Below, piece by piece: positions 1 to 64,000 of a stretch of 64,000 nt of DNA. The position numbers and the translations under genes were made by a program. The notes under the pieces are model-generated. The model made no database searches, was not told the DNA's origin, and saw nothing but the letters and a program-made list of their open reading frames with translations. The stretch comes from Novakomyces olei. Its lineage: Eukaryota; Ascomycota; Novakomycetes; Novakomycetales; Novakomycetaceae. Position 1 is the first letter of the stretch; every line of letters starts with the position of its first letter. The stretch is from positions 124,001 to 188,000 of the forward strand of contig JADEYG010000002.1 in NCBI GenBank assembly GCA_016906335.1, in the 5' to 3' direction.

Positions 1-745
1 CAAACGTCCATTTGCCTCTGCCAAACAGCCGCAGTTTACTCTGCGAAAAAGGCGATTGCTGTAGCAATGGATCGCATTCTTGGCTGCTTAAAACACTCGC
101 CTCCATATCTCGCCATTCCTCAATAGCACGACCCCTTCCTTCGTCCTCATGCGCATACTCCTCCGAGTACCGCAGCTCCAAGTACCGCCCAAAAGGGTAG
201 AACGCGTAACGCGCTAGTCCGGCAAAGACGCGTCTGTAGCGGGCGCCTGTACGCGTCCAAACTACGCACATTACCAGTGTGGGCAGAGTAAACAGCAGCG
301 CCATCCACCAGCCAAACAGCAGTACCCAAAGAGCATTATTGTAGCTGTTGTGGCCACGAGTCCGGCCCGGTGCGGAGTGGATCTCGCCTTCAGCGCTGCG
401 CTGAACTGACCTGGATTTCTTATAGACCGCCGGCTTCCATATTCTTATACCAAAGGGGTGCGACTTGTTTATCCGCTCCTGCCGCTCCTTCAAGTCGAGG
501 CTCGTTACGCTCTGTACACTGTCCGCATCGCTCTCAGGGCTGTTTTGTGACGTATCTGCGCCCGTTTCAGCATCGTTTCTACGCCCATTGTCTCTCGACA
601 ATGAACCTTGCTCCGATCCGGCTACCGAGCCTCGGTCCGAGTTCGCTTCCAGCTGCGGCTGTGGCGGGTCCTGCTCAATTGCGTCACCCACATCTGCCGG
701 CGCTGGCCGTTCGCTAAAGTAATCAGTCTCGCCAGAGCCCGACAT
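1..745 (-). CDS. VNX1-like vacuolar monovalent cation/H+ antiporter, N-terminal part
   Basis: The reading frame is open from an ATG at 745 to the window edge (248 codons, no stop), so the gene continues to the left. The first 95 residues or so are polar and acidic, as in the long cytosolic N-terminus of fungal Vnx1 exchangers. A motif follows that I recognise from that family: NKSHPFGIRIWKPAVYKKSR, then a polar stretch and a first membrane segment beginning NNALWVLLFGWWMALLFTLP. The S. cerevisiae relative is a vacuolar Na+/K+(Ca2+)/H+ exchanger of the CAX superfamily. The exchanger core itself lies outside the window, so the assignment rests on the N-terminal signature alone. The gene is divergent from MYO1 across a 513-bp gap. 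Confidence 0.62.
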   Translation of the reverse strand, partial: MSGSGETDYFSERPAPADVGDAIEQDPPQPQLEANSDRGSVAGSEQGSLSRDNGRRNDAETGADTSQNSPESDADSVQSVTSLDLKERQERINKSHPFGIRIWKPAVYKKSRSVQRSAEGEIHSAPGRTRGHNSYNNALWVLLFGWWMALLFTLPTLVMCVVWTRTGARYRRVFAGLARYAFYPFGRYLELRYSEEYAHEDEGRGRAIEEWRDMEASVLSSQECDPLLQQSPFSQSKLRLFGRGKWTF

Positions 746-800
746 TGTGCGCGTCCTGCGCAGTGCGCAATGTATTTTTGTGAATTTATTATCAGAATTA

Positions 801-964
801 TTTATTTATTATAAATAAATAATAAATAATAAATAATAAATAATAAATAATAAATAATAAATAATAAATAATAAATAATAAATAATAAATAATAAATAAT
901 AAATAATAAATAATAAATAATAAATAATAAATAATAAATAATAAATAATAAATAAATAATAAAT
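801..964. repeat. AATAAAT heptanucleotide microsatellite
   Basis: About 20 near-perfect copies of a 7-bp A/T unit (AATAAAT) fill the gap between the divergent VNX1-like and MYO1 genes, roughly 55 bp upstream of the VNX1-like start. The overlapping open frames are periodic peptides (LLFIIYY) and are not genes. The rest of the 746-1258 gap shows no gene. Confidence 0.95.
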
Positions 965-1258
965 TGTGCTTCATCAATACTGCATGCAGTATTGCTTGCA
1001 ATGATAACCAGCTCTCGGAATGACATCTATTATTGGGATTAGCGTAAGCAGAAATACGTAGTAGCAATTGTACACTCGGCTCCGTTGCCGGACGTATGCG
1101 GGGCGGCAATTCACAGCGATACGGGAGCGATTAAGGCTGAAATCGAACGCGGCAGATTTCGATTACGGCCATACAATCGTCGAGCCAAAAATCGGGAAAA
1201 AAAAACGGTTATAAAGACACAAGTATCGAAGCTGTGGGTCAACTTTGCCAAGTGTTAA

Positions 1259-4200
1259 ATGGTACATTCGCCTTCCTTTTATCGCATTGCGCCAATAGAT
1301 CTGAGCTAATGTCAAGGCGATTACAAAACGCGCGGGCCGTACAAAAGGCCTTCATCATGGCGGAATCGATGCAGCGGCAAAAGGCGGCAAGCAGCAGCCG
1401 GCAGCGGTTAAAAAAGCCGCTTACGAAGCGACAAAGCGGAAAGCCGTCGGTGTCGATGATCTTACGCTCCTGTCGACGATCAGCAACGAGTCAATCAATG
1501 AAAATTTGAAGAAACGGTTCCAGAATGGAGAAATTTATACTTATATCGGCCACGTGCTTATTAGTGTGAACCCGTTCCGTGATTTGGGTATATACACGCA
1601 CGACATTGTCGAGTCTTACAAGGGCAAAAACCGTTTGGAAATGGCGCCGCACGTGTTTGCTATCGCCGAGAGCTCTTACTACCAGCTGAAAGCGTACAAT
1701 GAGAATCAGTGTATCATTATTTCCGGAGAGTCTGGCGCAGGAAAAACAGAGGCAGCCAAACGGATAATGGAGTATATCGCCAGCGCCTCTGAGGGCGGAG
1801 AGGACTCGGCTATCCAGCGAGTGAAGGAGACGATTCTCGCCACCAATCCGCTGCTCGAGTCTTTTGGCTGCGCAAAGACGTTGCGCAACAACAACTCTTC
1901 CAGACACGGAAAGTACCTCGAGATTGAGTTTAGTCGTGCCGGAGCGCCTATGGGCGCTCACGTTATCAACTACCTGCTGGAAAAGGGTAGGATCGTTTCG
2001 CAGATTAAAGACGAGAGGAATTTCCATATTTTTTACCAGTTTACAAAGGCGGCTTCGCAAAGGCACAGGGAAATGTTTGGTATTCAGGGCCCAGAGTCGT
2101 ACGTGTACACGTCACAATCGAAATGCTTCAATGTTGAGGGGATAGATGACAACAAGGACTTTGCTGTTACAACGCAGGCCATGACTACGATTGGCATTAC
2201 GGGTGAGGAGCAGGACGAAATCTTTAGAATGATTGCCATCATTCTGTGGATTGGTAATATTCAGTTTGCAGAAGATGCTGAGGGGAACGCTCAAGTGGCA
2301 GATACTGCAGTTACGGATTTTGTGGCTTATCTGATGGGCGTTGATGCTGCGCTTCTGGTAAAGGCAATAACCATCAGGATTATTGAAACGCAGCACGGCA
2401 TGAGACGGGGCAGTATCTATGACTCGCCGCTGAATAATACTCAGGCTTCGGCAGTACGTGATGCCCTGGCCAAAGGCATTTATAGCAGTCTCTTTGATTG
2501 GCTCTTTGAGCGGGTCAACAAGTCTCTGACTGCGCGCGGTGAGCATACGCAAGTGAACAAGACTATCGGCATCTTGGATATTTATGGGTTTGAAATCTTT
2601 GAACAAAATTCCTTTGAGCAGCTGTGTATCAACTATGTCAACGAAAAGCTGCAGCAAATTTTTATTCAATTGACGCTGAAAACGGAGCAGGAGGAGTACG
2701 TTCGTGAGCAAATTAAATGGACACCGATAAAGTACTTCAACAACAAAGTAGTGTGTGATTTAATTGAGGAGAAGAGGCCGCCCGGAATTTTTGCCGCCTT
2801 GAACGATGCAATTGCCACTGCTCATGCTGATTCAGTAGCGGCGGACAACTCGTTTGCTCAGAGGCTTAATATGCTCTCCTCCAACCCTCATTTTGAGTCC
2901 CGCAGGGCTCAGTTTATTGTGAAGCATTACGCTGGCGATGTTACGTACAATACGGTGGGGATGACAGACAAGAACAAGGATCAATTGCAGAAAGATTTGC
3001 TTGAACTAGTGCAGACTACTAACAACGGCTTTTTGCTCTCTCTGTTTTCCGAGCATATTGATACCAGTTCCAAGCGTCGGCCGCCGACTGCCGGAGACAA
3101 GATCAAACAGTCGGCAAACGATTTAGTGAGCACTCTGATGCAGTGCCAACCGAGCTATATCCGCACAATCAAACCCAACTCTCATCGGTCGCCGACAGAG
3201 TACGACGATCATGCAGTTTTGCACCAGGTAAAGTACCTCGGCTTGCAAGAGAATGTAAGGATCCGCCGTGCCGGGTTCGCCTACCGTCAAACCTTTGAAA
3301 AGTTTGTTGAGCGATTCTACCTGCTCTCTCCCAAGACTTCTTATGCCGGAGAGTATACGTGGAAGGGGGATATGCCCAGTGCAGTGAAGGAAATCTTTAG
3401 GGCAACAAATATACCGGATGACGAGTGGCAAATGGGTGTAACAAAGGCCTTTATTAAACGACCAGAAACCCTATTTGCCCTGGAGGGCATGCGCGACCGG
3501 TACTGGCATACTATGGCCACTCGGATCCAGCGGGCCTGGCGCCGCTACTGCTGCTACCGGAACGAGTGTGCGAGTAAAATACAGAAAATGTGGAGAGAGT
3601 CTAAACGCACTATAAAGTACGTACAGTGGCGGGATAGGGGCAACGAGTTGGTGTACGGGAAAAAGGAGAGACGACGGTTCAGTTTGCTGGGGTACCGAAG
3701 ATTTTATGGGGATTATATTGGCTGCAATTTTCGTGGAGGCATTGGAGAAATGATTTGCAAGGCTACTGGCATCCGTGAACATGTTGAATTCTCTGCCCGC
3801 TGTGACGTTTTGCTGTCAAAGCTCGGCAGATCGAGTAAGCCAGCGCCCCGGCAGTTGATAATGACTCGGCAGACGGTTTACATTGTTGTAACCACCGTGC
3901 ACAATCGGCAGTTGACGCATACAATTGAACGGTCAGTGTCGATCCCGCAGATCAAATACGTGGGCATGACTAACCTGCGGGATGATTGGTTTGCTATCGG
4001 CCTCGGGTCGCTGTCGGAACCCGATCCTTTTGTGTCTTGTGTCTTCAAGACAGAGTTTGCTACCCGCCTTGACGGGTTCAAGTCCGGCGGGCTCAGTCTC
4101 AGGATTGGGCCCACTATTGAGTATGCAAAGAAACCTGGAAAATTGGTGGCCATAAAGGCAGTTAGAGACGAGAGTATTCCCCGCGACGATCATTACAAGA

Positions 4201-4853
4201 GCGGAGCTATTCATGTGCCCACAGGCGAAAACTCGCGCAGCAAATCCAAACCTACACCTCAGCCCAGGGGGTCGACAGCAGCAAGCTCAAGGAGAAAACC
4301 GGCTCCAAGACCAGCAGCCGCAGCTAAACCTGCTCAAAATATTAACCCTAACCCTGTCTCTATTCGTAACGGAATTGCTACTAACCCTAACCCTAACCCT
4401 ACACCTGCTTCTGCCAAATTCTCGGCGGGCGTTGGTGCGGCAGTCAATGGAACGAGTGGTCGCAAAGCCGCACCGCCCCCTCCCCCGCCACCACCGGCTC
4501 CTCCAGCAGAAGAGAAAGATTTATACATTGCGCTTTACGATTTTGCCGGTCGTTCAGGGAACGAGTTGTCCATTAAAAAGGACGATATTGTCAAAGTCCT
4601 GCAGGGCGATACTGGTGGATGGTGTCTTGGACTGCTTAATGGAGCAGAAGGATGGGTCCCAGCCAATTATATAGAGCCCTGTAAGCCAGTGTCTAGAGCT
4701 CCTCCACCACCTCCGCCAGCTGCGCCTTCTGCCTCTGGAGGCAATAGTGGCTCTCAGACGCCGACGAATGCTAATATTGGAAGTCTCGCAGATGCGTTGA
4801 GGCAGAGGGCTTCATTGAACCGAGGCGGCAATGACGATGATGAAGAATGGTGA
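1259..4853 (+). CDS. MYO1: Class-I unconventional myosin (Myo3/Myo5 type)
   Basis: Exons are 1259-1261 and 1317-4853 (1179 aa). This actin motor drives cortical actin patches and endocytosis and activates Arp2/3. Visible parts: the P-loop GESGAGKT at about residues 138-145; a phosphorylatable TEDS-site serine in RGSIYDSPL at about 367; an IQ-like neck after the converter ([12 protein letters not shown]); a basic TH1 tail; a proline- and Asn-Pro-rich linker; an SH3 domain at about 1069-1124 ([15 protein letters not shown]); and a C-terminal acidic motif DDDEEW. The frame upstream of the conserved motor has no ATG but reads ITKRAGR, the usual fungal N-terminus. An ATG followed at once by GTACAT, with an intron ending CTAATGTCAAG, restores MAITKRAGR. 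Exon 1 is therefore the start codon alone. Telomere-like CCCTAA repeats lie in the linker. Confidence 0.97.
4343..4402 (+). repeat. Telomere-like CCCTAA repeats inside the MYO1 reading frame
   Basis: Two short runs of TAACCC (about two copies at 4343-4356 and three at 4382-4402) lie within the tail linker of MYO1. They are translated in frame as Asn-Pro dipeptides (NPNP and NPNPNPNP). Confidence 0.9.
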
Positions 4854-4856
4854 TTA

Positions 4857-5237
4857 ATTTGGTCGGTTTCGAGTTACTTTGATTATAATCTTTAAATTTA
4901 TTAATAATTTATTTTTATTTTTATTTTAAATTTAAATTTAAATTTATCAATATTTTTGTTTTTATGTTTCTCGATATTTATGAAAGAAGATAGTTGACGC
5001 CGGTCTCTGGTTATTATCATAGACGCTGCAAGAATGAAGTTTGGAGAAAAGGAGATAAAAAAGCAGTCGAAAGTTAATAAAGTTAGACTGAAGAGATCCT
5101 GAACGGAATGGAGTAAGCAACGTTGACATTTTGAGAAATCAATAGTATATTACTTTATTGCTAGCAAATACCGGTATTATACGCCGCCCGACGCAACTGC
5201 TACGAATTGCGCTCAACCCTTTACCCGACTCTTCCGC
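4857..5237. other. Intergenic gap, A/T-rich, no gene seen
   Basis: This holds the convergent 3' ends of MYO1 and the TMEM14 gene. It starts with a nearly pure A/T stretch (4890-4980) that would serve as 3' UTR and polyadenylation region. No open frame or RNA gene could be supported. Confidence 0.6.
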
Positions 5238-5715
5238 TTATACTCCGTAAATGTTTTCGTACCACTTTTTGCTGTAGTAAGCAGTCGAAAACAGACCCAA
5301 TGAAAGTAACCCTGACGGCACCGGTTTAAACCCGACTTTTTGAACTCGTCCAATCGCTGCTGCGAAAAGCGTCACAGACGAAACTGACGTTAGACGGAAC
5401 TAACTATACAAGACAGCGGAGAAAAAAAAATAAATATAAAATATAAAAAATAAAAAATAAAAAAAATAAGCCGAGCAATATATTTAATGCAAACATGTAC
5501 AAATTGATGTGCGAGTATAGGGCAATCGTACCAGTAGCAAGCTCAGTCCCGTAATCTCTGTTTTGCTGTAAGAGGTAGCCGGAAAGAGCAAAAGCCGATC
5601 CGAGCCCTAGGCCGGCAATAAGACTCGGCTTTGACCGTTTCTTCGCGTAGCCCATAGCGCCACCAAAGGCTAAAAGGCCGGCCATAGTGTACGACGGGTG
5701 ATGAGACTGAGGCAT
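5238..5715 (-). CDS. TMEM14-family small membrane protein
   Basis: Exons are 5532-5715 and 5238-5383 (109 aa). TMEM14 proteins are four-helix inner-membrane proteins, mitochondrial in animals (TMEM14C acts in porphyrin export); yeast YJR085C is the likely counterpart. The N-terminus HHPSYTMAGLLAFGGAMGYA, Gly-rich helices and the C-terminal KPVPSGLLSLGLFSTAYYSK fit the family, and the length is typical. The intron starts GTACGATT and ends TCTAACGTCAG, which rejoins the frame as ATVSSVTL. An in-frame ATG at 5745 would add ten residues; I chose 5715 because family members start just before the HPS/T motif. Confidence 0.88.
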
Positions 5716-6169
5716 TAGCAAAAGCTTATCGGAGTGAATTACCATCGTTGCAGATGAATTGAATCAATTTAAAATTAAATTATTATAATTAGATTTAATA
5801 ATTAAATTATTATAATTAGATTTAATAGATATTATAATTAATATAATTAATATTATTAATATAATTAATAGACAATCAAATTAATAAACTACAATTAATA
5901 ACAGCTGTTGAGAAGTTGGAACAGGGAAAGAATAAAGGGGATTAGCTACTCTAGATTTTGAGATTTTACGGGCTTGGACAAAATGGATAGAGAATTAACC
6001 ATTAAATAAAGAATCAAATCTTTGATTAACATGTAAAAGTTTGGTCAACAATAATCATTAATGGGTAATATTACCAAATAAATAATAAATATTATAAATA
6101 TAATAATAAACATATTTAATTATCATTTAGTTAATCAGCGAGCGTACAGTGCACGGCCATTAGCATCGT

Positions 6170-6250
6170 AAATTCTTTGCATCGTAATACTCTTTGCATC
6201 GTAATACTCTTTGCATCGTAATACTCTTTGCATCTTGATACTCTTGGCTC
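6170..6250. repeat. 17-bp tandem repeat, about 4.5 copies
   Basis: A 17-bp unit (CTTTGCATCGTAATACT) is repeated about four and a half times, with decay in the last copy. It lies just beyond the stop codon of the exportin gene, in an otherwise A/T-rich 600-bp gap (5716-6314) that shows no gene. Confidence 0.9.
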
Positions 6251-6314
6251 GTAAACTCCTCTGTTCAAAATTGCAATTAATGTGGCTACACATGAACCGA
6301 CCTGCGACGCAGGC

Positions 6315-9300
6315 CTAATCTTCCTCGCCTGTCCGTTTAAACAAGTCTGTGAGCCCCACATCCTCCTCCGTCTCGGCAGTTTCAACGAGGTTGGTAGACC
6401 TTTTCCCACTAAACTGGTCGTCCATAGAGGAAATCCGCAAATTGCTCCGGAACCGTCGCAGAATCTCCTTGGAATCCACATCGGCAACGCCAACACGGGC
6501 AAGAGCCTTCTTCCTGTCCAGAGTGCCGTTTATCGAGTTTTCGTTTATTCCGCCCGACTGAACGAGCCCCCACATGAGCAGCTTTTGTGTCCGCTTGTTC
6601 GTGGTGGCCATAATCTCAGAGTGGAACTGCTCCAGCCGTCCACCCTGAGCGAGGTTTGGGATAGTGAGCAGGACAGAGCGGCAGGCACCTGAGCCCCTCG
6701 ACTCGGCGGCCAAGTACAGCTGCACCAGGATCTGTGCTAAAGCAGAGTACTGTGGGCTAAAGTAGGCGTCGTGGACCATAAACAGGATTGTTTTTAGTGC
6801 CTCAGCGTAGAACCGCTCTTCTACTACTCGACCAGGTCCAGAGGGAGCGGCAACGAGGTACACGAGTGACTTGAGGATGGCAATTGCCACTCCGCAGGAC
6901 CGCTGGTCCCGTACAGACATCGTGAACAGCACAATGCCGATAATGGGCACTACAATCGACGGCTGAGAGGCGGAAAAGATGGCTATTGTAGACACTACAG
7001 GCTCTACGCCGGCCGTGTGAGCCGGAGCCGGAGCTTGGCCGGCACAGAGGTCCCGGACGAGGCGGACAGCGGCATTTGTAAAGTGCCGGAGAAGGCACTC
7101 CTCCATCATTTCGTCACTGAGATCGTCCTTGGGCGCCTCTTCCTCGTCCTGGTCGATTACGAGCCCTCGAGCGACCATCCGTGTCCACTCAGCTCGCAGC
7201 CTGTCCAGCAAATTACGCAAGAGAGAGGGTAAAAAGGGTGGGAGAGTAGTGCGCCAGTACTTGTAAGGGCAGTTATTTACAATCGTCCTCACTGCCGCAA
7301 TCAGGTTCGACAGTGCGTGGAAGGAGACACCGTCTGTACCAACGGCAAAGGCACTCTCCAACTGAGAGCCAATATCGGGAATAGCAAAGAAAGGTTCGTT
7401 CAGCATCGACAGAGCTGCAATAGTGGAGTAGCAGTGCTCACGTGTGCGCCTGACAAAGTGGCCGAGCGTATGCGCCAACTCTTTTACCGTGTCTGACGAC
7501 CTCGAAGACTCCTCGAGAAACTCGTCCTTGGACAGCTTGCTCACACCGTGCAGCCAGAACCGTTCCTGCCGGGACTCGTGCATGACCGCCTGCACTTCGG
7601 CGGGGTAGCCGGCAAAGGCGGACGGCTGTGCGATCTCGTGCAGGCAACTGCTCAGTTAGTACCGTAGTAGAGTGTTTTTTTTTTTTTTTTTTTTTTTTTT
7701 TTTGGGTATATTTTTGTATAATTTTGTATATTTTTGTATAATTTTGTATAATTTTGTATAATTTTGTATTTGTTTTGTATTTTCTTTTGGTCAAACCTGC
7801 TGGCTTACCGTGTTATACTGACGAGGCTCGGGAATATTTCCCGGTAGACAGGCGCCCACAGCTCACAGCTTAGTTTCATATCCGCCTCGCTTTTCAAACC
7901 GCTCTCCATCGATACCTCGACAAATTTTCTAAACGCCCGTACCGGCCACATCTGCCAGTTTTAGTACAAACAAACAATTAAACGAAATACAGGTAAACGA
8001 AAAACAAAAAACAGGTAAACAAAAGACAATTAAACAATTAATAAAGAAAAAAGAAAAACATTCTTTTTGCGCCTGAGCAGTAAACTACGACGACTTACCT
8101 TTTTCCGCTCCTCTTTAAGTTCCTCCTGCAATTTAAGCCCCTGCTCGTCCAGCTTAAAATTATCCATATTCTCGTGCACAACATCAATCTTGCGCGAAAC
8201 AATGTACTCATAGATCTTTTGCACACCAAAAAACCTTGAAAAATTATTGAGACTGCTGATATCCGACTGCAGCTCGGGGTTTGACCAGATACGCAGAATC
8301 GGATCCACAACTTCATGGAACTTTGCCGCCTTGTCTTGCGCGGGGATAGACGAAAGCTGGCTAATGACCAGCAGAAAAGCACTGTACACAGTGTTTTCAT
8401 TTTCAGACCGCGTTCTGTCCGTCGAAATTCGCTGGATATGCTCTTTTAAATTGTCGTACTCGGTCTAGTAATTAGCAAATTGCGTGGCTCGATTTCGTGC
8501 TGTATTACTATCAGTATATTTGGCATTGCGCAAGCAAGACGGATAAGCTCTCCACCACAACGGCCACGGAGCTCTCGAATCCGTATTACCACCTCGTCCG
8601 CGTACCCTACGGGATACGGATAGCTCGTAGTCGTAATAACACGCTGTAGCACCGTGCCCAGCATTACATTGCCTATTAACGAGGCTCCAGAATCATCGAG
8701 CAAGCTCGCAAACGTTACCAGCAGTGAAATTTGTCGACCCATAATAAGCGGATCCTGGATCTGTAAATACATTATTATAATAAAATGAGAATAAAATGAG
8801 AATAAAATAAGACTAAAATAAGAATAAAATAAGACTAAAATAAGAATAAAATAAGACTAAAATAAGAATAAAATAAGACTAAAATAAGAATAAAATAAGA
8901 ATAAAATAAGAATAATGAAATAATGAAATACAACACGAGCAAAGCCATCCTTTATTCTGCCCTGCACGCTCATGCCAAACATGCGCTCTGCTTCCTTTCT
9001 GCCTTTATTTATGATCTGATTAAATTGCGTGTAGACTTACCTCAAAATCTGATACAGCTAGTTGCGAACACCATTGTGTAATATGTGTATGTATGTGCTC
9101 GTAAACGGGCCCACTTAATCGCGAATTTTGGGGGCTAACATTCAGCACCTTCTCTTCATCTCGAATACGCTGAGTCCCACGGAGACACGCATCAATTATA
9201 CTGAAAATCTGATCGCATCTTATATAAGCCGGGCTCGATTTGCGGCACAGGCCGTGTTCGTCTCGGAAACTTGAATCCAGCTTGGTGCTGTAGAAGTCTT

Positions 9301-11437
9301 TCACGTATGCGTCCACACGCGATACTGATTCGACAGGCTTAAGCAGATGAGTAAATCGAAAAGCCAAGCGGGTATGTAATTACTTCCAAAAAATAACACA
9401 AAGTAATAATACAAAATAACAAGATAAACACTAATAATAATATTTGTAATAACACTTTAAAAAATGGATGGCATACCTGAATGTACGTAATCATTCGCAA
9501 AATGTCAGACATGAATCTTTTCATATTCGACGCAAATGCGTGGAGTTCCGGAATACCTTCAATATCCACGTCAAGCAGGAAAGTAACTGGCGAATTCGCC
9601 AAAACATGGCTACGAGCATCCTCGTACTAAGTGAACAAACAAGCGTTAGTATATAAATTGGTTTTTGTTGAAATGCTTCCTTCCAATTAACATACCGAAA
9701 TCATGTTTGTGCAAGCAATGTCGAATAATGTCGAGAGCCGTGGAATCAGCTGATTAGGAATGCGAAGTGGGGATTCACGTAACGTGACTGTCCAAAACGT
9801 TTGTGTCATTGAAACTATCATCAACGAAGGGCTTTTCATAGTTCGAAGCACCAGATCGAGGTATGCACTGTATGCATCCTCTGGGAAATCCTTGAATAAT
9901 GGTATTTTTGATCCAAGAGCTATAATTGTCTAAAACCAATTAGCAAAAAAGACTAATCAAAAGTACACTCTATTCAATTTTTTCACTAAATAAATGAAAA
10001 AAAAAAACAAAAAAGTCAGTAGATAATGACAGTAACTGTATACAATCTTTCAAAATAAAATATTAAATAGCTTGCGGTAAAGAGCATGACCTACCTCTGA
10101 AAGTTTCTTTAGTACAGTGTAAGACGATTCATCAACACCCGTCTTGTCCGCTTTCAAACTGTCCGAGAGCAAATCAAACACTTGCTGCAATGCCTGCAAG
10201 CTCTGTGATTCAAACAAGGCTTCTGCTATTGGCCAGAGTGGATCTGCACTCGATGAGACCCGATATATCAATATGTATAGACAATCAAGTGCAACCTTCA
10301 CGAGTAAGCAGACGAAATTAAACTCGTAAAAATTCTTACCGCTTGGACTGGAGCATTGCCGTTAATAAGGCACCCACAAACGTTTTGTGCTACTTTACAC
10401 TCAACAATGCTTTCTGGTAAAACCCAGCTCAGACTCGTCTTAATTGCAGACAAAATATTGGCGCGGTCCCTTTGCTCCGTGGCAGTCAATAACGAATTAG
10501 ACAGGATCTGGAGCCAGCCGGGATTGTCCTCGGGAATAAGCACTTCAAACGGGAGACCTTGCTCTCCGTAATGTGCTTTCAGGACACTTGCGGAACATAC
10601 AATCGAGAGCAGGCCGGTGCTTAAGACAGTGTGCCGCAGTCCGGCTACCTCGTCATCTAATAAAAATACATCCTCAATGAAGGCTTGTAAAATGGAAAGC
10701 GCAAGCGTGCGGCCCTGTGCCTAATCATGGTTAGAACCTCAGCATTTCCCAGAAAGCAATCATACGTTTTTGTCATAAATTTGATGCAATATGGTATCCA
10801 TGTCCATCCAGGAAGTCAGCCATTCTCGCTTAGCGACTTCGACAAACAAAGCGGCCGTCTTTTCGCGTACAAAGTGTGATTCGTTTCCGCGTAAGCCCTG
10901 AGTTTGTCAACAGTTTTCCCAATTTAATTGCTCTGCTATAATTTTAGATCAAGGCTTACGTTTAACGCAATATCAACCACCCATTCCCGAATCTGATTAC
11001 GTTGGTCCAGACTATATTTTGCCCAAAACGCGGAGACACAGTGATTGATTATCGACAATCCGAAATGCCGAACCGGATCAAAATCAGGACCCGTGTCAGA
11101 GCGTTTCATAAGCTCATAGCCGTATATAGGAGCCAGCGGCTGGTTTTTGATCTCCTCCAGAGTCTTTAAAGCACAATTAGAAATGATGCGTGCAAATAGG
11201 TCTCTGCAATAACTTACAGATTGCGCGCGTAGCCGATCATTGTTGGTGGAAGCCGGCGAGTGCACTACGGCGAGCGCCTGCACGATGACTTGTAGCTCTG
11301 CAAACGGAGACGGATCAGTGTTCATGCTCTTGTGTGCCTGAAGACTATGGCCGAGTTTAAAGGAGACCAAGTATGAAACAATAATCTCTATGACTTTTGA
11401 TCTTCCTGTGGAAACACGTACCTGAGTCTGTGGACAT
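6315..11437 (-). CDS. MSN5: Exportin-5/Msn5-type karyopherin
   Basis: Exons, 5' to 3': 11422-11437, 11218-11297, 11163-10960, 10897-10766, 10720-10340, 10295-10095, 9929-9696, 9626-9477, 9337-9041, 8760-8509, 8464-8099, 7951-7809 and 7647-6315 (1262 aa). It is a HEAT-repeat nuclear export receptor that works with RanGTP; Msn5/Xpo5 export phosphoproteins, tRNA or hairpin RNA. The N-terminal exons give VIVQALAVVHSP, then DPVRHFGLSIINHCVSAFW and VAKREWLTSW, the importin-beta-like start typical of this branch. Length is as expected. Introns end in motifs such as TTCTAACCATGATTAG and GCTAATTACTAG. The first exon (MSTDS, 16 nt) is the least certain; an ATG at 11325 is an alternative. The exon 8/9 junction was chosen because nearer acceptors break the frame. 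XPO5 rather than another exportin is a family-level judgement. Confidence 0.82.
7675..7780. repeat. Poly-T run plus TTTTGTATAA-type repeats in an exportin intron
   Basis: A run of about 29 T on the plus strand is followed by roughly seven imperfect copies of a 10-bp unit (TTTTGTATAA), all within the last intron of the exportin gene (7648-7808). Confidence 0.85.
8779..8925. repeat. Intronic minisatellite, 22-bp higher-order unit
   Basis: Alternating 11-bp variants (AATAAAATAAG and ACTAAAATAAG) form about six copies of a 22-bp unit inside the exportin intron between exons 9 and 10 (8761-9040). There are no C or G differences apart from the alternating position. Confidence 0.88.
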
Positions 11438-11608
11438 CACTGGCCGGCCATAATGTCGCTCGCCCCGTTCACTAATAGTGCCAATTTGTGCACGTCGAAT
11501 TGCCCCTCGCCCAACTGTTTATGAGCCTTGTCTCGCAGTGTTAACTTTATTAGTCTGTAGTATCGTAGTTTCGTGTTTTATTCACACGTACATGCATTAT
11601 TACATGTA

Positions 11609-11610
<2 letters not shown>

Positions 11611-11697
<87 letters not shown>
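11611..11697. repeat. AAT trinucleotide microsatellite
   Basis: About 29 copies of AAT lie in the 284-bp divergent gap between the exportin gene and the Vma22-like gene, ending 25 bp before the latter's start codon. Confidence 0.95.
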
Positions 11698-11721
11698 TTA
11701 TTATTAATTGTTTTGGCGCCG

Positions 11722-12507
11722 ATGACAGATCGCGTTGATTTGGAGGCGGCCGAAAGGCTTGACGCGGCCTATGAACTTTACTTGGATTATATAAACGAGT
11801 ACCAACGACTGCGATTTCAAAGTGACAAAAGCTTTAAAGATGTAAAATATTAAAACTATTCATTTTCGAATTTTTGTCTATTCAAATGTATTAACGACCA
11901 GGCTTTTTGGATGCTGGCGCAGGTTAACAAGGAGCAAGGCTACTTGACCTCCAATCGGCTGACACCGTCTAGCTTTGGCTTAAACACTCAAACATTTATG
12001 TAATTGAATTTAACATAAAGTTTTTATTGTACCTAATATAAATCAGTGCTTGTTCTGAGAATGGAGAGTTTACTATTGGCCCTAGCAAAGTGTCTTCGAG
12101 TCCATCAGAAAAGCTGCGTCGACGAAACGTTAAATTTGACTCTAAAGAGACAATCGAATCTGAGAAAGAGTCGGGCGCCGAAAAAGAACAGGAGAAGGAA
12201 AGCAGGACTTTGATTGGAAAAGGACCATCACCCGCGACGGGCCGACTAGTCTCGCCTTCTTTTAAAAAGGCCGAAACCTCTTTTTACAAAAGTATGAGTA
12301 TCAAAATTTGTTTAATTAATTGACTAATTGTTTTCTTTCTTTTCTTGTTTACAGTTTCACATTTGAATAAAAGACTAACATTTAAACTTGTTTATCTAAG
12401 GTATTGTTGCCACTGCTGAACTCGCGAGCACTGTCCACCGCATTAATGCCTTGGAAAATGAAATACGCAATATGCATCAACAAATATATACAGTTGAAAA
12501 CGTATAA
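11722..12507 (+). CDS. Vma22/CCDC115-like V-ATPase assembly factor
   Basis: Exons are 11722-11841, 11902-11999, 12047-12291 and 12401-12507 (189 aa). Vma22 works in the ER with Vma12 and Vma21 to assemble the V-ATPase membrane sector. An N-terminal helical segment LDAAYELYLDYINEYQRLR, followed by FWMLAQVNKEQG, matches the family's first conserved block. The C-terminal block (SFKKAETSFYKSIVATAELA, then a heptad helix ending HQQI) matches the second. The middle is charged and low in complexity. Intron ends include TTAACGACCAG. The family is weakly conserved, so the name rests on these two blocks and the size. It is convergent with the anoctamin gene (33-bp gap). Confidence 0.62.
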
Positions 12508-12539
12508 GCAAAATAGAAGGCAAAGAAACAATGTTTCAT

Positions 12540-14751
12540 CTAATCCTCCTTTTTGTCCGCATCAGTGATTTTCCGAATATGGTCTAACATGTTTCGGCCT
12601 TGTTTGATTGCCTCTTTAACACTGGCTGAAGGGGCCACGAGTTTAGCATCGGCAAAAGGCTGCAGAGCTATGGCATCAGAAGTCGCAAGCTTGTCAGCAA
12701 TTTTGGAGCCGTAACCGAACCTTTTCAGCACGTCACGCAAATGGTGACTGCGCAAACGGTAGTCCTCACGTTTGGCTAAGAGCACACTGTTTTGTGGTAA
12801 ACGCTCACAGAATTGCTGAACAGCGTACCTCGCAATAAAAAACAAATGCTCCGACACAAGCGTGATTGCGATTACTTTGGCTAAACTGAAGTTTGTGGGG
12901 TCCCGGCTACCTCCATACAAGTAAATAAGTGCAGAGGAAGTAAGACTTGAGATCCAAACAAGGAGCGAAAGCGTTTCAAGCCAAGGGCCAATTGTCTCTG
13001 TACGTGAAGGTATTGGCCTCCGCACGTTCCCACAAATTGTGGCTGCGTCTCCACGCAACTCAATCGCGTTATGAATCAAATCAATGACTGGAGTTAAGGG
13101 CCATATTACGGAAAACATGACGAGATAACCAAATTGCACAACCATTTGCGCATAATCACCATACGTATTATACGTTTCGAGGCCAGCTTCACGTCTAATC
13201 TTCTTCATAAGCTCTGTTTCTTCCGGAGGATCGGGATACCGCGTTTCGGCCTCTTTTTGTATTTTTTGTTTCAGTTTTTTGGCCTCGGAAAACAAGATTG
13301 ATTGTGCATACGGCATCAAAAGTTTGGTAGCGAAAGCAATGACCTGCGCCGTAACAACGAAGTAAAATAATTGGTTAGAAACGCGACTCGGATTTGCTTT
13401 AAAGGTATGCAGAGGTCTTTTTTCCGACTCTGAGGATGAAAAGGCAGCTAGACCCAGAAGATCGATCTTGGGCATTATTAAATGGCCAAATGGCGTATAG
13501 ACAAAAGCAGCCAAGAACAGTGAAGCAAAAGAGGTTAGAAAATTGACAACAAAAATCTTTCTCGTATAAGAGTTGCTGTAGCTGCCATCTGTTTCATGAT
13601 TTTCGTAAAGCGTCAGGCTCTCACTAATGTGGGAATAGTATTTTGAGAATAGTGGAACGAAAATTGTGAAGAGAATTGTGGGCGAGAATGTCAAGATGCT
13701 CTTTAGCGGGCCCGCGTATACCTTAAAATTAGCATGACGATAATGAAGAAAAAGCTCAAGAAGCACAATTATTGTTGCATTTTCTTACCTCTGAAATATA
13801 GACCTCTACAGAGAAAATAAAAGTCAAAATCCCACCGAGGATCAAAAGACCGGAAAGCGCGAGTGGAAGACTGACGAATTCACGCACTGTACGCTTCCAT
13901 CCCGGAAAAACAGGCTTGATTTCGGTAGTCACAGGATCCGGGGCCTGATATTCGCCCTTGAACAAAGCTCGCCGGGTCTCGATCCGTGAACAGTGGCGTA
14001 CGCCCCAGCGAACGGCCAAATCCAATTCCTTTCTGCGCCAAAGCTCGATGAAAAACAGACCCCAAATAGAAATAAAGATGGAATAAAAAGCGGAATAACT
14101 GCCGCGCAGGAAATACGTAGCAATTCCGACTCCAGCAGGGTAGACAAGGGACCGGAAATAAAATCGAAGAAAAGCGAAATAGAGTGCAACTCTTTCACCA
14201 AAATAATCCCTAATTTCGTCCAAATCAGCATTGTCAACAAACGGCTTTGAGCTCCATTTCTGCAGCCAAGCGTGGTTGAAGTCGTCGTCGTGCAGAGGAA
14301 ATATTGAGGCCACAAAGGCCCAAGGATCATGGCCAGCAACAATACCAGCTCCGCCTTGATTCTTGGGGGCAGAAATAATCTCGTAAATGTACCGCAGTCT
14401 CTCAGCGGGGGACAGATTTGTGTCGGGCAGCACTTCACTGTTACCAGATTCTACAGACTGATCAGATCCATCAGCAGCGATGGGTATAATTTCTGCCTCA
14501 GCGGCTGTCGCTTTGATCCCATACAAATAGTCTTTTTCCCGAGCCGTCATTATAGCACTCGTGAGCCGGTCCGGTGGGCAATACACTAGTATGCCCAAAG
14601 ACACATCGTCCAAAACGCGTACTGAGCATTTGAGACCTGCATCGTAAAGCGTCTGCATAAGCAAATCTAATTGATCATCTTTGCCTTTGAACACAATCAC
14701 GTAATCAGTAACAAACTTGTGCAATCCGCTGCTTCTGCCGCCCTCCGCCAT
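12540..14751 (-). CDS. IST2: Anoctamin/TMEM16-family membrane protein (Ist2 type)
   Basis: Exons are 14751-13789 and 13721-12540 (714 aa). TMEM16 proteins are lipid scramblases or ion channels; fungal Ist2 tethers ER to plasma membrane. Residues 1-130 form a soluble domain (TDYVIVFKGKDDQ, LGILVYCPPDRL). The anoctamin channel follows: IRDYFGERVALYFAFLRFY, FIELWRRKE, SVEVYISE, and later VVQFGYLVMFSVIWPLTP with about ten membrane segments. The intron ends GCTAATTTTAAG. The long basic C-terminal tail with a PIP2-binding end seen in S. cerevisiae Ist2 is missing, so this is closer to the compact filamentous-fungal forms. A telomere-like motif lies 150 bp upstream of the start. Confidence 0.93.
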
Positions 14752-14900
14752 TGTTTCGCTTCACTCCTTGCTTTGCAGACTAATGGCCACGGTGACACGC
14801 ATTTATTTTGTGTACATTTCGTGCCGAGTGGCCTGCGTGCATGACGTCACGTATCCATAATATGTGAGTGTGTGTTGGTACAATAATGATGGATCAAGTA

Positions 14901-14925
14901 TTACCCTAACTAACCCTAACCCTAA
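14901..14925. repeat. Telomere-like CCCTAA motif upstream of the anoctamin gene
   Basis: About three CCCTAA-type units (ACCCTAACTAACCCTAACCC) lie 150 bp upstream of the anoctamin ATG. The G-rich strand is the coding strand of that gene. The surrounding gap (14752-15194) shows no gene. Confidence 0.9.
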
Positions 14926-15194
14926 AGATAACGGCCATAAACTGGACTTTTTCGTAGCCCAGCTGCATGAAGTACTCAAGACGGACGTTCTCCAGTCAAA
15001 GTATCAATTTAAATGGTAACTGGACGATGTCGTTGCTTTTGCAATCGCGGCTGCGTTAATTGCAATCCAGCATATAACCAATAAAATTTATATAGTGTTC
15101 CATCACATATCTACCAAGATCTATTCACCTCTATATACATATCAACAACCGCTTTCTTGAGTATACCCCACCCGTGCCTTTAATTCACCCATTG

Positions 15195-16913
15195 TTATTC
15201 ATCTTGAATGCCTTTGACGGGATGAACCAGAAGCGGTTTCCAGCATATACCATCGCCAGACTTGCGCCACAGCTCGTAAAGCCTTTGAGCATGACCGGCG
15301 TTGTAATAAAAAGTCGATTGTCCAAGTAAAGGCATTTCTATTTTATGCATATGTTTATCATTGTACATTGCATCACGAATATCGCTCGGCCATTCCCTGC
15401 CCAAATACATTGGCTGGGGGACAGACACGGCCTTCAACTGCTCTCCCTTCCTCATATAGGGAGCTTTGTCTGGATGCGTTTTCATAAATTGTTCATTGTA
15501 AAGCGTAGAGAACCTCGCAACGCTTGGCGGAAGCATTTCACAGAAAAACGTCTCCCCTCGAGCATTAAGCTCCGACATTTCGCCCAATAACTTGCGGCTC
15601 ATTCGCCCAACGGCCACAATGGCAGAACGACGGCGTGTCGCTGTTCCCGAAATGCCAACAACGTCATCGCGCCAAAGCCAAGAGCTCTTGTCAGCTTCGA
15701 TCATTGGCCCAAGGGCAATATGATCGGCTTCCCTTCCGTCTCCCCCACTTGCATTCCCTGACCACGAAGAATAATTAGGCACATAGTACCGCATAAACGG
15801 ATCGAGTTCATCTCGATCCGGAACACTCGCACTTATTGTGTCCTGGGCCCTTGAAAACTCTTCAAATTTTTTGAAAAGCAAATAGTAGTCTGTAGTACTG
15901 CGGATATCCGGCTCCCAATTGTAAACAAAGTCGTACTCCGGGTGCTGGACAGAGTACAATTCTACGGGCAAAAAGCATCCTCGATACCGACTGTTGACAG
16001 CGTATCCACGGTTCAATGGAACTCCGGGGAACGGGTACATTGCCTTTGCATAATCTTCTGTCCAAAACTCGACAAGGTCCCTCAACCCTGAGGGTACATG
16101 TTTCAGGGCTCTTTCGCGTTCCGTTGCAGATGTCAGGACAGACGCTCCACTTTTAGATTCGTACAGAAATTTGACATCGTACTCCCCGCCAGAATTGAGT
16201 ACCAGTTCCGAGATCAGGGCTAAAATATTTAAAACATTGTCCGACGTAAAAGTAAATTCATCGTAAAGGCGCAGTAACAAAACCGTTCTCGGTTTATGGG
16301 CCTTGTTCAGCTTGAAGCACTGCTGAATTGTGCCTGCCCAGTCTTGGTCTTTGCCAATGTAATCAAAGTACGGAGAAAAGCGCTGGTTGAAGGTAGAACA
16401 AGTTTCCTCAATGTTTAGCAGCCGGTATGAGCCAAAGGCAAGTTCGGGATGATCTGCTGCTGCTCTATCGTACGCTTGCGTATAGTCAATAAATTTTCCA
16501 TCAGGTCCTTTACACCGCTGTCGCGAAGAAGCAGAGTAGTCGTAAGGGTCGAGTGTTTTCTGCTCCGCTGACCGGTCGACCGACGGTTCAATGTTTGCTT
16601 TTGGCAGTTGGTCCAAATACTTTATCGGATCTTGCGGTATACCCGAAGGTTCAACTTGCTGCCGCTGACCAATAGCACTTTTCACCAGTAATACGGCAAC
16701 GAAAGCGATGACGCCGAGTAAAGAGGCGAGAAATATCCTTCGCGGAACAAGGCCACGGTACTTGCTCGTAGCAATTTCCTCATCCTCGTCCGTTTCGAGA
16801 CCGCCAAACAATCGTGCACCACGCGACGAATTCAGACGATGGTACGAGGCATTAGAAGAGAATTGCGATAGTTTACGGCCCAAAAGGCCGATTTGTAGTC
16901 GAAGTTTATCCAT
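15195..16913 (-). CDS. DUF3405 type-II membrane protein
   Basis: A single exon of 572 aa. Residues 1-55 are basic and cytosolic; one membrane anchor follows at about 59-80 (FLASLLGVIAFVAVLLVKSA); the rest is lumenal. I recognise the fungal DUF3405 pattern: WAGTIQQCF, RTVLLLRLYDEF, LISELVLNSGGEYDVKFLY, then YRGCFLPVELYSVQHPEYDF and WEPDIRSTTDYYLLF. The layout resembles Golgi glycosyltransferases, and WEPDIR could hold a metal-binding acidic motif, but no activity is established for the family as far as I know. The gene is divergent from the MFS transporter across a 1-kb gap. Confidence 0.85.
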   Translation of the reverse strand: MDKLRLQIGLLGRKLSQFSSNASYHRLNSSRGARLFGGLETDEDEEIATSKYRGLVPRRIFLASLLGVIAFVAVLLVKSAIGQRQQVEPSGIPQDPIKYLDQLPKANIEPSVDRSAEQKTLDPYDYSASSRQRCKGPDGKFIDYTQAYDRAAADHPELAFGSYRLLNIEETCSTFNQRFSPYFDYIGKDQDWAGTIQQCFKLNKAHKPRTVLLLRLYDEFTFTSDNVLNILALISELVLNSGGEYDVKFLYESKSGASVLTSATERERALKHVPSGLRDLVEFWTEDYAKAMYPFPGVPLNRGYAVNSRYRGCFLPVELYSVQHPEYDFVYNWEPDIRSTTDYYLLFKKFEEFSRAQDTISASVPDRDELDPFMRYYVPNYSSWSGNASGGDGREADHIALGPMIEADKSSWLWRDDVVGISGTATRRRSAIVAVGRMSRKLLGEMSELNARGETFFCEMLPPSVARFSTLYNEQFMKTHPDKAPYMRKGEQLKAVSVPQPMYLGREWPSDIRDAMYNDKHMHKIEMPLLGQSTFYYNAGHAQRLYELWRKSGDGICWKPLLVHPVKGIQDE

Positions 16914-17374
16914 GCCTTGAAGCTGTCAGGACCGCGACAGACTGAAAAGGTTCCAATTCGAACGAGCAATTGATCCGCTGCCGAGCAATATGCGTATTTA
17001 CCACCAATTGAGTTGCATCTTGTCGGACAGAATTCCTTAGGCTCACGAGTGATCGTTTGCTATACTTTTAAATCTCCAACCAAATTGAAATTAGCTTGTC
17101 GCTTGACTTTGCCAGCTCTGTCATTTAATATTAAAAAAATTACTTATTTTCGCTGTCGTCCGCAATAGCTGTCATCTATTATCATTCAGTTTTATTGACA
17201 AAAGCAGGTACACAGCGCTATAATTATGGTCAAGTATTAATTATATTATATGCATCGACTGGGATCAAGGACATCTAGAAAACAAATACCGCGTTTAATT
17301 GAAAGACATAGAGAATAAATACAAGTATTTCTAGTAATACTGCTATGAGAAATATCTACAGGTTCTAACCCTGC

Positions 17375-17380
17375 CACGTG
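17375..17380. promoter_or_regulatory. CACGTG E-box in the DUF3405/MFS divergent gap
   Basis: A single CACGTG, the core bound by bHLH factors such as Cbf1 or Pho4, lies 462 bp upstream of the DUF3405 start. The 16914-17965 gap also holds a TTAGGGTTA at 17581. It contains no open frame I can support. Confidence 0.4.
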
Positions 17381-17612
17381 ATTCCGAGTAGAGAAAGCTA
17401 AAGAGTGTTGTCTTTAACTTTAAGCAGAAAATTAGATTTGATAGTTTGTTTGTGCACTTTTACTTCATCAACACCGAGCATTATGCATACAATCTTGAGC
17501 GGTAACGAAACAAATTGTTATTGGTAATAAAATGAGTATATCTAGAAATAAATCGTAAAAGCCAGGTACCTGTTTCGAAATTAGGGTTAATATTTTATGA
17601 ATAAATGAATAA

Positions 17613-17662
17613 TAAATATTAAATATTAAATATTAAATATTAAATATTAAATATTAAATATT
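17613..17662. repeat. AAATATT heptanucleotide microsatellite
   Basis: About seven copies of a 7-bp A/T unit lie about 300 bp upstream of the MFS transporter gene. Confidence 0.9.
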
Positions 17663-17838
17663 ACAAACGACGCAATGCAATGCCGATAGCTTCGTCTCCT
17701 GGATCAGTTCTGTTTGAACATCGAGCAGAGGTCAAGGCGATATGAGACGCGACCTTATTATAAGCTCGCCCCTATCATCGTGCGTCTATACTGGACGTGT
17801 ATTGCATAACGTTGCTTCAAGCACAGATCCGAAGAGAG

Positions 17839-17857
17839 CGGAATAAACGCGGAATAA
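17839..17857 (+). promoter_or_regulatory. CGGAATAA operator pair (11-bp spacing) before the MFS gene
   Basis: Two CGGAATAA octamers begin at 17839 and 17850, exactly 11 bp apart in direct orientation and 110-127 bp upstream of the MFS start codon. A GATA-type site (CTATCA on this strand) lies at 17772. The same octamer at the same phasing occurs before DUR3/regulator and amidase. A CGG core is typical of Zn2Cys6 binding sites. That the cluster's own regulator binds here is inference. Confidence 0.7.
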
Positions 17858-17965
17858 ATTGGGTATTGCCAACTTTAATTGATGATTGAGCAGATACGCA
17901 GCGTCTATAAAGAAGAATTCCTTCCACATGTCTAAAGAACAGAACCTCCATTGCATGCAAGACCA

Positions 17966-19432
17966 ATGGACTTGCAAGCCAAAGGGCTGTCCAGCTCGGC
18001 GCTCGCGATATCGTCCATACCGCAGCCACCAGAAATCTTGAAAAAAAGCATGTTCAAACGGCCTCGCTTATGTTTGATCAACCGTAGAGCCGATTCCCAT
18101 ACGTACTCGACGCTTGTAAAAAGCCTTATCGTCTTACAAGTCGGCCTATCTGCAATGATGGCCCCCTTTGGTGGCAGTGTGATTCTGCCTGCTGCCGATA
18201 ATGTCGCAAAGTCACTGCACTGCTCGAAGGCTGCTATAAGTATCTCCTACGGCATATACATATTGTCCCTTGGAGTATTCCCGTTATGGTGGTCATCGGC
18301 CTCAGAGCTGTTTGGGAGAAGGATTGTTTATCTTTTGTCTTTTACTATTTACACTGGATTTTCTGTAGCTTGTGCTTTGTCCCAAACAATGGGCCAACTG
18401 ACGGGGTTTCGATTGTGTGCGGGTGGAGCAGCAGCGTCTGTTCAGGCTGTTGGCGCTGGTACAATAAGCGATATCTTTATGCGTGAACAACGAGGCCGCG
18501 CTTTGGGTTATTTTTACCTTGGTCCTCTACTCGGTGCTCTGCTGTCTCCGATATGTGGAGGCATTTTAACGCAGGCTTTTGGCTGGAGATCAACGCAATG
18601 GCTGCTTGTAATCATGGGGGGCTCGCTTTTAATATTCATGGCTCTATTGCTACCGGAAACACTGGCCATGACAGATTTACAAGAGGATCAAAAGCTGCAC
18701 GTTCGTGAAATTATGGAAAGAATCCTTGTCCGGCCTTTGCGAGCATTCAAACTTTTGCGCTTGCCTTCCATTTCGCTCATAATTGCTTGCTCTACTTTTT
18801 GTTATTTCTGCCTGTATTTTTTGACGATATCTATACAGATCACTTATTCTTCCAGCCCGTATGAGTTCAGGCCCTTGATTGTCGGATTGCTATTTATCCC
18901 GAATTCCATTGGCTATGTGATTTCGTCTATTTTGAATGGAATGTATAGCGATTATTTGATCAAGAAAAGGCAGAATAATACTGCAGATTCTCCGGAAAGG
19001 CTGGAAAAATCGCAGCAAGTCAGTGCTCCAGAAGACAGACTCTCGCTTCTTTTTCTTGTTTCTTGCATCGCCTATCCTCTTTCATTGGCTTACTTTGGAT
19101 GGACGGCAAATAAGGGTCTCTTGTGGATTGTTCCTTTGGTCGGAACATTTATTTTTGGTCTTTTTTCCATGGTTATCTTTGGCACTACTATGACGTATTT
19201 AGTCGATATTCTTCCCGGCTCTTCATCTTCAGGTGTCGCCCTAAACAATTTTTTTCGTATGGCATTTGCGGGAATTTCAATTTTTATTGCTAATCCAGCA
19301 ATTGACGCCATCGGTTCGGGTTGGATGTTTACAATATTAGCGGTAGTCGGATTGTGTCTAGTGCCAATTCCGATCATATTAAAGCTAAAGGCACGCACTT
19401 GGCGAAAGATTATACCTTTGAACACCGCTTGA
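17966..19432 (+). CDS. MFS transporter, DHA1 drug:H+ antiporter type
   Basis: A single exon of 488 aa with twelve predicted membrane segments. Motif A-like SASELFGRRIVYLLSF lies between segments 2 and 3, and the family-typical GAGTISDIFMREQRGRALGYFYLGPLLG follows in the first half. A central loop at about residues 325-350 is short and charged. Closest by eye to the Qdr/Dtr branch of DHA1, whose substrates include polyamines, quinidine and other small molecules. The start is the first ATG in frame. Position beside a urea transporter and an amidase, with the same operator octamer, suggests it moves a nitrogenous substrate or product. That is inference; the substrate cannot be read from the sequence. 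Confidence 0.88.
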   Translation: MDLQAKGLSSSALAISSIPQPPEILKKSMFKRPRLCLINRRADSHTYSTLVKSLIVLQVGLSAMMAPFGGSVILPAADNVAKSLHCSKAAISISYGIYILSLGVFPLWWSSASELFGRRIVYLLSFTIYTGFSVACALSQTMGQLTGFRLCAGGAAASVQAVGAGTISDIFMREQRGRALGYFYLGPLLGALLSPICGGILTQAFGWRSTQWLLVIMGGSLLIFMALLLPETLAMTDLQEDQKLHVREIMERILVRPLRAFKLLRLPSISLIIACSTFCYFCLYFLTISIQITYSSSPYEFRPLIVGLLFIPNSIGYVISSILNGMYSDYLIKKRQNNTADSPERLEKSQQVSAPEDRLSLLFLVSCIAYPLSLAYFGWTANKGLLWIVPLVGTFIFGLFSMVIFGTTMTYLVDILPGSSSSGVALNNFFRMAFAGISIFIANPAIDAIGSGWMFTILAVVGLCLVPIPIILKLKARTWRKIIPLNTA

Positions 19433-19920
19433 AGATCCTTTTGAATTTTGGCAAAATAGGGGATTCAGGTGGGAGTGAACAAAACAAGGAACGAAACAGA
19501 GCTAATTGGGGAATGAACAATTTTTATTAGAAACAAAGTAAAGATTTGAAAACAAAAAATAATTTGGTGATATCAACTTTGTGGTTGTTTGAAATGCATC
19601 AATGTAGATAGATATATTTTGTCAAGGCGCCGATTTAGATTTTAATAAAAGGTACGGTATTAGCCAATTGTGGTTACTTTACAATCACTTGGAAAATTAC
19701 CAATTATTTCTGGCTTCCATGAAACGAACTGAACATTAATATACGCGCAGCAAAAGCAGTAGCCTGCAAATGTCTGTAGATTTTATTTTATTTTATTTTA
19801 AGGTTATTATGAAAAGAACACTAGGCTTGCTTCTAATCCTATGATGGAACTAATGTTATGAAATAATGACCTTTAATGAATATTATCGAAAAACGAAATA
19901 TTAACTATTTAATACTATGC
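19433..19920. other. Convergent intergenic gap, no gene seen
   Basis: 3' flanks of the MFS and DUR3 genes. It contains short TTTTA runs (19783-19802) but no coding sequence or RNA I can support. Confidence 0.6.
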
Positions 19921-21921
19921 CTAATCTACCATCCTTTTGCTCTCGGTAATATCCGATTTCAAATTTACGGAAGAAACCCGCTCAGGAGCTTCCGAGCCGA
20001 CGACCATTTTTGGGACTTTGCCTGTGGCAATATATCGACAGACCTGCACGATCGAAGACCAGCTCTCGTATATAGGAAAAACAATAATGTAGATTGTCAC
20101 CAAAATGAGCCAAACGAAAATGATAACAATCCACGCGGTGAACATGGGTTTCGAGCACGTCCATTTCGAACCGTAAATGGGCATGGGCAAGATAATCATA
20201 GTCACAAGGAGATAGGAAACGGCAATCCATCGGCCCCAAACAACGGTGCTCTTGAGCCGTTTGTACTCTTTACCATAAACATCTATTTCCATAGCAGCAA
20301 GTTCTTCTGCCGTAGCATCATTGGCAGCAGTAAACTTGTGTATTAAAGCAGCCTCCTCCAAATGGCCCGGTCGAAACAACGACAATACAAGAGCGTAAAT
20401 TGGGCCAGACAGTAGGGCAACAAAATTTGCAGTCAGTGTGGCATTCGGATTGACTAGTGTGTGCACATTTAGAGACCCATCGGGAGAGAAGTGGTAGGCA
20501 GATCCAATCCAAACTGCCACCCCAGTAGCCGTTCCCAACGGAGCACCAATCACGAGACCCCATTTGTTCATGCGCCGCCAAAAAACAGTCATTACAAGAA
20601 CCGGGACAGAAGGCGCCAAGATAATGCCTTTAAAAGAAATAATCCAGCCGACATTTACCCCCACATAGTTAAACCAGGTGGCAAACGAGCCCATAATGGC
20701 GCCAAAAGCAATAACACAGAAATGCGAGACCCAAACCAGCGTCTTCCCGGAAGCCATTTTATCGTAGTATTCCCGGTACAAATCATATGTACAAATAGAC
20801 GAGAAGGCCACCAGTTCTGCCGACATGGCTGAAGTTACAGACATAAAGAGCATTACAAGTGCTGCTGCGGCCCCGCTTGTGCCAAACATGGCCGCCATGC
20901 CATAGAATAAAGGCATGCCGGCAGCTGCTTGACCCGGAGTCAATACGTGCGGGTAGCTAAAGAGAACCGGGTTGTTCAAAAGAGCACGGGTGGCAAGACC
21001 AGCAGAGCTGCCCAGGGACCAGGGAATTATGAACCAGCAAACACCGCCCAGCAAATAACCCTTAAACACTCCATGAGCAGAGGCAGAAATAGCCTTTTGT
21101 CCATAGCTCGGGTCACCAAAGACGGTCACAAAGCCACCAATAAGAGCAGACCAGGCAGTTTTAACTACAGCGGAATTGCTCATGGTCAAGTAGCTGCCTC
21201 CATGTCCAGAACTTGGGTGCAGGGCGGCCGCCTGCTCCAATAAATCATACATTCGGGCCGGTGAGCCGATACTGTTTGAAGTTGTGTACACGGCAAACAT
21301 TGTGCACAGGATAATAATGTAAATAATGACAGTATGGATCCAGTCGGAGATAAAAGTAGCCTTTATGCCACCAAACACAGTGTAAAAAGTTACGCCAACA
21401 GGGAGCAAAAGGCACCCGGCCACAACGTGCATCCCGGTGGCATTGGCAAAGCCCTGGGCACCGCCTAGCAACAGAGTAGCCGCCACCATAATATTAACGG
21501 CGAGACAGTAGCAGAGGTAGACAATGTGGCCGGCTCTGCCAAAGCGAGCGCGGACAATTTCGGCCACTGTATGAGCGCCAGGCGCGACTAGCTTCATCTC
21601 AACAGCCAAACAGGCAAAGCAGACAACTTGGACCGATCCGATCATAGCGTACCAGTAAACACCAGCAACTCCGTATGTATAGCTCCAATTTCCAGACAGC
21701 AAAAAGGTCGCTGGCCACGCCCAACTGGAAACAACCGCGGACGAAATCAAACCTGTTTTGACTGATCGAGAAGCAGTTGTAAACTGCTCCGAGTCTTGTA
21801 CTTCGCCAGTATAGCGCTTGAGAATCCACGTTATCCCGACCATCATTAGGGCAAAAGCACCTCCCAGCGCCAGTGCAAACGTATACCCATAGACTTGGCC
21901 CAGGATGTAAGCTTGAGGCAT
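19921..21921 (-). CDS. DUR3: DUR3-type urea/polyamine:H+ symporter (SSS family)
   Basis: A single exon of 666 aa. Dur3 imports urea (and polyamines) at the plasma membrane and is induced under nitrogen limitation. The N-terminus YGYTFALALGGAFALMMVG and the run EQFTTASRSVKTGLISSAVVSSWAWPATFLLS are hallmark Dur3 blocks. FGGIKATFISDWIHTVIIY and VFGDPSYGQKAISA follow, as does LFMSVTSAMSAELVAFSSI. About 15 membrane segments and the length match the family. The start is the first ATG of the conserved N-terminus. The gene is divergent from the Zn2Cys6 regulator and shares a 437-bp promoter with four operator octamers and GATA sites. Confidence 0.95.
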   Translation of the reverse strand: MPQAYILGQVYGYTFALALGGAFALMMVGITWILKRYTGEVQDSEQFTTASRSVKTGLISSAVVSSWAWPATFLLSGNWSYTYGVAGVYWYAMIGSVQVVCFACLAVEMKLVAPGAHTVAEIVRARFGRAGHIVYLCYCLAVNIMVAATLLLGGAQGFANATGMHVVAGCLLLPVGVTFYTVFGGIKATFISDWIHTVIIYIIILCTMFAVYTTSNSIGSPARMYDLLEQAAALHPSSGHGGSYLTMSNSAVVKTAWSALIGGFVTVFGDPSYGQKAISASAHGVFKGYLLGGVCWFIIPWSLGSSAGLATRALLNNPVLFSYPHVLTPGQAAAGMPLFYGMAAMFGTSGAAAALVMLFMSVTSAMSAELVAFSSICTYDLYREYYDKMASGKTLVWVSHFCVIAFGAIMGSFATWFNYVGVNVGWIISFKGIILAPSVPVLVMTVFWRRMNKWGLVIGAPLGTATGVAVWIGSAYHFSPDGSLNVHTLVNPNATLTANFVALLSGPIYALVLSLFRPGHLEEAALIHKFTAANDATAEELAAMEIDVYGKEYKRLKSTVVWGRWIAVSYLLVTMIILPMPIYGSKWTCSKPMFTAWIVIIFVWLILVTIYIIVFPIYESWSSIVQVCRYIATGKVPKMVVGSEAPERVSSVNLKSDITESKRMVD

Positions 21922-22177
21922 GGCGAAAAGACGTAGACGCTTTTATTTTATTTTATTTTATTTAATTGTTTTTTCGCAATTAATCGGTCAGTCTGCTGGT
22001 CTGCAAAGAAGCAGCCTGAATAGTCGCAGCCGAGCTTTTGTCCATCGAGAGCAGTCAGAGGTCTATATACCCGACGAAACTGTCTTTTGGCTGATACAGC
22101 GGCCAGAACGATCGTTTTACGTTTTCTGTTTTCGAGGTTTTTTTCTTTTAGGATTTTTACGTTCTTTCCCCATAGGG

Positions 22178-22220
22178 CTTATCTTATTGCGCATACCTGT
22201 CAAAAGTCGTCGCCGATAAG
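22178..22220. promoter_or_regulatory. GATA-factor sites in the DUR3/regulator promoter
   Basis: CTTATC at 22178-22183 and GATAAG at 22215-22220 match the HGATAR core bound by fungal nitrogen regulators (AreA, Gln3). A further TGATAAG lies at about 22281. They sit between and beside the operator octamers. Function is inferred from motif and gene content. Confidence 0.6.
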
Positions 22221-22223
22221 AGA

Positions 22224-22264
22224 CGGAATAATCACGGAATAATCGCGGAATAATCACGGAATAT
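22224..22264 (+). promoter_or_regulatory. Four-copy CGGAATAA operator array, 11-bp steps
   Basis: Direct repeats of CGGAATAA begin at 22224, 22235, 22246 and 22257 (the last ends in AT). Each step is exactly 11 bp, so all lie on one face of the helix. The array is 95-135 bp from the regulator start codon and about 300 bp from the DUR3 start. It is the richest of three such sites in the cluster and could serve both divergent genes, including autoregulation. Confidence 0.78.
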
Positions 22265-22358
22265 ATACAGTTTGCAGAGTTGATAAGGGTGTTGGACGGT
22301 TCGCGCGACTAAACTCTTGAATTGCTTCGCTTGCAATTGGGATTTTCCGCTGGTGCGA

Positions 22359-24548
22359 ATGCCGCGAAGCACAAGCGACTCTGAGCCGGGTTCGTTGACA
22401 AAATTTCCAAAACGGTCGGGGAAAGCATGTGAAAACTGCAGGCGACGAAGAATCAAGGTGTGCCTATTGCTTTTGTGCCTATTTCTTTTGTGCTCATTAC
22501 TTTGTGCCTATTACTTTTGCATTGCCTATTGCTGACTTGGATGTAGTGCTCGGGAGGCGGACAGGTGTGTTGTAATTGCCTCAAGCTTAATATCCGCTGT
22601 ACTTATCGTCCGTCTTACAGAGCGAAAAGCGGCAATGGCTCACGGCTGCGTTCAAGGTACATTCTGGTATATGAGTTTGCTTTCTGACGGCTTTTAAGTT
22701 CGGAATCAGCAGACGATTTGGCGCAGCCGATCAATGCGCACCGCAATAGTAGCGTAGGCAGTGATGACGCATCGAAATCGCCATATTATGGTATGGAACA
22801 TGAGCAATTGCACATACCGTTTCCGTTTCTTATTCTCCTATTCAGAGTATTGCTCGCGTGTGACCTCTTTCCTTGACCCCCAACTTTGCGTACTTTATTC
22901 TTCTTATTTTCATGGCGCACTAATGGTATTAGGCCCGTCTAGCCATCGCTATTTCTTGTCAAAGCTATACTCTTACATGAACGCACGCAACCCTCAGAGT
23001 AACGCGTTCAAAAAGTTCCTCTCGCAGCCCAATCCTGAAACGAGCACTACAACCCAGAATGAAAATTATATGGCTAGCATCGAGCTTGATGAGCTAGAGA
23101 TGCTCCAGGTCCTGAAAAACTCGTTTCAAGGCTTTGATTTGATTATAGCTTTGGTGGACCAAGAACAGTATGAAGCAACTGCATCACGGTTGTGGCAAAC
23201 AAAATCACAGATTGCCGATGGGAAAAAGAGCTCGGAACTCTCGCTTTTATTTGCCATGATATGCCTTGGGTTAAGTATGAACTGTTGCCAGTCATTTATA
23301 AGGGAAATTCATCGCAGCGTTTGGCTCTCCGTGTACATGAAGCGGGCACAAACCCGGCTGCCTTCGATGCTTGATACTTTTGATGTGACTACGGTCCAGG
23401 CGTACATTTTATGCAGCATTCTTCTTATTTTTCAGGCACACAATGACTCTGCTTACTTGTACGTGGGCTGTGCTGTGAGAATGGCAATTGCTCTGGGATT
23501 TCATAGTATAAACGTGCACAAAACTGAAATTGCGCAAATTCAGGCTGCTGGCCATAGGACCTGGGTGGCGTGCTGTGTCTGGGAAAACATGATCTCTATA
23601 ATCATGGGCCGACCGAGCATTAGCGCCAAAATTGCAATGGCTCCTTTTGTTGGCGACGCGTTCGAGCAAGTTGGTCTATCTGCGGGGCACGTACGTGTGC
23701 GGTACTTGTACGTGACAAAAATCGTAGATCGAATAAACTCTATATACAATGACGCCGAGGGCCAGAGTGATTTGGTGCACGTGTACACATCCGTTTGTAA
23801 TGTTGCGCAAGATATGGAAGCCATACTTGACGAGGCTCCATTGCATTTACGGATTAAAGACGTCAACGAGTTGGCCACGGTTAATGACGAACAATGCCGA
23901 GAATGGTTTTGGATACGGCTACTCTACCTTCAAATCAAGCTGATCATGCTTCGGCCTTTTCTTGTGTTTTCTATGTATTTCAATGGCAAGAGCGACGATC
24001 AGCTAGATCCGCAAGTTCAGAATCTGATAAGAATTGGCCGTGAAGAGTGCCTGGAGACGGCTATATCGATTCCTAAGCTTTTGAGAATGGTGGCACATAG
24101 AATTGCACAATTCCAGCATCACTGGTTTGCCTGCAGATATGTGGAGCCGGCAGCCATGATTTTGTTTTTCTACATTTTGACAAGCCCGGCAAGCATATCG
24201 GACGCTCTTGCTTTTCGGATTAGCTCTGCTCTCACCGACGCGTGCTCGTACATCGGTGTTGAAGCCGACGCAGTCCCTGTCGTTGCCCAGTCAAAGACTG
24301 TTGTTACAGACGCATTAAATTCTCTGCAAAGTTTGAGGGAAACGCAACTGTCCTTTGATGATTCCTACCTGCGATCTTTCTTTGCTACAGCTTCGACTGA
24401 AAGCGCCGGGCAAGACGCTTCCCTACGATTTTCAAATGAAGAACCCTTGAGAAACGATGGCATCAATGTCCATTTGGACACAGAAATCTGGGACACGGAG
24501 AGTTTTTGGCTGCAGACTTTGAGTATTCTGGGGTTCAATCAGGCCTGA
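22359..24548 (+). CDS. Zn2Cys6 binuclear-cluster transcription factor
   Basis: Exons are 22359-22457, 22547-22656, 22699-22790 and 22933-24548 (638 aa). The DNA-binding domain spans the first intron: C24-x2-C27-x6-C34 and C41-x2-C44-x6-C51, with the basic loop NCRRRRIK. Exon 4 must be joined from TATTATG to GCCCGTCT (intron end ACTAATGGTATTAG) to give YYGPSSHRYFLSKLY, the usual start of the fungal middle homology region. That region continues through AYILCSILLIFQAH and AVRMAIALGFHSIN. It is a nuclear regulator, probably of the neighbouring DUR3, amidase and MFS genes and of itself, as its own promoter carries four octamers with CGG cores. The first ATG in frame is 22359. Intron 1 holds loosely repeated GTGCCTATT units. 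Confidence 0.92.
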
Positions 24549-24974
24549 TTTAATTTATTCCCTTCTCGAATCTGTTGGTTAGTATTATTTGTTGTGCATA
24601 TTTAGTCTTGTTCTTGGTCGTTTGCGGCCAATAACATTTGTTTAATGATATCGAATCAGTCGGCCTGCTTTCGCTCCTGCTGCACGAGCGCTACAGCCTT
24701 CTCCATAAAAAATCAAATACTTGGATTATGTACAATATGAGCCCGATAGGGTTGGTTCACTATATAACTTATGTAAAGGTGAAAGGTGGGCGTTGTAGGT
24801 TTAAGTGGGATGCAGACAGTGAGTACTCAATGGTCTCGCGATAGCCAATCGAGTTTGTTCCCTTTACCAATGTTCTTCCTTTACCAATGATTATCCAATC
24901 GATTACTGTTTGTGACAAATAGACGTACCGGCAATGTCCATTGCCGGAAAATATAAATTTAATGTTATCACAGA

Positions 24975-25026
24975 TTATTCCGCTGCACTGCCGCGGTTAT
25001 TCCGCGCTTGTGTTTATAGTATTCCG
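24975..25026 (-). promoter_or_regulatory. Three CGGAATAA-type sites before the amidase, 22-bp steps
   Basis: On the minus strand, octamers occupy 24975-24982, 24997-25004 and 25019-25026 (the last as CGGAATAC). The steps are exactly 22 bp, two helical turns, matching the 11-bp phase of the other two promoters. They lie 121-172 bp upstream of the amidase start codon. Confidence 0.75.
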
Positions 25027-25027
25027 C

Positions 25028-25080
25028 GATAAGAAAATGCGATAAGACGCGATAAGACGCGACAAGAAGCGAAAAGACGG
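25028..25080 (+). promoter_or_regulatory. GATAAG array with 10-bp tandem unit
   Basis: GATAAG occurs at 25028, 25041 and 25051. From 25041 a 10-bp unit (GATAAGACGC) repeats and then decays to GACAAGAAGC and GAAAAGACGG. This is a dense set of HGATAR nitrogen-control sites directly between the operator octamers and the amidase gene. The rest of the 24549-25146 gap shows no gene. Confidence 0.72.
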
Positions 25081-25146
25081 AGGCGGCGCTTCTTTGATTG
25101 AAGCGTCAGTATAAATACAGCACTTTGAACACATTGTATTACTGAC

Positions 25147-27002
25147 ATGTCAAGCATGACAAAGCCGTCTTGGGAGCAGATTGCTTTGGGAAAAAGGCAG
25201 GCGCTCTACGAGCGAATCCCTGTGGGATGGCGACTCGACAATGTTCCATCTCCGCAAGATGCGCCCAGTACGGATGCGTACTTGGACTCTATTCTGGCCG
25301 AAAACGAAGTAGCCATAGTGCACTTGTCGGCAAATCAGCTGCTTGAACGAATGGGGACGGGCAGACTAAGCGCGGTCGATGTGTGTAAGGCGTTTTGCCA
25401 CCGCGCGGCTCTTTGCCACCAGCTAGTAAGCCATTCAATTCAAAATAAAAAACTTTTCCAAGCCACAAATGGCTCTGCAAACTACTCTGCCATGCTCTGA
25501 TATGCTCTTATCGCCCAGCCTGACACGCTAGACAAACTGCTTGAGCGAGATATTCTTTGATGACGCTCTCCAGCATGCGGATCAATTGGATCATTATTTC
25601 AGACAGCACGGAGAGATGATGGGGCCGCTTCATGGGCTTCCCATATCTTTGAAGGTAACCCGAAAAAAATAAAAATAAAGCAAAATAAAGCAAATATTTT
25701 GCTAGCCACTAACATTGTCAGGACCAGTTTAACGTTGCGGGTGTAGAGACATCATTGGGAATTGTGGGCCTGTTAGGGAACCCGGTTGCCGTCGAAAACG
25801 AATCGCTTCTCGTTAAAATTATGCGTGAAAATGGTGCAATATTGTTTGTTAAAACAACAGTTCCAATGGCGATGATGTCGGCCGATACATTTTCAAACAT
25901 TCATGGGCATACTGTGGCTTCTTTTAACCGCACATTGTCATCGGGTGGAAGTTCCGGAGGCGAGGCGACACTTGTTGCCTCTCATGGAGCAGTGGCAGGG
26001 TGGGGCACGGATTTGGCAGGAAGCGTGCGTATTCCCTGCACTTTTCAAGGACTTTATGGCCTTCGTCCCAGCACTGGCCGAATTCCATACTGGAATGTTG
26101 CGAATACGAATGAAGGGCAGCCAGTTATGCCCTCCGTTATAGGACCAATTGCTAGATCAATTGATGAAATTGAGCTGTTGATGAAATGCGTTATGGATTC
26201 ACATCCTTGGATGTACGATGCTAAATTGTCTCCATTGAATTGGAAAACTTTGGACCACAACAAGGAACATATTACGTTTGGAGTCTTGCGGTGGAATGGA
26301 ATAGTCATGCCTCATCCCCCGGTGCAGAGAGCAGTCGCCGAATGTGTAAGGGCGCTTGAGACAGCGGGACAAAGCGTCTTGGAGCTGGATCCACCTGACT
26401 TTATTCCTGATATAATCAAATGCGCAGGCGAGCTATTATCGGCCGATCAGATGGAGTGCTTGTTGCGACTTTGTGACCTTACAGAGGAGCCAGTTATTCC
26501 TCAAATACGAAAACTAAAAGCGCATGCAATGGGCAAGAACGCAAAGGATATATCGATAGCAGAATACTGGGAGATGGCGGAACGACGATACCATTTGCAG
26601 CAAAAATTCATTGATTTCTGGAATGACACGGCAGCCAAAACTGCAAGCAAAAGACCAATCGATGTCTTAATTTGCCCTGCTTGGGAGATGACGGCTTTCA
26701 GGCCTGGAGAGGCAGCGGCGACGCGCACAATGTACACAATCTTGCAAAACTTTATGGACTTTTGCGCAATTTCCTGTCCCGTTACTTGTGCTGACAAGAA
26801 CAAAGACTGTCTGTCTATCAATTATACTCCCACAAATGAGCTTGACAAAGCGGTTCAGGAAATGTATGATGCCAGCCAAAGTCATGGGAGCCCTGCTGGC
26901 GTTCAACTGTGCGGCAGAAGGCACCAAGAAGAACTGCTTATTAGCGCCACGCGCGTTCTGGAAAACGCTCTTAATCACAATAATGGGAGCGAAAATGTTT
27001 AG
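25147..27002 (+). CDS. Acetamidase-type amidase (amidase signature family)
   Basis: Exons are 25147-25425, 25532-25654 and 25722-27002 (560 aa). It hydrolyses a carboxamide to acid plus ammonia in the cytosol; fungal relatives (AmdS type) act on acetamide and related amides. The Ser-cisSer-Lys triad is intact: K134 in GLPISLKDQFN, S211 in SSGGSSGGE and S235 in GTDLAGSVRIP. Exon 2 restores the conserved TNCLSEIFFDDAL, and introns end CTGACACGCTAG and CTAACATTGTCAG. It is the last gene of the MFS-DUR3-regulator-amidase cluster and carries the same operator and GATA sites, so amide and urea use are probably co-regulated. The exact substrate is not evident. Confidence 0.94.
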
Positions 27003-28116
27003 AAGTCCATTATAATCTGTCAGATTGCCCGCAGTTTGGCAATGCGAGAACAGAGTGACAAATTAGGGTGAACACTGAGAACAAGGTGAAAATGTACATG
27101 GTGCGAGATGTGGGTTTACGGAATGATAGAGCAGCAAGAAACACTGGTTAAATATCATAAACTAGCCTTTACTGGCAAAGACCACTAGTTTGATTGAAAA
27201 CTGGATCTAGTTGAACTTGTAACGACAAAATTCTCGTGTCGCGTCAAAGAAATTAAAGCATGAAAGGCTATAATGGGCATGTATGTTTTGACTTGGATTC
27301 TTGACTTGGATTTTGAACGTGTGCAATTGAACAAAAGTCAAATATTGATTGTCTGTATTTAATATAATTTCTTCCCACTAATGAGCAAGGCAGAGAAAGT
27401 ATAGACAGTTTAGACACAATGGTTCCATTATGAGAGGTTTGTCAGTGGGAAAGAAATTAAACGAAACTAGCACCTAAGCGTCTACAGCTAAATGGGCTCA
27501 GGCGGCTGACGACTTTTGCATTTGAAGATCGATTAATTCAAACTAATTTGCTTCAACCCCGGCTCATAAACATCCTGTCCACCGGTAAATTTCGTGTAGG
27601 TCTCTACAACAGAATGAGCACTTATATACGACAGGCGTTCCTAGTGTCGGATCGCCAAAGCTACTGCACAGATATATGAGTGAATAAATAAATGTATCAT
27701 CGATCAAACTCGTATGTCTACGCGTCCCATTGCGAAGGCACTTTGAGCGTAATCCACAAAAGACGTAAATACCAAAACCGTAAATACTAAAAAAAAAGAC
27801 TCACAGGCTTTTCGGTCGTTGACAGTCGTCGATCAGATCCAGTATTCCACTCTTACTTGCCAATGCTACAAGTAATTGTTCATGCATATCGGACAACATT
27901 GCTCTTTTTCATACAATGTAATCCCAATTTCATTATTTCTGCATTATATTAAAGAGAAAACAGAAAACCAGCGGACACGCACAAGATATAAAATAGAATA
28001 AAAATAAATTAAATAAATAAATTAAATAAAATAGATAGAATAAATAAAATAAAATCAACTAGAAAAAATAAAATAAAAATAAAATAAAAATAAATAAATA
28101 AGCGTCGAGGACGGCA
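27003..28116. other. Intergenic gap of 1.1 kb, no gene seen
   Basis: 3' flank of the amidase and promoter of the AVT-type gene. The last 130 bp before the AVT start are almost pure AATAAA-like sequence. No open frame with protein-like composition and no RNA gene were found. Confidence 0.55.
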
Positions 28117-30309
28117 ATGAGCACAGCACCAGGCCAAAACGGCACCGGCAGCACCGGAGGCGGCACTGCTGCCGGTGGCGGTAGTGTCTCTGGAACGAAC
28201 GCAGGCAATTCTTCGCCACTGAGCCGTTCTATCCAGATCTCACGGCTTGGCCAGTCGCCGTATACGGCGAAGCATGAATCAGCAGCAGCGTCTCCGCCTC
28301 CAGCGGCATCGTCTTCGCCGCATTACAGGATCTCTGGGTTCGAAGATCCAGAGATTGTACGGAGGCATTTAGTCAATGCTGCTCCAAAAGACAGGCAGGA
28401 CACCTCGACTGGCACAGACGCGTCAGGAGCCAAACAGAGCTCAGCGGCAGAGGCCGCGTCGGCTCGGGACAGTGCCTTTGAGGACGATTTTTCTCTGCAG
28501 CTGCAAGGCGGGGACATCCATCGGCAGCTGTACCGATGGCAGAACGAGGTAGACAGGCGTGCCGAGGAGCAGAGGCAGCTGGCTGCGGGTTCGAGTCCCG
28601 GTGCTGGCGTATTAAAAAGGAGTCGGAGCGATAACGCGCTCGAGTCTGGAGCGGGTGTGGCTGCCGCAGGCGTTGACGCGGGGACTGCACCCGTTCTGGC
28701 CGACTCGGAGATCAAAAACATGATGATTCCTGGCGGTATGAGACGCAATTATATCCGCAACAAGGCTCGGCAGGACAGTGTTCAGTCGCGTGCTGGTTCT
28801 GCCCATTCAAGAGAGCAGAGCAGTGGCAGAGGCCGGACTGATACTCTGCCGCCACTGTCGCCTCGTCTTGCTCCGTCTGCTAATCCTCCTGCTCACCAGA
28901 CTTCGACTCCTTTTACCCGTAATTTTATCGAGTTCCTCAGCCTGTACGGCCATTTTGCTGGTGAGGAGTTGGAGGACGAAGACGAGGATGTGGGGCCGCT
29001 TGATGGAGGTGCCGCACTGTCAGCGGCAGAAAATGCGGCACTGAATGAACGCCGACCGCTGCTCTCGGACGTTGGCGCCAGCAGTGGGAGTTATAGCGGA
29101 GCGCTTACCCGGAAGCGCAGCAATATACTCGTCACCGGCCACGCTAGCTCACAAAAGACTGTTTTATTGTTGCTCAAGTCTTTTGTTGGGACGGGAATCC
29201 TGTTCCTGCCCAAGGCTTTTTTGAACGGAGGCATGCTGCTATCCACGATTTTGCTGGTCGGAATCGCGCTTCTCTCGCTCTACTGCTTCATTCTGCTTAT
29301 AAACACACGACTGGCTGTGCACGGGAGCTATGGTGACATTGGTGGCGCTCTTTACGGGCCCTTTATGAGACTCGCTATTCTAACGTCTGTGGCCGTCTCC
29401 CAAATCGGGTTTGTATGTGCATACACCATCTTTACCGCTGAAAATTTGGGAGCCTTTGTGCGTGAAGTCACGCACAACCATTCAAACCCGGATATTTTCT
29501 GGATGATTGTGGTGCAGTTGGTTGTCTACCTGCCCTTGGCCATGATTAGAAAGATACACAAGCTTTCCGGCACTGCATTAGTGGCAGATTTTTTTATTCT
29601 GCTTGGCATTATCGTCATTTATTACTACGATATTGCCTCGCTCATTACTCACGGAATCGCCAAGGATGTGAAGCAGTTCAATAGCTCATGGGCACTGACT
29701 TTTGGCACCTGTATCTTTACCTTTGAAGGTGTTGGAGTGCTGATCCCGATCCAGGAGACAATGAGACACCCTGAACGGTTTCCTCGACTCCTTATTATCG
29801 TCATGGTGGCAACAATTGCTCTTTTCCTCTCCGTGGCAATGATTTCCTATGCTGCTTATGGATCCGCTACAGAGACTGTAGTAATTTTGAACCTGCCTCA
29901 TGGAACAGCCACGGTGCAGGCCATCCAGTTTTTGTATGCGTGTGCTATTTTGCTCAGTACCCCTCTGCAACTGTTCCCGGCTATTCGCATTGTGGAAACA
30001 GGACTGTTTCGTAAAAGCGGCAAGGGCGATGCTGTTGTAAAATGGGAAAAGAACGTGTTCCGGTTTGGACTCGTGCTAGCTTGTGCCCTTGTTGCTTGGG
30101 GAGGGTCGAATAATCTGGACTCTTTTGTCTCCCTGACTGGTTCGTTTGCCTGCATTCCGCTCGTATACATTTATCCTCCTCTTTTGCATTTACGCGCAGT
30201 CTCCCGGACCGGTTGGTCGCATGCTCTCAACATTTTTCTCATTATTTTCGGGGCTACTTCCATGGTTTACACCAGTTACAGCACTATCGTTGAATGGGTT
30301 CGCAGCTAA
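28117..30309 (+). CDS. AVT3: Vacuolar amino-acid transporter, AAAP family (Avt3/Avt4 type)
   Basis: A single exon of 730 aa. Avt3/Avt4 export neutral amino acids from the vacuole. The N-terminal 340 residues are hydrophilic, Gly/Ser/Ala-rich and acidic near 285-300, typical of this branch. The transporter core begins SSQKTVLLLLKSFVGTGILFLPKAFLNGG, followed by YGDIGGALYGPFMR, FEGVGVLIPIQETMRHPERF and about eleven membrane segments. The start is the first ATG after an A/T-rich leader. Confidence 0.93.
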   Translation: MSTAPGQNGTGSTGGGTAAGGGSVSGTNAGNSSPLSRSIQISRLGQSPYTAKHESAAASPPPAASSSPHYRISGFEDPEIVRRHLVNAAPKDRQDTSTGTDASGAKQSSAAEAASARDSAFEDDFSLQLQGGDIHRQLYRWQNEVDRRAEEQRQLAAGSSPGAGVLKRSRSDNALESGAGVAAAGVDAGTAPVLADSEIKNMMIPGGMRRNYIRNKARQDSVQSRAGSAHSREQSSGRGRTDTLPPLSPRLAPSANPPAHQTSTPFTRNFIEFLSLYGHFAGEELEDEDEDVGPLDGGAALSAAENAALNERRPLLSDVGASSGSYSGALTRKRSNILVTGHASSQKTVLLLLKSFVGTGILFLPKAFLNGGMLLSTILLVGIALLSLYCFILLINTRLAVHGSYGDIGGALYGPFMRLAILTSVAVSQIGFVCAYTIFTAENLGAFVREVTHNHSNPDIFWMIVVQLVVYLPLAMIRKIHKLSGTALVADFFILLGIIVIYYYDIASLITHGIAKDVKQFNSSWALTFGTCIFTFEGVGVLIPIQETMRHPERFPRLLIIVMVATIALFLSVAMISYAAYGSATETVVILNLPHGTATVQAIQFLYACAILLSTPLQLFPAIRIVETGLFRKSGKGDAVVKWEKNVFRFGLVLACALVAWGGSNNLDSFVSLTGSFACIPLVYIYPPLLHLRAVSRTGWSHALNIFLIIFGATSMVYTSYSTIVEWVRS

Positions 30310-31498
<1,189 letters not shown>

Positions 31499-32467
31499 TT
31501 ACGGGTTCCTGCACTCTTGCGCATACTCCCGTCGTAGATAATCTACCGCGTCAAATACGGCAGCAATGAGATCGTTCTCATCCAGACGCAAAGCGTGCAT
31601 CGAATGGCACGGCAGAACCGCACGGCGCCGGAAATGGGCGTCTAGTATAACAACTGCGTCAAGGCACGCTTGCCCCGCTGCCATTGGATGATGCATTCCA
31701 AGGCTCCGAGTCAATTTTTTTTGAGTATCAGACACTGCGATCAGTATTGGTAAGACGGCAACACGTGAGCCTAGTCACACGGTCGTGTACAAGACAGCTC
31801 GACCAATTGAAGAACAGAGAAGCCAGAGTAAAAAAGTATAAAATACCATAAATACCATAAAATACCATAAAATACCAAAAATACAATATCAAGTTATAAA
31901 TTTTAGCTTGATGCTACACTTACACAGCGGGAATGTAACACATCCCGACGGAAGGCTGGACAGCCAACGCAAATGAGCGTGCGACGAGTCGACCGACACT
32001 CCGTAGAGACGGCAACCACGAGAGTTTAAATCACGGTAGACTGTACTTAGCGCAAACAAATGGCCAGGCCCATCCAGCCCCGAGCTTTGTGCAAACTGCC
32101 CACCGTAAAAAGTAAGGGCGAACAAAGTACAGGGCGCAGACATAATCTCGTGTGATCCGAGTCGGCGTACGACATTCTCGCCCGGTGTTACGCACTCGAT
32201 ATGGTCAAATGCAAGAGTGATCGAGCGGTCCGCGTCAGTTACAAATGACGGACGACCTAACGCGTCCACAGATCCGAAAGCGGCACGCGTTCTTTTGCTC
32301 GGAGACGCGTCAATTGGCCTTTGCGCGTGTTTAGGCGACAAAACAATGGTGTTGCTTCCACTGGTGCTACTGCCGGAATGGGAACGAACGCGTTTTACGC
32401 GAGGCGTGGCCGGCAAATAATGAGCCGGCGCCGGCGCGTGCGCCGGCGCTTGCGAGTCGACATCCAT
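31499..32467 (-). CDS. Peroxiredoxin-fold protein lacking the peroxidatic cysteine
   Basis: Exons are 32467-31924 and 31734-31499 (259 aa). The C-terminal 170 residues follow the AhpC/Prx1 pattern: a core strand TLFALTFY, then ALSTVYRDLNSRGCRLYGVSVDSSHAHLRWL, FPLLSDTQKKLTRSLGM and a final helix ending YAQECRNP. The intron join at FPL/LSD recreates the canonical FPLLSD block. Where Prx1 has the catalytic VCP motif, this protein reads GGQFAQSSGLDGPGHLF with no Cys. The C-terminal Cys, in the place of the resolving Cys, is kept. The first 60 residues are Pro/Ala/Ser-rich and basic, with SPSKRTR-like motifs that could act in nuclear targeting. Peroxidase activity is unlikely; a chaperone or scaffold role is inference. 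Confidence 0.72.
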
Positions 32468-32818
32468 AATGTCAATTGCTTCACATGAGCTCTCCCACTG
32501 ACGCCCGTTACTGTATGCAACACACGCTTAAACTGGGGCTCGAGTGCTTATAAGGGCAGATCCCAGTTACTTGTAAATTAGATTCAGTATTTGTTTCCAG
32601 ATTGCCTAGATAATTCAAGTAATACGAATCGAAATGTGTAAGACGTCCATATTGGAAAAGTAACTTTGCAGCGGGTAACACACTGAGTAAAGCTTGCTCT
32701 GTAACAAACTCAAAGGAATGAAGAGTAAACCTTAGAGTAAGCTCGGAAATAGACTCAGTAATAAAGTAATAATTCGACAAGTAACGCTAGAGGCGACCAC
32801 CACAGGAAACTATAAAGT

Positions 32819-32902
32819 AAGCTTACAAGCAAGACTACAGGCAAGCTTACAGACAACTTCACAAGCAAGCTTACAGGCAACTTCACAATCAAATTACCAG
32901 CA
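32819..32902. repeat. Degenerate 12-bp tandem repeat
   Basis: About seven 12-bp units of the form AAGCTTACAGGC / AACTTCACAAGC lie in the divergent gap (32468-33193) between the peroxiredoxin-like and coiled-coil genes. Looser GTAA-rich sequence continues on both sides. No gene is seen in the gap. Confidence 0.75.
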
Positions 32903-33193
32903 AGCTCTGAGTCGACATTCTCAGTAACAGAACAGTGAGATCCCAAATATACTGTCGGTTTACGACGAATAAGTCGCAAGTAACGCAGATTAACGCGTCG
33001 CAAATATATTGTAATATTGCGATTTGCCATTCATTGTTTGTGCATATACTGTGGGCAGAGACAAGGCCGGTCGGATCAAACGACGAGTCGGAGCCTTGCC
33101 TTACGGCCTTTTTATTCTTAAATTTAGCGCAATATTCACTGTGCATGAACGGCAGATTAAGGTGGCTCGACAACAGCGCTGACAGCAGTGCTC

Positions 33194-35617
33194 ATGGATT
33201 TCGAGTCGAGTGTTTTGAACACGGCCGACGAAAGAGCGATAAACTCTTTGAGATCCGCTATTGAAGATGCGCTCGAACAGTTTGCAGATTCTGAAAATGA
33301 CGAGAAAGTATTCCACACCTATTGTGACATTTGTTTTGTTTATTTCTTATTTATTTGTTTATTTAATTTAATTTAATTTAATTTAATTTAATTAATTTAT
33401 TTTTTTGATCCGTCTCGGACTGCTGCTGACTTGAAGATCCTGCTTGCCGATCTGTTTGAGATTGTGAAAACTGTCAACCAAGATGTGCATACACTCAGCT
33501 TTATGCTCGCGCTTTCTGCGGCGCAGAAACAGGATTATAGGAACGAGATTGATATGGATCCTGGCCGGTATTTAGCCATAGACGAAATGCGAAGTATTCT
33601 GGCGAGCCATGTCAGCAAAAGAGTCCACGAGGAGCCTACTGGTATGGGCAGGTCAGAGTACCAGCAAAATAATGAGCAGCACAGTCATGCTGATGGCAAT
33701 AACGGTGTTCAAGATCGGGTCCCGAGCCTGGATGAGTTTACTGATGACGATAGTGAAGAGCTGGGATTCAAGGCACAGGGCGGCAATTTGAATGGCAATT
33801 TGCCATACAACAATTATACGAAGGACAATCTACAGAAAAGAGATCTAAATGATTTTTATGGTGCTGAAAAGGATACAGATGGTGATGCTTCCATAAATAC
33901 CCACAACCATCTGATAGCCGATTATGGCGGATCAAGAAGCCTTGAGTTGCGAGACGGCTTTAATTTTAGACTAAATAATGATACACATACACAAGAGGCA
34001 AATGTCTTTGAAAGTAAGGACAACTTCAACGAGGAACAAGAGAACTTCACTTCCGAAAACGTTGTTAAACCGGCTCCGTTAGCTCGTTCTTTTACCAGCA
34101 CAAGGAGCCTTTCCGGAATTGCACCTCCTTCAGCAGGACGGAAGCACGCACGATACTCCCTCGATGGTTCTCTGCGCACCACTTCTCTAGGCAAATACGA
34201 TTTGCTCACGGATCTGCCACGAACAAGGTTCCACACTGATCACGCATTCGATACTAGGGCCAAAAACGGGAATGGTGCGGCAGGACCAGACAGGAGCCCG
34301 CCTGCCTCTGATCTCTACGATATAACTGCGCTACAAGAACAAATAGAGTCCCTGAAACAGAGCGAGTCTCGAATGCAGGCAGATATAGCGGACCACGAAG
34401 CTACAGAAGCCAGTTTGCAGTATCGATTGCAACATGCAGAGGCAGAACTGGAGGAAACAAGAAAGAAATTTGATGCATTAAAGGACCAAGAGTTTCATAA
34501 CAGCAAAGAGCATGCAGCACTGACATCACAGAAGGACGAGATATCAGCAGAGAATAAACGTATTAGGGCTCTCAATGCGTCGCTCTCTCAAGAAAAGGAT
34601 AGACTGAACTGCATCGTACAAAACTTGCAGGCCGAGCTACATAGAGCTCAAGAAGGGGCGGCAAATGCTCCAGAGGAAACCAGCTCTAGTGTATCTTTAA
34701 ACGGCTTCAATAGACTACTGGCAGAATTAGCTTCTCGAGACAATACAATATCCGAATTGAAGAGGGAGAACGAGGCGCTGCTGGGCAACAATAAAAGACT
34801 CGTTAAATCCTTGAGGGTGCAGACGACTTTAGAAGACGAGCTGCAGACCTTAAGGCAGACATTGCAGAGAATGAAAAAGGAACAAGATCGTAAAGAAGCT
34901 TCTCCTTCACAGTCTCCTCTATCGACTTGCTCCTCATCGTCTTATTCAAGAGGGGCCGCTCGTCTGAGTCACGAACTGGGGCTTGATAATGATACCAAGG
35001 GCAAGGACTTGTTCGATGAAGGCAGTCCTCTTTCAGCCAGATCTGTCAGCCCTTTTATGCCTGCAAGAGTGTCAAAGCAAGACAGGGCAAACAAGGAAAA
35101 CAATGAAAACGACACATCACAAGGCCACATGGAGCATGGCAAAAAAGACGATGAAATTGAGCAAGAGATCGGAAAAGGCTTGCAAGTGCTTGTACAAATG
35201 GACCCGGATTCGGCCATTACGAAGAGGCTCGAACAAGCCAACTCGGGCTTAAAGCGTATTCCGCCAGACAGTAGAACTATCGGGCTTTTAGCGGATGTCG
35301 AAAGCCTAAAACAAAACGTATCCGCTATAGTTCGTGCAGTTCAACGGCTATTACAGGCCCAGAATTCTGCGGTAAGTCTCGATAATAATAACGAGACTCT
35401 AGCCATGCTGAATTTGCCCTCCATGACCCGCTTGTACTCCTGGTCCGTCGTTGCTGTCGCCCTTTGCGCTCTGCTCAACGCTTACGTGTTTGGCTTCATT
35501 TCTGCTCTAGTTTTCAGCGATATTCTAGTGCTGCCATGCCTGTACGCTTTTCCGGGTGTCGGCCAATCTATTTCGAGAGTTTTACCTTTAGTATGCCGGT
35601 TATCTTCGCCAAGTTGA
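33194..35617 (+). CDS. Coiled-coil protein with C-terminal membrane segment, unknown function
   Basis: Exons are 33194-33307 and 33437-35617 (764 aa). The intron ends GCTGACTTGAAG and joins NDEK to ILLADLFEIVK. Residues 1-70 form a helical domain (NSLRSAIEDALEQF; VNQDVHTLSFMLALSAAQKQ). A disordered polar stretch follows. A long coiled coil starts near LQEQIESLKQSESRMQADI (about residue 325) and runs to about 515. The last 70 residues contain a hydrophobic region (LYSWSVVAVALCALLNAYVF and more) ending about 12 residues from the C-terminus. This layout fits a tail-anchored tether or nuclear-envelope/Golgi coiled-coil protein. I do not recognise the family and assign no name. Confidence 0.8.
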
Positions 35618-35776
35618 AATGTTTACTGTGTGGTGTTTATAGCGTGATTTGTTTACCTTTTATCTGCTCTAATCAGCTTTAGCTGTTTTATTTCTTTAGT
35701 TTGCTCTAATTTGTTCCGGAGTTATGGTAGACTGTATATTGATTATTCTGTACAAATCAATGATTTAGGCTCTACA

Positions 35777-38700
35777 TTATAGTCCGATAAGCTGTTGTGT
35801 GTTAGTGACAATGGGTTTCGACCAGGATGATGAGAAAAATGAACACAAGATCTAAATGAAATAGTAAAAGAATGTAAACAATAAACTCAAATAAAGACAA
35901 ATAAATATAAATTAATATGAAATCAGTATAAATTAAAAATAAAATAAATAAGAATCTCAGTTCCTTACCCGCATTAAAAGGTATGCAACGGTTATTCCAA
36001 TGAGAAAAGTTACTGCACTCGCGGGAATTCCACTTATCAAGAAATCTTTAACACTCAGGTACCGTTTCCCAGTCTCATTTTCCTGCATAATTGCCGTCAT
36101 GTTAGGGAACCCACTTGTCGGGAGTCCCATAGCGGCGGAACACATCAAGGCAGCTCCCATTACGAGCAAGCGAGGATGAGGATCGTCCATACTGGAACCT
36201 ACTTGAGCGACAATAGGCAGGACAATAAGAGCCGCCACTGTATGAGAAATAAAAGTCGCCATAACGAGAACAAGAGCGCAAAAGACTACGAGAACACCGT
36301 AATCATTCATGTTTTGTGTGAAATCTTTAATTGAATGGGCAATGACCTCCAATAAGCCAGAAGATGCGACTGCTTTCCCCAACGCTATACCGCCCATGGC
36401 CAATATGATAACAGTCCATAGAAAATTGTTAAAATCCTCTTTGCTCAATAGACCCGTGCCAAAAAATATAGCAAGAGGAAAAATGGCAATTACGCCCATA
36501 TCACCGAAGACAGATGTCATTTGCTGAGCAAAACACCACATCAATATAGTGGCCACAGTGACAAGAGAGATAAAGATTTCGGTATACGTAAGTCTGTCCC
36601 GCGACGGCCGAATTTGAGCGAGTTGGCATTCTTTTTCTTAAAAGGTTAAAATATATTTATATTCGTATAAATGTAAAATATATAAATAAAAAAATATTTA
36701 TATCTTTCCATACCAGGCTTAAATAGCACTAGAAGCAATATCCATATTGAAAGAATTGCGAGTATACACAGCGGCAGTGAGACGATAAACCATTCGGCCC
36801 AGCTTATAACAGGCGTCATATTTTGCAGAGCAATAATATTCTGAGGCGAAGCAATAGGCGAAGCCATTCCTCCCACGTTGGAGGAAAGTGCAATGCCAAT
36901 AATTAGTGTTTTGGCAAAGGGATGGCCCGGAGGTAGAGTTCGTAAAAGTGGCTGTATAATAGAAAAGCAAAGCACTGGAGCAGCAACATTGCTTATCCAC
37001 ATACTTGCAATCATCCCTACAAACATATTACTCAGCAAAACATTGCGAGGACGGGTTCCAGCGCGGGACAAAACAAAGGTTGCGAGGCGTTTGGCAATAT
37101 GGTACTTGCTCAAAGCAGCTGCGAGGGAAAATCCACCGAGTAAAAGCATAATTGTGGAGGTAAACATTGAAGAAAATATATACTTTGTTGCCAGCGGTGC
37201 CGATAGCCTTTCGCCCTCATCAGACTTGACCACTCGAAGCATTACGACGAGCAATGGTACCAGCAACGACGTGACAAAGAGCGGAACAACCTAAGATTAG
37301 CATAAAATACAGATGAATGCAAAGAGTAAAGATAAAAAGACATTTTAGACTAATATATAAAGAATATGAAATAAGACACTAAACCAAATACAGTTAAAAA
37401 AAGCTTTAAAAACCAAAAGGCTTGAAATAATAAAATAACTAATTAGAAACAGATCAGAAGAGAGCAAGAGAAATATTTGAAATAACTTATGAAAGTGAAT
37501 TATCAAAATAAGCGAAAACCAGTATGGAGCGCAGCTTTAAATTCAGAATCCTTACCTCGGTGGCCCACATGAGCGATACAAACACTAAGAGAGCAAGGCA
37601 ATTGCTCTGCTCCACCTCTGCCAGCAAGGGCACAAAATATACGACTAAAAATACAGAAATAATAACAGTAAGGGTGATAAATGTAGAAGACAGCAATAAA
37701 GCCGGTATTCTGATTCCTCCAAAGACTCGAGTCAGGTGGAATAACGAGGCAGCTTCCTGGGTCTCATCCACTCGTGCTGCCTGCTGTCTCCGTTCGATAT
37801 TAATCATATCGCGCCAGACTGTATTACGCTCCCACACAATATGCTCACGCAAATGCATACGTAACTCCTTCTTGGCCATGACTGAGTCGCCTCCAGTAGC
37901 CAAGAGAGCATAGTCATAGACAACACGTTCCAGTTTTGTGTTTATTTCTTGCGCTGTTGCCTTGACAAACGGCTTGCGCTGAGAAACATGTTTCTGCATA
38001 AAGCTATCTCGTAAACTGCTGCCCATAATTTTGTCAAACTTCTTCAGTGCTTTTGAAAACCCTGTGTAATTCATCTGAATATAATTGTTTAGATTGCTCA
38101 AATATACAAAGGACGTAATGGCTCTTTTCTTAAGCGTCGAAACTTGCTCGTACATTTCCATTTCTTCAATAGTGGCACTATACTGTGCATCTGTCATTAA
38201 AAACGAGTCTGCCTGACTGCTGCGTCGACGTGAACGATTGAATATAGCAGCAGCAGAATTAGAAGCGCCATTAGCTCCGTTTCGACTTGCTCTTCCATCG
38301 GCATCACCGTCATCATCTTCATCATCGTCGTCGTCATCATCTTCCTCATAATCTACATCATCTTCAACAACGTTCTCATTGCTGGCAATTGAACCGCTTT
38401 TTCGACTTGGCTCATTTGTACTAGCACGCCTCTTGCGTATTGGAGAGGAGGCTCCCTCTCCCTCGTTAAAGTTTTCTTCTCTGATCGGACTCTGGTCCAT
38501 TATATCTGCCCCTGAACTGTACCGTCTTTTCTTTCCCATTGAGTAAGCTGAAATGCGTCTTGTAAGAGGCGGCTTTGCTATTTGCTGAGAGATCGATTTA
38601 CGAGTTTGTGAAGCGGCATTCTGGCCCTCCAAATAATTACAAACAGCCTGAGCCGCCTTATCGAAATCCGTTAGAAACTGGTCCACCTCTGGAAAAATCT

Positions 38701-39182
38701 CCTTCTCACGATCGTTGTAGAAATCGGTGATTCCGTCCAACTCATGTGAAAGAGCCTGAGAGAATTGATCTACTGGCGAATCAAGGTGCTCGTCTGCTCC
38801 AAGAAGACCCGCCTGCTCTGCATCGTGGACTTGCTGTGTTTGCGCTAGCGCTTGCTTTTCCAGAACGTAAATGAGCTTTTTCAAACTCGAGTAGCTATAA
38901 AGGTAAGCATCAAGCTTCTAAGGCTAACTGTAATATGTTCGGCTGCTTTTTTTATTTTTTCTTTTTCTGCTCTAATTCGTTTTTCGTTTGCACTTTCTCT
39001 GCTTTTCATTCTTATCTTGAAAATGAACTAGCTGGCTGCTTTTGTTCATTGTCTGCTCATATTCGGTACTTACGCAATATATTTGTCTTGCCATTCAGGC
39101 ACAGTATTAAACTGCAGACTATAAAGCATTAGTAAAGTCAGACTCGAATAACTACCGTCTCGAACCTGTGAGAGAACTTCAT
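35777..39182 (-). CDS. PHO91: SPX-domain low-affinity phosphate transporter (Pho91 type)
   Basis: Exons, 5' to 3': 39166-39182, 39074-39118, 37556-38894, 36714-37290, 35969-36636 and 35777-35791 (886 aa). Pho91 exports phosphate from the vacuole; Pho87/90 take it up at the plasma membrane. The N-terminal SPX domain reads MKFSHSLQFNTVPEWQDKYI then YSSLKKLIYVLEKQA, only after two short exons are joined. A long acidic insert (DDDDDDEDDDG) separates the two SPX halves. The anion-permease core has about twelve segments, including SNVGGMASPIASPQNIIAL and CSAAMGLPTSGFPNM. The final 15-nt exon (LIGL, stop), reached by an acceptor CTAACACACAACAG, gives a family-like C-terminus; without it translation would end in the intron as VRN. 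Which Pho87/90/91 paralogue it matches is a guess. Confidence 0.9.
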
Positions 39183-39448
39183 TTTCTCGGAAAGAACTGC
39201 CGCCCAGGCCGCACTGGATTTCGGCTCTCTTTTGAGCGGAACAAGCTCGATATCACCGTCAATTTTGGAAGTAGGCCTCGAGTGTCGGCTTCCTAGGGAC
39301 AATTAAGGATGCTGTCTTTGTTCTCCTGATAATCAAGCTAAACCAATTAGAAACACTGGCAAAGGCCTGATAACCATATAGTGAGTGGCTTCAATGTGAT
39401 CTTGCAGCCAATTCGCAATATGTAGATAGATATTTACAGCGATATAGG

Positions 39449-39469
39449 AATAATAATAATAATTATTAA

Positions 39470-39522
<53 letters not shown>
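39449..39522. repeat. AAT/ATT trinucleotide microsatellite with strand switch
   Basis: Five AAT units followed by about 17 ATT units, meeting at an inverted point near 39465. The array could fold into an A/T hairpin. Confidence 0.93.
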
Positions 39523-39524
<2 letters not shown>

Positions 39525-39627
39525 TTATTAACTTTAATATCTAATTTTAGACAATTATTCATTTGAATAATGCGGAATAATGTAGACTGAGACCATTATC
39601 TATCTGTTAGAGCAATATTCACAAAAG

Positions 39628-39633
39628 CACGTG
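39628..39633. promoter_or_regulatory. CACGTG site upstream of PHO91
   Basis: GCACGTGC lies 446 bp upstream of the PHO91 start codon. CACGTG is the core of Pho4 sites in yeasts, and the neighbouring gene handles phosphate. The flanks do not match the optimal Pho4 context, so this remains a candidate. Confidence 0.4.
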
Positions 39634-40389
39634 CGTGCTAGCGCAAGAGAAATCAAACGCGAACTCGCAGTGAGCGTCGATCAATATAATGTCTCACTAA
39701 TAAAGTCAAGAAAATATGGCGCTTAACCAAGACTATCGATTTTTTCTCCGCAACATCTGCATTTAGATTAACGCCGAGCTTAAAGAGTCTTTCATAATAA
39801 GAATGTTCCGGATTTCGACGGGCAAACTTTGTGGCATAACGTTTTGACAATCGTGTAAAACGATTAATCGGAGGATTAATAGGAGATTTTTGGTGTTATT
39901 TCACATATACGATGCAGCCATATTATAGTTAAACGTTTTATATATTGTTATACTGTAATGTCTTTTATGGCTTTGTATTATAATGTCTTAAAATATGGTT
40001 TACATTACGGCCAAGTCAAGCAGATAAACCGCATTCGGACAGCTCGGGAAATGTCAATCCATGGTTCTTTAGACGTGTCTGGTACATTACAGTGGGAACG
40101 TTCATAGCAGAGCAGTAAAGTCTGCGTTTAAACACCTTTTCCAATTACAATAGATTAAGATCGCGAGTAGTGGTCAAATGTATATCCTTATCGGCGCGTA
40201 TGCCACATATCCTATTACCGATAACGACAGGTCCGAAATTAAACCTCGGCTATCTCAAAATAATTATGAATTCTACTCTTAAAACTTAAAAGTACGTCAA
40301 TCGTGAACATGGTAATATAATTAATTAATACTGCTACGGTAGCCACATACGCTGCGAAACCATAAAGTCTCAACTGACACACAGCACAC

Positions 40390-41267
40390 ATGGCGGTCAG
40401 CATGTGGCTCAAATTGTTTGGTGCCCTGCTCCTGCTCAATTTCAAAAACCTCCCCTTTATCTGGCATGTAAGAACTCCAGCTAATATTATTTAGTATAGT
40501 GATAAAGCATTATTATTTTATATTTACAGGCGAGATGGTACTAACGTTTCACTGCAAAGCTCCGGTTCGCCCGGGTTCTACTGACAAAGACTTGCCGGTA
40601 CTATCTAAAGTCTCAAGTACGGGAGTCGCGTAAAGTCGCGCACAGTCCGCAGTCCACATTTGAGCCATGTGTGTACACGTCACGCGTGACGGTCGGCGAT
40701 ATCGATTTCAACCTGCACAAGTCAAACTCGACTTATGCCAGTGATCTCGATATGGCGCGTACGTCCTTTGTGCTTACGCGCCTTGCTGATTTTATGATTT
40801 TAAACTTCAAATATTACGTGGCCCTTGGTGGTGTGGGCTTTGAGTTCCACAAGCAAATTGACGCGTTTGAAAAGTTTACTATAGAAACACAGATCCTTAG
40901 TTGGGATCGGAAATGGCTTTACATGCTTTCGCGGTTCCGTGGAAGTAATGGGACCGTGCGGACTACGGCGATTTCCAAGTACGTTTTCAAACTCGGCCGA
41001 AAGACGACTCCACCTGCCGAAATTTTGGCCAAGTGTGGCTATGACGTCGATAACCCTTTAGTTGAAGCTGAAAGAGCGCACAATCTGGAGACGGCTCAAG
41101 GTATGCTGATGAGCTCTGGGCTCGCGCCCTCAACGGCAGGGACACCGAGCAGCTACGCTAATGCTGGTGTCGGAGGCAATACCACCGTTAGCGAAGACAA
41201 TAAGGAAATTGCCACACAAGTCGGACAAACGATTGGTGCAAAGCTTGCTAATGGAAAGACGGAATAA
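40390..41267 (+). CDS. THEM6-like hotdog-fold thioesterase family protein
   Basis: Exons are 40390-40467 and 40560-41267 (261 aa). A short N-terminal hydrophobic helix (WLKLFGALLLLNFKNLPFIW) is followed by a basic segment and the hotdog domain: DIDFNLHKSNSTYASDLDMART, YYVALGGVGFEFHKQIDAFEKF and SWDRKWLYMLSRF. These match the fungal relatives of mammalian THEM6, an ER-membrane 4HBT-like protein. A nearer acceptor (TTTACAG) leads into a stop, so the intron must run to CTAACGTTTCACTGCAAAG, which gives WHLRFARVLL. No experimentally defined substrate is known to me. Confidence 0.85.
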
Positions 41268-41546
41268 GCAGCACAACTGCACAACGTTAAGAGTTTAGGC
41301 TGCGATTTGTGTGAAAAAGGGTTAAAGAATAATAATATTTATCATGTCATGCTCAATACTGCACAGTTTCATGCGACAATAAACTAAAACCAAACTTTAG
41401 TTCATGGAAAAGGGATAAAATAATAAAGTACAAGACAATAATAAAACTATCACAGCAAGCCAGTGCGAACGTAAATTGAGCAGGCGGAGTGTAAGAAATA
41501 ACGAAATAATCTAAATAATACGCCTATACACGATAAACATGGCTTG

Positions 41547-43753
41547 TTATCGAAGCCCGAGCTTTGAAGTCTTTATGACAGCTCTTACAGGCTCTGCGAT
41601 GCCCTTGTTATGCATCGCGCCGAGCCCCGTCCCCGATTGCCAGCCAAGTTTTGCCAGTAATGCTCTTCCCCGATTATCTTCACTTATTTCTGGTGCATCG
41701 CCTCCCACAACTTCTCCTTCAGACAAACGCCCACCTTTAAATGAGATCGTTTTCGAGCCTTTTGCGCCGCCCTTGTTCAGCTTTGAATTTACTGATGCAA
41801 ATCTTATTTCTTTGCCCTGGCTTATTGCCTGCAGTCTTCTATAATCAACGTTGCTCATAAGCGAAAGCTTTGTTTTGTAAAGAGTCGTACATCTAGATGT
41901 GCCTGATCCAGTTGATTTGCTTTTAAGGTTAAACACACTTGCAAGATCATGTGTTTTCTTGCGAGAGATTCGATCCATTGGAGGCAAAGTTAATTGCTCT
42001 AAATTATCCTGCATGAACTTGAAGACTTCACGGATAAGTGCACCCGTAGACGTATCATAGCCAAACTGGTGCATTCGCGATTTCTGTGCTTTAGATTTTT
42101 TCTTTCCCAAAAGACCCAAGTCGCGCAAAGACTCACGTTCTTGCTTCCTCAGCTTTTTCTTCTCCCGATCAGTTGCCCACTGCTGACGTAACTTTGCTTC
42201 CACGGCAGAATCTACTCCAGGTGGGACTTTAACCTTCGTATTCTTGGTGCGCTTCATTTGTTTATTTGACAATAGGGCTCCATAATCGTCCAATGAATCA
42301 TCAAAGTCGTATATGGAAAATTCTCCCGATTCCAAATCCCGCAGAACAGCTCGCTCTTTTCGTGTGAGGCCTCTCCTTGATTGGTCAGTGCTCTGTAACA
42401 ACTCGTGCAGGAGACCATCAACCTCATCAGAGTCTTCGACATAATCTCCCGAAAATTCGTCCAGAATAGATTCGCCCTCTGTAATTCCAGACTCGTCACC
42501 AAAAGCTGCGTCTTCTAGCGCCTCAAAGTCAGAGTTAGAGTCGGACGTAGAACTATTGTCTCCGTCGCTGGACTCAGACATATCCGACTCTATATCCCTA
42601 GAGGCCTCTAAAGCACTGAACCCATAATCGGCAGCGGATAACTGCTCTGCCAAGATTGCTTCATTATACTCCTCATCGTCGTCGTCTCCTTGTGCTCCTT
42701 CTCCAACTGAGTTTGAACCAATTGACAAATCAACCCCCCCTAAAGCCGTCCGCAAAAAGCTGCCCGAGAAATCCTCTGCGCCTTCATCGTCAATAAACTC
42801 AACTGACTCGGCATCTTTGTCTTTAAGCTCTTCGCTATCGTCTCCAATACTATTGCCTACTTTTGGAATCTTTAGAGGTAAGAACCCGTCGTCGTCTAAA
42901 TTAGAAGAACTCGCTTGAAGATAGTGTTTGGTATGATGCTCAAACTCAATCGGGTCTTCAACAACTATTACCTGCGAGGCAGTTGTAATGGGGGGCGAAA
43001 CATTAGGCTGCTGTACGCCCACAGCGACTTTACGGGGCCGGAAAACCAGCTCGTCGCTTTCGGCATCACTATTGTCGTTCTGAGCATTTAAATCGTTCAG
43101 TAACTGTTCACCGGGATTTGAAGAATACTTGCCCGGGGCATTTTCACCACCAACCAGAAACTCTTCTTTCTGGTCTTGTTCCTCCTCCTCCGAGCCCTCC
43201 TCTTCTGATTCGCTTTCCTCTTCTCCCAATTCTACTTCTAATGCATCCTCCTGTGCTTGCTCATCCTGCGCTTGATTCCTATCATCGTCCTGCAAATGCG
43301 TCTGCTCAAGACGTTCACGCAGTTCACGACTATTATCATACGGACTCTGCGCTTTGACAAACTTCATGCCGCCTCTTGTCAATGTTAGCGTATGCAAACA
43401 TTATTAAATAATGGATCAACTAAAAGGAACAAGAACCATAGAGAAAAGACCTAAATCTGATCAAAGCCTGCCTACCTCCGTAAAGGAGTTGCCAAGTCGG
43501 AAAAACTTGAGCCGTGAGTTGTACGATTAGAGCCTAGAGCCCTCATCGATACGTCATTTTTGGCACTGCCTTCCGCTGACGGTTAGAAAGAACACGAAAA
43601 GGTATAATGTATCTTACCCCCGCGCCCAGGCTTTGCAGGCCTTGAGCTGTTTGATTTCGGACCTGAACGGCGACGGTTCGGGTCTCCGCCGTGAGCGCTT
43701 ATAACCGAACGGCGACCGCGTCCGCGTCTACTGCCGCCGCGCTTTCCATGCAT
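41547..43753 (-). CDS. SQS1: G-patch/R3H-type RNA-helicase cofactor Sqs1
   Basis: Exons are 43753-43618, 43575-43476 and 43374-41547 (687 aa). Sqs1/Pfa1 stimulates the DEAH helicase Prp43 in splicing and ribosome biogenesis. The N-terminus is Gly/Arg-rich (GKRGGSRRGRGRRS). A long acidic Ser/Glu/Asp region at about 110-420 follows, then a region consistent with the family's R3H domain (QLTLPPMDRISRKKTHDLA). The C-terminal G-patch reads ALLAKLGWQSGTGLGAMHNKG. Introns end TCTAACCGTCAG and GCTAACATTGACAAG. The join to RRGGMKFVKAQSPYD restores a block shared with yeast Sqs1. It is divergent from ATG4 across 172 bp holding a microsatellite. Confidence 0.9.
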
Positions 43754-43783
43754 CACGGCCGATCTCGCGATAGGGAGTATTAC

Positions 43784-43784
<1 letters not shown>

Positions 43785-43871
<87 letters not shown>
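43785..43871. repeat. ATT trinucleotide microsatellite
   Basis: About 29 ATT copies fill half of the 172-bp divergent gap between SQS1 and ATG4, ending 55 bp before the ATG4 start. Confidence 0.97.
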
Positions 43872-43925
43872 CATTACCCACGTCGTCCACAATTCAAGGC
43901 AGACGTTTGCCCCAGTCGACGTGGT

Positions 43926-45623
43926 ATGGACGGTCTCTCACGACCTATCAGCCGAGCCCTGCGGTACTTTGGCTATGATCCTGAACCCACGAATCAGGAT
44001 GGCACGACTATATATTTTCTTGGTCGCGAGTATGATAATCGACGGGATCGTTTGTCGCAAGAAACAGAGCTGAACAATGGACATCCGCAGCAGCAGCAGC
44101 AGCAGCAAGGGCAGCAGCCTTTGAGAAGGCGTCGATTTTCAAACAAAATAATTGAACCGTGGCCGCCTGATTTCTTGGAGGACTTTGAGTCGCGGATCTA
44201 TCTCAGTTATCGCCGAAACTTTGGTCCCATTCCGAGTGGACCACGAGATGCAACTGCGGATTTTCCTGATGAAAATCGAGAAAAATCACGATCTTTATCG
44301 CCGATTTCTGTGTTTTATGACACTAAAGGTTTGACGAGTGACAGTGGCTGGGGGTGTATGATTCGTACTTCACAAATGCTGCTGGCAAATGCGTTGCTGA
44401 CGCTTAAGCGGGGCAGAGGTAGGACTTCATATGATTGTTACTAGATTTGTGTGAGATGGCTCAGCGGTTGGTTGGGTTTTTTTCTTTTTTTTTTTTTGCT
44501 CTCTTTTTTGTTTCAAGGAATTGTTGTTTTGCTTTTATCTTTGTTATCACGTTTTCGCATCTTACCATTAGATTGGAGACGATCGCGTAAAGCGGAATCG
44601 GAAAGCGCGATACTCAGACTTTTCGCGGACGACTCGCATGCGCCGTTTTCAATTCACAAATTTGCTATTCATGGACGGCTAAATTGTGGGAAAGCGCCTG
44701 GCGAATGGTTTGGTCCTTCGGCTGCGGCTAGTGGAATAAAGTACATTACTATTTTGCATGACTGATCGTACTAACAATGGCTAGAGCCTTATGCTCGCTG
44801 TATCTATCTACAGAACTACGAGTATATTATAATGCAGAAAGCCATGATATCTACGAGGATAAAATTAACGAAGAATTCTATGCAAAGGGGGATGCAGATG
44901 AGGAGTTTCGTCCGACTTTAATACTAATATGTACGCGACTCGGAATCGAAAGAGTCAATCCCGTTTATTTCGATAGCTTGTTGCAGTGTTTGCAATTGCC
45001 ACAGGCCGCTGGTATTGCAGGGTATGCTTGTCACCTCTAATCTTTGTTTAATATTCTCTAAATTTGTGCGATTGATATGATGGGCGATATCTCGATTTAT
45101 TCATGATTTTGGTCAGGGACACATATTGCAGTGTTCTAGTTTTTACATGATTTTTAGGCCAGAAAAGAAAGTCTAACGTTACAGTGGGCGACCCAGTTCG
45201 AGCTTATTCTTTTGCGGTCACCAAGGCCAAAATTTATTCTACTTGGATCCACATTATGTAACCAACGCGCTGCCTCTTCGACAGGAAGGAGAGCAATACG
45301 CCGAAGAAGAGCGTAACTCTTGTCACTATGCTCGTCTTAAATCACTTTACATAACAGAACTTGATCCGTCGATGCTTATTGGCTTTTTAATTCGCAGCCC
45401 GGAAGACTGGGCTAGCTTTAAGACGGCAGTTTCGGATCAAGAGCCCAAGGCCAGAGTCGTTCATGTCTTGCCTCAAGAGCCGCCACAGATTTGGCAGCGA
45501 GGTAGACGACAAAAGCAGGAATATGCTGAACAAGCCTCAGGTGAAGGCAATGGATCTGAGGGCCAGGAAGATGATGAAGATGACGACGACGATGTAATTT
45601 CAGAATCTGAATTTTCAGAATAA
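43926..45623 (+). CDS. ATG4: Autophagy cysteine protease Atg4
   Basis: Exons are 43926-44418, 44572-44740, 44785-45021 and 45185-45623 (445 aa). Atg4 cleaves the C-terminus of Atg8 before lipidation and later removes it from membranes. The catalytic Cys144 lies in TSDSGWGCMIRTSQ. Asp321 and His323 lie in FYLDPHY. The conserved GIAGGRPSSSLFF is restored by the last splice (intron end TCTAACGTTACAG), and RGRDWR by the first. A poly-Gln stretch (about residues 56-65) interrupts the N-terminal part. The C-terminus is strongly acidic (DDEDDDDD) and ends SESEFSE, with FSEF-like character that could act as an Atg8-interacting motif; this last point is inference. Confidence 0.96.
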
Positions 45624-46433
45624 TTTTTGGACGAAAACTGTATACCCAAACTAGTATGTGAGCATACCCTAAACGCTTACAATTACTGGCGACAGAGTGA
45701 GCTAGAATGGCTTATGGTCTACCTGTTTTTATAATTTTTCGTTCCCGATTTTTGAAGCCTTTGGTTTCTCCTAGTTTGATTCCTGGTTAGTCTTCTTTTG
45801 ATACTGTTTGTCTTTTTATTCTCTCAATCAGGGCTTTTATTCTTTTTCGCTACTGGCCTCGTTTATCTTATATTTATACGCTGTTTGGTTTATATTCAAC
45901 AGGGTTTGATAATCTTTTTTTTTTTTTGGGGGGCTGGCGTTGATATGGTACTTTTCTGCATAGGTGGTGGCTACAGGATATTGAATTCCAATGGTATTAT
46001 AATATAACATTATTTTTCATATGTTTTTTGATTTCCAGAACCGAGCAATGTCTGGGGCTACATGTAAGATCCGTAAAGATATTCCGAAGAGCGTTCACTA
46101 TGTATGTGCAAGTAGAGTCAAAGATGGCGCAAACAAAATTAGATACAATAGTCATTAGTTATCAACGCACACACGCGGCACTATGATAATAAATAAATAT
46201 AAACCCTAACCCTGATACTACCCAAATTCTGGTTGCCAGCATTTGCCCTTGTAATATTTAACGCCCTCGGTACATTCATATTCGGTAATATTGCGACAGA
46301 TGACAGTTGAAGGCGTATGATTAGAGATAAATCGTATTAATAATAATTATATATCTGCTGATTCTACTAGTATTATTTGAAGTCAAGCCAAACAGAGTCT
46401 CTTTGGAAATTCGAGCTTTCTTACCATCATCTA
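45624..46433. other. Intergenic gap of 0.8 kb upstream of the decarboxylase
   Basis: It contains a T-rich tract (45915-45930), a possible short first exon (ATG at 46046, then GTAAGA), a telomere-like motif at 46201 and a six-codon upstream ORF at 46300. No separate gene is supported. Confidence 0.5.
46199..46213. repeat. Telomere-like motif upstream of the decarboxylase
   Basis: TAAACCCTAACCCT, about two CCCTAA units, lies 221 bp upstream of the ATG at 46434. It would be in intron 1 if the alternative start at 46046 is used. Confidence 0.85.
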
Positions 46434-48681
46434 ATGACAGTTGAGGGCACTTACCAGAAGGCACAGGCTTCTGAATTGAAGGATTTGATCGGAATCGTTA
46501 ATGAGCAAGTTCTTCCGTGTAAGTTTGATTATATTATATATTCTTCTTCTTTATTTTTTAAATTCTTTATGTTTTGATTTTTAAGATTTGAACTTTTCAA
46601 TTTTTAATCGTTTGCCATTTTCCATTTCTTTTATTGGATTTTTTCTTTTCTTTTGATTTTGATTTTGAATCCAATTTGATTGAAATTTTTTTTTGGATTG
46701 ATTGATTATATTTTAGGCTGTCTGCTTCCTATCGTCCCTTTTTATTTTCGACGTTCTTTAGTGCTTACAAATAGGGATTTCTGGAGCCGCAGAGCCAAAT
46801 GGACGCGCAGTCAATTATTTCAAACCTGCTGAATTAGAAAAGAGGCTACAACTCAATTTACCTGAAAATGCTGGAGGAAAAGATGAATTGCTGCGCACAG
46901 TCGGCTTATTGCTGCAATACTCTGCAAATACTTGGAGTCCTGGATTTATGGACAAGCTATACGCGTCCACCAACGCCGTGGGAGTTGTAGCTGAGTTTTT
47001 GCTCGGTGTTCTAAACACTGGAGCTCATGTTTTCCGTGAGTGATATTACTTTGTTCATTGTCTTGCATTGGCTCTACGATTAGCCATGCTTCTTACACTA
47101 TTCCGTTTGAGCCTAAATCATTTTATTGATTTATTCTCATTCTCGATCGATAACGAATGTTTGACTTTATTCTAATCGCAGATGTATCTCCTGTCCTGAC
47201 ATTGATGGAAATAAAAACCTCGCACGAACTTGCCTGCCTCTTTGGTCTATCTGGCCCTCATTCTGGCGGTGTGACTTGCCCCGGTGGCTCAAATTCAAAC
47301 CTTCACAGTGCCATTACCGCTCGCAACCTTAAATTCCCAGATGTTGTAGCCGAAGGCTTACAAGGCCGAAAACTTGTGTTTTTCACTTCGAAAAGTGGGC
47401 ATTACAGTGCGCAAAAGGCAGCTATTGTTATGGGCCTGGGTTCAAAGTCGGCCATCGTAGTCGAGACCGATAGCGAAGATCGGATGCTTGTTTCAGATCT
47501 AGAGCACAAGGTCAAGCAGGCTCTTGAAGACGGTCAGTCTCCGTTTTATGTGAACGCCACTGCAGGCACTACTGTCATGGTAAGTCAGCCTGGATTTATT
47601 TGCTTTAGCTTTTTAATGTCTTGTATCGTAAACCGGCTTTCAAACACACTTGTTCGTTTTTCTTTACGAATTCGAACAATACTCCTCTGTTTTATCGGAA
47701 TGCGATTATTTTATCGACTTGAAATAGCCGACATATATTTAATATTCTGATGTTCCGATCTGTTGATCTGATAAAGTCTGATAAGAGTCTATAACTAGAT
47801 GATATTCCAACTCTATTTGGCCCATGTCGAATTCAGGCTAATGAACAGGGAGCATTTGATCCATTGGATGAGATTGCTCAAATATGTAAAAAGTACAATT
47901 TATGGCTACATGTGGATGCTTCTTGGGGCGGTTCTGTCGTTTTCACAGAGTCAAGAAGGCATTTACTTCGTGGATCAGAGGCGGTTGATTCAATCACGAT
48001 CAATCCCCATAAGATGCTGGGAGCTCCCTTAGCCTGCTCATTTCTTTTGCTAGCAGATTCTCGCAATTTGCAAAAGGCAAATACTTTACGTGCGGAGTAT
48101 CTATTCCACTCTACGGACGACGACAGTCGTTATGATTTGGCTGATGGTACTATTGGCTGTGGACGTCGTGCTGATGCCTTGAAAATGTACCTGAGCTGGG
48201 TTTACTATGGACGAAAGGTATGGGGTTTCTTCTATATTTCTCTTTTTCTCAAGCTTATAGGTTTCAATGTTGATGATACGTTTATCTATTTTTTATTTCG
48301 TCTTTATTCCTTCTTTATTGGGTTACTAACGACCAGGGCTTCGCTCAAAGAATCGAGACAGCATTCGCCAATGCAGATTATTTTGCAGAACAGCTGGATC
48401 TTCATCCCCGTTTCCACTTGGTCTCTCGACGTCCAGCACCATGCTTGCAAGTATGTTTCTATTATGCGCCAAATGGTCATCTGCTTTCGTCTGATGATGA
48501 AAACACTGCGCTTACTGCCAGCGTCCATGCTGAGCTTGTTCGTCAAGGCCGATTTTTAGTGGATTACTCGCCTGGTCCCCGAGGTAAATTTTTCCGGGCT
48601 GTTATAAACTCACCTGGTGTGACGCGTGAGACTATAGATGAGCTCGTAGAGTCGATTGATCGCATTGGGAGCAAAACTTAG
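46434..48681 (+). CDS. Group II PLP decarboxylase (glutamate/cysteine-sulfinate type)
   Basis: Exons are 46434-46518, 46775-47035, 47182-47579, 47849-48217 and 48337-48681 (485 aa). It decarboxylates an acidic amino acid. Residues seen: SPGFMDKLYASTN, GVTCPGGSNSNLHSA, LHVDASWGG, and the PLP lysine K303 in SITINPHKMLG. Introns end in TCTAATCGCAG, GCTAATGAACAG and CTAACGACCAG. The pattern is that of animal GAD/CSAD rather than the bacterial-type Gad1 of S. cerevisiae. The start is uncertain: the CTAATGACAG around 46434 is itself a good acceptor, and an exon ATGTCTGGGGCTACAT at 46046-46061 joins in frame to give MSGATFEGTYQ. The substrate cannot be decided. Confidence 0.9.
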
Positions 48682-48881
48682 ACGGAAGATTTGTACGAGA
48701 TTAAAAAGCTATCATTTTTGTGAGACGAACAATTTGGAGTAATTAGATTTTTTTGACCATCATTTTGTGGCTATTCGACAGAACAAGCGTGTTTATGCGC
48801 ATTAGAAATGTTTCAAAGCCAAGGAGAGCCGTTAGATATTTAGTCAAATTAGATTTAAATCAATATTTTATTTTATTTTAC

Positions 48882-49076
48882 TATATTATATTATATTATA
48901 TTATATTATATTATATTATATTATATTATATTATATTATATTATATTATATTATATTATATTATATTATATTATATTATATTATATTATATTATATTATA
49001 TTATATTATATTATATTATATTATATTATATTATATTATATTATATTATATTATATTATATTATATTATATTATAT
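48882..49076. repeat. TATAT pentanucleotide microsatellite, about 39 copies
   Basis: An uninterrupted 5-bp A/T array of about 195 bp lies between the decarboxylase and MAD2 (gap 48682-49214), ending 139 bp before the MAD2 start. It is the longest pentanucleotide array in the window. No gene lies in the gap. Confidence 0.97.
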
Positions 49077-49214
49077 TTCTTTCTTTCGATTATATGTCAC
49101 CTGTATTATTAAATATGTGATGCAAGCATACAGTTAATTATTGTATGCTATAATATATAATATTATAGATTATTTATAATCGTTGTCTGATTATCTATTG
49201 TTTAGACGTAAACA

Positions 49215-50144
49215 ATGGCAGAGACGCCTACACGATCAACGCTTTCGCTCAAAGGCAGCGCTAAACTCGTAAGCGAGTTTTTCGGTAAGCATTTTAAATT
49301 GCTTCAAACTGACTCGGGCAGAGTATAGCATAAATAATATACTGTTCCAGCGAGGAATATACCCGCCAGAAGACTTTAAAGTGGTGAAAAAATATGGACT
49401 CAACATGCTGGTTACCGTCGACGAGGAGGTTAAAGCATACGTGAAAAAGATAATGGCTCAGTTACAACGTACGTACTAAATAATTGGTCTGAGCTTTGCG
49501 TTTAAATCACGTCTGCTTTACTTGCTTTCTAATACTACAGGCTGGATGTACAAGGGAGATATATCTTCATTAGTAGTCGTTATCACGGACAAGGAGACTT
49601 CTGAAGTCGTTGAGCGGTGGCAGTTTGACGTACACGTTGAACGGCAAACAGAGCAGCCTGAAAATGGCATTGCGACGAAATCTGGTACTTGATTTGCCCT
49701 TCACATTGATTTATAGTTTTATTTTATTATTACTATTATACTTTATTTCGTTCTATTTTGCCTTGTTTTTGTTGAATAAAATAAATCGCATTTGTATTCT
49801 AACAGGAAAGAATCGGAAATCCAAAAAGAAATTCAGGCGCTTGTGCGGCAAATAACTGCTACAGTCACATTTTTACCACAATTAACGGGACGGTGCACTT
49901 TTAATGTACTTGTTTATGCAGACAGAAACAGTGAAGTGCCAATTGAGTGGGAGGATAGTGATGAACGGCTCGTTTCTGCTGCGGAATCTGTGAAATTGAG
50001 AAACTTTTCCACCAGTTCTCATCGAGTAGAATGTCAGGTACGTCGTTGGCGTTTAAGTTTTGGTTCCGTTTAGCTTGCTTTTCTATCTTTTTCTCTTTCT
50101 TTAAAAAACTAACATAAAAGGTTTCATACCGGCTTGATGATTGA
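49215..50144 (+). CDS. MAD2: Spindle-assembly checkpoint protein Mad2
   Basis: Exons are 49215-49284, 49322-49468, 49541-49684, 49811-50037 and 50121-50144 (203 aa). Mad2 is a HORMA-domain protein that binds Mad1 or Cdc20 at unattached kinetochores to restrain the APC/C. Joined exons read LKGSAKLVSEFFEYSINNIL, FQRGIYPPEDF, YGLNMLVTVDEEVKAYVKKI, RWQFDVHVERQ, IQALVRQITATVTFLPQL and the closing FNVLVYAD. The last exon is only 24 nt (VSYRLDD), reached by CTAACATAAAAG. The acceptor for exon 4 is CTAACAGGAAAG, not the nearer CAG, because only that gives ESEIQKEIQ. Length is typical. Confidence 0.96.
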
Positions 50145-50693
50145 GCATATTTGGCTTTTGTGGCTATTGGGGCTTACCAATGCATCTTGATTTTACATAT
50201 AATAAAGTTTATTGCAGCATTATTTTCGTAAGGTCCTCAAGAGCTTCCTTATAATACACAATTGCATGTAATTTCGAGAATGTTGTAATAATTATAGTTC
50301 CGACATGATGACTATTGACAAATACAAACTCTGCACAACCAAATATATATATCCCTGCTCAAAATACAATTTTTGAAGCATACAAAAATTCATTATAAAC
50401 TCGCTTTTGCCCTCTGGGAATGTCTAACTTTTACAATAATTGTCCTGGCTTGTATGGCAGTTGGCTACCCAAGCCTTGTCACACAGCCAAACCAAAGGAA
50501 TCAATTGAAAAAAAGGGAAACAAAATGTCATCTTTGTGAATTTTTAAAAAAAGAAGGAAAAATGAAGTGAAGTGAAAATAAAATTTTTGCTCAGTGACGC
50601 CAGCTCCATTGTTCAATTATTTCATTTCCTTCACTACTTTTCCCATCTCTTCTTCCTTCTGTTCTTCATTTCATTATCAGTTTCCTTTTTAAA
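50145..50693. other. Convergent intergenic gap, no gene seen
   Basis: 3' flanks of MAD2 and the LIM-binding gene. A 65-codon frame at 50373 shows no recognisable features. No RNA gene is evident. Confidence 0.55.
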
Positions 50694-52088
50694 TCAAAAA
50701 TCCTCATGCCCATCATGATCAAACAAAAACTTTTCAAACGTAGATGAAACGTCTGAATGAGCGTCTCCGTTGATCCCGTCTTCGCCATCGCCTTGAATCT
50801 CAATTCCAGCATCTCCTTCGGCCGCCTGAGCCTCATCTTTCCTGGTCTCTGTACTATGACCATTCGCAGTATTTTCATTATTTGATGAAGATGCTGATTT
50901 TTCAGGATCAATTCCATCCGAGTCCTCATCCTGTTTTGGCCGCTCAGCGGTATCCGTCACTTTGTTTCCGAAATCGGTTTCTTCTGTCTTTATCTTTGCA
51001 TTTACCTTTTCAGTCGTATTGTTTTGCAGACTAGTCTGTCCCCCACTTTGGGGTGGTGGTGAGCCCCCACTGCCTTGCGCAGCTGGGCGTGGCCCGTTTT
51101 GAGATTGGCCCCCACCGGTTTGAGGAGTAGGTGGAAGCTCTGCACTTTGTGGCTGACCCCCACCAGGCTGTGTGGGGGCAGTGGGTGCAGTGGGGGCCGT
51201 TCCCTGTTCCGGGGTACTTGGCGTTGGAGACTTTCGGGACTCCTTGTCAATTTCGGGTGCAATTGGAACTTTTGCCGGCCTTTTCACGGGAATCTGTGAC
51301 CTCGTTGGCCCACCGGCTTGTTCCCTCTTTGCACCTTCTATGGAAGTCTCTCCCGCCTTCCCCGCGGCTTTCAAATTTGCCTGTTTGCCTCTCCTTACAT
51401 CAATTGCCGCTGATCGCTGGTGGCCTCTTGAGGATTGTTGGGCAGAAAGTGCCTTTGCAAAACTCTGCAGAGCCCGGCTCGGAGCGGATTTTGAGGCTAT
51501 AGAGAACGTGATAAGGTCACGCATATTAAAAAGCGTCTCGTTTATTTCAAATAATCGAATCTGTGAGGCCGCCAGACCCCAAGTCGCAATAGGCGATAAA
51601 CATGCGACTTCACCATCTTCATTGTTGCCGTCAGTCTTTGGCCGCGGAACAAATTCTGAATATTCGTCTGTGTGTAAATGTAAAAGCTCAATCTTCAAGT
51701 ACGGCGTCGTGGTAAATAACGCCCGAAGATTGCCACGGTGCACAACTTGAGCACCGTTATTGTACCAATATATTATTGTTGCCTGAGAACAATGTACCAT
51801 GTGCGCCCCAATTTGCGTGAAAAATTCCGAGGTGTGGTCTAGAACAATTTGAATTTTACGCAGGCAAATCCCATCATTCTGAGGCGAATGGATTCCTAAA
51901 AAGACCCGTGCTAAGCCGTTCACGGAGAGATCAAAAGACTTATCGCCCTGGAAAGATACTCGATGGATCGCTGTGTCTGAGTAGAATTCCCTCACAAATT
52001 TTTGCCATTCTGCCAAATTTGTACGAGGAAGCGCTAATTGCTGCGTATATTGCACTAAACGGAGCGTCGCGTTTCCGAGCGGCGCCAT
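50694..52088 (-). CDS. LIM-domain-binding (LDB/PtaB-Mfg1 type) protein
   Basis: A single exon of 464 aa. The first 200 residues match the LIM-binding domain: LAEWQKFVREFYSDTAIHRV, KIQIVLDHTSEF, ATIIYWYNNGAQVVHRGNLRA, EYSEFVPRP, then WGLAASQIRLFEINETLFNM and RDLITFS. Fungal members (PtaB, Mfg1/Adn3) join transcription complexes with Flo8/Som1 and control adhesion and filamentation. The C-terminal 250 residues are low in complexity (Pro/Thr/Gln/Gly) and then acidic, ending EKFLFDHDGHEDF, which looks like an activation region. The start is the only ATG before the conserved block. A telomere-like motif lies 237 bp upstream. Confidence 0.85.
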   Translation of the reverse strand: MAPLGNATLRLVQYTQQLALPRTNLAEWQKFVREFYSDTAIHRVSFQGDKSFDLSVNGLARVFLGIHSPQNDGICLRKIQIVLDHTSEFFTQIGAHMVHCSQATIIYWYNNGAQVVHRGNLRALFTTTPYLKIELLHLHTDEYSEFVPRPKTDGNNEDGEVACLSPIATWGLAASQIRLFEINETLFNMRDLITFSIASKSAPSRALQSFAKALSAQQSSRGHQRSAAIDVRRGKQANLKAAGKAGETSIEGAKREQAGGPTRSQIPVKRPAKVPIAPEIDKESRKSPTPSTPEQGTAPTAPTAPTQPGGGQPQSAELPPTPQTGGGQSQNGPRPAAQGSGGSPPPQSGGQTSLQNNTTEKVNAKIKTEETDFGNKVTDTAERPKQDEDSDGIDPEKSASSSNNENTANGHSTETRKDEAQAAEGDAGIEIQGDGEDGINGDAHSDVSSTFEKFLFDHDGHEDF

Positions 52089-52324
52089 TTCGCGCCTCGA
52101 GTTGCAGCGATGGCCGCTTGCGGTTTTCGTGATAGAATAAATAATTACACTGCATTTAATATACGCCCTGGTAGCCTTTTAGATTATCATTACATTTTCT
52201 GTCGTGCTATTATTATTCAGTATTTATATACTACAGATATTGAGTTACCGTAGTATATTTGCTATGAATATGAGTAGAATAGTCATAATGGATACTTCCA
52301 TAATATAATCATTTAATCAATGTA

Positions 52325-52342
52325 CTAACCCTAACCCTAAAC
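52325..52342. repeat. Telomere-like motif upstream of the LIM-binding gene
   Basis: CTAACCCTAACCCTAAA, about two and a half CCCTAA units, 237 bp upstream of the LIM-binding protein start. The G-rich strand is the coding strand. Confidence 0.9.
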
Positions 52343-52527
52343 ATGACTGTAACACTGTTCTCTTGTAAGAAGTAGACGGAGTGCTGTATATTGCTTGCTG
52401 GAAATTTATAGCTCAAGCAGTGCTTTGAATATACACAAGTAATTTAAGAAGGGTATAAAAAAGATAAAATTTCTCAGTCAGAATCACAACAAATTTGTGG
52501 CGACGGCTGAAAAGGTTTCTACACGTC

Positions 52528-52728
52528 TTTAAGGCCAAAAGATATTTTGCAGAGTCCTGTCAATTGCAAAAGACACTTGTTCTTTGCAGCATTAGATGTG
52601 ATGAGTCCAATTTTACTTCTTTTCGTTGTCTTATCGACTATGGTGACAAATTTTTGACAGACAATTTAGCCAGTCATTTATTCTGATCTAATGTTGGAGG
52701 CAAGGCCCTGCAATATCTTTTGGCCTTG
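52528..52728. repeat. Imperfect inverted repeat with about 155-bp spacer
   Basis: AAGGCCAAAAGATATTTTGC at 52533-52552 is the inverse of a near-copy at about 52708-52727 (one arm has two fewer T). The arms flank a 64-codon frame on the plus strand with no recognisable motif. The surrounding gap (52089-53091) has no gene I can support; an eroded small mobile element or a structured transcript is possible. Confidence 0.45.
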
Positions 52729-53091
52729 AAGGCGGTTTTATTTTAAGAGCTGTCGAATGTACGGGCAATGAACAGGGAAAAGGGCATATGATGAAATTTC
52801 CATTCAAACCATTTGCAGTTTTCACGGACGGCAACGTTTGAACCCAATCTAGTTGCCAGTGACGTCCAAGACCTTCCATGGATGTCTGATGTCCTTTTTC
52901 CTTTCTTGCTTGTGCGTGCACAAATGTTGCCTGTGCGTTTCAAAGCTTGCAATTTCCTATCGTTTGTATAAATATTGAAAATTACGAAATGGCATTTATC
53001 AATTCAGTCTGAAAACAGCAGTAAATTATGATCCAACTCCATTTAATTAAATCTGTAAAAATACAAATGTTCAATGATAAAATAAGTCTAT

Positions 53092-54823
53092 CTACATGAC
53101 CGTGCAGCCTGGTCCGGATTGCGCTAAGCCCAAACTTTCCAGCTGATCCTCTAAATTCTGCTTTTCGTTGAGCGATTGCTTTTCTTTTGCTTCACGAGGG
53201 AAATACGCGTTCAAGAAATTCATGAGTGAGACATCAATGTTTCCTGAATCAGCCAGCATTAAACCTTCGCATCTACAAAGCGGGCAGTGATTCTCGTTTG
53301 CCCTTTGTAATCGTACAAGGCACCGAACGCAAAATACATGAGAACAGTTTAACCGTACCGGTTTATAAGCAAGGCAGGAGCAGATGGGACACTCGAAATC
53401 TTGGGGCTGAGGAACAATAGAGAGCAAGTTTGAATGAATAGAGTAGTTCATTTTCCGAACAAGTGACATTTCCGACGGTGTTTCCCACTCGACGAACCTG
53501 GTAAAGGACTGTGCCACGCTAAAACAAAGTCAGTCTCGCTTTATTGATTTCGTTTCGTTTAAACAATTTTAACAGTTTTAATTATCAATCTTTTCTCTCT
53601 TTGCAAACTTACTGTAAATTTGTCCGCTTATCAAACTTTTTCAAAATCTTCCCCAGTGCCTTTTTGTTCACGTCAAGAAAAGATGCGTATTGAATAATAC
53701 CAGTATTTAATTTGATAAACTGGTCAAAAAGTAATCGGCTTTCTCCCGACGACATGTGATCCCTTAGCTTGGCCCTTTCACTTGTTTTTAAAAACTCATA
53801 AAACCTCTCAGAAGCGACTTGTGCCTGTCGATCGCCTCTGTCCCGTTCTGCATTGGACACAAATATAGATGCGTCTAGATACATTCGGAAGGTTTCGCGC
53901 CATGCATACAGATCTTTATTTGCCTTCTTTTTATTACCACGATGAAAATCGGGTCGAACGATGGCGCCAATACGTTTGGAGATATCAGAAACTGCTGATT
54001 CTAAGATGTCACGTTGCTGAGTCTGTAATTCGCCAAGAGCAGCAATTTCAGAGGTAAGCAAATGGAAAAACAGTGAGTCAGCTCTCATGGAAACTTCCAA
54101 GGCAGTAAGGCCATTTTCGTGCGAAACCTTATAATCCAAGTGCTGGTGACGAAGGGGCTCAAAGACGGTCTCTTCACTCCCGGACAAGACCTTTTCCACT
54201 TTGTGTGTTAATCCAGTACCATCGTCTTCGTTGCTCCAAGCCGTCTCTGTAAAATCTTCTGCCTCTAAACTATTTGTCTGTGTACCACCGAGCCGAGAAA
54301 GAGCAACGATGTTTTCAATACTGGCCAAAGGCGAAGAGGGTTCGATTATCGTATCGACATGCAAATCTGGAGAAAGCTCGATACGTAGCAAAGGCCGTAC
54401 GTCTTTTTGATCGCCTAAAAAATTAGTTAGCCGCGAAATTCAATGTATCTTGTTTCTTACGGCTAAAAGAATAAACGAGCCGAGCGCCATTGTGTTCGGC
54501 ATCGGCAGACTCTAATGAACGACGGATCGTTTCCGCGTCCAATCCGAGAAGAGACAGCTCTAGAACGACCTTTTGCAAGTTAAATATTGACTTGTCCTGT
54601 CCTAAAATATTGAAAACAAAATACAATGAAAACAAAAGCACGCCAAAAAGTATACCTGGTTTATACATTTCTGTTTCAAGGTTAGCAACCGGTAGAGCAA
54701 TTAGATATCCACGTTACGGGTTTCCCATACCTTTAGCGTCTTGTACTGAATCGCAAGAGGCCGCCAGTCGGAAGGAATATGGTTCTCTTCAAGACTGCGC
54801 TCCAGCTCTTTGCCGAACTTCAT
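53092..54823 (-). CDS. SPX-RING E3 ubiquitin ligase with C-terminal CaaX box
   Basis: Exons, 5' to 3': 54731-54823, 54656-54670, 54461-54596, 53613-54414 and 53092-53518 (490 aa). The SPX domain (MKFGKELERSL, WRPLAIQYKTLKKCIN, then FLDVNKKALGKILKKFDKRT) binds inositol pyrophosphates and senses phosphate. The C3HC4 RING reads FECPICSCLAYKPVRLNCSH, with FCVRCL and CPLC. The architecture matches plant NLA/BAH1, which ubiquitinates phosphate transporters, and fungal SPX-RING proteins. Exon 2 is only 15 nt (KCINQ) and is needed to rebuild the SPX helix. The protein ends GCTVM, a good CaaX prenylation signal, so membrane attachment is likely. A link with the PHO91 gene 14 kb away is inference. Confidence 0.9.
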
Positions 54824-55315
54824 AATGTGCGTCTCATCTCTGCATCAGCGGTTATTTTGCTCTTTTAGTGAAGGGTCAGTCAGCTGCAAGTGCATTTGAT
54901 TGTGAATATCGAGCAGCGAGCGATCTAGGCATTTTATTTATGCGAATAATATTTTGTATTTGGTGCATGTGGCACACTTTTTCCAGTATTTTAATTGTCT
55001 ATTTTGTACTGTATTTTGCTCTTTTTCGTACTAGTAATGTATCGGCCGCGAGTTTGTACTGTACTTTGAACTGAGCTAGTATTGCACTTTTCCTGTAATT
55101 TATACAGTATTTAGCACAGTTTTCTAGTGGTAACCTATCTTTCATATATTAGATCCCCATATTATGTTTACATATTATTTACATTTATTCATATATTAAA
55201 TTCACATATTATTAACCTACTCCACATATAATGAATTACTCCTATATACAAGCCTATTATGTCATCTTGATCTAATGACGTACCTGTCCGTCAATCTGAC
55301 TATCCACGAGGCAAA
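54824..55315. other. Divergent intergenic gap, no gene seen
   Basis: Shared upstream region of the SPX-RING and TMCO4-like genes. A/T-rich with loosely repeated CATATTA motifs at 55145-55210. Nothing else can be supported. Confidence 0.55.
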
Positions 55316-57383
55316 ATGCCACAGGACGACGATCTAAACTCGCTGCTCACGACAGAGCAGCGAGCAGATTTTCTTCTAGTTATTTCCGGTGCGACAGAAT
55401 GGATGGGACAGCAGCTTGATGCTGCCTTCGTTCACCGTCAGCCGAGCAAACTGTCGGACCAGCATCCTTTCCTAAACGACGATCAGCAGACTCAACTGCA
55501 AATGAATTCTGATCCTCTCGTACCTCAGTCTGCCAATGACAATGGCAAAGATGAAGATGACGGAATCGAAGGCGAAGGCGGAGGCGAAGTGGAAGATCCG
55601 GAAGATGAATCGGCACTTGTACGCGATGGCCAGTCGCCACAGAAACTAAAAACCTCCGATCCTGGGTCTACTCCAGAACTTGATGAATTGCACAAGAATT
55701 GCCGTCAGACATTCGATAATTGGCGATTGACTGTACTTCAGCGTGTTGGCGAGGTGATAAACGCCAATGGCAAAGAGCCTGGTAATTGATTGATTAATAA
55801 TTTATTTAATAATTTATTTATTGATATTCTTGCTAATCACTAACTCTTTCGCAGAAAATAAACCTCCCTCTAGTACGAGCAGCGACGCGGGTACGCCTCC
55901 ACACTTGGCCAATTCCAAAGTCAAACCTCCACACTCTATTCAAACACCGCTGCGAGCATCCTTGGACCGCAATTACAGATCTCTTCTGGTAAAAGCACTT
56001 TTGCTGCTCCTGCTTTCTCTCGAGACTTACCCGAGCTACTCACGTACACTGCTGCGTATCGTGTCCGCCAGCCTGGGAATCCCTCAAACAGAACTTGCCG
56101 AGCATGAAAAATCCGTAGCAAAGGCGCTAGTAAAAGCAGCAAAAGAAATGTCGGGTGAAGCCGAACGCGAAAAACGCGCTGCTGAATCCAGCAAGTCGCG
56201 TAAGTGGAAGATTGGACTTGCTTCTGTTGCTGGTGGAATCCTTGTTGGAGTTACAGGCGGCCTAGCTGCCCCTCTTGTTGCTCTCGGAATCGGATCCGTC
56301 TTTGGCGGGATTGGACTGGGGGCAACTGCGACTGCCACTTACCTGGGGGCTATGGCCGCCTCCAGTGTCCTTGTTGGCGGCCTCTTCGGTGGCTATGGAG
56401 CCAAAATGGCGGGTCAGCATATGGCGAGGTACGCTCAGGAAGTGCAAGATTTCCAATTTATTCCGCTGCATACAGACTCGAGGCTTCATGTTACAGTAGG
56501 CGTGACTGGCTGGCTTACTGACCGGGAAGAAGTCACGTCGCCCTGGCAAGTGCTCAGTGACGATGGAGACCAGTATTGTTTGCAATGGGAGACCCAAGCA
56601 CTGACCGACTTGGGCACAGCCTTGTCTGCAATGGCCTACAGTGCTGCCTTCCAGTACCTTAAAGTAGAGATTATCAAGCGTACAGTTTTAGCTGCCTTGA
56701 TGACGGCACTATGGCCTCTTGGGCTTTTAAAGGCGGCCAAAGTGCTGGATAATCCGTGGAATATTGGACTTACTCGTGCCCATAAAGCAGGCCAAGTACT
56801 GGCTGATGCTATAATAAACAAGTCTCAGGGTGAGAGGCCGGTAACGCTGATTGGCTTCTCCCTGGGGGCTCGAGTCATCTATTCATGTCTGCTGGAATTA
56901 AGCAGGCGCAAGGCCGGCTGCGATTTAGTGGAGAACGTTTACATGCTGGGAACACCGGCCCCAGCAAATGAGCACGATTGGCGACGTCTGAGAGCGGTTG
57001 TTAGTGGCCGCCTGGTTAATGTTTACTCCCGGAACGATTATATCCTCGGGTTCCTATACCGTACAAACAGCGTGCAATACGGTGTAGCCGGGCTGCAGCC
57101 AATTGAGCAGGTAAACGGTGTGGAAAACGAGGATATTTCTGATATCCTCGATGGGCATTTGCGGTACCGGTGGATGGTGGGCCAAGTGCTGGAACGAGTT
57201 GGTGCTGAAGATTTGGTGCAGCAAAAGGTTAAGGAGCAATCGGACGAGGGAGAGATTGTAGAGATGCAGGAAAGGATGAAACACGGCGACAAGTCCACGG
57301 AACAGGTGCTGTTTGACGTTGATAATGAACGCAACAGTGAGAAATTGGGAGAGGTGAAGAGCGGTGATTCTCGAGCAGAGTGA
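55316..57383 (+). CDS. TMCO4/DUF726 alpha/beta-hydrolase-like membrane protein (Mil1 type)
   Basis: Exons are 55316-55781 and 55855-57383 (664 aa). Yeast relative YFL034W/Mil1 is described as a putative lipase of the Golgi/endosome system. An acidic N-terminal third is followed by a long Gly/Ala membrane region (WKIGLASVAGGILVGVTGGL, then ALGIGSVFGGIGLGATATAT). A hydrolase fold follows with the nucleophile elbow GFSLGARVIYSCL and YMLGTPAPANEHDW. These are the DUF726 hallmarks. Possible acid and His residues (SRNDYILGF; DGHLRYRW) are in the expected order. The intron ends CTAACTCTTTCGCAG. Start: first ATG, giving a family-typical N-terminus (LTTEQRADFLLVISGA). Confidence 0.9.
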
Positions 57384-57459
57384 TTGAGTAGTTCAAGTAT
57401 AAATAATATAATTGTAATTAAACCTATAGATTATATATACAGAAAATAAATAAAATATA

Positions 57460-57560
57460 AAAATATAAAAAAGTAATTAATAATTAATAATTAATAAATT
57501 ATAATTAATAAATTATAATTAATAAATTATGAATTATAAACTATAAATTATAAATTATAC
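57460..57560. repeat. A/T-only imperfect repeats (TAATTAATAAAT-like)
   Basis: Degenerate 8-14-bp A/T units lie between the convergent TMCO4-like and CLN3 genes (gap 57384-57590). Confidence 0.75.
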
Positions 57561-57590
57561 TTGCTTTGACTGTGATTATTCGCCATCTCA

Positions 57591-59102
57591 CTAGTCCGTC
57601 AAGTCCCGGCACCAAGGTCTTCCGTGCGCGACCTGATATCTGCACAGTAAAGGCTCGAGCCAAATGCTGAAAAGAGCACTAAGAGCAATTCCGGTAGCGT
57701 CGGCAGTGCTTACAATGGCCACAGCCAGCTCGCGTTCGTTAGCAGCGACGCGTTGCATCACTAGGCGGTATGCGTTTACATACACAAGACCCCCGAGCAA
57801 TCCTTCCCATACGAAAACTGCCAGCAAAAAGTAAATACTAGGAAAAAAGAACAGAATTGCCTGCGCTATGCAAACCGTAAAATTAACAACTTGCAGCGCT
57901 GAGGCCACAGCTATCCTGTCGACGGGGACAAACGTAACGGAAGAACGACTCATGAAAACGCCAATCTGGTAAATAGCACAAAAAGTTGGATACATGTCCC
58001 TGTAGTGAGAAAACCCTGGGCTTTCAGACAAAGGGAACAATAGCGTTGGTGCTATTCCTTGGTTGATCAAGTACTCGCTAAAGTACACGACAAACAACGG
58101 CACGATAAAGGGGCGAAAGAGACAACGAAACAGTTTTATACCAGAAAAGCCATTCTCTCGTGAGTTTGGGGTCAGTGCGGTTCTTGCAGGCTGACATTGC
58201 TCTGGCAAAAGGTGTTGTGTTACTGATTGATGTGTGTCTGTGCTTGTGTCTTGATCTGTAAAACTAGACTCCTCCACAGCGGGCACAGGGTACGGCCCAG
58301 TCTGCCTTTGCCCAGGCAGGACAAGGTAGAAATTGAACAAAAGCAGCAAAGGAAGAAGCGCAAGACTCAAGAGGGAGGACCGGACACTGAGGCCAATGTA
58401 CGTTGTCAAGACGAGGTAAGCATTTGCGCCGATAACGCCAGCGGCTCCCGTACCACAGGCAAAGGCCGCTAGAGCTGTAGACTGATCGTAGCGATTTACG
58501 AGCTGAAGAAAAGTGACCTCGCCAGCTCCACTGCTCGCAGAAGCAAGCACGATTCCTATAAGCTTATGGCCGATACCACGGCCGGCGGCAATAAGAAGCA
58601 TCCCCACGATTGAGCAAGCTACGCATGATGAGACACGGAGCCTTTAGTTTAGTATAGGACGATGAGGATAAAAAGGCAATAGCCCAGAAACCTGCCGAGG
58701 CCCAGCAAGAAGTAGCGGTCGGGTAAAGGGCATCGACGGGTCAGATATGGCAGATAATCGTATGTATACAAGAACGACGCCAGATCCAGCCAATCCTCAA
58801 TTCCTACGGCAAACTTACCCAAAAGAAACCAGGTGAAAGTTTAGTAGAGGCGCGGCAAATTTAACTAGGAGGCCCGGCAGTATATCTGCGAGCAGGATAA
58901 TGCCCTTTGCGTGATCTGGGCCGATAAGGTCTGATTGTAAGCAAAGATAATTGCCACCATGCTTCGACTTGCTGTACCTAAAGCCGCCTGGCGATGTTAG
59001 AATGTATATGAACAATGCTTTTACACTAAGAATAACGACGAAAAGGACGTTGTTTACGAGTCCGAACGAGAAAAAGGGCAGAGTCACGCGCGATAGCAGC
59101 AT
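57591..59102 (-). CDS. BTN1: CLN3/battenin family vacuolar protein (Btn1)
   Basis: Exons are 59102-58819 and 58641-57591 (444 aa); removing a possible 39-nt intron at 58988-59026 gives 431 aa. Btn1 is an eleven-segment vacuolar/Golgi membrane protein that influences vacuolar pH and arginine transport; human CLN3 is mutated in juvenile Batten disease. Hallmarks: FGLVNNVLFVVILS, KGIILLADILPGLLVKF, GIVLASASSGAGEVTFLQL, YFSEYLINQGIAPTLLFP and YQIGVFMSRSSV. The splice joining FHLVSFG to LRVSSCVACSIVGM ends CTAAACTAAAG. The segment SVKALFIYILTSPG is extra compared with the family and is exactly the candidate small intron, ending CTAACATCGCCAG. Confidence 0.93.
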
Positions 59103-59278
59103 CGGCTGCCTCTCAATTGTGAGCCCTCCTCATATATTAACTAGTGCTGTCTTTATTGGTTTTTATTATTATAGACCAAATACTTTTATATACAAAATAT
59201 TTTTTGATATTATATACAATTACTATATTATACAGTTACAACACATATTATGTTGTAGTCGAACCCAAACGTATATTA

Positions 59279-59318
59279 GGTTTAGGGTTTGCTAGGGTTT
59301 GCTAGGGTTAGTTTGGTA
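59279..59318. repeat. TTAGGG-like degenerate repeats in the BTN1/PFKFB promoter
   Basis: Three TAGGG cores separated by 10 bp (GCTAGGGTTT units) plus a final TAGGGTTAG lie 177 bp from the BTN1 start and 193 bp from the PFKFB start, in their shared divergent promoter (59103-59510). Confidence 0.88.
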
Positions 59319-59383
59319 AATATATATATTCGATATAGCCTACATAAACATATCCATCCGTCTTACTAACAATTACATATGTA

Positions 59384-59391
59384 TCACGTGA
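59384..59391. promoter_or_regulatory. Palindromic TCACGTGA E-box
   Basis: TCACGTGAC lies in the BTN1/PFKFB divergent promoter, 120 bp before the PFKFB start codon. It matches Cbf1-type E-boxes and resembles the mammalian CLEAR element of lysosomal genes. Use by either gene is not shown. Confidence 0.5.
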
Positions 59392-59510
59392 CCCGTCCTA
59401 TTTTACGGGGACGACGTCCTTTGATCGGTGATACGGCACTCGTTCAATCCAATCACGAGTTTTGGGCGGCAAAGATACTTAAATCGACGAGGTACACGAG
59501 GACATGAGCC

Positions 59511-61299
59511 ATGTCGGCAGTATACTCTGTATCTAATGTAGACGTCAAGTAAGAAAACGCAATTATTAAGTCTAACCGTGATCAAGGCTATGCGTGTGCA
59601 TGGTCGGTCTACCGGCTCGCGGCAAAACATATATTGCAGAGAAGAGTATGTGCTCCCGGCAGTGAATTTTCTTGATTTCTTTTTCTTTTGATTTCTTATT
59701 CTCTTGATTTGTTTACTATATTGCTTCGCCTTCAATGGTTGTGCCTGGTTATGCCTGGAAATATAATATGGCTACACTTTCCCCATGACCTTTCTTTGTC
59801 TCTCTTGGTTGCTACTCGTAGCCGCTCGTCGTCAAATGGCCTTTACTTTATCATTGTTTCTTAGTCTGTTCTTTCAACTTGTTCCTTTACATGTAAGCCG
59901 AGGCTGATACAGTAACTAACGTTAGTTCGTCGATATCTCACATGGTACTGGTGACTTTATTCTTTGGAGAAACTTACAAAAAAGGCTCTCAATCCCAACT
60001 AAAACGTTTAATGTGGGCAATTATCGGAGAGAGGCATTTGGTGGTGTTTGCAGAGCAGACTTTTTTGACCCGCGCAATGAAGCGGGCGAAAAGTCTCGAA
60101 CAGAAGCAGCAGAAGCCGCGGTTAGTGATATGCTCAAATGGTTCAAGGCGGGAGGCGTTGTGGGCGTATTGGACGCCACGAACACGACTCGTAAAAGACG
60201 TCAATTATTGACAGAGTGGCTGTCTCGTGACGGTGTGCAGATTATGTTTGTTGAGAGCGTATGCGATAACGAACAGGTAGTCAACAACAATATCATGGAC
60301 GTCAAGATCAATTCTCCCGACTATGCCAAGCTGGATGCAGAGACAGCAGCAAAAGACTTTCGTAAGCGGGTGAAATACTACGAGTCGGTTTACGAGACGG
60401 TGGAGGAAAGCGAGCTTACTTATTGCAAATTAATCAATGTTGGGTCCTCAATTGTAATCAACCGTATTCGTGCGTACCTAGAATCACGGATCGTTTACTA
60501 CCTTATGAATTTGCACGCTCGTCCGCGTAACATTTGGCTTTCTAGGGTATGATTTGTTTCTATACATTGTGTATTTTTATCGATTTTTATCGATTTTTAT
60601 TACTCTTCCTTACTAATTTGCAGCACGGCGAAAGCCAATATAATCTGTGGGGCAAAATTGGTGGTGACGCGCCCCTGTCTGAGCGGGGTCGGGACTATGC
60701 CAGACGTCTGCCCGACGTTGTCAAGAAATCTGTCGGAGATCGTGATCTTAAAGTCTGGACCTCGACACTTAAACGCACGATTGAAACAGCTGCGGGACTT
60801 CCATACAAGAAATTTGAATGGAAGGCGCTTGATGAATTGGACGCCGGTGTTTGCGACGGAATGACATACGAAGAAATTGAAGAAAAGTACCCGGAAGAGC
60901 AGGCATCGCGAGACGAGGACAAGTACAATTATCGTTACCGCGGCGGCGAATCTTATCGAGACGTGGTTATTCGCCTTGAGCCCATTATTATGGAGCTTGA
61001 ACGTCAAGAAAACGTCCTCATCGTGTGCCACCAAGCTATTCTACGTTGCATTTATGGATATTTTCACAATCTCAACCAGGAGGATCTGCCTTATGTGGAT
61101 ATTCCGTTGCATACGGTATGAAGATTTGAATTTTTTAAATTTTTTAATTATTATTCGACGAAGCTAATATCAGGTTATCAAACTGACCCCACGGCCTTAC
61201 AGTACACAAGAGGAACGGCTCAAAGTCGATGTTCCTGCCGTTAGTACTCATCGGCCGCGACCAGCAAAGGCAAAAAGCTCGATGTCGGGCGTAAAATAA
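59511..61299 (+). CDS. FBP26: 6-phosphofructo-2-kinase/fructose-2,6-bisphosphatase
   Basis: Exons are 59511-59548, 59587-59645, 59926-59944, 59985-60546, 60624-61115 and 61174-61299 (431 aa). The bifunctional enzyme sets fructose-2,6-bisphosphate levels and so glycolytic flux. The kinase P-loop is MVGLPARGKTYIAEK, followed by TKTFNVGNYRREAFG, ADFFDPRN and LDATNTTRKRR. The phosphatase half starts at WLSRHGESQYNLWGKIGGD, with the catalytic His present; the second His lies in VCHQAILR. Both halves look active. A 19-nt exon (RRYLTW) is needed to link the P-loop exon to NVGNYRR. The donor GTACTG and acceptor AAAAAAG at 59945-59984 were chosen because they give the family's exact spacing. Confidence 0.95.
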
Positions 61300-61766
61300 C
61301 GGGACTGGTCAGTAGTTTATGGCCTAAATTCAATGCGCGCAGCAAAACTGAGCTTCGAGGGAGGTTGTCTGTAGTTTGGTCCGGTGCATGGCATCTGAAG
61401 TATGATAATAATATATTTAATCGGTATATTGTTTTCAGTATGTGATTGCAAGTACGATCGACGGCTCTTGGTAAATACATTTAGAAAGATGAACGGTTGC
61501 AAAACGGAAACCTTTTCACTTTTTGTTTAATTCTGTGGAATTTTATGGAACGGCAGGATTTGTGGCGTACGAGACTGATAATATATTGAATATGAGACGT
61601 GAATGCGAAATTAATGAAATTGGAGATCTGACCAGTAACAGTATAGCACAGCATAAGCACGATCACTCTGCAGGAAAAAAAAAGTTCAAAAAATAAAATT
61701 AATTAATTAAATAAATAAATTAAATTCCACAAAGACATCGCGGCCTATAGACCTTTGACCGCATGC
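61300..61766. other. Convergent intergenic gap, no gene seen
   Basis: 3' flanks of the PFKFB and SDH5 genes. A/T-rich, without a supportable frame or RNA. Confidence 0.55.
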
Positions 61767-62433
61767 TCAGCAAAGCTCAGGCATGCGCAAAACGCCTTTA
61801 CGTTCAGCGCGCACGTGAGCCTGGATAGCCTTCAGTACAGGGCTATCTTGCCACCGTTCGGGAGGATCCTTTTTGCCGATAGCCCAATAGTATCTGCAGG
61901 CATTAGTAAACAGCTGGATATATAAAATGTAGAGGACAAATCAATAGCAAGCGATGTATGAGGCAGGCAGCTTACATATCCCAGTCGGGCTCGTCCAGCA
62001 GTTTATCATACTCCCGTAGCTGCACTTCAGAAAACCCTGCGAGTTGCTCGCTGGCAAAAGTGCCGAGCAGCAGATCCGTTTCCAGAATCCCTCTCTTCCG
62101 GCTCTGGTAGAGCATACGTGCCCGCAGCACATCCACAGGCTCATTAGGCCGTGGGATCGGCTCAATCGGAGTCAGATCTTCGTCTAAAGCAAGTCCCCTA
62201 TGTCTCGCATCGTGCAGAGGAAACGGATCTTGCGGGACAGTTACAACGTCATCTTTCTCACGCGTAGAAAGCTCCGCGTAATCCTGATCGGCACTCGTCT
62301 CGGAGCGTTTTTTCTTTCCTTCTGGTTCGAAGATGGGGAACCATCTCGCGCCTGTGTTCGACAGGGCACGAGTACTCGACACGCACACTGTCAGCGTACG
62401 AGGCCGAGCTGATAACATACGTATAGCATACAT
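61767..62433 (-). CDS. SDH5: Succinate dehydrogenase assembly factor 2 (Sdh5)
   Basis: Exons are 62433-61976 and 61893-61767 (194 aa). Sdh5/SDHAF2 promotes covalent FAD attachment to the SDH flavoprotein in the mitochondrial matrix. The N-terminus ([20 protein letters not shown]) is Arg- and Ser-rich without acids, as expected of a presequence. The conserved core reads [20 protein letters not shown], then [20 protein letters not shown] and [14 protein letters not shown]. The second exon, joined at DWD/IYYW (intron end CTAATGCCTGCAG), completes the family signature. Length is slightly above that of yeast Sdh5 (162 aa) because of an acidic insert before the core. Confidence 0.94.
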
Positions 62434-64000
62434 TTGCCTGACTATAGCGCGCTCGGATTATGTGTTCTGCCTCGACCGTTGCGGCTCTCACGATCGTCCA
62501 GCCAACATTGTCAGATTAGGCTTATCGCCCCGCAAGTAACATATCAAGTAATCTTCCTCGTACCTAATAATTTATATTAAAATTATATTGAAATTATATT
62601 TTAATTTTTATTATAAATTTAAATAGATGATATTGTTGAAAGAATTGGCATTGGGTGAAAAGTACGGTAGTTTTTGCACATCAAGTATAAACCCTAACCC
62701 TAATCCGGATACCCCGGATGGATGTGTTTTATCCTGTACGGTAGTTTGTCCCATTCGTCCATCTGTTAGAGATGCGCCAAAAATTATACCACGGACAAGT
62801 CGAACTCATGACTACCTTTTACAACTAATATTGTGCTAAAGGACAAAGTGCAATGTTATTTACAATTACTCCATGTGACCACAAAGAGGCATTCCTACGT
62901 GTCTGACATCGCTTGCTGCACTTTCGGAAAGAGAATAATTTTGTTTCAAATAGAATAAAAATAGAGAAAAAATAAGTAAAATTAAGAGTATATTAAGAAT
63001 CAAAATTAAAAATAGAGAATGAAGAATAAGGAATAAAGTGTAAAGTGTTGCAGCGTTTACGGGTTCCTCCTGCATGGAACATTAAGCATCTTAGTGCCAG
63101 TTCAAGTTCTCTATCGAGACAAAAGATGCTTTATCGGAGTAATGGAGCTTGAAATTTTGAAAGAAAAAATATTCCAAAATGTGCAATATTATTGTTTCGC
63201 GAGTGAATTGGAAATGGAAATGAAACAGAAATAATTGCAAATTGAACAGAGGCAAGTGCGGTTGAGCAGCATGCATACATGTTAATTTACGACACACAGG
63301 TGATGTTTATCGCTTAGTATTTCGGAAGCTTGGAACGAGTATTGAAGCTTCACAAACTACGGCGTAAATAGAATGTGTTTAATAAAAACTTTTCTCAAGC
63401 CGTTTTATGGGCCCTTTGTCGTGTCAAAGTTCTTTATGAAAGCCGTTTGTCCCTGAAACTACAACAACCATAAGTTGCTCACCTGCCGCGCTCTTTTGAC
63501 GCAATTAGCTTGAAATTCTAGTATGCTACATTACGTTTGGAACATTGAATGTGTAAATCAAAACTTGCTCATGGGCGATTGCACTTATCAAAATTACAGT
63601 TTAGCTACCCTTAAATGCCGAACCAAAAAGGTTGGAGCCTATTCGCTATATCTTTCACCAATCCCACGTAAGACCATGCACGTTGTCTTTTTGTCCGCAG
63701 AATATTGAACGTTTGACGCTCTCTGAATTAAATAACATCCTACATCTAATTTGAAATCTGACTCTGTTGCCAAAGCAGACTCGGCGGTGAGACGCCTTCC
63801 AATATTTGAGCGTCGTACAAGCCTTTCCACGCATATAAACGCTAATAGTATATAGGGTTCCTTCTAGCCCTCACTTTTTCCGGGTTATAAAGATTTACAC
63901 ACATTAATTTAATCAAAATTAAAAATATTTGCGACCCTTCCTCCCAATATTTTCTGCCCTTTTATTCGCAGCTAATCTTGCAGATAAGAGCTGCCTAATC
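62434..64000. other. Terminal 1.5-kb stretch, no gene supported
   Basis: Upstream region of SDH5 running to the window edge. It holds a telomere-like motif at 62688 and A/T-rich stretches (62560-62625, 62935-63020). A 61-codon frame at 63523-63708 and a 69-codon frame at 62866-63075 (minus) show no protein-like pattern. Another gene may begin beyond the edge. Confidence 0.5.
62688..62703. repeat. Telomere-like motif upstream of SDH5
   Basis: TAAACCCTAACCCTAATCC, about two CCCTAA units plus a decayed one, 256 bp upstream of the SDH5 start. The G-rich strand is the coding strand. Confidence 0.88.

Follow-up and report, generated by a model that had tools for sequence, protein, structure and literature searches.

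Genes, operator and GATA sites at the locus

Four adjacent genes were examined in the 64,000-nt window (that is, the whole stretch of DNA analysed), and family searches confirmed all four families assigned by the earlier sequence-only reading, namely MFS, SSS/DUR3 type, Zn2Cys6 regulator and amidase. The MFS transporter (17966–19432, + strand) is an ORF of 488 residues of DHA1/Qdr type (drug:H+ antiporter-like; Pfam MFS_1, 131.7 bits), for which the best NCBIfam match, Bcr/CflA, was under its cut-off and the nearest solved structure was quinidine resistance protein 2 (2.9e-20). The ORF at 19921–21921 (− strand) encodes a DUR3-type sodium:solute-family symporter of 666 residues (Pfam SSF), which aligned with the DUR3 structure 9vim in the PDB over residues 6–634 (4.5e-119) and is thus a member of the SSS/DUR3 family. 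The longest ORF of the regulator gene (22764–24548) gave a protein without a DNA-binding domain, a model that was rejected because the zinc cluster appears after splicing. Thus, with splice sites placed by hand and three introns removed, exon 1 (22359–22457, first two zinc-cluster cysteines), exon 2 (22547–22656, last four), exon 3 (22699–22790) and exon 4 (22933–24548, an ORF with the Fungal_trans domain), all on the + strand, encode a protein of 638 residues with the complete spacing C-x2-C-x6-C-x6-C-x2-C-x6-C and a middle homology domain (Pfam Zn_clus, 29 bits, cut-off 21; Fungal_trans, 46 bits, cut-off 23). The in-cluster Zn2Cys6 regulator is therefore borne out, with its coding capacity intact; its single database relative was weak (20% identity). 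The amidase, spliced from three + strand exons (25147–25425, 25532–25654 and 25722–27002), has 560 residues and the triad Lys134-Ser211-Ser235, which is the same in all 120 aligned homologues.

A short unit is repeated in all three promoter regions of the cluster, as the positions of the exact sites confirmed. The nine octamers claimed in the sequence-only reading all contain the heptamer CGGAATA, and seven are the full octamer CGGAATAA (17839, 17850, 22224, 22235 and 22246 on the + strand; 24975 and 24997 on the − strand), whereas the other two match it at seven of eight bases, being CGGAATAT at 22257 (+) and CGGAATAC at 25019 (−). The base preceding the heptamer is G at six sites and A at three. 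Two copies (17839–17857, +) lie 109–127 bp upstream of the MFS start codon with a step of 11 bp; four (22224–22264, +) lie in the region from which the DUR3-type and regulator genes diverge, 95–135 bp ahead of the regulator start codon, in three steps of 11 bp; and three (24975–25026, −) lie 121–172 bp upstream of the amidase start codon in two steps of 22 bp. The claim that every step is 11 or 22 bp thus held at all nine sites.

Sites for GATA factors adjoin two of the three arrays. GATAAG occurs in the DUR3-type/regulator promoter at 22178–22183 (−), 22215–22220 (+, ending three bases short of the array's first CGGAATAA) and 22282–22287 (+), against 0.29 copies expected (Poisson P 0.003, uncorrected), and in the amidase promoter three times within 25028–25056 (+; at 25028, 25041 and 25051, the first lying one base from the nearest CGGAATA), against 0.39 expected (P 0.007, uncorrected). 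No GATAAG was found in the MFS promoter. With ten matches to GATA-finger genes in the genome, these clusters are compatible with nitrogen control. The regulatory logic is likely that of a pathway factor combined with a nitrogen GATA factor, because the GATAAG triplets accompany the DUR3-type/regulator and amidase arrays and not the MFS array.

Selectivity residues of the symporter and pairing with amidases

The DUR3-type gene had been taken for a urea transporter, an assignment that its residues do not sustain. According to PMC4077062, seven residues (Y106, A110, N275, A374, Y388, Y437 and S446, UreA numbering) separate characterised urea transporters from non-urea paralogues. The symporter keeps three of the seven and has lost A110, N275, Y437 and S446; the changes are A110G, N275A, N279G, Y437I and S446P, whereas a DUR3-type paralogue on contig C15 keeps A110, N275, N279, T282 and Y437. 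In the passages cited from PMC9783183 and PMC4077062, the Ki of UreA for acetamide falls from 237 to 51 μM in N279A, which retains 100% of urea uptake, and from 237 to 102 μM in Y437F; Y437A and N275I each leave less than 2% of urea uptake; and A110G and N275Q weaken the affinity for acetamide (495 and 352 μM), all acetamide values referring to binding and not to transport. Judged by these residues, the symporter resembles an amide importer more than a urea importer. Our search for literature on DUR3 urea-transporter cryo-EM from 2023 on found no paper.

The symporter–amidase pair is not peculiar to this locus. Using equal size of the longest contig as a proxy for both genes being on one contig, 16 of the 120 listed symporter homologues agreed with a listed amidase homologue, as compared with a mean of 0.06 and a maximum of 1 for shifted sizes; the other 104 had no amidase partner among the matches listed. 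Consecutive locus tags in Debaryomyces fabryi (AC631_03816/03817) denote homologues of the symporter and the amidase, and all 20 paired amidases fell in the 88-member group, among 121, that contains the window amidase (support, 0.829). The DUR3 tree gives an unrooted grouping only, since rooting on Y437 proteins yielded no separate outgroup. The composition of the cluster, for which the sequence-only reading knew no described counterpart, is therefore less likely to be unique, the pair recurring in other yeasts; the pair with this regulator and operator was not met elsewhere, the operator having been compared within this genome only. Literature searches found no yeast cluster of a urea transporter, an amidase and a Zn2Cys6 regulator, nothing related on a DUR3 and amidase cluster in Schizosaccharomyces, none on urea transporter/amidase nitrogen genes in the S. 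pombe subtelomeres and, judged by title among the matches listed, none on CGGAATAA as a fungal operator.

Polyamines are among the substrates of yeast Dur3 and Candida Dur31, and it is conceivable, if unlikely, that the module serves these, amides of fatty acids or a ureido compound. The best solved match of the amidase is indeed the fatty acid amide hydrolase 6kvr (1.1e-88), its S. pombe relative SPBPB8B6.03 (42% identity) goes by the name fatty acid amide hydrolase Fah1, and other DUR3-type genes of the genome adjoin a LamB/YcsF gene (contig C12) and an M20 amidohydrolase gene, suggesting that the family may carry several substrates. These names, however, rest on homology, and acetamidase is found in the same match list, the homologues carrying both names; moreover, both affinity-raising UreA mutants act on acetamide.

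Quite unlikely is a true urea importer beside an amidase, with a single regulator governing the supply of nitrogen from both urea and amides. The symporter does align end to end with plant DUR3 structures (402 bits) and retains W82, W84, Y106, T133, T282, D286, A374 and Y388; its database relatives bear the name urea active transporter, the genome encodes a urease, and UreA N279A, as cited above, carries urea fully. On the other hand, four diagnostic residues are gone, including the two positions at which the UreA mutants nearly abolish urea uptake, and it is the C15 paralogue that has most of what the symporter lacks. Moreover, the cluster is without a urea-degrading gene, the urease being encoded on a separate contig.

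Confinement of the array within the genome

The exact octamer occurs 12 times in the window, against a shuffle mean of 2.64, and none of 100 shuffles reached 12; the five copies elsewhere in the window are scattered and single (6545, 14091, 39573, 41260 and 56458). In the genome (14,339,745 bases in 15 contigs), scanned with the reversed motif as control, neither CGGAATA itself (1403 copies vs 1563) nor its pairs separated by 0–30 bases (11 places vs 12) were enriched in general. All heptamer pairs at 11 bp (n = 4) and at 22 bp (n = 2) nevertheless lie inside the cluster, the remaining five pairs outside having steps of 13, 13, 29, 21 and 9 bp, and arithmetic from the genome heptamer count gives an expectation of about 0.07 pairs for any single spacing. 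Likewise, the exact octamer pairs 11 bp apart number three genome-wide, all in the cluster, with none in the control. The sequence-only reading had proposed a genome scan for phased pairs, and 11-bp pairs proved not to be common elsewhere; chance origin of the array was set aside on these genome-wide pair counts. Other 7-mers were scanned in 209.5 kb comprising the window and 19 loci, several of them chosen for holding such pairs or paralogues, with at least three G/C and spacings of 8–30, since the version with unrestricted G/C was swamped by AT repeats. Of 658 combinations of 7-mer and spacing with any pair, 16 recurred at two separate places and none at three or more; CGGAATA pairs recurred at two places for the 11-bp spacing and likewise at two for 22 bp. 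These results support an operator-like array confined to the cluster within this genome.

No wider regulon emerged from the whole genome, where 187 matches with up to three mismatches compared with 213 in the reversed control. The next best match, with one mismatch (C5:282446; L052 3947–3965), was rejected as a further target, lying by a frame that resembles an acyl-CoA dehydrogenase, as judged by eye from the translation, and not a nitrogen gene. One isolated CGGAATA, at L040 4253, stands about 300 bp upstream of where the DUR3-type paralogue at C3:867k plausibly starts; no weight was given to it, since copies occur on average every 10 kb in the genome and 19 loci were inspected. The interval separating the C12 DUR3-type gene from the adjoining LamB/YcsF gene contained no CGGAATA.

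The same counts bear on the identity of the factor. All nine cores fit CGGANNA, the site given for Rgt1 in a table of PMC7466126, so that another Zn2Cys6 factor, for example an Rgt1-like one, might bind the array instead of the in-cluster protein. We regard this as very unlikely: the arrays of a general factor should turn up at other loci as well, yet there are none at 11 or 22 bp and no excess of mismatched copies genome-wide, and one array precedes the in-cluster factor's own gene. That the array is a functionless minisatellite by-product is hardly credible, for although the four nearly identical 11-mers at 22224 could come from slippage, the spacers of the MFS copies differ, the amidase copies stand 22 bp apart with unrelated spacers, and the unit is common to three separate promoters of one cluster with no such pair elsewhere in the genome.

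A putative amide module and its relation to known systems

We propose, with evenly balanced confidence, that the cluster is an amide import-and-hydrolysis module for nitrogen under a private Zn2Cys6 operator and GATA control. Import of a small amide would fall to the DUR3-type symporter and its cleavage to the amidase, yielding an acid along with ammonium; that acid, or some other by-product, may be exported by the Qdr-like MFS protein. Presumably, the in-cluster Zn2Cys6 factor binds the RCGGAATA half-sites, repeated in tandem at intervals of one or two helical turns, such that the helical phasing matters. Through the promoter of each of the four genes, that of its own gene among them, it would induce the cluster in the presence of substrate. 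The adjoining GATAAG clusters would be the site of action of a GATA factor that makes the symporter, regulator and amidase genes respond also to nitrogen shortage. Substrate, acid export, induction and repression are all predicted here from sequence.

In yeast genomes, several genes of DUR3 type bear the annotation of urea transporter. Tentatively, and with somewhat less than even confidence, we suggest that the yeast 'urea active transporters' without A110, N275, Y437 and S446 (mostly also N279) evolved together with adjacent amidases and serve as amide permeases, and that in this fungus the pair came under a private Zn2Cys6 regulator that acts on an array of half-sites in helical phase. If so, the residue rule together with the amidase linkage would permit re-annotation of the clade and assays of its members as amide permeases. 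As a compact natural reporter, the cluster also combines a genome-unique array and a single regulator with promoters that either have or lack GATA sites, by which substrate induction and nitrogen control would be separable.

The hxn regulon of A. nidulans is a fungal nitrogen cluster with a pathway-specific factor and the GATA factor AreA, as described in the abstracts of PMC5746545 and PMC8478523; it resembles the cluster in having its own regulator and GATA control, the latter predicted here from the sites alone, but serves another pathway, and HxnR is a Cys2/His2 factor, not a Zn2Cys6 one. The Rgt1 sites in HXT promoters share their consensus with the nine cores but mediate glucose control, whereas the cluster has a phased array confined to one locus. 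In S. pombe, the transcription factor gene grt1 (SPBPB8B6.04c), whose product we take to be a Zn2Cys6 factor, bears the systematic number next to that of the Fah1 amidase, and SPBPB8B6.02c is presumably a DUR3-type gene. PMC9938405, considered as an account of the grt1 locus, deals with a different set of subtelomeric genes, located on chromosome I, and mentions grt1 just as a modestly lowered transcript. With the DUR3/UreA symporters (A. nidulans UreA; PDB 9vim and 9j7c), the cluster symporter shares the fold family over nearly its whole length, the gate residues W82/W84, D286 and Y289, but differs in the five substitutions given above, in its amidase neighbour and in belonging to a yeast clade of like proteins. 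Finally, the loci of the yeast 'urea active transporter 2/3' proteins such as AC631_03816/03817, at which we know of no regulator or phased operator, were compared by protein and neighbour and not by promoter, and they have the same residue pattern and amidase neighbour as the cluster.

Phased sites in the cluster promoters

In the cluster at 17839–27002, the sequence-only reading had placed one octamer at nine sites, namely, before the MFS transporter gene (17839 and 17850), in the DUR3/regulator promoter (22224–22257), and on the minus strand before the amidase gene (24975–25019). CGGAATA was found at all nine sites and the full octamer at seven, with the last base deviating at 22257 and 25019, and the 11- or 22-bp steps between octamers were confirmed on the sequence. 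In a scan of the whole genome (14,339,745 bases, 15 contigs), CGGAATA was not commoner than the motif read backwards as a control (1403 versus 1563 occurrences), and its pairs with 0–30 bases between numbered 11 versus 12. Every pair at 11 bp (four) and at 22 bp (two) lay inside the cluster, the remaining 5 of 11 having other steps. Moreover, exact octamer pairs at 11 bp, a scan proposed with the sequence-only reading, occurred at three places, all in the cluster, and at none in the control. A general factor such as Rgt1 might bind the array, the Rgt1 site CGGANNA (PMC7466126) fitting the cores, but the confinement of the array to one cluster argues against it. We infer instead that the cluster's own factor would bind the array and act in induction via the phased half-sites.

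A wider set of array sites (up to three mismatches) showed no excess in the whole genome (187 versus 213 in the control). The window and the fetched loci, a non-random set because several loci were fetched for CGGAATA pairs or paralogues, amount to 209.5 kb. Here, out of 658 combinations of a spacing and a 7-mer with at least three G/C, 16 recurred in two separate places and none in three or more. A three-unit tandem including CGGAATA at G000:C2:1248435-1248467 (3936–3968 of fetched locus L054) has a 13-bp step, a spacing unrelated to the cluster arrays.

GATAAG is the core site of GATA factors, and the genome holds 10 GATA-finger matches. Three copies lie in the DUR3/regulator promoter and another three in a 29-base stretch of the amidase promoter, at a background of 0.65 per kb (Poisson P, 0.003 and 0.007, uncorrected); the MFS promoter has none. 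In the amidase promoter, an array-type site and GATAAG are one base apart. In the 64-kb window, triplets within 120 bp occur only at these two promoters. The 209.5 kb, in which many loci had been selected because they carry DUR3 or amidase paralogues, adds two triplets that overlap each other and lie upstream of the DUR3-type gene at C3:867k.

Identity of the symporter

In the PDB, the symporter (666 aa) has matches to three distinct DUR3 sequences (best, 402 bits). According to PMC4077062, seven residues are kept in characterised urea carriers and not in three A. nidulans paralogues without significant urea transport. UreA numbering was transferred by counting positions in the alignment with plant DUR3. 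Of the seven residues, Y106, A374, and Y388 are retained in the window protein, which carries A110G, N275A, Y437I, and S446P, and also N279G, so that its earlier designation as a urea transporter is not supported. In the tables of PMC4077062 and PMC9783183, the acetamide Ki of UreA is 237 μM for the wild type, 51 for N279A, 102 for Y437F, 495 for A110G, and 352 for N275Q. The mutants take up urea at <2% (Y437A and N275I), 46% (Y437F), 42% (A110G), and 100% (N279A); S446L is retained in the ER and S446T is normal. The record is thus mixed, because Ki falls for N279A and Y437F, pointing to amide affinity, but rises for A110G and N275Q; urea is lost in the non-conservative Y437 and N275 mutants.

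Among the 120 homologues listed of 781 passing E 1e-30, residue 437 is L, I, or M in 107 and Y in 13. In the first 104 listed, 96 have G at position 110, none has N at 275, 94 have G and 6 have N at 279, and 97 have P at 446. A tree places the window protein in a 90-member group (support 0.997; rooting not resolved). In the same genome, the DUR3-type gene at C15:166k has A110, N275, N279, T282, and Y437, but F388 and G446; that at C3:867k has A110, Y437, and S446, but Q275 and G279.

The C3:867k gene, in L040 (G000:C3:863000-871500), has a promoter rich in GATAAG and adjoins an M20-family amidohydrolase (74.5 bits). In L041 (G000:C12:1351000-1359000), a DUR3-type gene and a LamB/YcsF-family gene (174 bits) are arranged divergently, and a urea-carboxylase-like biotin enzyme comes after the latter, an arrangement suggesting another nitrogen substrate. 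In L044 (G000:C3:1689k), a fragmentary DUR3-type copy (pieces aligning with window protein residues 11–102 and 322–450) adjoins a Zn2Cys6 gene (34.3 bits). A urease and several urea-carboxylase-like genes are also present in the genome (together at G000:C1:1226484-1227012; C12:1356983-1360832; C7:49152-53098; C13:172-2954); among the latter, read exon by exon, none scored over the family cut-off.

Amidase, regulator, and MFS genes

The amidase gene has two introns, and the Lys134-Ser211-Ser235 triad is the same in all 120 aligned homologues. A symporter and an amidase on longest contigs of exactly the same size in bases were taken to share one contig. By this proxy, 16 of the 120 listed symporters pair with a listed amidase (sizes shifted by 1–60 bases: mean 0.06, maximum 1), and 104 are unpaired against the best 120 of 2795 amidases. 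Eleven pairs fall among the 78 listed symporters on contigs of ≤80,344 bases; one contig, of 4818 bases, is mostly taken up by the two genes, which are thus neighbours, and the D. fabryi pair has consecutive tags (AC631_03816 and AC631_03817). In the remaining four pairs, from [Candida] anglica, Kuraishia, Pachysolen, and S. pombe, the contigs are chromosome-sized, so that sharing is weak evidence. All 20 paired amidases lie with the window amidase in an 88-member group of 121 (support 0.829, midpoint root), the two closest relatives of the window amidase, P0123 and P0128, being unpaired. Among the listed symporters, none of 13 Y437 proteins is paired, compared with 16 of 107 others.

The longest ORF of the regulator lacks a zinc cluster. 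With the predicted introns 22458–22546, 22657–22698, and 22791–22932 removed, placed by hand from sequence alone (GT...AG plus branch-like CTGAC or CTAAT), it reads CENCRRRRIKCSGGGQVCCNCLKLNIRC and scores above the Pfam cut-offs for Zn_clus and Fungal_trans. The presence of introns and of these fungal families (Zn2Cys6 and Fungal_trans) identifies the genome as fungal. No close paralogue was found in the genome, the six matches besides the gene itself being weak and of short extent (best E, 4.5e-5); a single relative, at 20% identity, came from the protein database. The MFS protein (488 aa) belongs to the DHA1 type, with quinidine resistance protein 2 as its nearest solved structure. The window also contains long AAT/ATT trinucleotide runs (11609–11680, 30601–30780, and 43784–43855) and an anoctamin/TMEM16-type gene over two ORFs (12540–14751), probably split by an intron.

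Proposed working and known systems

We infer that an amide would be imported by the symporter and hydrolysed by the amidase, the ammonium being used and the acid possibly exported by the MFS protein. The literature searched, mostly without subscription papers, yielded no paper on the symporter–amidase pair or the operator. The S. pombe amidase SPBPB8B6.03 is numbered consecutively with the transcription factor grt1 (SPBPB8B6.04c), which we take to be a Zn2Cys6 factor, and SPBPB8B6.02c is presumably a DUR3-type gene. All three are among the many genes tabulated as differentially expressed with Mst1 (PMC2823694), which is weak evidence for their common control. In the present cluster, GATA control may extend to three of the four genes, and an MFS promoter that has the array but lacks GATA sites is consistent with a component required whenever the pathway is active. 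A pathway-specific factor together with a nitrogen GATA factor is a usual fungal layout. The abstracts on the hxn regulon describe the same kind of layout (PMC5746545, PMC8478523).
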